From Clostridiales bacterium (GTDB taxonomy: Bacteria > Bacillota > Clostridia > Christensenellales > Pumilibacteraceae): a DNA stretch of 64,000 bases. The stretch covers positions 1 through 64,000 of the forward strand of contig SVHU01000011.1 in assembly GCA_015055625.1 (NCBI GenBank), given 5' to 3'. The translations under genes and the position numbers were made by a program. Each line of letters starts with the position of its first letter. Position 1 is the stretch's first letter. This document shows positions 1 through 64,000 of the stretch, in pieces. The notes beneath the pieces were generated by a model. The model did no database searches, was not told the DNA's origin, and saw nothing but the letters and a program-made list of their open reading frames with translations.

Positions 1-120
1 TACAGCAAAAATTGTTTATGTTGATACATAATACTTTACTTATTTACTCGTATAATATTATCTGTTTTTGTTTCGTTATTCAGTTGTCAATGTACGTTGC
101 CGTCGTGCGACAGCCTGTAT

Positions 121-149
121 ATAATACCATAAAGAAAATTTAAAGTCAA
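121..149 (-). promoter_or_regulatory. Outward promoter at left edge
   Basis: Read on the minus strand there is TTGACT (144-149), a 17-base spacer and TATTAT (121-126), pointing out of the window to the left. Its target gene lies mostly or wholly beyond position 1; an ATG at 27-29 (minus) opens a frame that runs off the edge, too short to call. The rest of 1-362 is very AT-rich with a short CG-alternating stretch near 281-296, and I see no gene in it. Confidence 0.5.
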
Positions 150-362
150 CTGTTTTTCAAAAGTTTTTTAAATTTTTTTAAAGATTTTTTATTTAAATTT
201 TTAATAATAATAAACGCTATTTTTGTATTGTTATCTGCCACTATTTTAGGGTTGCACATTTTCTTTTTCTATATAATATACGCGTACGCGCGCGCGAGAA
301 AAAAAGCCGTATTCCGATTATTTATCAGAAAACGACCTTCTGTATTTATCCGCTAAAAAAGC

Positions 363-2516
363 TTATTTGGAATTTGCAATAAACACGTCTTGCTCGGCTT
401 TACTAAGCTCCACAAAATACGCATTCCACCCACACACTCTTACCTGTAAATTTTTATACTTATCAGGGTTATTTTGAGCATCTATAAGGCGTTGTTTGTC
501 AAACACGTTTCCGTGCACCGCAAAGCCTCCGTTTGCAAAGTGTGATTTAACCACGTTCCACAAAACACTCGGGCCCTTTTCACCGCTTACAACCGAAGGG
601 TGAACGATAAAATCCAGCACGCAACCATTTGGCGTTTTAGTAAAATCAACGTTTGAGAGCGTGCGAATAAGACCGCTTATACCCTCTTTGTCGCACCCCA
701 TTGTTGCAGTAAGGTTTTTACTCAAAAACTCGTCGTTGCGTCTTCCGTCGGGCGTTGCAGGCTGACGGCGCGCCATATTCATATACGCATCAACCGAGAA
801 CGCGCCCATTCTGAAAACTCCACCTCTGCCGTTTGGCATACCGTTAAGTCTTTCGCTTGCAAAATTGATAATTCTACTAGTAAGCTCATCAGCCTCCGCG
901 TTTCCGTTGCCGTACTTTTTGTTGAGCTTTTTACACTTAATGCAAAGCTCCTCGTCCTTTTCCCAGTTAGAGAGCAAAATTCCGTTAAGTTCGCTTAAAG
1001 TATACTGTTTTGTATCGAACACAAAATGCTTGATAGCCATCAAACTATCCACAAGCGTAGCCAACCCAACTAAATTTACGCCTGAGTTATTATACTTCAT
1101 TCCGCCCTCGTAGATATCCTTTCCGCTATCCATAGTATCGGCATAAGTTCCGGATAAAAGCGGGGCAAAATTCATTTTGTTATAATTCTCTTCAGCAAAA
1201 ACAATGTACTGTCTGACCTTAGAAATTATATAGTCCAGCTGAATTTCAATAGCTTTAACAAACTCATCAAATGTCCTAAACGTGTCAAGCTCGCCCGTGC
1301 GTACTGAGGAAAATTCGCCATTGCCCGGCTCTACACCGTTGTTAAGTGCAAACGTGAGTGCTCTTGGCAGGCTTAGATAACTATTACACGTCGAGCAAAT
1401 TTCGTGGTGCGTACAAACAGGCTCGTAACACCCCATAACAAGGTACTCCTTACAATCCTCCTCACTCACTCCTACACGCTGTAAACCTTTTCTTATGGTC
1501 TTATCGTTCATAAACACGTAACTACTGTTCCCACCTATTATATCGGCGCAAATATCGTGAAAATACGACTCTGCTATTCCCTCAGCCACTCTTACGTGAG
1601 CCTTTACGTAAGCAAGTTGGAGCGAAGAATAAAGCTCGAAAACGTGGTATGTAAAATCCGTGTAAGACGCGTTTCTATACGTAGTTTGACCACCTAGCGC
1701 GAAAGGCACGTTAGCGACTACTTTGAACGCGTTAAGACGCAAGAAAAACGCCTTGATAAGATCGTCATTCTCTTGCTTGCTTATTCCGTTTGCTATATCA
1801 TTAATATAGAATTGCTCCCATAGCGCATCTAGCTGGCCCATAGAACGCACATAATCGCGTTCTACTGAACATTCTACGCGATAATAAATAAGTGCAAGCT
1901 CAAGCACTTCATAAAGCGTACGCGGTGGATTTTTAGCAATCCAAACAAGGCAATCATAAAGCTTTTTGCCATTCTCGGTAGCTATATCAGCATAAGACGC
2001 AAAGCGTAAAACGAGATCAGACATCGCCTCGTAAGCCTGTATTACCGTGTCGTAAAAGCCAGCCTTTTCTTTTGTTGCAGTTGCGCGCTTTTGCTTTGCC
2101 TTATCTATAATTCCACCTATTCCAAGAGTAAATAGCCTATGCCAGTCTGGCGCAACGTGACCAAAGTCCCTACCTGCCCAAAACTGATTAAACTCCCACG
2201 CCTGACTATGGCGTTTTGCGTCTGGCTCATTTTTGTAAACCTCGGAAACAAATTTATTGCGAAAACTTTCGATACTATCGTCGGCATCGATCTTATCCGC
2301 AAAAATATCCCAAGGCTCCACGGAAATACGCGCATTTCTCAAAACATGGCAAATGCATAGGGTTTGAATTTTAGCCACATTCTTCTCTCCATCTACGTAT
2401 TCGCTCGTTACCTCGTCAATAAGCTGTTTGCACGTCTTCCCGCTACTTTCAATATAATTAGGATTAGAAAGTACGGTCTTTAGCTTACTTTTGTACTCTT
2501 CGGTCAATACAAACAT
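363..2516 (-). CDS. Glycyl radical enzyme (PFL/diol-dehydratase superfamily)
   Basis: A 717-residue glycyl radical enzyme, an oxygen-sensitive radical catalyst. The C-terminal glycyl-radical motif reads RVCGW, with the radical Gly about 21 residues from the end. The active-site Cys loop reads MGCYEP near residue 363, resembling the GCxEP loop of dehydratase/lyase-type enzymes rather than the Cys-Cys pair of pyruvate formate-lyase. The ATG at 2516 is chosen because GGAGGT (2521-2526) precedes it; a 15-residue upstream extension lacks support. A divergent AraC gene suggests substrate-induced control. No radical-SAM activase lies in the window; it may be beyond the left edge. The family is secure, the substrate is not determinable here. 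Confidence 0.88.
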   Translation of the reverse strand: MFVLTEEYKSKLKTVLSNPNYIESSGKTCKQLIDEVTSEYVDGEKNVAKIQTLCICHVLRNARISVEPWDIFADKIDADDSIESFRNKFVSEVYKNEPDAKRHSQAWEFNQFWAGRDFGHVAPDWHRLFTLGIGGIIDKAKQKRATATKEKAGFYDTVIQAYEAMSDLVLRFASYADIATENGKKLYDCLVWIAKNPPRTLYEVLELALIYYRVECSVERDYVRSMGQLDALWEQFYINDIANGISKQENDDLIKAFFLRLNAFKVVANVPFALGGQTTYRNASYTDFTYHVFELYSSLQLAYVKAHVRVAEGIAESYFHDICADIIGGNSSYVFMNDKTIRKGLQRVGVSEEDCKEYLVMGCYEPVCTHHEICSTCNSYLSLPRALTFALNNGVEPGNGEFSSVRTGELDTFRTFDEFVKAIEIQLDYIISKVRQYIVFAEENYNKMNFAPLLSGTYADTMDSGKDIYEGGMKYNNSGVNLVGLATLVDSLMAIKHFVFDTKQYTLSELNGILLSNWEKDEELCIKCKKLNKKYGNGNAEADELTSRIINFASERLNGMPNGRGGVFRMGAFSVDAYMNMARRQPATPDGRRNDEFLSKNLTATMGCDKEGISGLIRTLSNVDFTKTPNGCVLDFIVHPSVVSGEKGPSVLWNVVKSHFANGGFAVHGNVFDKQRLIDAQNNPDKYKNLQVRVCGWNAYFVELSKAEQDVFIANSK

Positions 2517-2608
2517 AACAACCTCCGTTATTTTACACGAACAGTATATTCCAAAACGCAAAATCTTACAATGTAAAATTAAATCACATTTGTACTTTTA
2601 GAACATAA

Positions 2609-2614
2609 ATTATA
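2609..2614 (-). promoter_or_regulatory. -10 box of the glycyl radical enzyme gene
   Basis: TATAAT on the minus strand, preceded by TGG (extended -10), about 86 bases of leader before the ATG at 2516. No good -35 hexamer sits 17-18 bases upstream, which fits an activator-dependent promoter. The missing -35 position falls inside the promoter of the divergent AraC gene. Confidence 0.5.
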
Positions 2615-2623
2615 CCAAAACAG

Positions 2624-2653
2624 TTGCACTTTACTCCTTAAAGATGTTATTAT
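2624..2653 (+). promoter_or_regulatory. Promoter of AraC gene, predicted leaderless
   Basis: TTGCAC (2624-2629), 18 bases, then extended -10 TGtTATTAT (hexamer 2648-2653). Exactly six bases separate the -10 from the ATG at 2660, so the expected start site is the A of ATG. No Shine-Dalgarno is present. Confidence 0.5.
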
Positions 2654-2659
2654 TAGAGT

Positions 2660-3448
2660 ATGGAAAGATTAGTAAAGGAAAATTTCACAATAACTAACGT
2701 GATTATCGCGTACACCTCCAAGTTACCTTTTGGTAAAATTAGAACACTAAATACCACACCACGCCCCAATCATTGTTTTGCGTACGTAATTAGCGGAGAA
2801 TGTGATTACTACACGGACGAGGGCAGAACGTTTACCGTAAAGAGTGGCGACATTTTGTATCTTGCGCAAGGTCAGCGCTACGTTATTAACGTAAAAACCA
2901 CAGACTACTCCGTAATTGTAATTAACTTTCTTTTAGACACCACAGATAAGCTCAGAAGCGATTGCTTGAAAACCGACAACCCTGAAATTAAGAGTGCTTT
3001 TGAGCAGATTTTAGTACTATACAATAGCGAAAGCACGGTTAAAAATGCCAAGCTTTGTTCTCTTGCCAACAAGATTTACGCAACTCTTTGTGAGGATAAA
3101 AACTATTCTACAACCTTTGACAAACAAAAAGTACGAATCGCGTGCGACTATATTGCACAAAATTTCGAAAACCTCGATTTCACGTGCGCAAAACTCGCTA
3201 AAGAATGTAAAATAAGCGACGTACATTTGCGCCGACTATTTAAAAAAGTATTGGGGATTTCTCCAATACAGTATCTTGCAAATTTGCGTTTCGATAAGGC
3301 AAGAAAACTACTCACTCTCAGCGATCTTTCTGTATCTCAAATAGCGCTAGAGTGTGGATTTGCGGATGTATATTACTTTTCTAAAGCCTATAAAAAGCGA
3401 TACGGACATTCTCCCTCAAAAATCCAAAGCACAGCTACAACCCCCTAA
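2660..3448 (+). CDS. AraC-family transcriptional regulator
   Basis: A 262-residue regulator with an N-terminal cupin-like sensor half (about residues 1-150, including the SGDILYLAQGQRY strand) and a C-terminal double helix-turn-helix (about 165-258). The second helix shows the family hallmark GFADVYYFSKAYKKRYGHSP. It is divergent from the glycyl radical enzyme with only 143 bases between the start codons, so it most likely controls that enzyme and perhaps itself, because the two promoters overlap. The inducer is unknown. Translation start lacks a Shine-Dalgarno; see the leaderless promoter immediately upstream. Confidence 0.9.
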   Translation: MERLVKENFTITNVIIAYTSKLPFGKIRTLNTTPRPNHCFAYVISGECDYYTDEGRTFTVKSGDILYLAQGQRYVINVKTTDYSVIVINFLLDTTDKLRSDCLKTDNPEIKSAFEQILVLYNSESTVKNAKLCSLANKIYATLCEDKNYSTTFDKQKVRIACDYIAQNFENLDFTCAKLAKECKISDVHLRRLFKKVLGISPIQYLANLRFDKARKLLTLSDLSVSQIALECGFADVYYFSKAYKKRYGHSPSKIQSTATTP

Positions 3449-3537
3449 TAACGCGCGTTTTTCAATAATTGCGTTTTATAAAACTTTTTTCTTTTGTTTG
3501 CAAAAACAGCACAATAACCAAATTCAGACACGAGAAA

Positions 3538-3564
3538 AGGGATACTCGACTTTTCGGTATCCCT
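3538..3564. terminator. Hairpin between convergent genes
   Basis: An 8-bp stem (agggatac / gtatccct) around an 11-base loop. The minus-strand side ends in TTTTCTC, so it could terminate the HEPN gene; the plus-strand tail is A-rich and then T-rich. Confidence 0.5.
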
Positions 3565-3614
3565 ACAAAAATTTTACTTAGATTTTGCGAATAATTTCTT
3601 TCGCGCGTATTTTT

Positions 3615-3640
3615 CGTCCGTTATTCTACGGGCGTTTTTT
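3615..3640 (+). terminator. Terminator after AraC gene
   Basis: Six-pair stem cgtccg/cgggcg (one G-U) followed at once by six T residues (3635-3640). Confidence 0.5.
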
Positions 3641-3678
3641 ATTTGCCACCTTTGTTTGTGGACTTTCGTTTGGACATA

Positions 3679-5154
3679 TTATCTGACTAGTTTGAAGTTT
3701 ATCTCGGTTAGCTTCTTGCAGTTATATTCTATCGTTTTGTAAATTTTATTTACTACTGCAATTGCATCTTTTTTGCTACCAATATTATGCGATCCATTAA
3801 CGTCTGCGTGCGCATAAAAATTTCGTGTTGCAAAGTACTCTTCATACAACGCCGCCATAACCTCGCTATACACCACTCCGCACCTGTTTTGGTACGATTC
3901 TTTGAGTACGTATGCTCCATTTTGCGACTTTTCATAAGCTTGACCAATCATTTTTACAGTAATGTTTTTACTCTTTAGTAAGTCGAAAATAAAATTTTCA
4001 AGCCCTTTAAAAGGCGATAGTAAAAACATCGAATATTCATAATGATCCACGGCTTTTTCCAATTCTCTCATTCCGCTAGCAAGGTCATTTTTCTCTTGTG
4101 CGGAAAGAAACTGAAGCGCCGACGGCATTTTGTTTTTTAATATAACAACGTAGTCATCCAGTTGAACTTCACCGGATACCGACGCATATATTTCTCTTCC
4201 GCCAAAGGAAAGGAATACTTCTTTTATGCCAGGAGTAGCTTCTCCGCTTATATCCAAAGTTCCGCTCTCTTGCATATAATTAATTTCGCATTGCTTATCG
4301 CCAAGTATTACCACGTAGCGATTATCGGAATTATTTTTGGAGTAAGAAGAACGCAAAGTATTGATTTTTACTTCGTCGTCGTTACGTATTTTGTGCATTG
4401 CTTTTGCAAACGAAAGCGGATAATAGTCAGATATTACGGAATACGTTCCACTTCTGCCCTTTTGAGGCTCCGCTTTTGGCACAACAATCTTCTCTTCCTT
4501 TGCAATGCGTTCTTGTTGCTGTTTTTCGAGTTTTATCTCTTGCTTAGAAAACTTCGTTTCTTGCTTTAACTCCTGCTTAGAACGCTTGTCTTTTGCTTTG
4601 GATTGGTCTTTTTGATTTTGCTTATTTTCTTTCTTCTGTTTTTCCTGTTTTTGCACAGGCTTTTGCTGCTGTTTTTCCTTTTTGGTCTTTTCCTGAAGCT
4701 TTTCTTGCTTCTTTTCCTTTTGTTTTTCTTCTTTTTTAACCTTTTTAGGATCTTCTTGAGGCTTTTCTTTTACCTTTTCGCCCTTTTTATCCTTTTTTGA
4801 AAACAGCTCAGTAAAAAAATTTTTCTTCGGATTTTCTTCGGATTTGTTTTGTTGGGGCTTTTCCTTTGTCAGCTTTGCTACCTTTTCTTGCTTTTTGTTA
4901 TCACCAATTAATGTAGAAAGCTTTTTTATTGCGTTTTCTTGCGCAGTAACGGTAAGCATATTAGCCTTAACGTCATAAACAAGAACAACTTTCTTGTTGT
5001 CATATAAAAGTCCCGTTTTGTCAAAATGACTTTTTTCTGAATGAGGAGTGTGAGTAACTTTTTTAAAACCGAGATTAGTTGCTTGTTCCGAAAGCGTCAG
5101 ATACCTTTCGTAAGTAAAATTTTTGTATTCTTTTCTCTCGGGTATTACTCCCAT
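3679..5154 (-). CDS. RnlA-like HEPN ribonuclease with Lys/Glu/Gln-rich linker
   Basis: A 491-residue protein resembling RnlA, the RNase LS toxin. Three parts are visible: an N-terminal compact domain (1-86); a highly charged Lys/Glu/Gln linker (about 88-225) likely to be helical or disordered; and a C-terminal half with a strand-rich domain (about 238-345) then a helical HEPN domain (about 350-485). The HEPN catalytic motif R-x4-H is Arg444 to His449 (RNFYAH). From memory, E. coli RnlA has RHSLFH at the equivalent place, and the surrounding order (YSM..L....GLE/IEG..LKSK, then G-Y-L) matches. E. coli RnlA is 357 residues and lacks such a linker. No RnlB-like antitoxin lies on either side. AGGAGG at about 5159-5164 fixes the start. 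Expected activity: mRNA cleavage in phage defence or stress (inference). Confidence 0.72.
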   Translation of the reverse strand: MGVIPERKEYKNFTYERYLTLSEQATNLGFKKVTHTPHSEKSHFDKTGLLYDNKKVVLVYDVKANMLTVTAQENAIKKLSTLIGDNKKQEKVAKLTKEKPQQNKSEENPKKNFFTELFSKKDKKGEKVKEKPQEDPKKVKKEEKQKEKKQEKLQEKTKKEKQQQKPVQKQEKQKKENKQNQKDQSKAKDKRSKQELKQETKFSKQEIKLEKQQQERIAKEEKIVVPKAEPQKGRSGTYSVISDYYPLSFAKAMHKIRNDDEVKINTLRSSYSKNNSDNRYVVILGDKQCEINYMQESGTLDISGEATPGIKEVFLSFGGREIYASVSGEVQLDDYVVILKNKMPSALQFLSAQEKNDLASGMRELEKAVDHYEYSMFLLSPFKGLENFIFDLLKSKNITVKMIGQAYEKSQNGAYVLKESYQNRCGVVYSEVMAALYEEYFATRNFYAHADVNGSHNIGSKKDAIAVVNKIYKTIEYNCKKLTEINFKLVR

Positions 5155-5187
5155 AAAACCTCCTTGAAAAAAGAGTAAATTTATTAA

Positions 5188-5223
5188 AACCGAGCTATTC
5201 CATTTTTATGAAACAGCCCGGTT
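5188..5223 (-). terminator. Terminator after surface-protein gene
   Basis: Nine-pair stem aaccgagct/agcccggtt (one G-U) with a T/A-rich tail on the minus strand. It lies between the surface-protein stop and the HEPN gene's ribosome site, so the HEPN gene may be expressed only by read-through or by an unseen local promoter. Confidence 0.5.
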
Positions 5224-5244
5224 AAAATCAATTATTGTTTTTTA

Positions 5245-8200
5245 TTATTTTGCACTTTTCTTAGAAGACTTCTTGTTCTTTTTGCGGCTGCTAGCAATAA
5301 AGTAAATAACAATTCCTACAATTCCTAAGCATACTACAATAATAATAACGGTACTAAGTACGGTGTAATCGAAATCCTCACCTTTGGTAGTTTCGTTAAT
5401 CTTGATAGTAACGTGCTTATAAGATTCGTTACCGCTCTGATCAATTACGGTATAAGTTACAGTATAGGTACCAGCTTCGGTAAGAGTTACGGTAGAACCA
5501 GTTTCTGTTCTTCCGTTATCGCCCTTCTTCTCATATTCCTTACCTACAATGTTGCCTTCCGCATCACGAATAGACTTTTTGAAAGTATACTTACTTGCGT
5601 TGTCCTTATCTTTTTCGGTAAGAACGATCTCGTCGAACGTAAACTTATATCCAGAATCTTTAGTAACGAAATCCTTATCTTCGTAGTTCTTAACATCGAA
5701 CTCAACAGGAGTTACGTCACCAACTTTGATAGAGTAAGACTTAACAGTTGCGCCGTTTACAAGGTATGCAACGGTATAAGTTCCATCGCTAGAGAACCCA
5801 AATTCGCTAACCATCTTGTCATAACTTTCATAGTTGTCAATATTTCCGTTAGGATCGGTAATACGAATGGTGTAATCGTTATAATTCTTATAAGCATCGT
5901 AAATTACTGCTTCAGGAATGTTAGATGCTGCTGCTTTTGCTTCAAGATACGAAGGCATTGCAGAATCAAGAATAATGGTCTTCGAGGTAGAAGCAGTTGC
6001 AACTACTTCACTACGCATTTCAAACTTATCAGCTATTACGGATTCATATCCAGCAACAATAGCTCCAGAAGCGTCAAGAGGAACAACGGTATCTACAAGA
6101 ACGTAGGTGTTTTCCTGCATGGGAGTAAATTCACTACCCATCCAAGCAAATCTACCACCACTAATCTTGTGAGCGGTTGCAATCTTGTCAACCTCAGAGG
6201 TAAACGTAGTACCAGTCTGAATGGTTGTGTACTTCCAGGTAATAGCCTTACCAACTGTGGTGGAAGTAGAGAATGCGGATTCTTCGGATTCACGATTATC
6301 TTCAGTCTGACCAGCTTCAAGGTTCATCTTATAAACGTTTACCTGGTTGTTGCCATCAATATCGTAAACTCTAACCTCAAGATAGTAAGTACCTTTCTCA
6401 TTTGGAGTGATGTACTCAATATCTTTAATAACCTTCTGCTGAGTGGTGCTGTTATAGTAAACAGTTGCATTGAAGGAAACGTACTCTCCGTCTTCACTCT
6501 TCAATCCCACTTCTACTCCAACATGCTTATTTTCAGCTTTGGGCACGTCAATAGTAATCTCGGAAAGAGTATCGTTAGCAGTAACAGTATAGCTCTTTAC
6601 AGACTGTGCAGGAATAACGATCTCTGTAGACTTTTCATTATTAATAGCTTCTCTACCACTATCAGCGTTTGCCACAACTTCGTAAACAAGCATATCACCA
6701 GTCTTAACGGCAAGCTTGCTATCTTTATAGGTAAGGAAATATCCTGCGCTATCTTTAGTAAGCTCGATTTCCTCGCCACCTATAAAGTCAGTATAACCCA
6801 ATACAGTATCGCCAATCTTAAGTCTATATTCCTTATTAAGATATCCGTCGCTAGAGGAAGAAATTACGAAAGTGGGAAGCTTGAAAGTATCGCCCTCAGC
6901 AAGAACAACGTATTTTGCAACTTCGGTACTTGCGGTAATTCCGATTGCGGAAGTATCATTGTAAGTATCGGAGATGTTCATGGTGTAAGTCTGAGAAGAA
7001 GTGGTAGATCCAGTAGCTAGCTCCTTTACAGTATACTGAACAGTATAAGCTCCTGCATACTTATAATCAGAGTCAACGTCAGCATCGCCGTTTCCAATCT
7101 TTTCTTTGAGCATATTAACGTAACCCTTTACGTCAAACTGCGCAACCATGCCTTCTTTCTCAGTTTTAAGCACGAACTCGCTTACGCCAGAAACTTTGTC
7201 GCCCTGTACAATCTTAAACTCTTCTTCTTTCTTTTCAACTTCCTTGCCAAGATTTTGAATATTCTTAACAGTTCCTACTACGTTGCCTGCGGGATCTTTA
7301 ATCGTACAAGTTACTTCAAAAGTAGTTTTGTAGTTGTTATCGTAATATTCGGGAATGGGAAGGTAGATGTTAAGGTCATCCTTGTTAACAACGTCGCCGT
7401 TTTCGTCCTCAAAATAAACCTTATTATAAGCCCACTTTTCGGGAATAGAAGATCTATCAACATTAACAACAGGTCCCTTCTGATCCTTTACAGTAAGAAC
7501 GTAAGATACTGGTTCGGACTCATTACCGCTATCATCAACAGCAACGTAGGTAATGGTATAATCACCGTTTGTTGCGGGATAGAAAGACATATTGTCGAGG
7601 TTATCGAACACAAGGTCTTTATCAGAATAACCAATTGCATATCCGCTCTTTTCGTCAATTTGGGAAGCCTCTTTAACGGGGTTACCGTCGGGATCTTTAA
7701 CGGTAATATTAACCTTTACTCTCTCATCATAAGCATCCTTAGCGGTTGCCTTGGGAAGAGTATACTTAATATTTGTATTAGCTGTGCCGTTATACGAACC
7801 TACGGAAAGAGTGGGAGCAACTTCGTCCTTGATGTTTTCCTGTACAAGAATCTTGTACTGAGCATCAACGTGCACGCCTGTTCCAAAGTCATAAGTATAG
7901 GTAACGTATGCGGTAGTACCTGCTTTTGCAATATTATTCTCGTCTTCAACACCACTAACGGTAATATCAACGTTAGCTTCTTCAACGTATACCTTTTCGC
8001 CATCCTCTTCATAATAAACCTTAGCTGTAGGAAGATCAGACTTCTTAAACTCGGTTCCTACTTTGAGGAAAGAAGGAATTTCAACGTCTGCAATCTCGAG
8101 CTTATACTCACGAGAAGAGGTGCAAAGAACGTCGTATGTGTACTTAATTCCCTTGTCGTTTGCAATAGTAATGGTATAATGTCCAACTTTATTTGCAACA

Positions 8201-8472
8201 ACTGTTCCGTTTTCTACAGTAACAACTTTATTACTGGGATCGAGTACGGTTACAGTGTAGTTACCACCATCAAGCTCAGGGATAGTAATCTTCTCGCCAT
8301 ACTCAACAGTAGCCTGTTTTACACCTGCTACTTTGTCGTAGGACTTATCTATGCTTCCATCTTCGATTTTTGCGCTTTCGGCAAGCGCAACTACGCCACT
8401 GTTTCCTACTACCATAACCGTAGCAAGAGCTCCGGTACACATGGATAATAAGAATTTCTTTGATTTTTTCAT
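5245..8472 (-). CDS. Large membrane-anchored surface protein with Ig-like repeats
   Basis: A 1075-residue exported protein. An N-terminal signal peptide (Lys-rich start, hydrophobic core ending near ALAES) is followed by about 970 residues of beta-sandwich repeats resembling DUF5011/Ig-like modules, each ending in forms such as GTYTVTYTVIDQSGNES. A C-terminal transmembrane helix and a Lys-rich tail (KKNKKSSKKSAK) anchor it; there is no LPXTG sortase motif. The ATG at 8472 is preferred over an adjacent TTG at 8475; GGAG lies 8 bases upstream. Likely cell-surface scaffold or adhesin; no enzyme domain is recognised. A consensus promoter precedes it. Confidence 0.8.
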   Translation of the reverse strand: MKKSKKFLLSMCTGALATVMVVGNSGVVALAESAKIEDGSIDKSYDKVAGVKQATVEYGEKITIPELDGGNYTVTVLDPSNKVVTVENGTVVANKVGHYTITIANDKGIKYTYDVLCTSSREYKLEIADVEIPSFLKVGTEFKKSDLPTAKVYYEEDGEKVYVEEANVDITVSGVEDENNIAKAGTTAYVTYTYDFGTGVHVDAQYKILVQENIKDEVAPTLSVGSYNGTANTNIKYTLPKATAKDAYDERVKVNITVKDPDGNPVKEASQIDEKSGYAIGYSDKDLVFDNLDNMSFYPATNGDYTITYVAVDDSGNESEPVSYVLTVKDQKGPVVNVDRSSIPEKWAYNKVYFEDENGDVVNKDDLNIYLPIPEYYDNNYKTTFEVTCTIKDPAGNVVGTVKNIQNLGKEVEKKEEEFKIVQGDKVSGVSEFVLKTEKEGMVAQFDVKGYVNMLKEKIGNGDADVDSDYKYAGAYTVQYTVKELATGSTTSSQTYTMNISDTYNDTSAIGITASTEVAKYVVLAEGDTFKLPTFVISSSSDGYLNKEYRLKIGDTVLGYTDFIGGEEIELTKDSAGYFLTYKDSKLAVKTGDMLVYEVVANADSGREAINNEKSTEIVIPAQSVKSYTVTANDTLSEITIDVPKAENKHVGVEVGLKSEDGEYVSFNATVYYNSTTQQKVIKDIEYITPNEKGTYYLEVRVYDIDGNNQVNVYKMNLEAGQTEDNRESEESAFSTSTTVGKAITWKYTTIQTGTTFTSEVDKIATAHKISGGRFAWMGSEFTPMQENTYVLVDTVVPLDASGAIVAGYESVIADKFEMRSEVVATASTSKTIILDSAMPSYLEAKAAASNIPEAVIYDAYKNYNDYTIRITDPNGNIDNYESYDKMVSEFGFSSDGTYTVAYLVNGATVKSYSIKVGDVTPVEFDVKNYEDKDFVTKDSGYKFTFDEIVLTEKDKDNASKYTFKKSIRDAEGNIVGKEYEKKGDNGRTETGSTVTLTEAGTYTVTYTVIDQSGNESYKHVTIKINETTKGEDFDYTVLSTVIIIVVCLGIVGIVIYFIASSRKKNKKSSKKSAK

Positions 8473-8526
8473 CAACTTGTCTCCTATTTTATATTATATA
8501 TAATTTTTCAAAACTATAACAGACTA

Positions 8527-8555
8527 ATTATACAATTAAACGCGCTTTTTGTCAA
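8527..8555 (-). promoter_or_regulatory. Promoter of surface-protein gene
   Basis: TTGACA (8550-8555), 17-base spacer, TATAAT (8527-8532) on the minus strand, about 55 bases before the ATG. Confidence 0.7.
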
Positions 8556-8650
8556 TCGGTTTACACTTCTTATATCGATAATATTTGCAAATAAACGCAT
8601 TTTTATGTAATTTTTATCTTTTGTTAATCTTTTTACCTTACAAACTTAAA

Positions 8651-18336: not shown

Positions 18337-19011
18337 TTAAGCACCTTTTGACGCGACCACATCGCCACTCTCGCTGTCGATAAGTACCGAATAACATTCG
18401 CTCTCGCTCTTATAAAACGCCACGTACCAGAAATACTTGCCGTCGTCCTGTATTGGATTTGATATCAATCTAATATAAACCTCACCGTTAAACACTCCGT
18501 TTTTCAAGTGTGATTTCAACGTAGTTTCAAGCTCTTTTTTTGCTTTACTAAACGCCTGCGAATAAGTCTTAGTTTGTTCCGTTTTTACGCTTTTTAGCGT
18601 GGTTTGAACACTGTCGTTAGCACACTGTAAACTAACATGAACTTCGCTTGAATTGTTTTTGACATTTATTTCATAAGAATAAGAATTGTTAAAGGGATGC
18701 TTTTTCATTATTCCACTATACGTCTTGTCGTTTATGGTAAACGAGCAGGTGGGCGCAGATGCAAAATCTCCTTCTACGGTAAGAATAAAAAACTCATCTC
18801 TGCCGTTTGCTACGCCATCAATCTTATAGTTTTTTTCGCGTTCTCCGCTAACCGCGCTAAACGACCATTCATCCACGCTAGACACGTACACGTTATCTCT
18901 AATTTCGGATATAACCTTATCATACCCACTATCATTTTTTGCGCATCCCCAAAAAAGAAGAAAGATGGCACAAAGAGTAGAAACACTTATAATACTCAAT
19001 ATTTTTCTCAT
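18337..19011 (-). CDS. Small lipoprotein, unknown function
   Basis: A 224-residue exported protein. The signal sequence ends LLFWGC with Cys23; Phe at -3 makes the lipobox imperfect, so lipidation is likely but not certain. The C-terminal stretch (YFWYVAFYKSESECYSVLIDSESGDVV) resembles the end of a PepSY-type fold, often found in envelope protease inhibitors; this is a weak match. The ATG at 19011 is taken because AGGAG precedes it; a 7-residue extension is unsupported. Confidence 0.65.
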   Translation of the reverse strand: MRKILSIISVSTLCAIFLLFWGCAKNDSGYDKVISEIRDNVYVSSVDEWSFSAVSGEREKNYKIDGVANGRDEFFILTVEGDFASAPTCSFTINDKTYSGIMKKHPFNNSYSYEINVKNNSSEVHVSLQCANDSVQTTLKSVKTEQTKTYSQAFSKAKKELETTLKSHLKNGVFNGEVYIRLISNPIQDDGKYFWYVAFYKSESECYSVLIDSESGDVVASKGA

Positions 19012-19027
19012 AATTTTCTCCTTGAAA

Positions 19028-19060
19028 AACAAAAATCGTTACGCTAAATATACGTAACGA
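19028..19060 (-). terminator. Terminator of the dnaG-to-metalloprotease operon
   Basis: Eight-bp stem tcgttacg/cgtaacga (19036-19043 and 19053-19060); the minus-strand tail is TTTTTGTTTTTC. Confidence 0.75.
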
Positions 19061-19081
19061 CCTTTACTTTTATTCGTGTTT

Positions 19082-19765
19082 CTATTGATTTTTTACAGGC
19101 ATAACAAGCGACTTGCTGATTCTTTTATAATCAGGCATAAACCTTGCAATATAACCGTAAAAATTCCTATCGTGATTGCGATGAACAGTATGGGTAAGTT
19201 CATGTAAAACAACGTAGTCTATGCACTCGCTTTTTTGAGATAATAACCGCAATGAAAACGCTAGCTTTTTAGTAACCACATTGCACGATCCCCACCTCGA
19301 TTTCATATCCTTAAAAACGACGTCACTACAATCCAAACCAGTAACGGTATTCCACTTTTTTAAGCTGTCAACAACTTCGCACTCTAGACTAAATCTCATC
19401 CAGTCAAGCAAAATCTTTTCTCTTCTTTCCACATTCTTTTCGCTTAAGTGAACAAGTACACTATCGCCTAAAAGCTCCACTTTTTTCCCACCATCAATAA
19501 CAAGTTTGATAGTATACGTATTACCCAAAATCGTTATTTTATCTCCATTGTTACATTTGTTTATAAAAAACGGACCATCACTCTTTTTGGCAAGCACGCT
19601 TCTTATCCATTCGGTTTTAGACGACACGAAAGACTGCACGTACTCTATCTTTGCGCTTTTTGGCGCACTTATAGAAACAGAGCCGTCGGGATCCACTTTA
19701 AGCGTTATGCGCCTGACGTTTTTTCTTATTAATTTCACTTCGATTCCGTCTACGTTTATAACCAT
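19082..19765 (-). CDS. YgjP/DUF45-type zinc metalloprotease-like protein
   Basis: A 227-residue protein of the YgjP (DUF45) family. The N-terminal half is the family beta-rich part (VRRITLKVDPDGSVSISAPK). The C-terminal active site reads HELTHTVHRNHDRNFY, giving the zinc-binding HExxH-like pair His-Glu-Leu-Thr-His and the following NHD..F motif. Substrates are not known for the family. It is the last gene of the long operon that starts near dnaG, 23 bases after the second histidine phosphatase, and is followed by a clear terminator. Confidence 0.85.
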   Translation of the reverse strand: MVINVDGIEVKLIRKNVRRITLKVDPDGSVSISAPKSAKIEYVQSFVSSKTEWIRSVLAKKSDGPFFINKCNNGDKITILGNTYTIKLVIDGGKKVELLGDSVLVHLSEKNVERREKILLDWMRFSLECEVVDSLKKWNTVTGLDCSDVVFKDMKSRWGSCNVVTKKLAFSLRLLSQKSECIDYVVLHELTHTVHRNHDRNFYGYIARFMPDYKRISKSLVMPVKNQ

Positions 19766-19788
19766 ATTTTCTACCGCTAAACAAACCT

Positions 19789-20421
19789 TTATACGTACTT
19801 AAAATCAGCCTTAAGATCCTTTAGATACTCCTCGTATGCATAGTATTCCACACTATACTTCCCGTCCTTATGTATAAGCTTTGTTACAGATGCATTTCTG
19901 GGAATATCCTTAACCGTAGCATTTTCGCTAAAATATCCGATACCGAACATAGTTGAAAGAATTACTCCACCGTGAGCGGATATTACAAAGCTCTTTCCCT
20001 CGTGCTTTTTTACAAGCTCGTCCATTCCACCTATAAAACGCTCAGCCGCCAACTTTGCGGTTTCTCCCTCTGCCGGCTCTGCCATGAGGGGAAATTTACA
20101 CCATTTGTTAAACTCCGGCTCGTACTTAGAAAGATAGCTCTTTTCCTTACCTTCCCACCTTCCGAAATGAACCTCAATAAATCTCTTGTCCGCTATTACC
20201 TGTTTGCCTATCTTCTCGCCAAGCGGAGCTACTGTATCTACAGCTCGAGAAAGCGGGCTTGAATATATAGCCACTACGTTTTTATCTTCCAAAAATTCGC
20301 AAATCTTTTGAGCCTGTTTTTGACCTAATTCGCTAAGCGGAACGTTAGTAGTTCCCGTAAACGTACCCGTCTTATTTGCAATGCTTTCACCGTGTCTTGT
20401 AATATAAATTATAGTTTCCAT
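19789..20421 (-). CDS. Histidine phosphatase (phosphoglycerate mutase-like), copy 2
   Basis: A 210-residue branch-1 histidine phosphatase. The catalytic phospho-acceptor motif is TRHGES near residue 9; the second His lies in SAHGGVI near 150; YSSPLSRAVDT and FGRWEGK are the usual supporting motifs. The typical role is dephosphorylation of small phosphorylated metabolites such as alpha-ribazole phosphate or sugar phosphates; the substrate is not deducible. Its start is one base after the stop of a second gene of the same family, so this is a tandem pair. Confidence 0.88.
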   Translation of the reverse strand: METIIYITRHGESIANKTGTFTGTTNVPLSELGQKQAQKICEFLEDKNVVAIYSSPLSRAVDTVAPLGEKIGKQVIADKRFIEVHFGRWEGKEKSYLSKYEPEFNKWCKFPLMAEPAEGETAKLAAERFIGGMDELVKKHEGKSFVISAHGGVILSTMFGIGYFSENATVKDIPRNASVTKLIHKDGKYSVEYYAYEEYLKDLKADFKYV

Positions 20422-20422
20422 T

Positions 20423-21064
20423 TTATACCGTTATATCGTCCAGATGTCCGACATAGCCCTCCGTAATAAGAATAATCTTTCCGTCTTCTATCTCAATAGT
20501 CGTTATAGACGCGTTTGGCAAACGAGCGTCCGTCCTCTTTGCTCCCTCAAGAGTACAACCATTTTTAAGATACGTTAAAAAGCACAACAATGCTATCGAA
20601 TGTGTAGCAACAAAAACTTTTTTACCAGCATGCTTTTTCTCGATATCATACAGTCCTTTTACAAACCTATCCGCAACCTCTGGCGCGCTTTCTCCGCCTT
20701 TTGGAAACTTAACGGAAACAAACTCGTTTTCATCTCTGTACCTTACGTAGCTTCCATCCTCTTGCAATAAAGCTTGTGTCCAAACCATTCCCTCATATAT
20801 CTCGCCAAAGTTAAACTCAGCAAACCTATCGTCAATATGTATAGGCAAATTTTTAAGTTTAGCCGTAAAAGAAGCTGTATCTTTTGCTCTTTTCAAGTTG
20901 CTCGAGTATATAGCGTCTAAGTGCTTGTCCTTAAAATACTCGGCAACTTGCGCTCCCTGCCTTAAACCTTCTTCAGTAAGTTCTACGTCTGTACAACCTA
21001 TAACCTGCATATTTTTATTACCCGTACTATATCCGTGACGAACTAAATATATCGTAGTTTTCAT
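20423..21064 (-). CDS. Histidine phosphatase (phosphoglycerate mutase-like), copy 1
   Basis: A 213-residue member of the same superfamily as the next gene. The catalytic motif is VRHGYSTGNKN, with Tyr where the copy 2 gene has Glu, and the second His is in ATHSIALL. YSSNLKRAKDTA and FNFGEIYEG complete the pattern. The two copies differ throughout, so the duplication is old. The ATG at 21064 overlaps the previous gene's stop as ATGA and has AAGGAAA upstream; a 6-residue longer reading is rejected. Confidence 0.86.
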   Translation of the reverse strand: MKTTIYLVRHGYSTGNKNMQVIGCTDVELTEEGLRQGAQVAEYFKDKHLDAIYSSNLKRAKDTASFTAKLKNLPIHIDDRFAEFNFGEIYEGMVWTQALLQEDGSYVRYRDENEFVSVKFPKGGESAPEVADRFVKGLYDIEKKHAGKKVFVATHSIALLCFLTYLKNGCTLEGAKRTDARLPNASITTIEIEDGKIILITEGYVGHLDDITV

Positions 21065-21756
21065 AATGTTTCCTTTATCCAATCCTCTATATCTCCGCTT
21101 CCGAAAAACGAAAGCAACGTTTCCTCGTTTATTGCATTTTCCTTTCTTGCCTGCTCGTTACACAACAGCCTTGTTATATACGCCTCTTTTCGCATATCTC
21201 CGTTTGCGTTATACGAATTATCCGCGCTACCAAACGAAATGGGAAGCTTTCCGTTTACAAACACAATGGGAGGAGCTCCAAAACCTTTTCCGAGCGAATA
21301 CGATGGCAAAAACACCACGTTTGCATTGCACTGCGCCATAATGTCTATGTCTTCTTTATCAATACAGTTCGCCCCCACCACAGTTGCGTTATCAAGCAAG
21401 CCCATTCTATGTAAAAGCATAATAGGTGATAGCTTGTACCTACTTTCTATAAGTCCGCTAGTGTATAAATCCTCACACGCGCACACCATAAATTTACACT
21501 TTTTATCCAATACGTATTCAATACACGCATCTAAAACGCGGTCTGGAAGAAGTAAAGATGAAAGACAAATTTTATCGCCTACAAGATCGCTCTCGCTTTC
21601 TACGTACGAATACACTTCCACCCCTTTTCTTACCTGCTTGAAGTTATCAATATTTCTAGTAACAACGTTAATTTTATCCGTATAACAAGAATGGCAAACG
21701 TCGACGTTTGCCATACTGTCAGTTATTAAAAAAGCGTTTTTCAATGAAAGTTTCAT
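21061..21756 (-). CDS. Degenerate amidohydrolase-like protein, probable pseudoenzyme
   Basis: A 231-residue protein whose middle and C-terminal part follow the MtaD/SsnA-type amidohydrolase pattern, yet the metal ligands are gone. Where active enzymes have AHC the sequence is ANC, where they have HNPxSN it is FLPSYS, and the GTDG loop has become GSAD; the later NGDM..E pattern remains. It is also about half the usual length (over 400). The gene is intact, joined by ATGA overlaps to galU upstream and a histidine phosphatase downstream, so it is kept under selection rather than decaying. A binding, regulatory or new catalytic role is possible. The family resemblance is by eye. Confidence 0.6.
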   Translation of the reverse strand: MKLSLKNAFLITDSMANVDVCHSCYTDKINVVTRNIDNFKQVRKGVEVYSYVESESDLVGDKICLSSLLLPDRVLDACIEYVLDKKCKFMVCACEDLYTSGLIESRYKLSPIMLLHRMGLLDNATVVGANCIDKEDIDIMAQCNANVVFLPSYSLGKGFGAPPIVFVNGKLPISFGSADNSYNANGDMRKEAYITRLLCNEQARKENAINEETLLSFFGSGDIEDWIKETL

Positions 21757-22625
21757 AAATTTTCAGCTAGTTTTTTAATATAATCTTTGTACTTATCTCC
21801 AAACTCGGCATTCTTTAGCGCAAACTCTGTATATGCTTGCATTGCGCCGAATTTATCTCCCATATCATAACGTTTGCCCTCAAACTCATACGCGCACACT
21901 TTACCATCTTTACTCATAAGAGCTAGCGTATCGGTAAACTGAAGTTCATTATTTTTGCCAATAGGCGTCTTTTCGATATAATCGAAAACCTCGCTAGAAA
22001 GCGCATATCTGCCCAGGCTTGCAAGACGGGACGGGAGCTCGTTTAGCGGTGGCTTTTCTACAATACCTTTAAGATAATGCAATCTACCCTCGCTCTTTAC
22101 TACGTCACCCACACCATACTTTACTATATCGTCGCTTAGCATAGTCTGAACACCTACAATAGTTGCTCCGCTTTGCTCAAAAGCTTCACCAAGCTGTTTC
22201 ATTACGGGATTAGAATTCACAATGAGGTCGTCACCCCATGCAAGATAGAAAGCATCTTTTCCAACAAACTCCTTAGCTTTATAAACGGCATCCCCACTAC
22301 CTTTAGGCTCGTTTTGATATGCAAAACTTACGTTAATTCCGTCCGTAATTCCCTTAAGAATTTCTACTACGTCAGCCTTTCCAGCCTCTAGCAACTTGTT
22401 TTCCAAAACAACGTCTTGCGTAAAATAATTGCGAATATTTTCTTTTTGAGGGGAAATAACGATTAGTACGTCCGTTACCCCACTATCCTTCGCCTCGTTT
22501 ACAATATAAGACAAAACCGGAGTATCAATAATAGGCAATAATTCTTTTGGAACGGCTTTTGTTATGGGCATAAATCTTGTACCCATTCCCGCGCAAGGGA
22601 TGACCGCTTTTGTTATTTTAGACAT
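21753..22625 (-). CDS. galU: UTP-glucose-1-phosphate uridylyltransferase
   Basis: A 290-residue nucleotidyltransferase making UDP-glucose for envelope glycans. The nucleotide-binding start is PCAGMGTRFMPITKAVPKELLPI, with PVLSYIVNEA next; WGDDLIV carries the metal-binding acidic residue and GIVEKP and GRY follow. Length is typical. GGAG lies upstream of the ATG. It is co-transcribed behind the zinc-ribbon protein (26-base gap). Confidence 0.95.
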   Translation of the reverse strand: MSKITKAVIPCAGMGTRFMPITKAVPKELLPIIDTPVLSYIVNEAKDSGVTDVLIVISPQKENIRNYFTQDVVLENKLLEAGKADVVEILKGITDGINVSFAYQNEPKGSGDAVYKAKEFVGKDAFYLAWGDDLIVNSNPVMKQLGEAFEQSGATIVGVQTMLSDDIVKYGVGDVVKSEGRLHYLKGIVEKPPLNELPSRLASLGRYALSSEVFDYIEKTPIGKNNELQFTDTLALMSKDGKVCAYEFEGKRYDMGDKFGAMQAYTEFALKNAEFGDKYKDYIKKLAENL

Positions 22626-22651
22626 AATGGTATTCTCCGTAAAAAAGTTTT

Positions 22652-23353
22652 CTAACCCTTATATATTATGCGCTTGCACGCGTCGCAATGACACCTTCCA
22701 GCCTTGTTTAGCTGTTCTTTATTACTCTGGGAAAGTGCCATAAAGCAACCTCCGCACATATAACTCTTTTCTTCTCCTTGCACCTGAACGAACGCAGGTA
22801 AAATATTTTGCGCAACTAACGCGTCATACTGATCTAATATATCTTTTGCGACCTTAGCCCTAAGCTCTGCAACCTTACTTTCCAAAGTTTTAAGCTCTTC
22901 TTCGGTTTTTCCTACTTTTGCTTTATATTTTTCATTCGTAGAAGCATACTCGTCTTTGAGCTTTTTACCATCGTTTTGAGCAGAAACATATTCTTTAATC
23001 GCCTTGTCGGATCTATTCTTAAGGTCATCCACCTTTTTAACCATATCCGAAACAAGTTTTTTAGTTTCGTCAAGCTTTGCTAAAATCTCGTCTTTATTTT
23101 CAGCTGTTTCGAGCTGAGCAATAAGCTTGTCTGTGTTTGCGCATATCTTATTAAGCGCTGTAACGGCGTCGTTGTAAGCCATTACGATTTTGTCCGCATA
23201 CGCTTCGGCTGAAATCACTTTCTTTTTAGCCTCATCAAAGCCGATCTTAATAGTTTCAAGAGCCTTTTTTTCAGGGCTATTAGCAAGCGAACGCCTGATT
23301 TCTTTGATACGTACGTCTGTTTTTTGGTAGGTTAACAAATCTTGTAAACTCAT
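22652..23353 (-). CDS. Coiled-coil protein with C-terminal C4 zinc ribbon
   Basis: A 233-residue protein of the COG1579 type. Residues about 1-190 are long charged heptads, a predicted antiparallel coiled coil. The C terminus has a four-Cys zinc ribbon, CGGC ... CHCDAC, followed by KRIIY. The family is often found next to a Nif3-like gene, as here (20-base gap), and is thought to bind nucleic acid or proteins; the precise role is unsettled. AAGGAG lies ahead of the ATG. Confidence 0.85.
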   Translation of the reverse strand: MSLQDLLTYQKTDVRIKEIRRSLANSPEKKALETIKIGFDEAKKKVISAEAYADKIVMAYNDAVTALNKICANTDKLIAQLETAENKDEILAKLDETKKLVSDMVKKVDDLKNRSDKAIKEYVSAQNDGKKLKDEYASTNEKYKAKVGKTEEELKTLESKVAELRAKVAKDILDQYDALVAQNILPAFVQVQGEEKSYMCGGCFMALSQSNKEQLNKAGRCHCDACKRIIYKG

Positions 23354-23373
23354 AACAAAATCTCCTTTATTCT

Positions 23374-24168
23374 CTAACCGATAAAAGGATTACTCTCCTT
23401 CTCCGATACGGTTATACTAAAATTATACCCCGCTTTTTTCATAGCATCACTTATCTTTTTTACAAGAATATCGATATAAAAATGTTCGGTAGCATAGTGT
23501 CCGCTTTCAATCATATTCATACCCACGCTTTTTGCATAAAGAGCCACGTGATGCTTTATTTCGCTTGTTATAAAACAGGTTGCGCCCATTTTTTTTGCCT
23601 TGTCGATATATTCGATATCCGCTCCGCTTCCGTTTACCACGGCAATACGACACACCTTTTCGTTTACGTCTTTAGCAATAACGCGCACAGGGAAAGAAAA
23701 AATCTTTTCCACGTTTTGCGCAAGATCGCCCACAGTAATAGGCGTAATATCGCCAACTCTGCCAATACCTGCATTTATATCAAGTTCATCAATTACGCAT
23801 TTATTCTTAATTCCCAACAAATCAGCAATACTGTCGTTTACTCCACCTGCCACACTATCAAGATTAGTATGCATTGAGTATACGTTTATATCGTTTTTTA
23901 TCGCCTTTGTTACGGTACGATAATTTTCGTAAGCATCGTTGAGATTTTTTATCGGAGCAAAGATTACGGGGTGATGCGAAACTATAAGGTTACTTCCGTT
24001 GTTTATCGCCTCGTCCACAACCGCTTCGGTAGCGTCAAGGCACACGGTTATTCCCGTTATTTCACTTTCCTTATCTCCGATATTCAGTCCTGCATTGTCA
24101 AAAGAGAGAGCTAAAAAGGGCGGTGCAATTTCTTCGAGAACACTTATTATTTCTTTCAGCTTTGCCAT
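23374..24168 (-). CDS. Nif3-like dinuclear metal protein
   Basis: A 264-residue NIF3/YbgI family protein forming hexameric rings with a two-metal site. The signature SHHPVIFAPIKN near residue 62 supplies metal ligands, TNLDSVAGGVND near 98 a further one, and the late GHYATEHFYID motif the rest. Often annotated as 'GTP cyclohydrolase 1 type 2 homologue', but the cellular reaction is unproven. AAGGAGG precedes the ATG, and the start overlaps the trmK stop. Confidence 0.92.
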   Translation of the reverse strand: MAKLKEIISVLEEIAPPFLALSFDNAGLNIGDKESEITGITVCLDATEAVVDEAINNGSNLIVSHHPVIFAPIKNLNDAYENYRTVTKAIKNDINVYSMHTNLDSVAGGVNDSIADLLGIKNKCVIDELDINAGIGRVGDITPITVGDLAQNVEKIFSFPVRVIAKDVNEKVCRIAVVNGSGADIEYIDKAKKMGATCFITSEIKHHVALYAKSVGMNMIESGHYATEHFYIDILVKKISDAMKKAGYNFSITVSEKESNPFIG

Positions 24169-24776
24169 TTGTACGCCTCCTTTGCAATCTCTAACAATTC
24201 TTTATTCTTTTTTGATGGATATAGCGCGGAATACTTTTCAATCTCCGCCTCTATTTTCATCTTCCTCAATCCGTCTTTTTGTTTATAGAAATACCCCTCT
24301 ATCTTCGCAATCTCATCAAGCGCACACTCGCCCTGTTTTGCGCAGATAATATCATAAAAAATCCCGTCCTCTTCCACAACGAAATCCTTGTCAAAACAGT
24401 ACCCGTTGTTTGCTAGCCACACTCTAAGCTCTTCCACGTTTTTTTGCGCGCCCAAAATAAGATAAGGCTTGTACGAAATATTGGATAATATTCCTATAAT
24501 AGTGTTTGCGCCCATACCGCAAATTACGGCGGTATCGACTTGTTGTATTCCTTTTAGTCCGTCCGCAACGTGAAATTCCACATTGTCAAAACCTGCAAGT
24601 CTAACTCTAGCTTTTTGCAAGCACTTTTCGCTCACGTCGCAAGCAAGCACAAGATGCGCAAGATTATTCATTGCCACGTACTCGCTCACGATTCCGTGAT
24701 CACACCCTACGTCCGCAAACACGGAGCAAGGATTTACACACTCACAAATTGCTTTGAGCCTTTTATCAGTTAACAT
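24156..24776 (-). CDS. trmK: tRNA (adenine22-N1)-methyltransferase
   Basis: A 206-residue SAM-dependent methyltransferase that makes m1A22 in tRNA. The SAM motif is [14 protein letters not shown] near residue 20, then [12 protein letters not shown], and [10 protein letters not shown] carries the catalytic-loop region. A C-terminal coiled coil (about 155-206) matches the family. It directly follows rpoD, a conserved position in Bacillota. The ATG at 24776 is preferred, overlapping rpoD by 11 bases; a GTG at 24782 is possible. Confidence 0.93.
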
Positions 24777-26082
24777 AATCACGAAGCTTCTTACTTCTTT
24801 GAGGATGACGAAGCTTTCTAAGCGCTTTTGCCTCTATCTGTCTAATACGTTCTCTCGTTACGCCGAACTCTCTTCCAACCTCTTCCAAGGTTCTAGAATG
24901 TCCGTCGTCGATACCATAGCGAAGTCTTAATACCATTTCCTCACGAGGAGTAAGGGTATCGAGAACAACCATAAGCTGTTCTTTGAGGATAGAAAAAGTT
25001 GCAGCGTCTTGAGGTGAAGATGCGTGATCGTCCTCGATAAAGTCGCCAAGATGCGAATCTTCCTCCTCGCCAATAGGTGTTTCGAGCGATACTGGATCGA
25101 GCGAAATACGCTGAATTTCACGAACACGTTCGGTAGTAATACCCATTTCCTGAGCAATTTCTTCAGGGAGAGGGTCGCGTCCGAATTTTTGAACAAGCAA
25201 TCTCGTGGTACGAGCAAGCTTATTGATTGTTTCTACCATATGAACAGGAATACGAATAGTACGAGCCTGATCGGCAATGGCTCTAGTTATTGCCTGTCTA
25301 ATCCACCAAGTAGCGTACGTAGAGAAACGATATCCTCTCGTGTAGTCAAACTTTTCAACAGCCTTCATAAGACCCAAGTTTCCCTCTTGAATAAGGTCCA
25401 AAAAGAGCATTCCACGTCCAACGTAACGCTTTGCAATAGACACAACAAGTCTTAAGTTTGCCTCTGACAAGCGCTTTTGAGCTTCAATGTCGCCTTCCAT
25501 CATTCTCTGCGACAACTCCAACTCTTCTTCGATTGTAAGGAGCGGAACTTTACCAATATCTTTAAGATATACCTTAACAGGGTCGTCAATACTGACTTCC
25601 GCCATAATCTTGTCGATATCGTCGTGCAAAAGATCTGCCGTATTATTAATAACAGTAATTCCGTTTTCGTCCAAAATACGGAAAACTTCGTCCATTTCTC
25701 TTGCATTTGCTTCACATTCTACCGCTATTTTTGCGCCAACCTCGTCGTAAGTGAGCTTACCATGCTTTTTACCTACGGCAATAAGACGCTTAATCTCGTT
25801 TTGAATTTTTTCACTCAAAACAACAGGAGAATCATCTACAACCGTTGTAGCAGTTTTTAACGTGGTTGTGCTTTTTTGCTCAGCCTTTTCTCCTATAACG
25901 ATATCATTAGCGGAAAGTCCTGCCAAAATATCCTCAATTTGGTCGGGGGTTACTTTAATTCCCTTAAGCGCAACGTTAACATCATCGTAAGTAAGCTCGC
26001 CTTTCTTTTTATAAATACTAGTGAGCGTATTTATAATCTTGTAAGTGCTACTTTTTTCCATATAAGTGCTACTTTTTTCCAT
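24766..26082 (-). CDS. rpoD: Primary sigma-70 factor
   Basis: A 438-residue housekeeping sigma factor. Region 1.1-like segments occupy about 1-150; region 1.2 is [17 protein letters not shown]; region 2 includes the canonical [27 protein letters not shown]; region 3 and a standard region 4.2 helix ([21 protein letters not shown]) follow. All residues known in E. coli to contact the -10 (Tyr430, Trp433, Trp434, Gln437, Thr440 equivalents) are present. The first seven codons are an exact tandem repeat (MEKSSTY twice), so two in-frame ATGs lie 21 bases apart; the upstream one has the GGAGG. It overlaps the sigma gene before it by 14 bases. Confidence 0.95.
26062..26082 (-). repeat. 21-bp tandem duplication at the rpoD start
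   Basis: Bases 26062-26082 are repeated exactly at 26041-26061, adding seven codons and a second ATG. Only the upstream copy has a ribosome site next to it. Confidence 0.85.
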
Positions 26083-27160
26083 TTTTTTCCTCCGTCGACA
26101 CTTTCTTGTCGAGCTCTTGTTTTTGTTTGTCGTAATAGTAAATCAGTTCTTTGTTAAAAGCTGGGTACCTAAGTTTTGCCAGCGCTCTTTGTTCAATTTG
26201 TCTAACACGCTCTCGCGTAACGCTGTAAATAGAAGCTATTTCTTCAAGGGTTTTAGGTGCGTCGTCATCTATTCCAAACCTTAGTTTTATAATAGATTGC
26301 TCCGAAGCCGAAAGCTTGCCAATCGCACTTTTTGCTAAACGCGCAAGCTCCTGTTTTTCGGTTAAAACGTCTGGTCTTTCACCATCGCTTGCTTCCAAAA
26401 AATCAAGAAGAACACTATCCTCTTCATCACCTACGGCATCATAGATTGACACAGGCTTGTGGCGCAATAACAAATATTGCGTTATCTTATACCTACTCTC
26501 GCCCATAGCTTTTTCTAGATATCCAATATCGGGATCGTTTCCGTATTCCATGCTGTACGTTGATATTATTTTTCCGAGTTTCTCCACTCGCTCTCTAACG
26601 TACGCGGGAAGTCGAACCGTCCTTCCTTCGTCACTAATCGTTCTTACTATTGCTTGTCGTATCCACCAAGTAGCGCAGGTTGAAAATCTAAATCCCTTGT
26701 CCGGATCAAACTTTTCCGTGGCTTTCATAAGCCCTAAATTTCCGCTTTGGATCAAATCATCAAACTCCACTCCTCTATTTGTATATCGTTTGGCAACCGT
26801 ATATACAAGTCTAAGATTGGACAAAACAAGTTTCTCTTTTGCTTTTTTATCACCCTCGCGTATTTTGTACGCAAGAGCCATTTCTTCTTCCGCCGTAAGC
26901 AAAGGCGCGTTCACTTCGTAGCCGATCTCTAGGTCATGTGCCTCTTTAATATCTTCTGGAGCTAAAACCAGAATATCTCTTTGGGCTAATAAATCTAATA
27001 CCTCATCGGTTAGTTTAGCATCCGCATTGCACTTTGATATAAGCGTAGAATAAACATCGTCGGTGGTAAGCGCTCCTATCTTTTCTGCTTTTTCAATAAG
27101 CAGTTCAACCTCTTTTTCAATAAGATTTTTACTATTATCAGAATTCATCTGCGCCACCAT
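26069..27160 (-). CDS. Second sigma-70 factor, RpoD paralogue
   Basis: A 363-residue group 1/2-type sigma factor placed between dnaG and rpoD. It has a short region 1 (about 1-75), region 2 with [27 protein letters not shown], region 3, and region 4.2 [20 protein letters not shown]. Relative to rpoD two -10-contacting positions differ: Cys replaces the Tyr430 equivalent and Val replaces the Thr440 equivalent; the -35 helix is nearly unchanged. It overlaps dnaG by 23 bases and rpoD by 14, so it is expressed with both. Start could be 27160 or the in-frame ATG at 27148. Confidence 0.88.
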
Positions 27161-28928
27161 ATTTCAACTCTTTAAGTTGTTGATCAATTTTCCCCATCTG
27201 AACAATGAGAAGGGAATTTTTAGTTGCAGAGTATTCGTCCGCAAGCCTAATTTTTTCTTTAAGCAAATATTTGCTTTTAATTTTGGCTAGACACGCTTTG
27301 TATTTTGCTTCACCATCGCCTACCTTAAACTGATAATTTATAATCTTACTAACGTCGCCGTTTGTAACGTTGTACAATACGGACGGATTAACCTTTTGAC
27401 CAAGCTTAATCTTTTCCACCGCAAAATTATAAACATCTGCTAATGTATTTACGGTAAGATAGGTATAAACGTCATCGTTTAGAGATATGAACGGTTTCCC
27501 AAAAACCCAAGATGCAACGATAAACAACTCCGCCTCATCGAAAGTTTCAGTCTTCTTTTCAGCCTCTTCCGCCATTACCTTTACGTCTTCAGCTCTCTTT
27601 TCCTCAATCTTGCGTTCGGAAAGCCCTATTTGCTGACGCAAAGCATCCATAGAATACCCAGTAATATCGTGGATTACCTTAAGATATTCCTCTTTTTCTA
27701 CGGGGTTTTCCATTTTTGCCACAACCTTTAACGCCTCTACGGTAAACTTGGATTTTCCGTCGGGAGTATTTAGGTCGAAATCGTTTTTAAGCACTTTGAT
27801 CTTAAAAGCAGGTAACGTATCCGCTGTTTTTAGTAACTTTAGATATCCCTCTCTTCCATATTTTTTAATAACGTCGTCAGGATCCATGCCTTCTGGAAGA
27901 GATACGACTTTTATGTTAAGGCCACATTCCGCCAAAATATCAAGACCGCGCATCGTAGCCTTTTGTCCTGCAGAATCACCGTCGTAAGAAATATAAACGT
28001 TTGTCGTATAGTTCTTTATCGCTCTTGCCTGTTGTTGAGTAAGAGCTGTACCCATACTTGCAACCGCAGTATCAAAACCAGCTTGGTGCAACGACATTAC
28101 GTCCATATATCCTTCCGTCATTATAACGTACTTAATATTCTCTTTCTGCTTTTTCTTTTTGAGAAGATTAATGCCGAAAATTATCTTGGACTTGTCAAAA
28201 ACAGGCGTTGCGGAAGTATTGCGGTACTTTACGGGAATATGCGATTGCTTGTCCAAAAGTCGTCCGCCAAAACCTACTATTTCACCAAAATTATTAATAA
28301 TGGGTATGATAAGACGGTTATAAAACACGTCGTAATATCTATCACCCTTTATCTCGGCAATGCCTGCCTCCTTTATATCTGCAAGGCTGTAACCTTTTGC
28401 GGTAAGATAGTTTATCATTTCCTCGCCGTTTTGAGAATAACCAAGACCAAACCTCGTTACGATTTTCGCGTCAAGACCTCTATGTTCGATATATTCTCTA
28501 GCAACGCTCGCCTTGTCCGAAGACAAATTTTCGTGGTAGTGCCTGCCTGCATCTCTTAAAAGAGAAAGCAAGGTTTGCTTCTTTTCCTTGTTTAGCGCAG
28601 GCTTATTATTGTCGCTACGTCTAAACTTAGGGACTTCCATCTTCGCCATTTCAGCAACAATTTTGAGCGCGTCCATAAAATCAATACTCTCGGACTTTTG
28701 AACGAACGTGATAGCGTTTCCGCTTTCTTTACACCCAAAACAATGATAAAACTGTCGCTCTTCGTTTACTGCAAAAGACGGAGTTTTTTCGTGATGAAAA
28801 GGACAGCAACCCCAAAAGGTTTTACCCTTTTTATTAAGGGGAAGATAACGAGAAATAACGTTGACAATGTCAACGCGCGAAAGCACTTTTTCTACAAATT
28901 GAGAAAAATCAACGTTATTTTCTTCCAC
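27138..28928 (-). CDS. dnaG: DNA primase
   Basis: A 596-residue primase that makes RNA primers at the replication fork. The N-terminal zinc-binding domain has CPFHHEKTPSF and FYHCFGC; the TOPRIM catalytic core contains VIMTEGYMDVMSLHQAG and YISYDGDSAGQKA; a C-terminal helicase-binding domain follows. The start is GTG at 28928, supported by AAGGAAGTGA just upstream. It begins the classic dnaG-rpoD macromolecular synthesis operon. Confidence 0.96.
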   Translation of the reverse strand: MEENNVDFSQFVEKVLSRVDIVNVISRYLPLNKKGKTFWGCCPFHHEKTPSFAVNEERQFYHCFGCKESGNAITFVQKSESIDFMDALKIVAEMAKMEVPKFRRSDNNKPALNKEKKQTLLSLLRDAGRHYHENLSSDKASVAREYIEHRGLDAKIVTRFGLGYSQNGEEMINYLTAKGYSLADIKEAGIAEIKGDRYYDVFYNRLIIPIINNFGEIVGFGGRLLDKQSHIPVKYRNTSATPVFDKSKIIFGINLLKKKKQKENIKYVIMTEGYMDVMSLHQAGFDTAVASMGTALTQQQARAIKNYTTNVYISYDGDSAGQKATMRGLDILAECGLNIKVVSLPEGMDPDDVIKKYGREGYLKLLKTADTLPAFKIKVLKNDFDLNTPDGKSKFTVEALKVVAKMENPVEKEEYLKVIHDITGYSMDALRQQIGLSERKIEEKRAEDVKVMAEEAEKKTETFDEAELFIVASWVFGKPFISLNDDVYTYLTVNTLADVYNFAVEKIKLGQKVNPSVLYNVTNGDVSKIINYQFKVGDGEAKYKACLAKIKSKYLLKEKIRLADEYSATKNSLLIVQMGKIDQQLKELKYGGADEF

Positions 28929-28985
28929 TTAAAATCACTTCCTTAACATTTATACCGTAACAATGTTCCGATAAACTGAACGCTG

Positions 28986-29981
28986 TTACAATTTCGACCA
29001 ACTTTTGGGAACTGTAATATCCTCAAAAGTCTTAACCGCGAAAGTATCGCTCATCATAGCTATATAGTCACACACCTTTTGTTCGAGTGTGCTATCCATA
29101 TCGAGGAACTCTCTTGGAATTTTGTCTTTATGATAGTAAAAATATTCGTATAAAAATTTAATCATATCAACGGCTTTACCCTCTTCCGCCTTTGCTTCTG
29201 AAGATACGTAGACGTTTTCAAACATCCACTTTCTCAATCCATTGATTTTTTCCTTAAACTCGTCAGATGGCGATGCTAGATTTTTACCGAATGAATTGCC
29301 GATAAAATCAATTATCATGCTATTAAGGCGTTTTCCTGTTTTTTCGCCGAATGCTTCTCGGTAAATTGCGGGAATATCCTCGTTTTTGATAATGCCACCT
29401 CGAATTGCATCGTCTATGTCGTGATTAATATACGCAATACGGTCGCTCCAAGCAACAACGTGTCCTTCTAGTGTGCAAGCATTTCCTCTACTAGTATGAT
29501 TTAGAATACCGTCGCGTACTTCGTACGTTAAGTTCATTCCCTTGCCTTCGTACTCTAAAAAATCCACTACACGCAAAGACTGTTCGTTATGCTCAAAATG
29601 CGTAAAGCAGTTAAGCGCTCTTTCTCCTGCGTGACCGTAAGGGGTATGCCCTAAATCGTGTCCCAAACTTATCGCCTCAATTAGATCTTCGTTAAGTCTT
29701 AAAGCTCTTCCGATAGAACGCGCTATTTGACTAACTTCCAACGTATGCGTAAGCCTGGTGCGGTAATGATCACCCTCGGGAGCTAGAAAAACTTGAGTTT
29801 TATGCTTAAGTCGTCTGAACGCCTTACAGTGTATAATCCTATCCCTATCGCGCGCGTACTCGCTACGCGTAGGATGCGGTTCTAAAGGCTCTTTCCTACC
29901 TCTACTCAAAACTGTTTTTTGAGCAAACGGCGAAAGATATTTATCTTCGATTTCATAAGTAAGAGCAGTATAATCTATCAT
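28986..29981 (-). CDS. Deoxyguanosinetriphosphate triphosphohydrolase-like HD protein
   Basis: A 331-residue HD-domain phosphohydrolase of the dGTPase family, removing triphosphate from dNTPs. Motifs: FRRLKHKTQVF, YRTRLTHTLEVSQIA (first metal His), LGHDLGHTPYGHAGE (HD pair) and the later SDRIAYINHDIDD. Length matches the shorter Gram-positive type. It lies 57 bases upstream of dnaG in the same direction, a common pairing, so it may head the operon. GGAGG precedes the ATG. Confidence 0.92.
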   Translation of the reverse strand: MIDYTALTYEIEDKYLSPFAQKTVLSRGRKEPLEPHPTRSEYARDRDRIIHCKAFRRLKHKTQVFLAPEGDHYRTRLTHTLEVSQIARSIGRALRLNEDLIEAISLGHDLGHTPYGHAGERALNCFTHFEHNEQSLRVVDFLEYEGKGMNLTYEVRDGILNHTSRGNACTLEGHVVAWSDRIAYINHDIDDAIRGGIIKNEDIPAIYREAFGEKTGKRLNSMIIDFIGNSFGKNLASPSDEFKEKINGLRKWMFENVYVSSEAKAEEGKAVDMIKFLYEYFYYHKDKIPREFLDMDSTLEQKVCDYIAMMSDTFAVKTFEDITVPKSWSKL

Positions 29982-30118
29982 CGCAAAACCTCCGATATAG
30001 CGAAATTTTACCTTAAATTTTTATACGCAAATATATGCATTTTACACCCAAAAGTCGCATACGTATACGCGATTTGAGGACAAAAACGCACCATAACTAA
30101 CCGTTTTATAAGCCACCA

Positions 30119-30149
30119 CAAGGACGGAAGCAAAACTGCTCCGTCCTTG
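30119..30149 (-). terminator. Strong hairpin after ppdK
   Basis: Near-perfect stem of about 9-12 bp (caaggacgg/ccgtccttg plus agc/gct). The minus-strand tail has no U-run, so it may be an RNA 3'-end stabiliser rather than a classical terminator. Confidence 0.5.
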
Positions 30150-30169
30150 CAGATAGTTATAAACTGTTA

Positions 30170-32812
30170 TTATTTACGAGGATTCTTGATGTTTGCCTGA
30201 GCTGCAGCAAGACGTGCGATGGGCACTCTGAAAGGCGAGCAGGAAACATAAGTAAGTCCGATATCGTGGCAGAACTCTACGGTTACAGGGTCACCACCGT
30301 GCTCTCCGCAAATTCCAAGCTTGATGTCAGGACGAACTTCTTTACCAAGAGCGATAGCCATCTTCATGAGCTTACCAACACCGTTCTGGTCAACAGACTT
30401 GAAGGGATCCTGTTCGTAAATCTTCTTCATATAGTACTCATTAAGGAACTTACCAGCGTCATCTCTAGAGAAACCAAAGGTCATCTGAGTAAGGTCGTTA
30501 GTACCGAAGGAGAAGAATTCAGCTTCCTTAGCGATTTCGTCAGCTGTAAGAGCAGCTCTGGGGATCTCGATCATGGTACCAACTTTATAGTGAAGGTCAG
30601 TACCGCTTGCAGCAATAGCTTCGTCAGCAGTCTTAACAACTACGCTCTTAACGTATGCAAGCTCTTTGATTTCGCCTACAAGAGGAATCATGATTTCGGG
30701 AACGATGTTCCAATCGGGATGAGCCTTCTTAACGTTGAGCGCTGCGCCAATAACAGCCTTAGTCTGCATTACTGCAATTTCGGGATAGGTTACAGCAAGA
30801 CGGCAACCACGGTGTCCCATCATGGGGTTGAACTCGTGAAGTCCTGCGATAACTTCCTTAACCTTTTCAACGGTAATATTCATATCTGCTGCAAGAGCCT
30901 TGATGTCTTCTTCAGCAGTGGGAACGAACTCATGAAGAGGGGGATCAAGGAATCTGATGGTTACAGGATATCCTTCCAAAGCTTCATACAAAGCTTCAAA
31001 GTCGCCCTGTTGCATGGGAAGAAGTTTTGCAAGTGCAACTTCTCTCTGCTCAACAGTATCAGAAAGGATCATTTCTCTCATAGCTGCAATTCTGTCAGCG
31101 TCGAAGAACATGTGCTCGGTACGGCAAAGACCAATACCTTCTGCGCCAAGCTCTTTAGCTTTCTTAGCATCGCGAGGAGTATCAGCGTTGGTTCTAACCT
31201 GAAGCTTTCTGAACTTGTCAGCCCAGCCCATAATTCTACCGAACTCACCTGCGATCTGCGCGTCAACTGTGGGGATAGCTTCGCCGTAGATGTTACCGGT
31301 AGATCCGTCGATAGAAATAACGTCGCCTTCTACGTAAGTCTTTCCGCCAAGAGTAAACTTCTTGTTTTCTTCGTCCATCTTAATGTCGCCACAACCGGAA
31401 ACACAGCAGGTTCCCATACCACGTGCAACAACCGCTGCGTGAGAGGTCATACCGCCACGTACGGTAAGGATACCCTGAGAAGCCTTCATACCGGTGATAT
31501 CTTCGGGAGAAGTTTCAAGACGAACAAGGATAACTTTCTTACCTGCGTTCTTCCAAGCTTCTGCATCGTCAGCAGTAAATACTACCTGACCGCAAGCAGC
31601 TCCGGGAGAAGCGCCAAGACCTTTACCGATAGGAGTAGCCTTCTTAAGAGCCTTAGCATCAAACTGGGGATGAAGAAGAGTATCGAGGTTTCTAGGATCA
31701 ATCATAAGAACAGCCTCTTCCTCGGTTCTCATGCCTTCGTCAACAAGGTCGCAAGCGATCTTGAGCGCAGCCTGAGCGGTTCTCTTACCGTTTCTGGTCT
31801 GAAGCATATAGAGTTTGCCGTTTTCTACGGTAAATTCCATATCCTGCATATCTCTGTAATGATTTTCGAGGTTCTTGCAAACTGCCTGGAACTGAGCGTA
31901 TGCATCGGGGAACTTTTCAGCCATCTGAGCGATAGGCATGGGAGTTCTAACGCCTGCAACTACGTCTTCACCCTGTGCGTTTACAAGGAATTCACCCATA
32001 AGCTTCTTCTCGCCGGTAGCGGGATCTCTGGTGAATGCAACACCTGTTCCGGAATTGTCGTTAAGGTTTCCGAATACCATGGGCATTACGTTTACTGCAG
32101 TACCCCAGGAGTAGGGAATGTCGTTGTCACGACGGTAAACGTTCGCTCTGGGGTTATCCCAAGAACGGAATACTGCCTTGATTGCTTCATAAAGCTGTAC
32201 TTTGGGATCGGAGGGGAAGTCGTTACCAATCTTAGCCTTGTACTCAGCCTTGAACTGATTAGCAAGCTCTTTAAGATCTTCAGCGGTAAGCTCTACGTCG
32301 TAGGTTACGCCCTTCTCTTCCTTCATTTTGTCGATAAGTTCTTCGAAATACTTCTTACCAACTTCCATAACAACGTCAGAGAACATCTGGATGAATCTTC
32401 TGTAAGAATCGTATACGAATCTTGCAAACTTAGGATCGGGATTTCCCTTAATCATACCCTCTACAACTTCGTCGTTAAGACCAAGGTTGAGAATGGTATC
32501 CATCATACCGGGCATGGATGCACGAGCTCCGGAACGTACGGAAACGAGAAGAGGATTGGTGGTATCGCCAAACTTCTTGCCGTTGATTTCTTCCATCTTT
32601 GCAACGTATTCCATGATTTCAGCTTCGATGTCAGCGTTGATCATCTTTCCGTCGTCATAGTACTTGGTGCAGGCTTCGGTAGTAATGGTGAATCCCTGGG
32701 GAACGGGAAGACCGATGTTGGTCATTTCTGCAAGGTTTGCACCTTTTCCGCCGAGAAGTTCACGCATGTTAGCGTTGCCTTCGGTAAACAAATAAACATA
32801 CTTGTGTGCCAT
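30170..32812 (-). CDS. ppdK: Pyruvate, phosphate dikinase
   Basis: An 880-residue enzyme interconverting pyruvate + ATP + Pi with PEP + AMP + PPi, common in anaerobes for PPi-linked glycolysis. An N-terminal ATP-grasp domain starts GGKGANLAEM and has SVRSGARASMPGMMDT; the phospho-His swivelling domain has GGMTSHAAVVARGMG; the C-terminal PEP/pyruvate barrel ends GICGEHGGDP..., SCSPFRVPIARLAAAQ. The start MAHKYVYLF at 32812 is chosen because AAGGAG lies upstream; a 25-residue extension is not family-like. Its own promoter is at 32893-32921. Confidence 0.97.
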   Translation of the reverse strand: MAHKYVYLFTEGNANMRELLGGKGANLAEMTNIGLPVPQGFTITTEACTKYYDDGKMINADIEAEIMEYVAKMEEINGKKFGDTTNPLLVSVRSGARASMPGMMDTILNLGLNDEVVEGMIKGNPDPKFARFVYDSYRRFIQMFSDVVMEVGKKYFEELIDKMKEEKGVTYDVELTAEDLKELANQFKAEYKAKIGNDFPSDPKVQLYEAIKAVFRSWDNPRANVYRRDNDIPYSWGTAVNVMPMVFGNLNDNSGTGVAFTRDPATGEKKLMGEFLVNAQGEDVVAGVRTPMPIAQMAEKFPDAYAQFQAVCKNLENHYRDMQDMEFTVENGKLYMLQTRNGKRTAQAALKIACDLVDEGMRTEEEAVLMIDPRNLDTLLHPQFDAKALKKATPIGKGLGASPGAACGQVVFTADDAEAWKNAGKKVILVRLETSPEDITGMKASQGILTVRGGMTSHAAVVARGMGTCCVSGCGDIKMDEENKKFTLGGKTYVEGDVISIDGSTGNIYGEAIPTVDAQIAGEFGRIMGWADKFRKLQVRTNADTPRDAKKAKELGAEGIGLCRTEHMFFDADRIAAMREMILSDTVEQREVALAKLLPMQQGDFEALYEALEGYPVTIRFLDPPLHEFVPTAEEDIKALAADMNITVEKVKEVIAGLHEFNPMMGHRGCRLAVTYPEIAVMQTKAVIGAALNVKKAHPDWNIVPEIMIPLVGEIKELAYVKSVVVKTADEAIAASGTDLHYKVGTMIEIPRAALTADEIAKEAEFFSFGTNDLTQMTFGFSRDDAGKFLNEYYMKKIYEQDPFKSVDQNGVGKLMKMAIALGKEVRPDIKLGICGEHGGDPVTVEFCHDIGLTYVSCSPFRVPIARLAAAQANIKNPRK

Positions 32813-32892
32813 ATTTATTTTAACTCCTTTGAAAAAATTTTCATAACTTTTGGGTGCAACCGAAAAATATTTTCCGATCCACACCATTTGTT

Positions 32893-32921
32893 ATTATACC
32901 ACAAGGTTTTTTTGATTGCAA
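32893..32921 (-). promoter_or_regulatory. Promoter of ppdK
   Basis: TTGCAA (32916-32921), 17-base spacer, extended -10 TGgTATAAT (hexamer 32893-32898). The rest of the 397-base gap to the next gene is AT-rich with a CATGTGTGCACATG palindrome near 33058-33071 and no gene. Confidence 0.65.
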
Positions 32922-33099
32922 GTAAAAACGAGCAACTTGTTTAAGATTTTGTATAGAAAAATTCATTTTTTATAATTTTCTAACATATTTATAATATTTT
33001 AACATAATATAAGTGTTTTGCGCTCACGCATGTTCGAACTTGTATTTGATTATATGCGCATGTGTGCACATGTACAAATGTACAAATTTTGCTCAACAA

Positions 33100-33176
33100 A
33101 AAACTCCACCGCCATATTTGAAATACACCTCCTAAAAAGAATCTAAATTTTAAGGATTATTTCAATAGCGATGGAA
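33100..33176 (-). terminator. Large-loop inverted repeat after M20 peptidase gene
   Basis: Imperfect inverted repeat of about 18 bp (33105-33125 against 33158-33175) around a 32-base loop; the minus-strand tail is GAGTTTTTTGTT. It is likely to be a terminator, unusual for the long loop. Confidence 0.5.
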
Positions 33177-33209
33177 TTTTATATTTTATGATAATTTCAA
33201 CTAAAAAAT

Positions 33210-34658
33210 TTAGAGCTTAGAAGCAAGACGGGTAAAGAACTCCGTTGCTCTTACTATGCTTTCTATTCTGATTTTTTCGTCGTTGCCGTGGATTGTGCCA
33301 CGCTCTTCTTTTGTTAGATCCATTGCGGAAAATCTATATACCTTATCGGTAATTCTTCCGTAATGTCTACAATCCGAACACTGAACCATAAGGTACGGTG
33401 AAACGATAGCATCACGCCAAGTAGAAGCAACAGCTGACGCCACCTTTTTATACGCCTCGCAGTCCACACTCGAAATGCGAGAAGGATTCATTCCGCTTAT
33501 TTTACTTACCTTAATTCCCTCGTCATTCGCCTTTTTACGAATTTCTTCTAGCGCACTATCCATTGTATCTCCCTCGATAAGACGAAGGTTTGCACGCATA
33601 GAAGCTACGGGAGGAAGCACGTTAATACCCTTGCTTCCACTCATTTGCGTAAACGCAACGGTAGTACGCATAAGCGCGTTTATCTCTCCACCGCTTTTTT
33701 TACACAAGAGGTTCAAAGCTCCCTTAAAAAGCCAGAGGTTTGCAAAAATCATTCTGAACAAAAAGGACGAACGTCTGCCTAAAGTATCGAACATCTCGCT
33801 TGCAGGCTTGGTAATACGGAAAGTAAAAGGCTTATTTTCGATGTTAAGACAAGCCTTGGAAAGTCTACCGATAGAGGTATGCGGAGGAGGCGCAGATGCG
33901 TGTCCGCCTGCCGTGTCTATCGTAAGGTCCACGTTAAGCATACCCTTTTCCGCAATTCCTATAAGACCGCATGGCTGTTTAACGCCTGGGAAAACGTTGG
34001 TAACAACTCCGCCACCCTCGTCTACAACAAGCGCAGGAGTAATTTCGTTTTCTTCAAAATAATCAACCACGGAAGAAGCGCCCGTACCGTTTACTTCTTC
34101 ATCTCCGCCAAAAGCCAGATACACGTCGTTTTGAGGAACAAAACCCGACTTTATCAAGCTTTCGACAGCGTTCATAATTCCGTTTAGAGTAACCTTGGTA
34201 TCAAGCGTTCCTCTACCCCACATCACACCGTCTTCGATAATAGCGTCAAAGGCAGGCTTGCTCCATTTTTCTTCCTCGACAGGCACTACGTCATAGTGAG
34301 CCATAAGCACAGAGGGAGAAGAGGACGATTTTCCTTTCCACCTAAAAACTATCGCCCTACCCTTCACGTCCACTCTCTCACAAGTGGAAGTAACGTAAGG
34401 GAAAAGAGTGGGAAGAAGAAAATCAAACCTTTCAAATTCCTGCGCATCTTCCTTACTTTTGTCAACGTAAGACACGGTTCTACACTTGACCATTTCACCC
34501 AAAGTTTTTATAGTACGCTCTTCATCGACAACACATTCGCTATCGTCTTTTGCAATTTCCGCCTTAGGCTTAAAGAGCGCCGTTCTTATTAATACTACGG
34601 CGATAAGCAACAGTAAAACCGCGCCTACGCCTATCAATACAAAATGCCACCACGCCAT
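33210..34658 (-). CDS. Membrane-tethered M20 family metallopeptidase
   Basis: A 482-residue M20 peptidase (carboxypeptidase/PM20D1-like branch). An N-terminal helix (residues about 4-26) tethers it to the membrane. Metal-site motifs: LMAHYDVVPV near 120, WGRGTLDTK (bridging Asp), GGDEEVNGTG (catalytic Glu and ligand), VDEGGG and a late HGNDEKIR His. The dimerisation domain lies between. It cleaves small peptides or N-acyl amino acids. It follows two membrane-protein genes in the same orientation (73-base gap), suggesting uptake followed by hydrolysis, or hydrolysis coupled to transport (inference). Confidence 0.88.
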   Translation of the reverse strand: MAWWHFVLIGVGAVLLLLIAVVLIRTALFKPKAEIAKDDSECVVDEERTIKTLGEMVKCRTVSYVDKSKEDAQEFERFDFLLPTLFPYVTSTCERVDVKGRAIVFRWKGKSSSSPSVLMAHYDVVPVEEEKWSKPAFDAIIEDGVMWGRGTLDTKVTLNGIMNAVESLIKSGFVPQNDVYLAFGGDEEVNGTGASSVVDYFEENEITPALVVDEGGGVVTNVFPGVKQPCGLIGIAEKGMLNVDLTIDTAGGHASAPPPHTSIGRLSKACLNIENKPFTFRITKPASEMFDTLGRRSSFLFRMIFANLWLFKGALNLLCKKSGGEINALMRTTVAFTQMSGSKGINVLPPVASMRANLRLIEGDTMDSALEEIRKKANDEGIKVSKISGMNPSRISSVDCEAYKKVASAVASTWRDAIVSPYLMVQCSDCRHYGRITDKVYRFSAMDLTKEERGTIHGNDEKIRIESIVRATEFFTRLASKL

Positions 34659-34731
34659 AAAATTTATATCTCCGTTAAAACGTTTTTTTATTTAAGTTGT
34701 ATGATTTTTAGTAATACGTATTGCTTTTTTC

Positions 34732-35424
34732 TTAACCAAGAAAGCCTTTTTTATAAAGAATACGCGCACTAATAATCGTAAAGATTGCCGATACGGGAAC
34801 CATAATTCCCACGCTATCACCAAGACCTGGAATTGCAATAAAAAGTATCAACATTAACACGATAGGCGCAATTGCAATCTTCCAGTTTTTACTTACAAAA
34901 ACCACGCCAAGACCGCCGAAAAGCGCGGGGATAAGTTGAGCAAAAGCTGGCTCTAAAACAGGATTGTTTGTGAGCATCGTAGAAAGGTCGGTAACCGACA
35001 TAAGGAGCACGCCCAGCGCAACTATAATTGTAGTTACAATACTAGATACAGCGATAGAAATAGTAGAAACTACGTCGCCCTCTTCGCTAGATGCATCGTA
35101 CCCAGACTGCTCTAAAGCATTTAGCGCGCAAGGCAATTTTAGATTAGATATATTTCCGGTAACAAATGACAAATACGTTCCACCCGTGCCAAGCATGGGG
35201 ATATAAGTAAACACTTCTACAACGCCTACTGCGATATACATAGGCGCGGTAGCGATAAGACCTGCGCCCAAAAGCGCCCAATCAGGCCATACCTGATAAA
35301 TAAAACAACATAGAACGGGGGCAAGCAACAAAATTGCGGTTATGCTTAAATTCCAAATATTTCCATAAAAATAAACGGAATCTCTATACGTCATAACTTT
35401 AGAATAAGATCTTTTATCTTCCAT
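34732..35424 (-). CDS. Polytopic membrane protein, partner of DUF5058-like protein
   Basis: A 230-residue membrane protein with about six hydrophobic segments and no recognised catalytic motif. A short acidic loop (GYDASSEEGDV) follows a Gly-rich membrane stretch (LGTGGTYLSF). AAGGAGG precedes the ATG. It is 12 bases from the upstream DUF5058-like gene and runs into the M20 peptidase, so the three likely act together. Probably half of a two-subunit permease (inference). Confidence 0.7.
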   Translation of the reverse strand: MEDKRSYSKVMTYRDSVYFYGNIWNLSITAILLLAPVLCCFIYQVWPDWALLGAGLIATAPMYIAVGVVEVFTYIPMLGTGGTYLSFVTGNISNLKLPCALNALEQSGYDASSEEGDVVSTISIAVSSIVTTIIVALGVLLMSVTDLSTMLTNNPVLEPAFAQLIPALFGGLGVVFVSKNWKIAIAPIVLMLILFIAIPGLGDSVGIMVPVSAIFTIISARILYKKGFLG

Positions 35425-35436
35425 ATTCCGCCTCCT

Positions 35437-36201
35437 TTACGCAGTAACGGGCGTAGCGCCCAACCACATAGTAAGAGGCACAGCGACAACCATACCCACT
35501 ATCATGGAAATAGGCAACGCGTAATCCGCAAGCCAGGTAATCTTTTTGAATTTTTTAACAACAAGACCGCAAAGCGCCATAGTGATTGCAGATGAAAGCA
35601 TTACGAGTACGGGAACAAGTCCGTACGTTTTACCCTCAAAAATCACTCTGAAATCACAGAACACAAAGCCTAAAAATGCAGAAATCATACCGATAAACAT
35701 TGCATTTACAAATGTATCTGACCATTTTTTATCCTTGTTTTCCATTTTGAGTATTCCGCCCTGCACCTTTTTACACACAATACACACAAGCCAGATACCC
35801 ACCATTATGCTTATTGTCATAACAAAGAAAATCGTAACAAACTGCTGAGCGGTAAGATCTCCAAACTTGAGTGAACCAATAGATTCTCTAATTGACGAAA
35901 GCACGTTGTTTGCGGCAATCGTTTCGTACGATAGCGAGCCGATAACCGACAAACGAAGCCACGGCAACGGTAATCCTAACGTATACGACAACGCTACAAG
36001 TCCGATAAGTATCGAAACTGCGGGCGCAATAGTAAATATTGCACTGCTTATTACTGTTTTTCTAATCTTTTTCTGGTCCATTTTAAGCTGTTTGCTTCGT
36101 CTTAGCGCTCTTACCAAAAAGAACACGGACTGTCCTAATACGGCAAGAATTATCACGCCAAAAATTATAAACAGCACGGGACTGTTTGCGGAAAATTCCA
36201 T
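35437..36201 (-). CDS. DUF5058-like membrane protein, putative permease subunit
   Basis: A 254-residue membrane protein with about seven hydrophobic segments, beginning MEFSANSPVLFIIFGVIILAV and carrying the cytoplasmic Lys/Arg-rich stretch RRSKQLKMDQKKIRK. The opening and layout fit what I remember of DUF5058, an uncharacterised family often beside peptidase genes. GGAG sits 6 bases from ATG. First gene of a three-gene unit with the next membrane protein and the M20 peptidase. Substrate unknown; amino acids or short peptides are the obvious guess. Confidence 0.65.
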   Translation of the reverse strand: MEFSANSPVLFIIFGVIILAVLGQSVFFLVRALRRSKQLKMDQKKIRKTVISSAIFTIAPAVSILIGLVALSYTLGLPLPWLRLSVIGSLSYETIAANNVLSSIRESIGSLKFGDLTAQQFVTIFFVMTISIMVGIWLVCIVCKKVQGGILKMENKDKKWSDTFVNAMFIGMISAFLGFVFCDFRVIFEGKTYGLVPVLVMLSSAITMALCGLVVKKFKKITWLADYALPISMIVGMVVAVPLTMWLGATPVTA

Positions 36202-36282
36202 ATTTTTCTCCTATATAATAATTATTTTTGTCATAAAAAACATATAACGTATGTACAATTTTGCGACATCATAATGAAAAGC

Positions 36283-36312
36283 AAAACAAAAGACGCAAGT
36301 ATTCCTCGCGCC
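36283..36312 (-). terminator. Terminator of pfkA
   Basis: Eight-pair stem gacgcaag/ctcgcgcc allowing G-U pairs; the minus-strand tail is TTTTGTTTTGC. Confidence 0.65.
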
Positions 36313-36324
36313 TTTTTTCGTTTC

Positions 36325-37284
36325 TTACTTAGCTACGACTTTAGCAATTTCGTAAAGCTTTTTGTTGATTGTTCTGGGTACGGATACACCTTCGATAATA
36401 TCCATATCAAAAACCTGACCGTTCTTAATACCAACAATTCTGTTACCTATTCCGTTTTTAAGAAGTTCTACTGCCTTAGCGCCAAGCGTTGTTCCTAAAT
36501 ATCTGTCGAAGTTTGTTGGAGAACCGCCTCTTTGAATATGACCAAGAACGGAAGCTCTTACTTCAAGATTGGTATTTGCGTTAAGGAATTTTTCAACATC
36601 GTCAGCCTTACCTGCGCCTTCTGCAAGCACGATAATACCGCTACGCTTTCCACTGTTTTCATAGTCTTTCATGTGAACTAAAAGCTCGTCGAGTGTCATA
36701 GGAATTTCGGGAATCATAATAACTTCCGCGCCTCCGCCAATACCGGTATAGAGCGCAATATCACCGCAATGTCTTCCCATAACTTCTATAACGGAAACAC
36801 GGTTGTGAGATCCCATTGTATCACGGATACGGTTAATAGAATCAAGAACGGTATTGCACGCCGTATCAAAACCAATAGTATAATCGGTATAAGCAAGGTC
36901 ATTGTCGATAGTTCCGGGAACGCCAATACACAAAATTCCTCTCTTGCAAAGCTCTTCTGCTCCTCTGAACGAACCGTCGCCGCCAATAACGATAAGACCT
37001 TCAATACCTTCTTCCTTAAGGTTCTTAGCCGCCAAATCACGTCCCTCGTCCGTCATCATTGCCTTACATCTGGCCGAGCGAAGAATCGTACCTCCACGCT
37101 GAATAATGTCGGAAACGCTACGCAATCCCATAGGAATAAATTCCTTGTTCAAAACTCCGTCGTAACCATTTTCAACTCCAACAACCTCCATACCTGCATC
37201 GATTGCCGTACGTACTACCGCACGAATTGCCGCATTCATACCAGGAGCATCGCCACCACTTGTCAAAACTGCAATTTTCTTCAT
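36325..37284 (-). CDS. pfkA: 6-phosphofructokinase
   Basis: A 319-residue ATP-dependent phosphofructokinase, the committed step of glycolysis. Motifs: TSGGDAPGMNAAIR (nucleotide site), GGDGSFRGAEEL (GGDGS, with Gly104-type residue indicating ATP use), PGTIDND with the catalytic Asp, MGRHCGD and the late HIQRGGSPTNFDR. Length is standard. It lies downstream of dnaE as in many Bacillota; GAGGT precedes the ATG. With PPDK also present, carbon flow between PEP and pyruvate may be partly reversible. Confidence 0.97.
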   Translation of the reverse strand: MKKIAVLTSGGDAPGMNAAIRAVVRTAIDAGMEVVGVENGYDGVLNKEFIPMGLRSVSDIIQRGGTILRSARCKAMMTDEGRDLAAKNLKEEGIEGLIVIGGDGSFRGAEELCKRGILCIGVPGTIDNDLAYTDYTIGFDTACNTVLDSINRIRDTMGSHNRVSVIEVMGRHCGDIALYTGIGGGAEVIMIPEIPMTLDELLVHMKDYENSGKRSGIIVLAEGAGKADDVEKFLNANTNLEVRASVLGHIQRGGSPTNFDRYLGTTLGAKAVELLKNGIGNRIVGIKNGQVFDMDIIEGVSVPRTINKKLYEIAKVVAK

Positions 37285-37432
37285 ACTTTTTACCTCTGAA
37301 ATAATATATTAGCTTTCGTTTCTCTAAAAATCTCTTTAAGCACGCTTTTTATTATAGCATTATACTTGAGTAAAATCTAGTGATTTTAGCTGTTTTTTAA
37401 GATTTTTTAGAATAATTTTATAAATTTCGCTT

Positions 37433-40400
37433 CTACTCTGCGATTTTTATATTGTGAGCGCCCACAAGACCGTAAAGCTCTCTTAACAACACTTCATTTA
37501 TATCTGTGGTAACCTTAAGCGAATACAACTTGTTATCATCCGTATTCTTAACGTAAACCTCGTCCTTTCCTGGATATGCCGAGAATATATTTCTAAGACG
37601 GTTAGTTGTTTCCTTTCCACCAGCGTTAAACGAATAGTACACACAAATCTTTTTAGCCTTAACGTCGCTTTGAACGTTACGCCAATCGCTCATACTGTCT
37701 ACCGATATAGTAGCGCCATCGCCTCTGTATCTGATTTTTCCACGTACGGTAACCATTTTATCTTTTTCGAAAATGTTTTTATACTGCGCAAGCTTATAGC
37801 CCGATAGCATTATATCAACCGTGCCGTACAAGTCTTCCAGTTTGCCTATACCAAAATCTTTACCGCTTGCCTTGCTTTGCTTTTTAGTGCACTCTACAAG
37901 CATTCCGCCCACTTCAACCTCGGTGCCTTCCTCAACTTCGGGCTTACCCTCATCCTCTTCTCCGCTCACATTCTCTCCGTCCTCTTCCTTTACCACAAAC
38001 ATAGACGTGTTGTGAGGGAAATTTTTGAGATGGTCAGCATAATCGTCAAGCGGATGACCGGTAAGATAAATTCCCGAAACTTCCTTTTCCTTGTTGAGTT
38101 TTTCCAAAGTGGAATACTCGGCAATGTCGGGATATTCTATCTTGTCTTCCAATGCTTCCGCGCCACCGCCCATCATATCGAAGAATGAGAACTGTCCGGT
38201 AAGTCTGGTCTTTTTATCTCTTGCCGCCTTGTCAAGCACCTTTTCGTAAATTGCAATAAGCTGACTTCTATGCACCTTAAAGCAATCGAACGCACCTGCG
38301 TAAATCAAGTTTTCCACCTGTTTTTTGTTTATGGTAATGTTATCCATACGCTTAATAAAGCTTTCAAAATCGGTAAACTTGCCGTTTGCATCACGCTCTT
38401 CAATAATAGCGTCAATCACATTAAGACCAACGTTCTTTATCGCAGCAAGTCCATAACGTATCTTGCTATCGCGCACCGAGAACATTGTTTTAGACTCGTT
38501 AATGTCGGGAGGAAGAACTTCTATACCCTCGTTTTTAGCATAGGTTGTATAATTCTTAATTTCCTCGATGTTAGTAATACGGTTATTTAGAACTGCGGTT
38601 AAAAATTCGGGCTCGTAATAACACTTTAAGAACGCCGTTTGATAGGTTACAAGCGAATAAGCCGCAGCGTGAGATTTATTGAACGCGTACTTTGCAAAGT
38701 CTTTCATTTGTCCCCAAATCTTTCTTGCAACGTCTTCAGGAACGCCACGCTTAATACATCCGTCGATAGCTCTAGACACTCTACCGTGCTCGTCCACCGT
38801 TTCTTTTTTACCATTAACGAAGACTTCTTCTTCCTTAGCCATTTCGGCAACCTTCTTTTTACCCATCATACGTCTTACCATATCCGCTTGTCCAAGCGTA
38901 TATCCTGCAAGCGACTGAACTATCTTCATAACCTGCTCTTGGTACACGATACAGCCATACGTTTGCTCCAAAATGGGTTTTAAGAGCGGATGGTCAAAGG
39001 TAACTTTGTCGGGATTATGCTTGTTTTCGACAAACCTGGGAATAGAGTCCATAGGGCCGGGACGGAACAAAGAAACCGCCGCCACAATATCTTCTATGCA
39101 GTTGGGACGCAAGTTTTTGAGGAACTTTTGAAATCCAATCGATTCTATCTGGAATATTGCCGCGGTATTACCAGTAGAGATAAGATCAAATACTTTGGGA
39201 TCGTCGTACTTACATTTTCCAAAGTCAATCTCTACGCCGTGATTTTGCTTGATAAACTCACAGCATTGCTTGATATCGGACAAGTTTCGAAGACCTAGAA
39301 AGTCCATCTTCAAAAAGCCCAAATGTTCAAGCTCCACGCCAGTATACTGACTGGTTATATCCTCGCCGTTTCGAGCTAACGGCATGTGCTGATCCAGCAC
39401 GTCGTGTCCGATAATAACACCGCACGCGTGAGTACTGCTCTGTCTAGGCGTATCTTCAAGACGCATTGCAATATCTGCAACACGTTTAATATTAGCATCG
39501 GTATTATAAAGCTCTACAAGCTCGGGAACAGCAAAAGACTCACTAGTAAGACCGTTATCAAGTTCTTTTTTGTTAGGCTTATAAAAACCGAAAACCTTTT
39601 CCAAAATATTGGGACGCTTAATTTCTACTTCTTCGCCGTTCCAAATAACTTTACTAGGAATTGCCTTTGTAATTTTATCACAATCCGAATACGGAACGTT
39701 CAGCGCTCTACCTACGTCCTTAATAGCGTTCTTAGCCGCCATTGTACCAAACGTTACTATTTTACAAATACGGTTCTCTCCGTACTTTCGCTTAACGTAT
39801 TCGATAACTTCCTGTCTTCTGCAGTCCTCAAAGTCCACGTCAAAGTCAGGCGCGGATACACGTTCACTGTTAAGGAAACGCTCGAAGTACAAGTTATACT
39901 TAAGCGGATCGATGTCCGTTATACCAATAAGGTACGCAACAATAGAGCCAGCTCCGCTTCCTCGTCCAGGACCTACCGAAATTCCCATATTACGCGCGGC
40001 GTTTATGTAGTCCCACACAATAAGGAAGTATTCGACAAAGCCTTGCTTTTCGATAACTGCAAGCTCACTCTCTATTCTTTCCCTAATCTCCTCTGTTTCC
40101 TCGCCGTACTTCTTTTTTATACCCTCGTTAATAAGGTTACGGATATACACAATCGGCTCTTCGCCAGTTACAGGAATATAACGAGGAAATTTATAATGTC
40201 CGTACTCAAACTCAAAGTTGCACTTATCCGCAATTTCCAAAGTGGTTGCAAGCGCATCCAAATCATTTGGAAAAAGATTTGCCATTTCCTCATACGACTT
40301 AAGATAATAATCGTCCGAGTTAAACTTCATACGGTTCGGGTCGTCATAATCCCTGCCCGTTTGCACGCAAAGCAGAACGTCGTGAGGCTCTGCGTCGCTA

Positions 40401-41080
40401 CGCTCTATGTAATGCACGTCGTTTGTAACAACCGTTTTAATACCGTACTTTTTGGCGTACATACGAATGTATTGGTTTACTTCAAGCTCCTCTTTAAGTC
40501 CGTGATCTTGCATTTCAAGGTAGAAATCCTCCCCAAACACATCCTTAAACCAACACACCAATTCTTCCGCTTTGTCATAATTTCTTCTTAAAATTGCTTG
40601 CGGTATATCTCCACCAATACACGCGGACAAGCACACTATACCCTCGCTATGCTCTTTAAGCGTCTTAAGGTCGATACGTGGCTTGTAGTAAAAGCCGTCG
40701 CGGTAAGCTATTGCGTTAAGAAGCGCGATATTTTTATATCCTGTTTCGTTTTTAGCCAAACACACCAAATGACGTCTGTCGCTCTCGTCGTCGGGGTTTG
40801 CCTTTCTCGTCTTTACTGTAAGATCGTCGCAAACATAAAACTCTGTTCCAAAAATTGGCTTTACGGGCTTCATGTCAGGATCGCCCGAATCCTTTACTTT
40901 TTTATTGTACTCACAGCACGCATCGTAAAAAGCGACCGATCCATACATATTACCATGGTCGGTTATAGCAAGAGCTGGCATTCCCATTTTTCCTGCCTTT
41001 TTTACGACTTTGGAAATGGTGGAAAGACCGTCCAAAAGAGAATATTCGGTATGTAAATGCAAATGAACGAACTCAGCCAT
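37433..41080 (-). CDS. dnaE: DNA polymerase III alpha subunit, DnaE type
   Basis: A 1215-residue replicative polymerase subunit. An N-terminal PHP domain begins HLHTEYSLLDG; the polymerase core has GRGSGAGSIVAYL and PDFDVDFEDCRR with the catalytic aspartates; THACGVIIG, the fingers, a helix-hairpin-helix region and a C-terminal OB fold with acidic insertion (about residues 1020-1060, EEDGENVSGEEDEGKPEVEEG) follow. The start overlaps the whiA stop by 8 bases. AAGGAG lies ahead of the ATG. Bacillota normally also carry PolC; none is in the window. Confidence 0.96.
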   Translation of the reverse strand: MAEFVHLHLHTEYSLLDGLSTISKVVKKAGKMGMPALAITDHGNMYGSVAFYDACCEYNKKVKDSGDPDMKPVKPIFGTEFYVCDDLTVKTRKANPDDESDRRHLVCLAKNETGYKNIALLNAIAYRDGFYYKPRIDLKTLKEHSEGIVCLSACIGGDIPQAILRRNYDKAEELVCWFKDVFGEDFYLEMQDHGLKEELEVNQYIRMYAKKYGIKTVVTNDVHYIERSDAEPHDVLLCVQTGRDYDDPNRMKFNSDDYYLKSYEEMANLFPNDLDALATTLEIADKCNFEFEYGHYKFPRYIPVTGEEPIVYIRNLINEGIKKKYGEETEEIRERIESELAVIEKQGFVEYFLIVWDYINAARNMGISVGPGRGSGAGSIVAYLIGITDIDPLKYNLYFERFLNSERVSAPDFDVDFEDCRRQEVIEYVKRKYGENRICKIVTFGTMAAKNAIKDVGRALNVPYSDCDKITKAIPSKVIWNGEEVEIKRPNILEKVFGFYKPNKKELDNGLTSESFAVPELVELYNTDANIKRVADIAMRLEDTPRQSSTHACGVIIGHDVLDQHMPLARNGEDITSQYTGVELEHLGFLKMDFLGLRNLSDIKQCCEFIKQNHGVEIDFGKCKYDDPKVFDLISTGNTAAIFQIESIGFQKFLKNLRPNCIEDIVAAVSLFRPGPMDSIPRFVENKHNPDKVTFDHPLLKPILEQTYGCIVYQEQVMKIVQSLAGYTLGQADMVRRMMGKKKVAEMAKEEEVFVNGKKETVDEHGRVSRAIDGCIKRGVPEDVARKIWGQMKDFAKYAFNKSHAAAYSLVTYQTAFLKCYYEPEFLTAVLNNRITNIEEIKNYTTYAKNEGIEVLPPDINESKTMFSVRDSKIRYGLAAIKNVGLNVIDAIIEERDANGKFTDFESFIKRMDNITINKKQVENLIYAGAFDCFKVHRSQLIAIYEKVLDKAARDKKTRLTGQFSFFDMMGGGAEALEDKIEYPDIAEYSTLEKLNKEKEVSGIYLTGHPLDDYADHLKNFPHNTSMFVVKEEDGENVSGEEDEGKPEVEEGTEVEVGGMLVECTKKQSKASGKDFGIGKLEDLYGTVDIMLSGYKLAQYKNIFEKDKMVTVRGKIRYRGDGATISVDSMSDWRNVQSDVKAKKICVYYSFNAGGKETTNRLRNIFSAYPGKDEVYVKNTDDNKLYSLKVTTDINEVLLRELYGLVGAHNIKIAE

Positions 41081-41990
41081 TGTTATCTCCTTTTTCTTTC
41101 AATTGCGATGCTATCTCGCTAAGCTTGTTAAGTCTGTTTTTTACAGTGCTTTTAGGTATGGACAACATTAATGCAAGGTCGGCAAAAGTGGCGTCGGGGT
41201 TGTCCGTACGAGCTACCGCCATTTCCCTAAGCTTTGGGTTTAGCGAACTAAGCCCTAACTTCTTTTCTATGATACGTATATCTAAAATCTGTCTAACCGA
41301 TGCGTTTACCGTTTTATTGATGTTAGCGTAATCGCAGTTATTTACGCGGTTGGATTGCTTTCTTATATCACGCAAAGCAACCTCGTTGTTAAGCGCAAGC
41401 ACCGCGCTGTTAGCTCCCATCAGCGCAAGACAATCACTCACGCTCACGTTATCTTTAACGTACACTACGTACTTTCCGTTATGAGTTATAATTTTTGAAT
41501 TAATACCAAAATAATTAAGGATTGCAGACAGATCGTTTGCCATATCAACGGATGAGAGCGTAAACTCTAAGTGATAGCCCGTCTTTAGTGAAACGCTTCC
41601 CGATCCTAAAAATGCCCCCTTGATATAACTAGACTTACAATGCTCTTCCTCTATAAGCGTATCGGCTATACCCGCCACAACCGCAGTTTCTTCGCCAATC
41701 ACTCCAAAAATCATTAAGTCGTACAAAATTTCAGTTACGTTTTCGCCCAAAACCGTAAGGTGTTTTCCTGCTGAAGTGGGAACAACGCCGTAAAACTCAG
41801 CAAAAATTTCGGAAATTTTTTCTTTTAGCATTTCGCTTTCGCACAAAATCTCTATACGCAGACCTTCGGTAGAAAAGAAAACCGAGCCCGCAGTATGCAC
41901 TACTGCGGACAAAAAAGCCAGCCTACAACAATCGTACTCCAAATTATTGCGTAATATTTCGTTTTTTGCAGAAACCGAATAATTATTCAT
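41073..41990 (-). CDS. whiA: DNA-binding regulator WhiA
   Basis: A 305-residue WhiA homologue, a regulator of cell division or sporulation in Actinobacteria and Bacillota. The N-terminal two-thirds is the LAGLIDADG-homing-endonuclease-like fold (for example IKGAFLGSGSVSLKTGYHLEF near 125-150); a C-terminal helix-turn-helix (TFADLALMLSIPKSTVKNRLNKL) binds DNA. It overlaps the PHP gene and dnaE at its ends. In many relatives rapZ and yvcK lie just before whiA; here the PHP gene is immediately upstream instead. Confidence 0.95.
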   Translation of the reverse strand: MNNYSVSAKNEILRNNLEYDCCRLAFLSAVVHTAGSVFFSTEGLRIEILCESEMLKEKISEIFAEFYGVVPTSAGKHLTVLGENVTEILYDLMIFGVIGEETAVVAGIADTLIEEEHCKSSYIKGAFLGSGSVSLKTGYHLEFTLSSVDMANDLSAILNYFGINSKIITHNGKYVVYVKDNVSVSDCLALMGANSAVLALNNEVALRDIRKQSNRVNNCDYANINKTVNASVRQILDIRIIEKKLGLSSLNPKLREMAVARTDNPDATFADLALMLSIPKSTVKNRLNKLSEIASQLKEKGDNNG

Positions 41991-42762
41991 ACAAATTCTT
42001 TTTTATTCTACTCCTAAACTTTGGTATTTTTTCCCAATTACCTATTTGCTCGTAAGGAATTCCTACTCTTTCGATTATTTCCAAGGGCTTGCTGATTTCG
42101 CCAACACGCTCTGGCTCGTGAGCGTCGGAGTTTGCAATAAACTGAACGCCCATACCGATAAGAGTTTCCAACTCCTTGTCCGTCATATAATTGCCCTTGC
42201 CGTTAAGCTCCATATACGTGCCGTAAAATTTACAAGCCTTGCCAACCTCGATAACGTCGGCGTTAATGCCGTTGTTTGGGTGAGAAAGAATATCTATATC
42301 GTGGCGCTCTATCGCTCTGATATACATATCAGTATTGCGATTTCTGACTCTCAGCGACGTTTTTTTAGTAATGCTTTCAAACATATTGGGAATAAAAATC
42401 TTCCAATAATCAGCAAAAATATCTGGATTTACAAGCTTGTGATATCCGCACACGACCATATCCAGCATGGGAAGATCGCCTTCCATTAAGTCTATACCGC
42501 CCTTCCTTGACACAAGATTAGTTTCAAGTCCCAAATAAATGTTTATTTGCGGATATTTTTTTCTCGCTTCTTCCACGTCCCTTATTACGCGGTGAAAAAC
42601 GGAACGGCGTACGTTAAACATAACGTGTCGGAAGCCATGGTCGGTGATTGCTATTTCTTTCAATCCCTTCTTTATAGCTTCTTGCACGTTTTCTTCCACA
42701 GTACCCTTACCGTGGCTGTATCTAGTATGCGTATGATAGTCGCCCCAAATTGCCATTTTCAA
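41983..42762 (-). CDS. PHP-domain phosphoesterase
   Basis: A 259-residue PHP-fold metal-dependent hydrolase. Motif 1 is DYHTHTRYSHGKGTVEENV (residues 8-26), motif 2 is ITDHGF, a central His lies in SHPNNG and the last motif is NSDAHEPERVG. This gene type sits between murB and whiA in many Clostridia. The substrate is unknown; histidinol phosphate or nucleotide phosphates are the known options in the superfamily. GGAG precedes the ATG; it overlaps murB by 4 bases and whiA by 8. Confidence 0.88.
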   Translation of the reverse strand: MKMAIWGDYHTHTRYSHGKGTVEENVQEAIKKGLKEIAITDHGFRHVMFNVRRSVFHRVIRDVEEARKKYPQINIYLGLETNLVSRKGGIDLMEGDLPMLDMVVCGYHKLVNPDIFADYWKIFIPNMFESITKKTSLRVRNRNTDMYIRAIERHDIDILSHPNNGINADVIEVGKACKFYGTYMELNGKGNYMTDKELETLIGMGVQFIANSDAHEPERVGEISKPLEIIERVGIPYEQIGNWEKIPKFRSRIKKNLYE

Positions 42763-43571
42763 AATTCTCCGATTAGTTTTATCTCTCTTATAAGTCTTTT
42801 GTTAAATTTATCCTCTACGGATTTTTCCACGTAGTCCATAAGCTTCAGCATATCTTTTGCACTACCTCTGCCAGCGTTTATGAAAAATCCCGCGTGAATG
42901 GGCGATACGTAAATATCTCCCACTCGTTTATTCTTAAGCCCAGATTGCTCTATATACCAGCCTGCGCTCTTATCTTCCGTTTTATAAATACACCCTGCGC
43001 TCTTGCCTTTAGGCTGAGTATTGCGCCTGGTTTTTATCTCTTCCAGCCTCTTATTGCACAGCTTGCTATCCTCTCGTTTTAGTGAAAAGTACGCGTAAAG
43101 TATAATATCTTCTCTCGAAAAACCTGACGTTCTATAAGAAAATCCGCAATCTTTTGCCTCAATTTCCTCTATCTTACCACGTCTTAAAACGCCTACTTTT
43201 AGCAAAGAATCACTAACCTGTCCACCAAAAGCACCAGCGTTCATTACAATAGCTCCACCCACGGTTGCAGGAAGCATATACGACCACTCCAGCCCACTAA
43301 AACCTAAACTTGAACAATGCTTTGCAAGATAAGACATCGAGCAACCACTCTCTGCGTACAGCGCGCCGTTTTCAATCTTAAAGCCGTTAGCTCTATTGAT
43401 TATCACCCTACCGTTTACGCCCTTATCCGATATCAAAACGTTACTACCCATTCCCAAAACAATCGAGTCTGAACATTTAGAAAGCTCGCAGGCACTGTAA
43501 ACAACGTCCACTAAAGCCTCACCGCCAATCCCTAAAGTCGTAAAATTTGCAAGTGTTATAAGATTACTCAT
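42759..43571 (-). CDS. murB: UDP-N-acetylenolpyruvoylglucosamine reductase
   Basis: A 270-residue flavoenzyme making UDP-MurNAc for peptidoglycan. FAD-binding part: TTLGIGGEA, GMGSNVLISD, PATVGGAIVMNAGAFGG. The region equivalent to the catalytic Ser229 loop of E. coli (GSFFKNP) reads SAGCIYKTE, so Cys is at the proton-donor position. The terminal Glu sits in LIREIKLIGEF. It is at the short end for the family. No Shine-Dalgarno precedes the ATG and promoter-like TATAAT overlaps the start, so the 5' end is unsettled. Confidence 0.93.
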   Translation of the reverse strand: MSNLITLANFTTLGIGGEALVDVVYSACELSKCSDSIVLGMGSNVLISDKGVNGRVIINRANGFKIENGALYAESGCSMSYLAKHCSSLGFSGLEWSYMLPATVGGAIVMNAGAFGGQVSDSLLKVGVLRRGKIEEIEAKDCGFSYRTSGFSREDIILYAYFSLKREDSKLCNKRLEEIKTRRNTQPKGKSAGCIYKTEDKSAGWYIEQSGLKNKRVGDIYVSPIHAGFFINAGRGSAKDMLKLMDYVEKSVEDKFNKRLIREIKLIGEF

Positions 43572-43573
43572 AT

Positions 43574-43603
43574 ATTATATACTATATTCTAGGATTTTTG
43601 CAA
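43574..43603 (-). promoter_or_regulatory. Promoter-like sequence abutting murB start
   Basis: TTGCAA (43598-43603), 18 bases, TATAAT (43574-43579), only two bases before ATG. The geometry would put transcription start inside the first codons, so either another AT-rich -10 (TATAGT, 43581-43586) is used or the promoter is spurious. Confidence 0.3.
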
Positions 43604-43703
43604 GTGTTTTCTTTTTTGTTTTCTATTTTTTTACAAACCCTTTACAAACTTTGCTTTTCCCTCATAAAAAACAATCTGAATTTTACACTTTATATTTCAA
43701 AGG

Positions 43704-43739
43704 GAAAAAGTCGGCGTAACGAATTTTTATCGCTACGCC
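43704..43739 (-). terminator. Terminator of DUF1846 gene
   Basis: Nine-pair stem ggcgtaacg/cgctacgcc (one mismatch or wobble at the centre), followed on the minus strand by GACTTTTTCCC. Confidence 0.7.
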
Positions 43740-43749
43740 ACTTAGTTTT

Positions 43750-45237
43750 TTATTTTGCGTGATATAATTTTTTGGTTTGATAAATAGGCTCGCTGGTGTA
43801 GTTTATACCAAGTTTCTTGAATACGTTTACGTCTACTTGCGACAAAATAACAGTCGAGTGGCACTCCGCACCTTTAAGAAAACTTAAGTGATCAAGAGCA
43901 AGTCTTGCAATGGGATTAGTTACTGCGGAAATAGATAAAGCAATCAAAATCTCGTCGGTATGAAGACGGGGATTGTGTCCGCCCAAGTGCGTTGTCTTAA
44001 GCTCTTGAATGGGCTCTATAAGATTTGGGGGAAGAAGTAATACTTTATCGTTTATGCCTGCAAGGTACTTAAGCGCATTCAGAAGCATTGCGGAAGCTGC
44101 GCCCAAAAGGTCGGAAGTCTTACCTGTGATAATCGTGCCGTCGTTAAGCTCTATCGCACACGCAGGATTGCCCGTTTTTGCCCCTTTTTCTCTTGCGTAA
44201 TTTACGCACTTTCTATCCGTTGCTACGATTTCGTTTTGTTGCATCAAAAGATCAAGCTTGTTTACAACGTCGTCGCCAATTTTTTCGTTGCGTCTATCAG
44301 TAAGAGCCGTAAAGTATCTGCGGATAATTTCCTGTCTAGAAGCTTGCCTGCAAACCTCGTCGTCTACAATGCAGTTTCCTACCATATTAACACCCATATC
44401 AGTGGGAGATTTGTACACCGTTTCGCCAAAAATCTTTTGGAAAATTCGGTTAAGAACAGGGAAAATCTCTATATCGCGATTATAGTTTACAGTGGTTTGA
44501 CCATATGCTTCCAAATGGTACGGATCTATCATGTTAACGTCGTTAAGATCCGCCGTTGCAGCCTCGTAAGCAATGTTTACAGGATGTTTGAGCGGTAAGT
44601 TCCAGATTGGGAAAGTTTCAAACTTTGCATAACCCGACTTAATACCGCGCTTGTTGTCCTGATAAAGCTGAGAAAGACAGGTCGCCATTTTTCCACTACC
44701 AGGACCGGGCGCCGTTACAACAACGAGCTTGCGGGTGGTTTCAATATAATCGTTCTTACCAAGACCGCTATCGCTCACAATTCCATCCACGTCATAAGGG
44801 TAGTTGGGGATAGGATAATGTCTGTACGTTTTAATGCCTAGTTTTTTAAGTGTTCTTTCAAACTTTTTTGCAAGCTTTTGGTCGGTAAACTGGGTTAAGC
44901 ACACGCTACCTACGTACAAACCTACCGCATTAAACGCATCGATAAGTCTAAGCACGTCCATATCGTAAGTAATTCCCAAATCACCACGCATTTTGCATTG
45001 TTCTATCGCATCGGAATTTATAACGATAACTATTTCCGCCTCGTCTTTCATGTTAAGAAGAAGCTGAAGCTTACTGTCGGGCTTAAAGCCTGGCAAAACT
45101 CTAGAAGCGTGGAAATCGTCAAACAATTTTCCTCCAAACTCCAGATACAATTTTCCTCCAAACTTATCCACTCTTTCACGAATATGCGCTGATTGCATAT
45201 CCAAATATTTTTCGTTGTCAAAACCGATTTTATTCAT
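43750..45237 (-). CDS. DUF1846 family protein
   Basis: A 495-residue conserved protein of the DUF1846 family, a cytoplasmic multi-domain fold with no agreed biochemical function. Recognisable pieces: LYLEFGGKLFDDFHASRVLPGF near residue 30, TAPGPGSGKMATCLSQLY near 175 (a P-loop-like GPGSGK), NPYHLEAYG-like MIDPYHLEAYGQTTVNYNRD, and HLGGHNPRLHTDEILIALSISA near 420. Length is typical. AAGGAA precedes the ATG. A promoter with a TTGCTT -35 lies upstream; the gene is monocistronic. Confidence 0.88.
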   Translation of the reverse strand: MNKIGFDNEKYLDMQSAHIRERVDKFGGKLYLEFGGKLFDDFHASRVLPGFKPDSKLQLLLNMKDEAEIVIVINSDAIEQCKMRGDLGITYDMDVLRLIDAFNAVGLYVGSVCLTQFTDQKLAKKFERTLKKLGIKTYRHYPIPNYPYDVDGIVSDSGLGKNDYIETTRKLVVVTAPGPGSGKMATCLSQLYQDNKRGIKSGYAKFETFPIWNLPLKHPVNIAYEAATADLNDVNMIDPYHLEAYGQTTVNYNRDIEIFPVLNRIFQKIFGETVYKSPTDMGVNMVGNCIVDDEVCRQASRQEIIRRYFTALTDRRNEKIGDDVVNKLDLLMQQNEIVATDRKCVNYAREKGAKTGNPACAIELNDGTIITGKTSDLLGAASAMLLNALKYLAGINDKVLLLPPNLIEPIQELKTTHLGGHNPRLHTDEILIALSISAVTNPIARLALDHLSFLKGAECHSTVILSQVDVNVFKKLGINYTSEPIYQTKKLYHAK

Positions 45238-45286
45238 GATCTATTCCTTTCGTCTTTAATCGTAAATTTTTTATCACATAAACTTT

Positions 45287-45315
45287 ATTATACTAAATAC
45301 AGCTCAGAAAAGCAA
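45287..45315 (-). promoter_or_regulatory. Promoter of DUF1846 gene
   Basis: TTGCTT (45310-45315), 17-base spacer, TATAAT (45287-45292) on the minus strand. Confidence 0.55.
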
Positions 45316-45344
45316 GAGTTTAGCAAGCCTTTTTACGTTTGATT

Positions 45345-47267
45345 TTATTTTCCAAAACGCTTGTACTTCCCTTTGTTTACACCCTGTTGTCTATTTCCGC
45401 AGTTCTTATTAAAACGGCTATAATTGTTATTAGTCTTTTTTTCTGAAATTTTGTCGTGTATGCGACCTAGGTTTGCTTGAGCGCGAATTAAGCAGTCGGG
45501 GGAAGAACCAATAAGATCCTCTCTCTTTGCCTTTATGAGCGCTTTTTTTACAAGCTCGTAATTTTCGGGTAGCGAATATTGAATTAGAGCTCGTTGCATG
45601 CGCTTTTCTTCAAGGTCCGAAGCTACGTACACACTTTCGCCGTTTCTTGGATCTATGCCCGTATAGTACATACAGGTAGATACGGTAGAAGGCGTGGGAT
45701 AAAAATCCTGAACCTGCTCTACGCTCAGTCTGTTCTTTTTCAAAAATAACGCAAGCTTAATCGCGTCGTCCAAGTTAGAAGAGGGATGCGAACTCATAAG
45801 ATAGGGCACGGTATACTGCTTTAAGCCAAGCTCCGCATTTACTTTTGCATACTTTTCAATAAACTCTTCATACACTGCAACTGGCGGTTTGCCCATTGCT
45901 TTTAGCACTCTGTCGCTAATATGCTCGGGCGCGATTTTTAGCTGTCCACTAACGTGATGCGCGCACAATTCTCTCAAGAACGTTTCCTTTTTTTCGTGTA
46001 AAAGGTAGTCAAATCTGATTCCGCTTCTTACAAAAACTTTCTTCACACCCGCAATACTTCTGAGCTTTTTCAGTAACGCTATGTAATCGTCGTGCGAAGC
46101 GTCAAGATTGGGACAGGGCTTGGGGAATAGGCATTGGCGTTCTTTACACGCGCCGTTTGTAAGCTGTTTTTTACACGCCGGGTGTCTAAAATTTGCAGTA
46201 GGTCCGCCCACGTCGTGAATATATCCCTTAAAGTCCTTTTCTTTTACGAGCATTTTTACTTCGTTTATCAGACTTTCGTGCGATCGGGCTTGAATAATTC
46301 TGCCCTGATGGAAGGTAAGCGCGCAGAACGAGCACGCGCCAAAACAACCTCTTGACGATACAACAGAAAACTTAATTTCTTCTATCGCAGGCACTCCGCC
46401 TTCCTTTTCGTATCTTGGGTGATAAGTGCGCATATACGGCAAAGCGTAAATCTCGTCCATTTCCTTTTGCGAAAGCGGGAATTGTGGCGGATTTTGCACT
46501 ACATATGTATCTTTTTCATACTCTTCCACCAAAACTGAACCGCTAAATGGATCGGTGTTTTTGTACTGAATACCATAGGACGTTGCATAGCTTTTCTTGT
46601 TTGAGCTAATCTCCATAAAAGACGGTAAACGCTCAAATTTTTCAATATGTGATAAGTCTTTACATTTATAGACCGTTCCTCGAATAAAGGTAATATCTTT
46701 TACGCTATACCCATCGTTTAACGCGTTTGCAATCTCTACTATACATTTTTCGCCCATACCATAAGAAATAAGGTCTGCTTGCGAGTCGATAAGTAACGAG
46801 TGTTTTACTCTGTCCGACCAATAATCGTAATGTGCCAAACGACGAAGTGATGGCTCTATTCCACCCATTATTACAGGAACGTCTTTACCAAAGTATTGGC
46901 GAATAAGATTACCGTACACTACACAAGCATAGTCTGGTCGTTTTCCTGTTTTTCCTCCCGGGGTATAGGCGTCCGTGCTACGGCGCTTTTTGTTTACAGT
47001 ATAGTGATTTACCATACTGTCCATATTACCGCCCGACACTAAAAAGCCTAAACGTGGCGCGCCCAAAGAGGTAATATCTTTATCGCTTTTCCAATCGGGT
47101 TGAGCAAGTATTGCCACTTTGTATCCGTGTTTTTCCAAAACTCTGCTTATTATTGCATGACCAAAAGAAGGATGGTCCACGTAAGCGTCGCCCGTAACGT
47201 AAATAAAATCGGGCTGAGTCCATCCTCTATCAATCATTTCTTGTTTTGTCGTAGGTAAAAAGGGCAT
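45345..47267 (-). CDS. YgiQ-family radical SAM protein
   Basis: A 640-residue radical SAM protein of the YgiQ type. An N-terminal domain (about 1-280) starts [16 protein letters not shown] and includes [20 protein letters not shown]; the [4Fe-4S] motif is [16 protein letters not shown] near residue 310 (C-x3-C-x2-C); additional Cys lie in [21 protein letters not shown]. The basic tail (about 590-640) is Lys/Arg/Asn-rich. The reaction is unknown for the family. AGGAG precedes the ATG, 35 bases after rpiB, so the two are co-transcribed. Confidence 0.92.
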
Positions 47268-47302
47268 ACTACTCCTCTTAAAAACGTTTGAATTTTTATT
47301 GA

Positions 47303-47752
47303 TTATTTGAAATACTTATTCTCGATTGCGCTGATTTTATCGATACGTCTTACATGACGCTCTGCTCCCGAAAACTCGGTTTCCACAAAGGTTTTTACAA
47401 TATCGAGAGCAAGACCTGCGCCCACAACTCTTTCGCCAAAAGCAAGCATATTAGCGTCGTTGTGCTCTCTTGTTGCGTGAGCAGAGAACGTATCGGAACA
47501 AAGCGCGCATCTGATACCCCTAACCTTATTTGCAGCAATGGATACGCCAATTCCCGTTCCGCAAATAATAATACCCTTGTCAGCCTCTCCGCTTGCTACG
47601 CACTCAGCAACAAGTAACGCCTTGTCGGGATAGTCTGCACTTTCGCCTGCGTTTGCTCCAAAATCCTTAACTTCATATCCGTTGTCCGTCAAAAACTTGA
47701 TTACTGTTTCCTTTAACGCTACCGCTGCGTGGTCGCATCCAATTGCTATCAT
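47303..47752 (-). CDS. rpiB: Ribose-5-phosphate isomerase B
   Basis: A 149-residue RpiB/LacAB-type sugar-phosphate isomerase of the pentose phosphate pathway. Motifs: [11 protein letters not shown] at the N terminus, [26 protein letters not shown] with the catalytic Cys, and [20 protein letters not shown]. Full length. GGAGG lies 8 bases before ATG, with promoter TTGCAA-18-TATACT upstream. It precedes the YgiQ-type gene in one unit. Confidence 0.95.
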
Positions 47753-47786
47753 ATATATTTCCTCCGTAAATTTTACTTACCTTTTT

Positions 47787-47816
47787 AGTATAGCACATAA
47801 CCGATATAAATTGCAA
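47787..47816 (-). promoter_or_regulatory. Promoter of rpiB
   Basis: TTGCAA (47811-47816), 18-base spacer, TATACT (47787-47792) on the minus strand. Confidence 0.6.
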
Positions 47817-47868
47817 CTTTTAATTTGTAATTAAAAAATTAAATTTACGCCAAATTTTCACCACGCAC

Positions 47869-47898
47869 AAAAAAACGGACTTACCTTTTAGATAAATC
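47869..47898 (-). terminator. Terminator of tsaC-type gene
   Basis: Eight-pair stem cggactta/taaatccg (one G-U) with a run of seven T on the minus strand. Confidence 0.75.
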
Positions 47899-47907
47899 CG
47901 CTATGCG

Positions 47908-48900
47908 TTATTTTATAATATTATTTGCACTCGCTTTTATAAGTCTGTTCATTACGCCAAGACCAAATCCGCTATCGTCTACACCTTCGCACAGTATTAC
48001 GTCAAACTCTTCCTTGTCCGCTTTTCTAAGGTAGTCAAAAAGGTTATGCGCATACTCTTCCGCGTTCTTGCCTACGTTATAAACCGTTCTGTCTTTATAC
48101 GAGCTAACGTTGTCCGCAAGTGCAAAAATGACAGCTTTTCCTGCATACGTATCGTATTTTTGAATAATTTTTGCTTGCATATCAAGACTTGGCAAAAACA
48201 AAAATACAGGGGCTTTGGGCGAGTAGTGCTTGTATTTCATGCCCGGACACAACGCCACGGTAGAACTCTTTACCACCTCTATTTTCCCCAGCTTTTCTTC
48301 CAATAACTCAACAGGCATTCCGCCCGCTCTAAGCAGTCTTGTCTTCTCTGTTGTAAGATCGATTATAGTAGACTCTACGCCTACCTTACATTCTCCGCCG
48401 TCCAGTATTGCGTGGATCTTGCCGTTAAGGTCATACAAAACGTGTGTCGCTTTTGTGGGCGATGGACGAGTGCTGGTATTAGCAGATGGGGCGCACACGG
48501 GAACTCCGCTTTCCCTGATAAGGCGAAGAGCTACTTCGTTTTTGGGCATACGTATTCCCACGGTATCAAGACCACCCGTAACGCACGAGGGTACGATATC
48601 CTTTTTCTTTAAGACCATAGTAACCGCGCCAGGCATAAAGTTTTCCATAACTATCCTTGCTCTATCGTTTACATACGCCAGCTTTTCTATCATTTCAAAG
48701 TCGGCAACGTGAACTATAAGCGGATTGTCGCTAGGTCTGCCCTTAGCTTCGTAAATCTTTTTAACGCCGTCCTCACATAATGCGTTTGCGCCCAAACCGT
48801 AAACCGTTTCGGTGGGAATAGCAACAACTTCACCGTTTTTAAGTAGCGATGCGCAGTATGCGTAATTTTCGTCATTCGGTTGTAAAATTTTTGTTTCCAT
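47908..48900 (-). CDS. L-threonylcarbamoyladenylate synthase (Sua5 type)
   Basis: A 330-residue enzyme making the TC-AMP intermediate of the tRNA t6A37 modification. The YrdC domain (about 1-205) has PTETVYGLGANA, KGRPSDNPLIVHV and SANTSTRPSPT; the C-terminal Sua5 domain (about 215-330) begins PGMKYKHYSPKAP, the linker motif that marks the longer form. No Shine-Dalgarno precedes the ATG; a promoter ends 7 bases before it. Divergent from the small membrane-protein gene at 48948. Confidence 0.94.
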   Translation of the reverse strand: METKILQPNDENYAYCASLLKNGEVVAIPTETVYGLGANALCEDGVKKIYEAKGRPSDNPLIVHVADFEMIEKLAYVNDRARIVMENFMPGAVTMVLKKKDIVPSCVTGGLDTVGIRMPKNEVALRLIRESGVPVCAPSANTSTRPSPTKATHVLYDLNGKIHAILDGGECKVGVESTIIDLTTEKTRLLRAGGMPVELLEEKLGKIEVVKSSTVALCPGMKYKHYSPKAPVFLFLPSLDMQAKIIQKYDTYAGKAVIFALADNVSSYKDRTVYNVGKNAEEYAHNLFDYLRKADKEEFDVILCEGVDDSGFGLGVMNRLIKASANNIIK

Positions 48901-48907
48901 AGCTATA

Positions 48908-48936
48908 ATTATGAATAAATAAAATTATTTTGTCAA
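48908..48936 (-). promoter_or_regulatory. Promoter of Sua5-type gene, predicted leaderless
   Basis: TTGACA (48931-48936), 17-base spacer, CATAAT (48908-48913); seven bases then ATG at 48900. The predicted start site is at or next to the A of ATG. An oppositely directed TATAAT (48904-48909) with TTGTAA 18 bases away may serve the plus-strand gene, so two promoters overlap face to face. Confidence 0.5.
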
Positions 48937-48947
48937 CAATTTAGGGT

Positions 48948-49688
48948 ATGAAAAATAAAATTCGAAATTTTATAGACGCAATTTTTTCCTTTATTCTTTT
49001 TTATATAGTGTTTTACGCGCTGTTTATCCGCTATTCCACACACACTATCGCTTCGCTTTGCGCAATAGATATAGCGTTTATTCTTCAAAACGTATACCTT
49101 TCGCGTAGTGAAAAAAGTAGAAAGCGCGCTATGCTAAAAGAAAACTTAAAGAACTTTTTCATCTTTACGCCGGTAAACCTGACCGAGTTTTTTGCGCACG
49201 CGCTATCCGTCAGATATAAAACCGACAAAACTAACGGAAAGCTCACAATAGGCGATGCGTACGTACATTTTGCGCTCTCGCTTTCTCCGCTATCGTATGC
49301 AAACGTTGCAGACGCATTTAAGAACAGGACGAAAGACAAGATTGTAATAATGTGCTTTTCTTGCGATAAAAAAGCGTTAAAGCTTGCACAAAGCCTGCCT
49401 GTGGATATAAAAATTATGGAAGAGGACGAGGTTTTCAAACTATTAGCGTTTGTAAAAGCGCTACCAACAAAACACGTGGAGATTTCAAGAAAATATCCGC
49501 TTAGAAATTTCTTACAGGATATTGCTCACGCCAAAATAAGCAAACGTTTGCTGTTTTCCGCGTTTGTTATCGCGCTGTTCTCGCTTATCACTCCGTTTAG
49601 GAATTATTATATTTTCTTTTCCGTATTCCTTATCCTGATTGCTATTATTCCCTCGTTTATTCGCCTTGCTATAAAAAAACAGGGCTAA
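48948..49688 (+). CDS. Four-helix membrane protein with endonuclease-like core
   Basis: A 246-residue protein with two N-terminal membrane helices (about 9-27 and 32-50) and two C-terminal ones (about 198-235). The soluble middle (about 75-175) ends with KIVIMCFSCDKKALKLAQ..VDIKIMEEDEVFKLL, which follows the strand-helix-strand pattern seen after the active site in Mrr-type restriction-endonuclease folds, but I see no convincing D-(E/Q)xK catalytic motif. Family not recognised. Ribosome site is weak (AGGG directly before ATG). A single plus-strand gene ended by a strong terminator. Confidence 0.65.
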   Translation: MKNKIRNFIDAIFSFILFYIVFYALFIRYSTHTIASLCAIDIAFILQNVYLSRSEKSRKRAMLKENLKNFFIFTPVNLTEFFAHALSVRYKTDKTNGKLTIGDAYVHFALSLSPLSYANVADAFKNRTKDKIVIMCFSCDKKALKLAQSLPVDIKIMEEDEVFKLLAFVKALPTKHVEISRKYPLRNFLQDIAHAKISKRLLFSAFVIALFSLITPFRNYYIFFSVFLILIAIIPSFIRLAIKKQG

Positions 49689-49723
49689 AAAAAGTTCCGC
49701 ATATTTTTTGCGGAACTTTTTTT
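49687..49723. terminator. Bidirectional terminator
   Basis: Fourteen-bp stem aaaaaaagttccgc/gcggaacttttttt around a ten-base loop, between convergent genes ending at 49688 and 49725. Confidence 0.9.
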
Positions 49724-49724
49724 G

Positions 49725-50969
49725 TTATTCTTCTACGATGCTGATTTTTCTTACAAGTATAGACTTTGCTCTTACGCCTTCGGGCGTTTTTAGCTGGAAG
49801 TTACTGTACGTAAGGTATGCAGTTGTATCGTCGTACGCGCAAAGACTGTTGTTAGAGCACGTATACTCCCAATACGCCTTGTAATAATGCTCTTTAGGAA
49901 CGTCCAAAACGTGAACAACGTCATCCCACTCCTTACCTTTTCCGTCATAGCACGCTCTGACATATACGTCGGGACGGCCACTCGTCATAAGGATTGTACC
50001 GTCGCCCATTTTAACAGAACGCGGAAGCACGCCATAGTCAAAAAAAACTTCGGGCTTAGTCCATGTTTTGCCTTTATCGTACGAATACGTAATATACGAT
50101 TTGGGCGCAGGGTGATCGTCGTCGCCTATAACGAACGGACTTAAAGAGCCTGAACGCATTATCATAAAGAACGAGCCGTCGTCGCAAATTTCAAGCGACG
50201 CTTCCATAAAGCCTTCCACCTCGATAGCGTTAGGGATATTATATTCTTCCTTGTACTCACACGTTCCCACGTGCTCCCACGAATAACCGTGGTCTGTGGA
50301 TTTGAGCATACTCATACAGCGGTATGAAGAAACAGGGCTTCCGTCCTTGTTTACACAAAACGAGCATACCGGCATATACAACGTTCCGTCCTTATCCTCT
50401 CTATAAGGTTGAGCGTACATTGCACCCACATAACCCGTATAAACTCTGCCATAAGCTAAGTCGTCCCACTTAACCTCGCAGAGCTTGTTATCCAGCTCTG
50501 TTGCTCCCTTTTTCAAACGGTGCGACATTATCGTTTTGCTCACGTTATCGCCTAAAATCTTGCGCATTTCCGCTTTTGTGTAAACGCCTATAAAACACGG
50601 AGCTTTAACCGCGCTCTTGCCACGATTTTCGGCTGGCTCGCCCAGCTTTGCTAAAAGCTCGGGGTCGGTAACGCTTGGAGCACCCGTAAAACGGACTTTA
50701 TCGCCATTAGTAATTTCAGGTTGAGCCTCTGTCCACTCTAAAGCGTTGTTCTTGACTTTTTCCCAATTCACGCCGTCTATGGATTTATAAACCGGGTTCT
50801 TGTTTTCTCTATCATGGTTTTCAAAATCGTCCTTAACTCCGCTAAAACGCACGTACAGTACGCCGTCTTTGCATCTGATCTCAGGGTCTTGCCATCCGCC
50901 GTGCATAATGGGTTCGGTGGTGCTTTGCGAAACGATTACAGGCTCGCCAATTACCAATTTTTTCATCAT
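49725..50969 (-). CDS. Sialidase-like BNR/Asp-box beta-propeller protein
   Basis: A 414-residue protein with at least two Asp-boxes (S-x-D-x-G-x-x-W): STDHGYSWEHV near residue 237 and SYDKGKTWTKP near 300, plus a degenerate SIDGVNWEKV near 63. This is the six-bladed propeller of sialidases and related glycoside hydrolases. No signal peptide is visible, so it is cytoplasmic, and the Arg-triad of true sialidases cannot be assigned by eye. It may act on imported oligosaccharides. Two adjacent ATGs (50969, 50966) follow GGAG; either may be used. Confidence 0.7.
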   Translation of the reverse strand: MMKKLVIGEPVIVSQSTTEPIMHGGWQDPEIRCKDGVLYVRFSGVKDDFENHDRENKNPVYKSIDGVNWEKVKNNALEWTEAQPEITNGDKVRFTGAPSVTDPELLAKLGEPAENRGKSAVKAPCFIGVYTKAEMRKILGDNVSKTIMSHRLKKGATELDNKLCEVKWDDLAYGRVYTGYVGAMYAQPYREDKDGTLYMPVCSFCVNKDGSPVSSYRCMSMLKSTDHGYSWEHVGTCEYKEEYNIPNAIEVEGFMEASLEICDDGSFFMIMRSGSLSPFVIGDDDHPAPKSYITYSYDKGKTWTKPEVFFDYGVLPRSVKMGDGTILMTSGRPDVYVRACYDGKGKEWDDVVHVLDVPKEHYYKAYWEYTCSNNSLCAYDDTTAYLTYSNFQLKTPEGVRAKSILVRKISIVEE

Positions 50970-51006
50970 TGTTCTCCTATATGTTTTTATAAGTTATTAT
51001 GATTTT

Positions 51007-51035
51007 ATTATATTATACAAACCGCGCTTTGTCAA
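51007..51035 (-). promoter_or_regulatory. Promoter of the BNR-repeat gene
   Basis: TTGACA (51030-51035), 17-base spacer, TATAAT (51007-51012) on the minus strand. Confidence 0.65.
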
Positions 51036-51088
51036 TCTAAACATTTTGTAAAAATATAACAATCTTGGCAAGCGTGACGCTTGACCCA

Positions 51089-51446
51089 ATATGTGTTATT
51101 TAGCTAAACTTTGTTTATAGATATTCCTGTACTTTAAGTATAGTTGTATCTATAAGGGGTTTAGGGCGCACTCCCTATATGTGTTATTTGGCTAAAGTTT
51201 GTTTATAGATAAAGTAAGTTCTTTAACTTTCGTATATCCTATAAGACTGAGCGTGACGCTTGACCCAACATGTGTTATTTAGCTTTAGTTTATTTATAAG
51301 TTTATTTTGTGCTTTAGGTTTAGTTATATCTATAACTCCTCTAGACCCACTGTCAATATATGTTATTTAGCTTTAGTTTGTTTATAAGTTTATTTTGTGC
51401 TTTGGATGTGATTATGTCTATAACTCCTCTAGACCCACTGTCAATA
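51089..51446. repeat. Four-copy direct repeat array, period 88-91 bases
   Basis: The core TGTGTTATTT-(A/G)GCT...TTTGTTTATA starts at 51092, 51180, 51271 and 51359. Copies 3 and 4 share the tail CTATAACTCCTCTAGACCCA then CTGTCAATAT. This begins a gene-free island (51036-52295) with no transposase, no convincing ORF and no known RNA. Confidence 0.8.
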
Positions 51447-51466
51447 TGGGGTGACGTGAAAATTTC

Positions 51467-51486
51467 GGGCGATTCGTGAATCGCCC
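51467..51486. repeat. Palindrome family A, copy 1
   Basis: A 20-base palindrome, stem gggcgattc/gaatcgccc around a 2-base centre, followed by CTAC and an AATAACTAAC tail shared with copy 3. Confidence 0.85.
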
Positions 51487-51570
51487 CTACAATAACTAAC
51501 ATTAGCTGATTACTTACTTTGGTTAAAGCACAACATATCGGGCGTGTTCCTGCGCACCAACATATCGGAT

Positions 51571-51586
51571 CCAACGTCCACGTTGG
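51571..51586. repeat. Palindrome family D, copy 1
   Basis: ccaacgt-cc-acgttgg, a 7-bp inverted repeat; a longer copy lies at 52241-52260. Confidence 0.75.
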
Positions 51587-51587
51587 T

Positions 51588-51614
51588 CATTTCGAGCGTT
51601 AGTCGAGAAATCTC
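51588..51614. repeat. Palindrome family C
   Basis: Imperfect palindrome catttcgagcg...cgagaaatctc; the same type of short element is dispersed in many bacterial genomes. Confidence 0.6.
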
Positions 51615-51645
51615 TTTAAGTTCTCTCCACTTCGGTCGAGATGGT

Positions 51646-51762
51646 GCGAAGGCGGTGGGCAGACCCACTGTCAACTTGTGTTATTTAGCTAATGTTTGTT
51701 TATAAGTATGCTTCGTGCTTTGAGTGTTGTTTGTTATATAAAGGTTTAAGGAGCACTCTCTA
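51646..51762. repeat. Fifth copy of direct repeat with shared lead-in
   Basis: The lead-in gcgaaggcggtgggcagacc (51646-51665) then CACTGTCAA is followed by the core at 51677. The same lead-in recurs at the right edge of the window (63968 onward). Confidence 0.7.
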
Positions 51763-51784
51763 TATGATACAATCCCTATCGTAG

Positions 51785-51804
51785 GGGCGATTCACGAATC
51801 GCCC
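51785..51804. repeat. Palindrome family A, copy 2 (inverted)
   Basis: Same 9-bp stem as copy 1 with centre AC, inverted relative to copies 1 and 3; GTAG precedes it as the mirror of the CTAC tail. Confidence 0.85.
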
Positions 51805-51946
51805 ACTTACTAAAAGTACTAAACACGTATAATTTACTTGCCGTACTCAAAGCACAACCTATCCAGTTAAGCTATACGCTTACTCCTTCCGTCACCTACG
51901 GTGCCACCTTCCCCAGTAGTCTTTGAATCTTCTATTGTTGAGCTTA

Positions 51947-52030
51947 ATATGTGTTATTTGGCTTTAGTTTGTTTATAAATAAAGTAAGTTCTTTAACTTT
52001 AGTATGTCCTATAAGACTGAGCGTACGCTT
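51947..52030. repeat. Sixth copy of direct repeat
   Basis: Core at 51950; nearly identical to copy 2 (51180) over about 80 bases including AAGTAAGTTCTTTAACTTT and CCTATAAGACTGAGCGT. Confidence 0.8.
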
Positions 52031-52034
52031 GGGG

Positions 52035-52125
52035 ATTGCCACGCTTCGCTCGCAATGACGTCAAAGGGGACGGATATGTTGTCCTTATGTCATTGCGAGG
52101 TTACGTAAGCAACCGAAGCAATCTC
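52035..52125. repeat. Palindrome family B, facing pair
   Basis: 52035-52056 (attgccacgcttcgctcgcaat) and 52090-52125 (cattgcgagg...gcaatctc) are inverted to each other and could form a larger hairpin. Elements of this type are widely dispersed in unrelated genomes. Confidence 0.65.
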
Positions 52126-52150
52126 GGGTTATAGGGTACGTGAAAAATTC

Positions 52151-52170
52151 GGGCGATTCGTGAATCGCCC
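52151..52170. repeat. Palindrome family A, copy 3
   Basis: Identical 20-base palindrome to copy 1, in the same orientation, with matching flanks (tgaaaatttc-like before, CTAC and AATAACTAAC after). Confidence 0.85.
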
Positions 52171-52240
52171 CTACTTAATAACTAACGATTGTTAATTACT
52201 TGCTTTAGCAAAAGTACAACATATCGGGTGTGCACCTTTG

Positions 52241-52260
52241 CACCAACGTCCACGTTGGTG
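52241..52260. repeat. Palindrome family D, copy 2
   Basis: caccaacgt-cc-acgttggtg, 9-bp inverted repeat, preceded by the ACAACATATCGGG segment also found near 51530. Confidence 0.75.
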
Positions 52261-52295
52261 TAGGGAACGGATATTTACCATTCCGTTTTTATATA

Positions 52296-52332
52296 AACAA
52301 AACCTAGTGAATATCGTCCACTAGGTTTTGTT
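52296..52332 (-). terminator. Terminator of small membrane-protein gene
   Basis: Fourteen-bp stem aacaaaacctagtg/cactaggttttgtt around a short loop; T-rich on both sides. Confidence 0.8.
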
Positions 52333-52336
52333 ATTC

Positions 52337-52672
52337 TTATTTATTTTCTTCTTTTACAATATCGAGTTTTTCTTCCTCGGAAAGCTCGCTTTCTCCTGCT
52401 TTCTTAGCTTCTTCCTCGGCTTCCTTTTCGGCTTTTTCCTGCTCTTTCAAAAACTCTTCCATACGTTTTTTCTGAGCTTCCTTACCGTACTTATTATCAA
52501 ACACGATAACAAGATACAAGCCGATAGCAAGACAGCCTGCAAAAATAGTAATAAGCCCTACTGCACCGTTTAACAAATTCTTATCGATAAGGTACATCAT
52601 AAGGAATGCAATAAATGCAAGCATAAATATAAGCGCCGTAATGGCAATAATTTTTCTCAATGTCTTATTCAT
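52337..52672 (-). CDS. Two-helix membrane protein with charged coiled-coil tail
   Basis: A 111-residue protein: two membrane helices (about 8-28 and 35-57) then a highly charged Lys/Glu helix (about 60-111, EEFLKEQEKAEKEAEEEAKKA). No family is recognised. The start MNKTLRK at 52672 is inferred from membrane topology and from the promoter, whose TATAAT ends six bases before this ATG; longer readings would place the promoter inside the coding region. No Shine-Dalgarno is present. It borders the repeat island. Confidence 0.65.
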   Translation of the reverse strand: MNKTLRKIIAITALIFMLAFIAFLMMYLIDKNLLNGAVGLITIFAGCLAIGLYLVIVFDNKYGKEAQKKRMEEFLKEQEKAEKEAEEEAKKAGESELSEEEKLDIVKEENK

Positions 52673-52678
52673 AGGTGT

Positions 52679-52707
52679 ATTATAATCTTTTTTTTGCAAT
52701 AATGCAA
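52679..52707 (-). promoter_or_regulatory. Promoter of the 111-residue membrane protein, predicted leaderless
   Basis: TTGCAT (52702-52707), 17-base spacer, TATAAT (52679-52684), six bases, ATG at 52672. Confidence 0.6.
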
Positions 52708-52851
52708 GCATTTTCGACAAACTTAAATAACTTTCATCAATTTTTGACGCGTTTTTACCCAATTCCACAATTTTTTTTTGCAATTATTAGCAAAAACTCT
52801 TATACGTTTGGCTCAAATACAACAAACTCAACTTTCTACACTACTGTTTAT

Positions 52852-54231
52852 CTATTTCAAAAACTTTTGCAAGTACTTTTCGTGTTTTTTATCATAAGGC
52901 TGATACCGCATCGACAACTCCAGCTTAGATTTTCTTTTCATAATGCTTTTCGTATGTGAAAACGCATCAAAACCGGCTTTGCCGTGATACGACCCCATTC
53001 CGCTTTCGCCCACTCCGCCAAAGCCCATTTCGCTAGTTGCAATATGTATTATACAATCGTTTACACATCCACCGCCAAACTGAAACTTTTGCATAACGTA
53101 GCTCTCGCGTTGCTTGTTTTGAGTAAATAAGTATAACGCCAAAGGCTTGGGCTTATCCTTCAAAATCTCATACACGTCATCAAATTTTTCAAACGTGAGA
53201 ACAGGCAATACAGGTCCAAAAATCTCTTCTTGCATAACGGCGTCTTTCCAACTAACGTTATCTAACACGGTAGGTTCTATCCTAAGCTCCTCCTTATCAA
53301 CTCTTCCACCAAACACTACTTTATCCTTATCAATCAAAGCGCACACTCTATTAAAATGCTTTTCGCTTATTATCTTGCCATAATTAGTATTGTCAAGCGA
53401 ATTTTCGCCGTACTGCTCCTTAATTTGAGTAATTATTTCTCTTACAAGCTCATCCTTTATAGATTTTTCGCAAAGAATATAATCAGGCGCAATACACGTT
53501 TGACCGCAGTTTAATAGCTTTCCACCCACTATTCGTCTTGCGCAAAACTTAATTGACGCGCTACTATCCACAATGCACGGACTTTTTCCGCCAAGCTCTA
53601 ATACCACGGGCGTAAGATGCTCCGCGCTACGACGCAAAACCTCTCGACCTACGCTCTGACTTCCTGTAAAAAACACAAAATCAAACTTAAGATCAAGCAG
53701 TGCCGAATTTTCCTCTCTTCCACCCAAAACAACCGCCACGTAACTTGGCTCGAAACACTCATCAATCATCTTTTTTATTAACGCGCTAGTTACAGGCGAG
53801 TATGCGCTTGGCTTTAATATTGCAGTATTTCCTGCCGAGATCGCATCTGCAAGCGGGCCAATATTCAGCAAAAAGGGATAGTTCCAAGGACTCATTATAA
53901 GCACGTTCCCATAAGGCGAAGACATTGTATAGCACTTAGACGGAAACTGTGCAAGCGACGATTTCGCCCTTTTAGGCTTTACAAACGCACGAACGTGATT
54001 TATCATATAGCTTAATTCAGTTAACGCCATACCAATCTCGCTCATATAACTTTCGTACGCGCTTTTCCTTAAGTCCGAATATAAAGCATCCACTATATCC
54101 GCTTTATACTTCAGTATCGTTGCATACAGCTTTTTAAGCATTTGCACCCTGAAATTTATAGGAAGCGTGGCTCCGCTTTGAAAATACTTACGCTGACTGT
54201 CTAAAAGATTAGTTAAATCGTTGTTATTCAT
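52852..54231 (-). CDS. Aldehyde dehydrogenase (class 3-like)
   Basis: A 459-residue NAD(P)-dependent aldehyde dehydrogenase of the short, class 3/AlkH-like type. MSPWNYPFLLNIGPLADAISAGN and KPSAYSP form the cofactor site, FFTGSQSVGREV the Rossmann loop, ELGGKSP the general-base Glu, and NCGQTCIAPDY the catalytic Cys. The end region HTKSIMKR is typical. The ATG at 54231 follows GGAG; a 55-residue upstream extension crosses the promoter and is rejected. Divergent from an AraC gene, which probably regulates it. Confidence 0.92.
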   Translation of the reverse strand: MNNNDLTNLLDSQRKYFQSGATLPINFRVQMLKKLYATILKYKADIVDALYSDLRKSAYESYMSEIGMALTELSYMINHVRAFVKPKRAKSSLAQFPSKCYTMSSPYGNVLIMSPWNYPFLLNIGPLADAISAGNTAILKPSAYSPVTSALIKKMIDECFEPSYVAVVLGGREENSALLDLKFDFVFFTGSQSVGREVLRRSAEHLTPVVLELGGKSPCIVDSSASIKFCARRIVGGKLLNCGQTCIAPDYILCEKSIKDELVREIITQIKEQYGENSLDNTNYGKIISEKHFNRVCALIDKDKVVFGGRVDKEELRIEPTVLDNVSWKDAVMQEEIFGPVLPVLTFEKFDDVYEILKDKPKPLALYLFTQNKQRESYVMQKFQFGGGCVNDCIIHIATSEMGFGGVGESGMGSYHGKAGFDAFSHTKSIMKRKSKLELSMRYQPYDKKHEKYLQKFLK

Positions 54232-54354
54232 GCATAAACTCCAATTTGATTGATACGATTTTCTCTTAAAACTGTTTGCAACCGCAAAAAAATACGGTAC
54301 TAAGCGAGCCAAAACGTAGCAATGCGAAGAATGTATTGTTCTATGTATATACAT

Positions 54355-54383
54355 ATTATACCACAAATCTATATTTGTGTCAA
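54355..54383 (-). promoter_or_regulatory. Promoter of aldehyde dehydrogenase gene
   Basis: TTGACA (54378-54383), 17-base spacer, extended -10 TGgTATAAT (hexamer 54355-54360) on the minus strand; about 117 bases of leader. Confidence 0.7.
54362..54379. promoter_or_regulatory. Candidate operator in the ALDH promoter spacer
   Basis: Perfect inverted repeat cacaaat-ctat-atttgtg filling the spacer between -35 and -10. A protein bound here would block RNA polymerase. Confidence 0.45.
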
Positions 54384-54452
54384 TAGCTACACTCAATTCC
54401 GCCTTTATATCATATTATCGACCTAAAAATATCGTTTTTCGAAACATAAATA

Positions 54453-54481
54453 TTGACAACGCCGACTAAGTATGATATTCT
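54453..54481 (+). promoter_or_regulatory. Promoter of second AraC gene
   Basis: TTGACA (54453-54458), 17-base spacer, extended -10 TGaTATTCT (hexamer 54476-54481). Predicted leader about 11 bases, containing GAGG. Confidence 0.6.
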
Positions 54482-54498
54482 AAAATTGTGAGGTTATT

Positions 54499-55308
54499 AT
54501 GGATATTAAAAAGCTTACAAGCTCAGATTTCAACATAAAATTTATAAACGCAATGCAACAGTTTTGGCCAAATGAACGCCATTTTAATTGCATAAACAAC
54601 CCCAAAAAAAACAATCTATTATTGTTTTTAAGCGATTGTACCGTAACGTACATTACTAAAGACGGTACTAAACTTATTGCCAAAAGTGGTGACGTTGTAT
54701 ATACTCCTACAAACAGCGAGTATACCGCAACCATCACCAAATTACATGATAACGGCTATACGGTAGGCGTAAACTTTTTACTTTTTGACGAAAATTTAGT
54801 CGCTACAACTTTAGAAAACGGAATAACGATATACTCAAACACCGATAAAAATGTGGAATTATTGTTTAGCAAACTCCACCAAAACGAAACGCATACGCCA
54901 TACCTTAAAAAGCGCATATTGCTTCTTCAAATACTACTCGCTCTATCCTCGTATTCTTCCCCTAGTGCTTACAGTCCATTAATCGCACCAGCCCTTAACT
55001 ATCTTGCTCAAAACCCCGAAAAAGCACCCCCAATTATAGAGCTTGCAAAAATATGTTCAGTAAGCGAAGTGTACTTTAGGAAAAAGTTTAGAGAATGTAT
55101 GGGGATATCTCCCATAGAATATCGCAACGCGTTACGGCTTGAACGCGCAAAATCATATCTTGAACGCGACGAAAAAACCATTTTGGAAATATCAGAAATT
55201 TTAGGTTACGCCACTGTTTCGCATTTTTGTCAACAGTTTAAAAAACAATACGGAATTTCTCCGCTTGCATACCGCAACGACTATAAACTAATCAACCGCC
55301 AATTATAA
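54499..55308 (+). CDS. AraC-family transcriptional regulator
   Basis: A 269-residue regulator with a cupin-like N-terminal half (KSGDVVYTPTNSEY near residue 65) and a C-terminal double helix-turn-helix (about 170-262): LAKICSVSEVYFRKKFRECMGISPIEY, then ILGYATVSHFCQQFKKQYGISPLAYR. It lies divergent to the ALDH gene, sharing a 267-base promoter region. It has the same domain plan as the AraC protein at 2660. Inducer unknown. Confidence 0.9.
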   Translation: MDIKKLTSSDFNIKFINAMQQFWPNERHFNCINNPKKNNLLLFLSDCTVTYITKDGTKLIAKSGDVVYTPTNSEYTATITKLHDNGYTVGVNFLLFDENLVATTLENGITIYSNTDKNVELLFSKLHQNETHTPYLKKRILLLQILLALSSYSSPSAYSPLIAPALNYLAQNPEKAPPIIELAKICSVSEVYFRKKFRECMGISPIEYRNALRLERAKSYLERDEKTILEISEILGYATVSHFCQQFKKQYGISPLAYRNDYKLINRQL

Positions 55309-55419
55309 ATCGTCCGCGTCTTGCGTGGGCTTTCCTCCGTCTTTCGGATTGCCTGTATACATACCGTCAGGATCATTCTTGCTTGTAAAAAACTTCTTAA
55401 TTTTATCAATTATTTTCAT
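55303..55419 (-). CDS. Candidate 38-residue micropeptide
   Basis: A 38-codon frame: an amphipathic Lys-rich N terminus (MKIIDKIKKFFTSK) then a polar, Gly/Pro/Asp tail ending KPTQDADDL. No Shine-Dalgarno precedes the ATG, but TATACT (55426-55431) lies exactly six bases upstream, the geometry seen at four other loci here; there is no clear -35. Its stop overlaps the end of the convergent AraC gene. Could be a real small protein or chance. Confidence 0.4.
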   Translation of the reverse strand: MKIIDKIKKFFTSKNDPDGMYTGNPKDGGKPTQDADDL

Positions 55420-55500
55420 ACGGTAAGTATACGCAAAGACTCAAAAATCATACTACGTATGCTTAAAATCATTACAAATAATTAAAATTCATACATATTA

Positions 55501-55541
55501 AAAGGCTTGATTTCATTATTTTGAAATCAAGCCTTTATTTT
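55501..55541. terminator. Strong hairpin terminator
   Basis: Fifteen-bp stem aaaggcttgatttca/tgaaatcaagccttt with a six-base loop and a T-rich plus-strand tail; it separates the AraC gene from the convergent dehydrogenase gene. Confidence 0.85.
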
Positions 55542-55542
55542 T

Positions 55543-56826
55543 TTAGTCGTTATAATATAAATCCAAAATATCCAAGCCAAGCATAGGTAGAAGTCTGGTT
55601 AAATTTACACGCTTTCTCATAAACGGATGATACACAAGTCCGTCATCGCACAACTTTTTGTCCACCTTTATATCATAAATAGACGTGGTTGCGCCTGCTA
55701 AGGCATATAATCTTTCAAGCTCAGTTACAGAAGGAATTTCTTCCTTAATCGCCCTTCTTATCTCTTGCCAATTTTCAGTAATAACGCTAGGATCTATTTC
55801 TTCGGTAATAGTGGGGGTATTGAGCGACATCATTTCGGGCGTGAGCGCAGGTCCGTACGCCTCTTTGATTTTATCCCAGTCAAGATTTTCCTTTCTTGCC
55901 ACCACGTTTTCCATATCGGCAACCTTGTGATAAATCTTTGCAATCATAAGCGTAGATACGCCCACCTTTTTACCATGATAATCAGCAAACTCGCCACGCT
56001 CAATTTTTTTACACTCCCAAAAATGCGAAACAACGTGCTCTGCACCCGATGCTGGTCGCGAAGTGTTTGTAAACTGCATACAAAGCCCGGACAGCACAAG
56101 CGATTCCATAATAGCCTTAACCGCTCTTTCGTCATCACAGCTAACGTAAGGCGCAAGCTCGACTATTTCTGAAAGAGCACGTCTAACAAGCTCCATAACC
56201 TTAGGACAAATATAATCGCCGTGAACAATATTTGCAATACGCCAATCCGCCATTGCTATAAACTTTGCCATCATATCGCCAAAGCCCGCTTGCTTTAGCA
56301 CCTTAGGCGCTTTTGCCAAAATTTTGGTATCCGCAATAATTATAGAAGGCTGATGACATTGATAAGAAATCTTAAACCCGTTTTTAAGAATGGGCGCGCC
56401 GTCAGATGCAAATCCGTCCATAGAAGGCGCAGTTGCAAAAATCGCAAACGCTTTATTTTCTAAAAACGTGGAATAACGGCATATATCGTTACACGAACCC
56501 GAGCCTACCGACAAAATTCCGTCCACGCGCCTAAGAAGAATTCTTAGCTCGTCTACCTCTTCCATGCGCGCTTCCTTCATATCGTCGTACACACGCATTT
56601 CTACGGTAAATCCGCTATCTATCAAATTCTCAATAATTCCATTACTTACTCGTAAAGAATTATTATCAGCAACAACCAATATTCGCTTGGGAAAACCGTT
56701 TGCGCTGAGAATTTCGCCTACCCTATTAAGGTTTCCGCTATCCACCTCTAAAGCTTTAAGATCAAAGCGGTGTTCTTTTCCGCAAGGACAATTTTGCACC
56801 GATTTTTTTAGAGCAACAAGATCCAT
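55543..56826 (-). CDS. sn-Glycerol-1-phosphate dehydrogenase (AraM/EgsA-like)
   Basis: A 427-residue iron-containing-ADH-superfamily enzyme reducing DHAP to glycerol-1-phosphate. NAD site GSGSCNDICRY near residue 105; APSMDGFASDGAP near 133; metal-binding residues in GFGDMMAKF, GAEHVVSHFWE (His) and ADYHGKKVGVSTL (His). In B. subtilis AraM supplies G1P for an archaeal-type ether lipid precursor. Start is ATG with GAGGT about 10 bases upstream. It lies near the ALDH/AraC pair but is separated by a terminator, so a shared pathway is uncertain. Confidence 0.88.
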   Translation of the reverse strand: MDLVALKKSVQNCPCGKEHRFDLKALEVDSGNLNRVGEILSANGFPKRILVVADNNSLRVSNGIIENLIDSGFTVEMRVYDDMKEARMEEVDELRILLRRVDGILSVGSGSCNDICRYSTFLENKAFAIFATAPSMDGFASDGAPILKNGFKISYQCHQPSIIIADTKILAKAPKVLKQAGFGDMMAKFIAMADWRIANIVHGDYICPKVMELVRRALSEIVELAPYVSCDDERAVKAIMESLVLSGLCMQFTNTSRPASGAEHVVSHFWECKKIERGEFADYHGKKVGVSTLMIAKIYHKVADMENVVARKENLDWDKIKEAYGPALTPEMMSLNTPTITEEIDPSVITENWQEIRRAIKEEIPSVTELERLYALAGATTSIYDIKVDKKLCDDGLVYHPFMRKRVNLTRLLPMLGLDILDLYYND

Positions 56827-56863
56827 TTTCGTTTTACCTCGTCAAGTTTTAATTTACATATTT

Positions 56864-56893
56864 ATTGTAATCCTTTAGATTCGCATAAGTCAA
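56864..56893 (-). promoter_or_regulatory. Promoter of glycerol-1-phosphate dehydrogenase gene
   Basis: TTGACT (56888-56893), 18-base spacer, TACAAT (56864-56869) on the minus strand. Confidence 0.5.
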
Positions 56894-56985
56894 TCGATTT
56901 GCTCAATCGTGCGCATTTTGAAAGATTGTAAGCAATAATACACCATTTATAGCAAACTTTAGCATCAATCGCGCAACAAACGGTT

Positions 56986-57930
56986 TTAGAGTGAACGGCT
57001 TTTAAGACGGTTTCTAAGCTCGTCTAAGGCATTTATACCCATAGTGTTAAGCCTAAACGAACGCGCCGCAACCTCCAGTATTGCAGCAAGGTTTCTACCA
57101 GGCTTTACAGGAACAATATATTTTGTGAGGCTCATTTGCAAAATTTCCTGAGTTTCGCGTTCGTCGCCCAACCTGTCGTACTCCTTATCGGGATTCCAGT
57201 CCTCTAATTCTACTACTATATCAATAACCTTTCTAGTTCTTATCGCGCTAGCTCCGTACATAGCTCTTACGTCAATAAGTCCTATACCACGAATTTCCAT
57301 AAAATGTCTGGTGGTTTCAGGGGCTTCTCCAATAAGTCTGTCGCTGATTCTCTTAATACAAACCGCATCGTCCGCAACAAGACGGTGACCGCGTTTGATA
57401 AGCTCCAGCGCAGTTTCACTCTTACCAACGCTACTCTTTCCCGTAATAAGCACGCCCACTCCGTAAATATCCACAAGTCCGCCATGCATTACTATGGTGG
57501 GGGCTAGTATTTCATTAAGATAAATGGATAACTCGTTGATAAAACCAGTGGTACGCAAACAGCTTAGCAAAAGCACTCTGTTAAACTTTTTCGCCGAATC
57601 TACAAGCTCGGGTAAAACCTCCGCGTTTGCAATTACCATACAAGGAAAATCATAAGCAAAAAGCCTTTCGCACGCAGTAATGCGTTGCTCGCTTGACATG
57701 TGTTTCAGGTACGCAACCTCCTGCTCTCCCACAACCTGCACTCGCTCTTTAGAAAAATGCTCGAAAAAGCCAGCAAGCTGAAGTCCGGGACGGGCAACGT
57801 TATAGGTTGAGATATGCATTTTTTGCTTTTTACCCTTATTAAGAACTGTAAGATTAAGCCTTTCGCAAAAGTCTTTTATCTTTACGTCCACTTCGTTTTC
57901 TTCTATTTCCATACACTTGTTTTTTTCCAT
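56986..57930 (-). CDS. hprK: HPr kinase/phosphorylase
   Basis: A 314-residue bifunctional enzyme that phosphorylates HPr on Ser46 and so controls carbon catabolite repression in Bacillota. The Walker A motif is GKSSVGKSETAL near residue 160; the HprK signature is GIGLIDVRAMYG near 210; an N-terminal substrate domain covers about 1-135. The Lys/Glu-rich first 20 residues are slightly longer than usual. It ends a run of five same-strand genes (protease, queH, uvrC, HAD, hprK). HPr itself is not in the window. Confidence 0.95.
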   Translation of the reverse strand: MEKNKCMEIEENEVDVKIKDFCERLNLTVLNKGKKQKMHISTYNVARPGLQLAGFFEHFSKERVQVVGEQEVAYLKHMSSEQRITACERLFAYDFPCMVIANAEVLPELVDSAKKFNRVLLLSCLRTTGFINELSIYLNEILAPTIVMHGGLVDIYGVGVLITGKSSVGKSETALELIKRGHRLVADDAVCIKRISDRLIGEAPETTRHFMEIRGIGLIDVRAMYGASAIRTRKVIDIVVELEDWNPDKEYDRLGDERETQEILQMSLTKYIVPVKPGRNLAAILEVAARSFRLNTMGINALDELRNRLKSRSL

Positions 57931-57974
57931 ATTTCACGCTCCGTTTTACTTAAAAACATCAATACGTACTAGAG

Positions 57975-58790
57975 TTACTCGTCAAAACAGTACTTTCTGA
58001 TAGTTTTTGCAACGCCGTCCTCATCGTTGCTCTCGCATACGTAATCGGCAACCTTTTTGACCTCTTCTCTCGCATTTGCTACCGCAACGCCAAAGCCTGC
58101 CTCTTCTATCATTCCCATATCGTTTCCGTTATCGCCAAACGCCATAACTTCGCTCTTGTCCACGCCCAAAATTTTACAAACTTCCCTAAGCCCTTCCTCT
58201 TTGCCTGCATACTTGCTAACAATTTCGAAATAGCTTCTCGACGCCATAAAATACTTAACGTCAGGTAAATTCATTTTGTCAAATTCATCAAGATAATAGC
58301 TTACCTTTTCGGGCGGAATAACCGCAAGAACTTTCAAACATTTGTGGTTGTTATTCTTCACGAAATCGGATACCTTTCCTACCTTTCTTAAAGGTACGTT
58401 ACATAGCTTTTGATAGTTAAGGTTTATGTCGTTATACTCTTCAACAAGCACCGCATCATCGCAATACACATGTACGTACTCGCCCTTGTTTTCGAAATAT
58501 TCCAAAACTTTTAGCGCGGTGTCGTGTTCGAGATATACCGAATTAAGCGTTTCGCCGTCCTTGTCTTTAATGCACGCGCCTTGCATACTTACAACGCTTA
58601 TTTTCTGATGCTCTGTTCCCAAAACTTTGGTGTACTCGACCGCCGAAATATGCATACGCCCAGTACAAATAATAAAAATTCCACCGCGCGCAACGTATTC
58701 CTTTATCGTACTTACAGTATAATCGGTAAGCCGTTTGTCGGTAGTTGCCAACGTTCCGTCAAAATCGCACAATATTACTTTATACTTCAC
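57975..58790 (-). CDS. Cof-type HAD-superfamily phosphatase
   Basis: A 271-residue type IIB HAD phosphatase. Motif 1 is DFDGTLATTDKRLT, motif 2 is ICTGRM, and motif 4 is FGDNGNDMGMIEEAGFGVAVANA; the cap domain sits between about 85 and 190. These enzymes dephosphorylate sugar phosphates or flavin/pyridoxal phosphates. The start is GTG at 58790, fixed by AAGGAGAG six to eight bases upstream, overlapping the uvrC stop by 11 bases; a longer ATG reading would overlap uvrC by 59 bases. Confidence 0.9.
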   Translation of the reverse strand: MKYKVILCDFDGTLATTDKRLTDYTVSTIKEYVARGGIFIICTGRMHISAVEYTKVLGTEHQKISVVSMQGACIKDKDGETLNSVYLEHDTALKVLEYFENKGEYVHVYCDDAVLVEEYNDINLNYQKLCNVPLRKVGKVSDFVKNNNHKCLKVLAVIPPEKVSYYLDEFDKMNLPDVKYFMASRSYFEIVSKYAGKEEGLREVCKILGVDKSEVMAFGDNGNDMGMIEEAGFGVAVANAREEVKKVADYVCESNDEDGVAKTIRKYCFDE

Positions 58791-60579
58791 TATTCTCTCT
58801 CCTTGCCTTGTAGTAGTCATACACCGAACGTACAGCACGCTTATTAAGTCCGCTAACAGCTTCTAACTCTTCCAGCGTTGCGTTGCGTATTGCATCTAAG
58901 CTCTCAAAAGCGGATATAAGGATTTGTCTTGTCTTTTTGCCAATATTAGGAATACGCTCTAGCTCGCTATACAAATTTTTAGAGCGCAAATTTCTATGAT
59001 AGATAACCGCAAACCTATGCGCCTCGTCGCGCACACGCTGTAATAGCTTTAATGCGTTATCGTCGCGTGATAAAATAACCGGCTCGTCTTTATATGGCAC
59101 GAAAACCTCTTCTTCCTTTTTTGCAAGCGAAATGACTGGAATAAACTTTCCACACTCTTTCATAGCCTCTAAAGCCACCGACAACTGACCTTTGCCTCCG
59201 TCTACAACAATAAGGTCCGGGACTTCCCAGCCCTCGTCTATCTTTTTTAGTCTGCGCGTAATAACCTCTTTCATAGATGCAAAATCATCCGCGCCCTTTA
59301 CGGTTTTTATCTTATATCTTCTATACTCGCTCTTTTCCGCCTTGCCATTGATAAAGCATACGTCAGATGCAACTTTATCAGTTCCACTAATATCCGAAAT
59401 ATCAAAACATTCGATACGTGTTGGAGTTTTTATGTCAAAAATCTCCGCAAGCCTATCCACAGCGCCAATCGTCATAGCCTTTTCTTTTTCGTTTTTAGCT
59501 ATATTTTTCTCCAAATATTCCGAAGCGTTAGTCTTTGCCATTTGTACAAGCCTATTCTTTGCTCCGATTTTCGGGAACGTAATATCCACCTTTCCCACAG
59601 AGTTTTCCAGCTGTTGTCTTAGCGGTTCGCTGTCAAACTCGTGCGCAAAACAAATCTCTTGCGGTAAAAGGGCTGGGGACGAATAGTACTGCAGTATAAA
59701 CTGCGAATATACGTCCTGAAGTTCTAGCGCAACGTCGATAATGGGATACGTTTTTACGCCAAGCATCTTGTTGCCACGCACCATTGCAACAGCTATTACT
59801 GAATACGTTCCGTCGGTTGCATACGCAAAAATATCAAGATCAGCAACGCTACCTAGCGACGCTATCGTACGCGCTTTAAGCCTTTTTAGCATATCCAGCT
59901 TGTCGCGGTACTCTATCGCGCGTTCAAAATCCTCGTTTTGCGCAAACTTCATCATTTTTTCTTCCAACACTCTTTGCGCCGTATCTTCACGCCCACCCAA
60001 AAAGCGCATAACTTCCTTGACAGTTTCGGCATATTCTTCCTTGCTTACATATCCCATACAACAGCCCTTGCACAAGCCTATGTCATAGTTTAGACAAGCT
60101 CTCGACTGCTTTTTGAGTTTTTTAGGGCACGCTCTCATTCCGTACACTGCGCGGATTACACCTACGATATCGTTTACCCTAAGTCCGTTAAAGTATGGAC
60201 CAAAGTACTTAGCCCCATCATTTTTTACCTTTCTCGTAACCTCGATTGTAGGATAATCGCACCTTGTATCAATTTTAATATACGGATCGGACTTATCGTC
60301 TTTGAGCAAAATGTTATAATACGGTTGATTTTTCTTAATAAGGTTTGCTTCCAATGCCAGCGCGTCAGACTCGGAAAGCGTAATAATATACTCAAAATCG
60401 GCAATATTAGAAACCATCGCCTGCACCTTTACGGGCTTGGGCGAATTGTTAAAATACTGACTAACTCTATTCTTGAGAATTTTAGCCTTTCCTATATAGA
60501 TAATATTACCTCCGCTATCCCGCATTATATACACACCGGGAAGAAGAGGTAAATTCTTAATTTTCTGTTTGTCTACCAT
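58780..60579 (-). CDS. uvrC: Excinuclease ABC subunit C
   Basis: A 599-residue subunit of nucleotide excision repair making the dual incision. The GIY-YIG domain begins PGVYIMRDSGGNIIYIGKAKILKNRVSQYF; a UVR coiled coil (about 205-240, KMMKFAQNEDFERAIEYRDKL) binds UvrB; the RNase H-like domain has ECFDISDISGT and VDGGKGQLS; a C-terminal helix-hairpin-helix pair follows (IPNIGKKTRQILISAF, VSGLNKRAV). The ATG at 60579 begins inside the end of queH; a 15-residue longer reading is possible but not family-like. Confidence 0.96.
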   Translation of the reverse strand: MVDKQKIKNLPLLPGVYIMRDSGGNIIYIGKAKILKNRVSQYFNNSPKPVKVQAMVSNIADFEYIITLSESDALALEANLIKKNQPYYNILLKDDKSDPYIKIDTRCDYPTIEVTRKVKNDGAKYFGPYFNGLRVNDIVGVIRAVYGMRACPKKLKKQSRACLNYDIGLCKGCCMGYVSKEEYAETVKEVMRFLGGREDTAQRVLEEKMMKFAQNEDFERAIEYRDKLDMLKRLKARTIASLGSVADLDIFAYATDGTYSVIAVAMVRGNKMLGVKTYPIIDVALELQDVYSQFILQYYSSPALLPQEICFAHEFDSEPLRQQLENSVGKVDITFPKIGAKNRLVQMAKTNASEYLEKNIAKNEKEKAMTIGAVDRLAEIFDIKTPTRIECFDISDISGTDKVASDVCFINGKAEKSEYRRYKIKTVKGADDFASMKEVITRRLKKIDEGWEVPDLIVVDGGKGQLSVALEAMKECGKFIPVISLAKKEEEVFVPYKDEPVILSRDDNALKLLQRVRDEAHRFAVIYHRNLRSKNLYSELERIPNIGKKTRQILISAFESLDAIRNATLEELEAVSGLNKRAVRSVYDYYKARRENSEV

Positions 60580-61147
60580 ACGCACATCCACAATAATTTT
60601 GTCTGTACAAATCCAGCTGAGCACTAAGCTCTATGCTTCGCTTAAATCCGTTCTTTTTCTTAAAATCGTTATGAAGCCACTTTACGCCCACTTCTTTTGC
60701 AATTCTTTCGCCTATCTCATTTATAAGCGTTGCGTTCTTGTGAGGAGATACTGACAGCGTAGAACAAAAATAATCATAGCCAAGCTCTTTTGCCTTTAGC
60801 GCGGTTGCGTAAAGACGGATATAAAAACAAATATCACATCTTTTACCACCCTCTTTTTCCTTTTCATACCCCTTTACTTTTTCGATAAAATTTTCGTTAT
60901 CATACCCGCCGTCAATCACATTAATATCAAAAAATGACGCAACCGTACTAAGATTTTGCTTTCTTTTCTCCTCTTCGTCGCTTGGCATAATGTTTGGATT
61001 ATACCAGAACAAAGTGAGGTTGCAAAGCGGTTTTACTCGCTCGGTTACCGCCGTTGCACACGGTCCACAGCAACAATGCATAAGAACTTTCGCGTCTACA
61101 CTCGAAAGTTCTTGCAACATCATCAAATTGTAATCAGGCTTATTCAT
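60557..61147 (-). CDS. queH: Epoxyqueuosine reductase QueH
   Basis: A 196-residue enzyme (former DUF208) for the last step of queuosine formation in tRNA. It carries HCCCGPCATA near residue 23, YNPNIMPSDE, CDICFYIRL and a terminal YCGCAYG, the Cys set expected to hold an iron-sulfur cluster and metal. The ATG at 61147 overlaps the protease stop by 8 bases; the longer reading of 14 residues lacks support. Other queuosine genes are not in the window. Confidence 0.92.
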   Translation of the reverse strand: MNKPDYNLMMLQELSSVDAKVLMHCCCGPCATAVTERVKPLCNLTLFWYNPNIMPSDEEEKRKQNLSTVASFFDINVIDGGYDNENFIEKVKGYEKEKEGGKRCDICFYIRLYATALKAKELGYDYFCSTLSVSPHKNATLINEIGERIAKEVGVKWLHNDFKKKNGFKRSIELSAQLDLYRQNYCGCAYGRQTEN

Positions 61148-62138
61148 TAACAACCGTAACCTTAACGTCTTGTTTTGTTGTTGTAACAATTACGTTCTTT
61201 CTGCTTGAATCACGGTTTTCATACTTGCTCATCTTTGCGATAAAATCAACTATTCCGTCCACGTTTTTACCATTAACCTTAACGATTTTATCCTCACCGA
61301 TTTTGAGCGAGTCGCCATCGTAAATTACGTCAACATCGTTAAAAGAAATCTTGATAGAGGCATTCTCTTTAGTTAAAGTATAAGCAGTTTTCTTTGCCGA
61401 AGCGTGGTTGATAGCCCTATCGTACTCGGCAAGAATAATAGAAAAAGGAACTACGTAGTTATCGGAAGAAAAATGTACCTCTTCTCCCGCGATATTATCA
61501 ACCTTTGTTCTTACACCCATACCCAAAACTTCGCCATCTTCCGTAAGTATAGGACAACCGCTCATTCCTTCTCTTACGTAAGAAGAAACGTCATAGCAAA
61601 GCAAAGAGTTCAATTTTGCATTTTCATCAAGATAATCCACAGAGTTTACAAATCCGGTTTCCGCAGTATACGTAAATCCTTCCGCATACCCCAAAGCCAT
61701 AACGTCCATTGCAACGCTAACGTCTGCAACAGCCGGCATCTTATACGATGTATCACAATCAATACTAAACACAGCTACGTCTACATATTCATTCCAAGCC
61801 AAATTTTGTGCACTATAAGTTTCGCCTTTAAACGATATTTTAACATTGCCCATATTAGAAGCCACACCGTGATAAGACGTTACAATATACGTTTTATCCC
61901 CATCGTCGTGTCTACTTTCCATAACAAAACCTGTGGAAATTTCGCTACCGACTTTTACCTTAACAACCCTGTCCTGCCAATCCAATTCTACTCTTTCAAA
62001 AGTGCCGAAAGCAGGTGGTGGTTGTAAAAAATACAACAATACGGACGTGCTTAGCACAATGAAAAAACTGATGGCAACAAACATCATTACCAACCAATAT
62101 CCGGCTATTCCTTTTTTGTGCGCGTTATCATTAATCAT
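61140..62138 (-). CDS. Membrane-tethered trypsin-like serine protease (HtrA/DegP-like)
   Basis: A 332-residue protein with one N-terminal membrane helix (about 14-37) and an extracytoplasmic trypsin-fold protease. Catalytic triad: His in TSYHGV near residue 90, Asp in EYVDVAVFSID near 122, Ser in REGMSGCPI near 194. A reduced PDZ-like segment (about 250-330, KIVKVNGKNVDGIVDFI) follows. Likely an envelope quality-control or signalling protease. Odd that it heads a unit running into queH and uvrC with overlapping genes. GGAG precedes the ATG. Confidence 0.87.
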   Translation of the reverse strand: MINDNAHKKGIAGYWLVMMFVAISFFIVLSTSVLLYFLQPPPAFGTFERVELDWQDRVVKVKVGSEISTGFVMESRHDDGDKTYIVTSYHGVASNMGNVKISFKGETYSAQNLAWNEYVDVAVFSIDCDTSYKMPAVADVSVAMDVMALGYAEGFTYTAETGFVNSVDYLDENAKLNSLLCYDVSSYVREGMSGCPILTEDGEVLGMGVRTKVDNIAGEEVHFSSDNYVVPFSIILAEYDRAINHASAKKTAYTLTKENASIKISFNDVDVIYDGDSLKIGEDKIVKVNGKNVDGIVDFIAKMSKYENRDSSRKNVIVTTTKQDVKVTVVNE

Positions 62139-62307
62139 AAATAACTTCTCCGTCTTACTTTTTCTTCAAGTATAACAAAGCTCAAATTTTGCTTTACAAA
62201 CTAAATTATAACATAATATTTACTAAATGTAAATATTTTTTTAACAACACAAAGCGAAAAGTTAGTGAAAAAGAGCAAAAGCGCCAATAAACAAACTATA
62301 AAACATT

Positions 62308-62346
62308 AAAAAAGCCAAGTTTATTATTTCAAAACTCGGCTTTTTA
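62308..62346 (-). terminator. Terminator of ung
   Basis: Stem aaaaaagccaagttt/aaactcggctttttt with one A-C mismatch near the centre, T-rich on both strands. Confidence 0.75.
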
Positions 62347-62358
62347 ATATTCTCTATT

Positions 62359-63081
62359 TTACACTCGCATAATTTTTCCCTTTGCTTGATAATACGGCGC
62401 ATCGTCTAAATTAAAATCATTGATTTTAGACCAATCAATGGGTGTTTGACCATGCTTTTTCAAAAACTCATTGGCTTTTGAAAACGGTTTAGAACCAAAA
62501 AATCCACGGTACGCGGAAAGTGGGCTTGGGTGCGCACTTTGCAAAACCAAATGGTTAGAAGATATATATTGTTTTTTAGATATAGCGTTAGAGCCCCAAA
62601 GTATAAATACCATAGGCTTTTCACGCTTGTTACATTCTTTGATAATTGTATCAGTGAAAGTCTGCCAACCAAATGCCGAATGAGATTGCGCCGCGCCTTC
62701 ACGAACGGTGAGCGTGGTGTTAAGAAGCAATACGCCCTGTTTTGCCCATCCTATAAGCGTTGTTCCCTCAGGCCTGAAGCCTAAATCACTTTCAAGCTCT
62801 TGATAAATGTTCCTAAGCGACGGTGGCATAGGGATTTTGTCGTTTACAGCAAACGCCATTCCGTTTGCCTGTCCTTTTTCGTGGTATGGGTCTTGTCCTA
62901 AAATTACTACTTTTACCTTATCATAGTCTACCGCCTTTAGCGCAGAATACACCTGATCTTTGGGCGGGAAAACAGTTTTCGTTTTATATTCCTCTTCCAC
63001 TTTTTTTAAAAGCGTAGAAAAATAAGGCTTCGCGTACTCGTCCTTAAGTACGGCGTCCCAACGGTTTCCGATAATATTCAT
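62359..63081 (-). CDS. ung: Uracil-DNA glycosylase
   Basis: A 240-residue family 1 uracil-DNA glycosylase starting base-excision repair. The catalytic water-activating motif is GQDPYHEKGQANGMAF near residue 61, the uracil-contact Asn is in LLLNTTLTV, and the DNA-intercalation loop is HPSPLSAYRGFFG near 185. GGAG lies before ATG; the promoter TTGCAA-17-TGgTATAAT is upstream. Monocistronic. Confidence 0.97.
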   Translation of the reverse strand: MNIIGNRWDAVLKDEYAKPYFSTLLKKVEEEYKTKTVFPPKDQVYSALKAVDYDKVKVVILGQDPYHEKGQANGMAFAVNDKIPMPPSLRNIYQELESDLGFRPEGTTLIGWAKQGVLLLNTTLTVREGAAQSHSAFGWQTFTDTIIKECNKREKPMVFILWGSNAISKKQYISSNHLVLQSAHPSPLSAYRGFFGSKPFSKANEFLKKHGQTPIDWSKINDFNLDDAPYYQAKGKIMRV

Positions 63082-63111
63082 TTTAATTCTCCGATTATTT
63101 TTTACGATACT

Positions 63112-63140
63112 ATTATACCACTATACGACAAGTTTTGCAA
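63112..63140 (-). promoter_or_regulatory. Promoter of ung
   Basis: TTGCAA (63135-63140), 17-base spacer, extended -10 TGgTATAAT (hexamer 63112-63117), the same three blocks as at ppdK. Confidence 0.65.
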
Positions 63141-63167
63141 TAGTTTACGTAAAAAAAATCGAAAGTG

Positions 63168-63551
63168 CTAAAAATCTACTACTAATTCCTCAACTTTAGC
63201 ATTATCTTCATCTATAAAATCCAACGCGCACGATAAAAGCGTAAGCGCAGTCTTGTTTTTTAGCGAATACACTACGTTTTTCCCTCTTCGCGCGTCTTCC
63301 ACTACACCCAAATTCCGCAAGAACGCAAGCTGATGCGATAGCGTTGTTTGATTAATTCCCAAAACCCCAACAAGATCATTCACTATCATTGGCATTATAG
63401 ACAGAGCCAAGACTATGCGCAATCTAGTTTTGTCAGCAAAAAGAGAAAAAACTCTTTCCATACTTATAATATCACTCTTATTAGGAAGATAAGACTTAAT
63501 CTTTTTTTTGACTTCTTCGTCCATTATACAATTTTCAACAAACTCTTGCAT
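63168..63551 (-). CDS. ArsR-family winged-helix regulator
   Basis: A 127-residue repressor with the ArsR fold: MERVFSLFADKTRLRIVLAL opens the domain, VNDLVGVLGINQTTLSHQLAFLRNLGVV is the recognition helix region and the wing is RRGKNVVYSL. The ELCVC metal box in the alpha-3 helix is not present, so it probably does not sense thiophilic metals there; C-terminal acidic residues may bind another ligand. The start at 63551 is chosen because TATAAT ends six bases upstream; there is no Shine-Dalgarno. An ATG at 63524 is an alternative. Confidence 0.85.
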   Translation of the reverse strand: MQEFVENCIMDEEVKKKIKSYLPNKSDIISMERVFSLFADKTRLRIVLALSIMPMIVNDLVGVLGINQTTLSHQLAFLRNLGVVEDARRGKNVVYSLKNKTALTLLSCALDFIDEDNAKVEELVVDF

Positions 63552-63557
63552 ATATAT

Positions 63558-63587
63558 ATTATACAAAACGCGCTTATGACTTTGCAA
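63558..63587 (-). promoter_or_regulatory. Promoter of arsR-type gene, predicted leaderless
   Basis: TTGCAA (63582-63587), 18-base spacer, TATAAT (63558-63563), six bases, ATG at 63551. Confidence 0.55.
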
Positions 63588-63654
63588 CATTCCCTCATTG
63601 CTTTTTTTAGACTATAACCGCTGTTCTTGTAATTCGCTGTCGAAAGGAGAAAAA

Positions 63655-63828
63655 ATGATTCAGCAAGATATCTTCAAAATACTATTACTAGTATTATTGC
63701 TAACAAATAATCAAGACTCTGAGGAAATAAACTACACGTCTATCAATAACGTGGTGATTTTACTACTACTCTTTAGCTCGTCTTGCGCGTGCTCTAATAA
63801 TCAAACTACCCAAAACACCACGTTCTAA
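63655..63828 (+). CDS. Leu-rich 57-residue membrane peptide
   Basis: A 57-residue peptide with two short hydrophobic runs (FKILLLVLLL near 7-16 and VVILLLLF near 33-40), an acidic/Asn linker, and a Ser/Cys/Asn tail (SSSCACSNN). A good ribosome site (AAGGAG) lies 5-6 bases before the ATG and a perfect terminator follows, so it is likely a real gene. Its plan of two Leu runs split by a polar linker, ending Cys and Asn-rich, echoes the Cys-rich peptide at 11573. Function unknown; divergent from the ArsR gene, which could control it. Confidence 0.65.
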   Translation: MIQQDIFKILLLVLLLTNNQDSEEINYTSINNVVILLLLFSSSCACSNNQTTQNTTF

Positions 63829-63852
63829 CGTCTACAAAGCCCACAAAAATGC

Positions 63853-63884
63853 ACAAAAAACCGCATACGTATGCGGTTTTTTGT
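63853..63884. terminator. Perfect palindromic terminator
   Basis: A 32-base perfect palindrome: 16-bp arms acaaaaaaccgcatac/gtatgcggttttttgt, T-run on each strand; ends the 57-residue peptide gene. Confidence 0.9.
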
Positions 63885-63904
63885 AACATAGGAATAATTT
63901 TCAG

Positions 63905-64000
63905 ATAAATCCAGTTATAGATAATTACTTGCTTTACTCAAAGTACTCATATCGGATGAAACGGCGCGAAGGCGGTGGGCAGACCCACTGTCAATATGGG
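63905..64000. repeat. Edge of another dispersed repeat copy
   Basis: The ATTACTTGCTTTACTCAAAG segment and the lead-in gcgaaggcggtgggcagacc, then CACTGTCAATATGGG, match pieces of the island near 51430-51450, 51646-51674 and 52190. The copy continues past the window. Confidence 0.75.

Follow-up and report, generated by a model that had tools for sequence, protein, structure and literature searches.

Introduction

RnlA (RNase LS) is an RNA-cutting phage-defence toxin of Escherichia coli, and toxin RNases are usually viewed as sporadic genes kept in check by an antitoxin. The HEPN domain of the E. coli protein carries both its toxicity and its dimerisation and is toxic in E. coli when RnlB is missing, and the NRD binds RNase HI and, via RNase HI, the antitoxin RnlB (PMC5308261). 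Moreover, according to Anantharaman et al. 2013 (PMC3710099), the TBP-like domains of the RNase LS family are thought to touch RNA:DNA hybrids, by comparison with RNase HIII.

In the present analysis, a window of 64,000 nucleotides (the whole stretch of DNA that was analysed) from a Clostridiales bacterium of the Pumilibacteraceae (assembly GCA_015055625.1, contig SVHU01000011.1) was found to encode a genuine RnlA-family protein that is well conserved (Table 1) and that a preliminary description had called a solitary RnlA-like HEPN ribonuclease. Here, family refers to a GTDB-type family, corresponding to the NCBI family Pumilibacteraceae.

Table 1. Positions of the RnlA-like gene, its protein domains and motifs, and the neighbouring features in the window
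Feature	Position	Strand	Basis
RnlA/LsoA-type HEPN protein without antitoxin, 491 aa (P0001)	3679..5154	-	ATG start; profile, fold and structure matches
NTD, N-terminal TBP-like domain, residues 6-83, β-α-β-β-β-β-α, pLDDT mostly >90	4906..5139	-	AF2 model; full-length Foldseek alignment to RnlA 6y2p_A
Lys/Glu/Gln-rich disordered linker, residues 86-237, net charge about +0.15 per residue	4444..4899	-	AF2 model; linker comparison
NRD, second TBP-like domain, residues 238-316	4207..4443	-	AF2 model; PF15935; LsoA profile match from 5hy3 residue 93
HEPN (Dmd-binding) catalytic domain, residues 334-484	3703..4155	-	PF19034; LsoA profile match; AF2 model; Foldseek
K383-x2-E386, counterpart of RnlA R255/E258	3997..4008	-	E in 62/62 homologues; LsoA alignment
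R444-x4-H449 HEPN active-site motif (RNFYAH)	3808..3825	-	R and H invariant, 62/62 homologues
AAGGAGG Shine-Dalgarno sequence, just upstream of the ATG	5159..5165	-	Sequence itself
Strong terminator-like hairpin between the surface-protein gene and the RnlA-like gene	5188..5223	-	z = -6
Secreted Ig-like surface protein, 1076 aa, C-terminal TM segment	5245..8475	-	Directly upstream of the RnlA-like gene in 43/49 loci
Presumed homoserine dehydrogenase (hom), syntenic housekeeping neighbour	8651..9907	-	Synteny; named from reading its translation
Presumed type III pantothenate kinase (coaX), syntenic housekeeping neighbour	9904..10689	-	Synteny; named from reading its translation

Domain architecture and active site

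The Pfam model of the RnlA HEPN domain (PF19034) matched residues 338-451 of the protein (E=2e-6, 28.6 bits, with a curated cut-off of 27) and all 21 homologues searched at E≤0.01, and PF15935 matched four of those 21. LsoA (PDB 5hy3) was reached by phmmer with E=0.002, and the profile of 21 relatives aligned to it over NRD and HEPN with E=6.5e-14, setting R-x4-H on R-x4-H and the R-x-x-E of LsoA on K383-x-x-E386. AlphaFold2, run on the alignment, predicted two β-α-β-β-β-β-α domains, a low-confidence linker and a helical HEPN domain. With this model, RnlA or LsoA made up the ten best PDB matches of Foldseek (10/10), and they were again the best PDB matches of the C-terminal 256 aa alone, although TM-scores reached only about 0.5, as the domains are placed differently than in RnlA/LsoA. 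Thus, judging by the domain order in the AlphaFold2 model and the Foldseek alignments, the linker is inserted between the NTD and the NRD of RnlA. These results bear out the RnlA-like layout given in the preliminary description, as well as its charged segment of roughly 140 residues, which extends over residues 86-237, is disordered and separates the two TBP-like domains. The structure prediction that it had proposed gave an RnlA-like fold; the homologue search recovered the same architecture across the family, with a fixed housekeeping locus as neighbourhood. As the architecture recurs and E386, R444 and H449 are kept in all 62 homologues, the likeness is more than chance. In two relatives from termite gut (L050 and L051), the NRD seems to have been lost or replaced by low-complexity sequence.

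The active residues of E. coli RnlA are R255, E258, R318 and H323, and the mutants R255A and R318A are named in the titles of matched PDB entries. The motif at Arg444-His449 had been numbered correctly and both residues proved invariant, as were Y374, S375, K401, G404, Q405, Y437, E439 and Y440 in the same set. With the RnlA-like fold, neither of the two outcomes that the preliminary description had named as refuting it came about. Position 383 was Arg in 59 homologues and Lys in three (3/62), including the genus of the window. From E386, R444 and H449, RNase activity may be inferred, though perhaps a very weak one, or else RNA binding may be the main function of the protein. A non-catalytic, RNA-binding descendant would agree with the Lys at this otherwise conserved Arg in the window's genus and with the loss of activity in some HEPN proteins (PMC3710099), but it is very improbable, as the three residues have stayed invariant across 62 diverged homologues.

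Distribution and inheritance in the Pumilibacteraceae

The RnlA-like protein was present in 65 of the 74 Pumilibacteraceae genomes and in 42 of the 43 good ones (completeness ≥90%, contamination ≤5%). Loci with a taxon name include those of Pumilibacter muris, P. intestinalis, Anaerocaecibacter muris and Candidatus Protoclostridium. Every carrier genome had a single copy, except for one with two copies (G006). This genome is a metagenome bin (HAN098) with 7% contamination, in which the copies lie at L135 6916-8426 and on L139, one of the frames being broken. Outside the family, a match was found in one of approximately 360 genomes that were searched in the order, and two matches besides the window's own came from 391 genomes sampled across the class; taken together, two of the sampled genomes beyond the family carried a relative. 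No homologue was found in plasmids, phages or viral contigs, and a mobile element or phage as the source of the copy now present was rejected.

The distances between HEPN domains were correlated with those of all five neighbours compared (Mantel r of 0.82 for pyrG, 0.54 for coaX, 0.82 for hom, 0.89 for purA and 0.71 for the surface protein, each above the best of 2000 permutations), and between 9 and 24 splits were common to the HEPN tree and the neighbour trees, compared with at most two by chance. Hence, the sporadic mobile distribution of RnlAB was not what was observed, given the near-complete presence in good genomes, the fixed locus and the congruent trees. Furthermore, the HEPN domains of the window and its sister species were 94% identical with dN/dS of 0.03-0.04, and hom was likewise 94% identical with dN/dS of 0.04, so that the HEPN domain is under purifying selection at a housekeeping level.

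A family-fixed defence enzyme has to be weighed at this point. Infection would release it, and in healthy cells the linker, some host factor or a low activity would keep it inactive. RnlA and LsoA do act against phage T4 (PMC5308261, PMC7180214), and the linker turns over fast, with 41% identity between the window and its sister species vs. 94% in the HEPN domain. However, this anti-phage role is unlikely for a near-universal, mostly single-copy and vertically inherited gene with a HEPN dN/dS of 0.03, a housekeeping locus and no mobile context, and the PADLOC defence models gave no meaningful match, only one to the composition of the linker (E=0.074).

The gene was lost in one 1.1-Mb genome (G025) and kept in its congener (G028). 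At the former locus (L162 8380-8577), it has disappeared precisely from between the surface-protein gene and murB, so that coaX, the surface-protein gene and murB now follow one another, only about 200 bases separating the latter pair, which amounts to a natural knockout. In addition, the gene was absent beside the surface-protein gene in two genera (g13 and g18). The gene is thus selected and useful but, given the clean loss and these absences, not indispensable.

Other RNases of the family were also surveyed. RNase Y was present in 40 of 41 family genomes, which rules out the replacement of a missing RNase Y, and since the usual RNase repertoire is present, there is no obvious vacant job, for instance in mRNA decay. 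RNase HI, which stimulates RnlA in E. coli, was found in 36 of 41 family genomes vs. 78 of 81 in the order sample; being equally common across the order, its co-occurrence is uninformative as support for a partnership.

Genomic context and absence of the antitoxin

No RnlB gene was found adjoining the RnlA-like gene or elsewhere in its genome, in agreement with the lack of a partner stated in the preliminary description, and no Pumilibacteraceae genome (0/74) had an RnlB match (PF15933) above the cut-off. Sub-threshold matches in two genomes (G004 and G006) were rejected as chance, with 17 bits and a position inside frames of more than 1000 aa. As positive controls of this genome search, RnlB was found in both G074 and G686; 14 named control genomes gave no RnlB. 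These two genomes hold the outside relatives (L151 and L167, respectively), in both of which the RnlB gene lies directly downstream (36 and 79 bits with PF15933), and the pair of G686 sits among prophage-like genes. The window gene is not an RnlAB toxin-antitoxin system, because the partner that defines such a system was looked for and is absent. Taken together, the RnlA-family identity, the core status and the absence of RnlB are firm, and we hold them with high confidence.

In about 20 family loci, the gene order was, with variations, coaX - hom - Ig-like TM surface protein - RnlA-like gene - pyrG - purA, pyrG being directly downstream in 33 of 64 loci. The hairpin ahead of the RnlA-like gene has a 16-bp stem and a folding energy of -28 kcal/mol, and similar hairpins were seen by eye after the surface-protein gene in L046 and L162. 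Thus, the terminator claimed at this place exists as a hairpin, but its U-tract is interrupted and it does not demonstrate the tight expression deduced from it. Indeed, the picture of a tightly expressed, stand-alone defence or toxin gene does not suit a near-universal, single-copy, vertically inherited gene that lies among housekeeping genes and has a perfect ribosome-binding site.

Control by a hidden antitoxin, whether unrelated, unlinked or made of RNA, might be expected from the toxicity of the RnlA HEPN domain without RnlB in E. coli (PMC5308261), which calls for some form of control. Against such a pair, at least 20 loci had no small conserved partner adjoining the gene, which is flanked by the Ig surface protein or by housekeeping genes (coaX, hom, pyrG and purA); behind the hairpin, the gene is equipped with a ribosome-binding site of its own; RnlB is absent from the 74 genomes; and where G025 cleanly lost the gene, no partner gene is visible at the locus. 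We therefore judge it quite unlikely. A two-gene system with the Ig-like surface protein, such as envelope stress signalling to RNA decay, is a weak and improbable proposal. The two genes are directly adjacent on the same strand in most loci, with congruent trees, but the terminator-like hairpin stands between them, up to three genes intervene in one clade and the surface protein persists where the RNase gene is absent. Moreover, synteny is just as strong for all the other neighbours, and the adjacency thus needs no explanation beyond a conserved gene order. The surface-protein gene stays at the same family locus even where the RnlA-like gene is missing.

Other features of the window were recorded. 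An Rfam scan of the window gave no match. On the minus strand at 11573-11767, beside glycyl-tRNA synthetase, lies a 64-aa Cys/Gly-rich ORF (MWNNGCCGGGCDSC...CCCK) with relatives of 54-75 aa in L041, L045, L046, L054, L085-L087, L101, L103, L106, L116, L119, L120, L125, L133 and L162, which makes it a conserved small Cys-rich protein of the Pumilibacteraceae. At 24766-27160, also on the minus strand, two overlapping tandem sigma-70 genes follow dnaG, one with regions 1.1-4 (438 aa) and the other without region 1.1 (363 aa); the first of them starts with a repeated heptapeptide.

The basic linker

Nearly all the linker residues had pLDDT values below 50. Among the homologues, linker length varied from 15 to 330 aa, neither sequence nor composition was conserved, and the linker evolved much faster than the domains. 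Nevertheless, when the linkers were compared among themselves, the net charge was positive in all 61 complete ones. AT-hooks (RKRGRPPK), one or two per linker, were present in all 18 rows of one well-supported clade that includes Anaerocaecibacter, and they correspond to one gain on the tree, confined to that clade. The core RGRP appeared in 17 linkers vs. 0.3 expected from shuffled linkers, which rules out a chance origin, and the Pfam AT_hook match was borderline (17.1 vs. 17.4 bits).

Of the roles suggested in the preliminary description (an internal brake, an RNA tether or a phage-triggered switch), only a nucleic-acid tether gained support, from the charge common to the linkers and from the AT-hooks of one clade. 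A brake or phage switch became unlikely with the fast evolution and the lack of conserved sequence and length. In particular, a brake would need conserved contacts, none of which were seen, and a specific sequence-coded brake was rejected, since the linkers differ in length, composition and sequence. The basic disordered linker with its AT-hooks is thus best read as a putative nucleic-acid tether, not a brake.

Discussion

The explanation that we favour, and consider probable, is that an RnlA toxin was domesticated as a resident, tethered endoribonuclease. An RnlAB-type toxin gene would have entered the ancestor of most Pumilibacteraceae, its antitoxin would have been lost or left behind, and the toxin gene would have become a chromosomal resident inherited like a housekeeping gene. 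The HEPN domain, presumably as a dimer, would cut RNA at the site formed by E386, R444 and H449, and the two TBP-like domains may position a substrate or partner (RNA, an RNA:DNA hybrid or RNase HI). The basic disordered linker would tether the enzyme to nucleic acid, through AT-hooks in one clade, and the tether so gained would limit where the enzyme acts. Self-control would then come from substrate restriction together with a weakened intrinsic activity, and not from an antitoxin. The points counted against domestication were a perhaps very weak activity or a mainly RNA-binding role, the presence of the usual RNase repertoire, the Lys at position 383 in the window's genus, the restriction of AT-hooks to one clade, the TM-scores of about 0.5, the clean loss in one species and the absence from two genera. 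More tentatively, it is possible that a toxin-antitoxin RNase became, in this family, a constitutive enzyme that needs no antitoxin and is tethered by the linker and its AT-hooks to the nucleoid or to nascent RNA and R-loops, for the routine co-transcriptional processing of RNA or RNA:DNA hybrids.

An RNase toxin has been kept, without an antitoxin, throughout the depth of the family, and the purifying selection on it reaches a housekeeping level. This offers a system for studying how toxins are tamed and what role the TBP-like domains of RnlA play, with culturable species on hand (Pumilibacter and Anaerocaecibacter) and a natural loss for comparison.

Comparison with known systems

Among described proteins, other fusions of the RNase LS family, in which HEPN is joined to RNase H/viroplasmin or to a TBP-like domain (Anantharaman et al. 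2013, PMC3710099), share the combination of an RNase LS HEPN with TBP-like domains, and the excerpted text of that source makes no mention of a long basic linker, an AT-hook or core-gene status. The nearest relatives outside the Pumilibacteraceae are the clostridial RnlA-RnlB pairs L151 and L167, which have the same HEPN family; unlike the window protein, their RnlA is 346-364 aa long, has no linker and is followed directly by RnlB. LsoA, from an E. coli plasmid (PDB 5hy3), is the best sequence match of the family profile, but LsoB keeps it in check and T4 Dmd blocks it, whereas the window protein has a long linker and no partner. Finally, RnlA (RNase LS) of E. coli K-12 (PDB 4i8o, 6y2p and 7aex) resembles the window protein in the order NTD-NRD-HEPN, the HEPN fold, the R-x4-H motif and the position of R/K-x2-E, with an identity of just 10-14% in the Foldseek alignments. 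The window protein differs in the missing RnlB and in a disordered basic linker of about 150 aa between NTD and NRD, and it is the product of a vertically inherited core gene, whereas RnlA belongs to a sporadic toxin-antitoxin locus.
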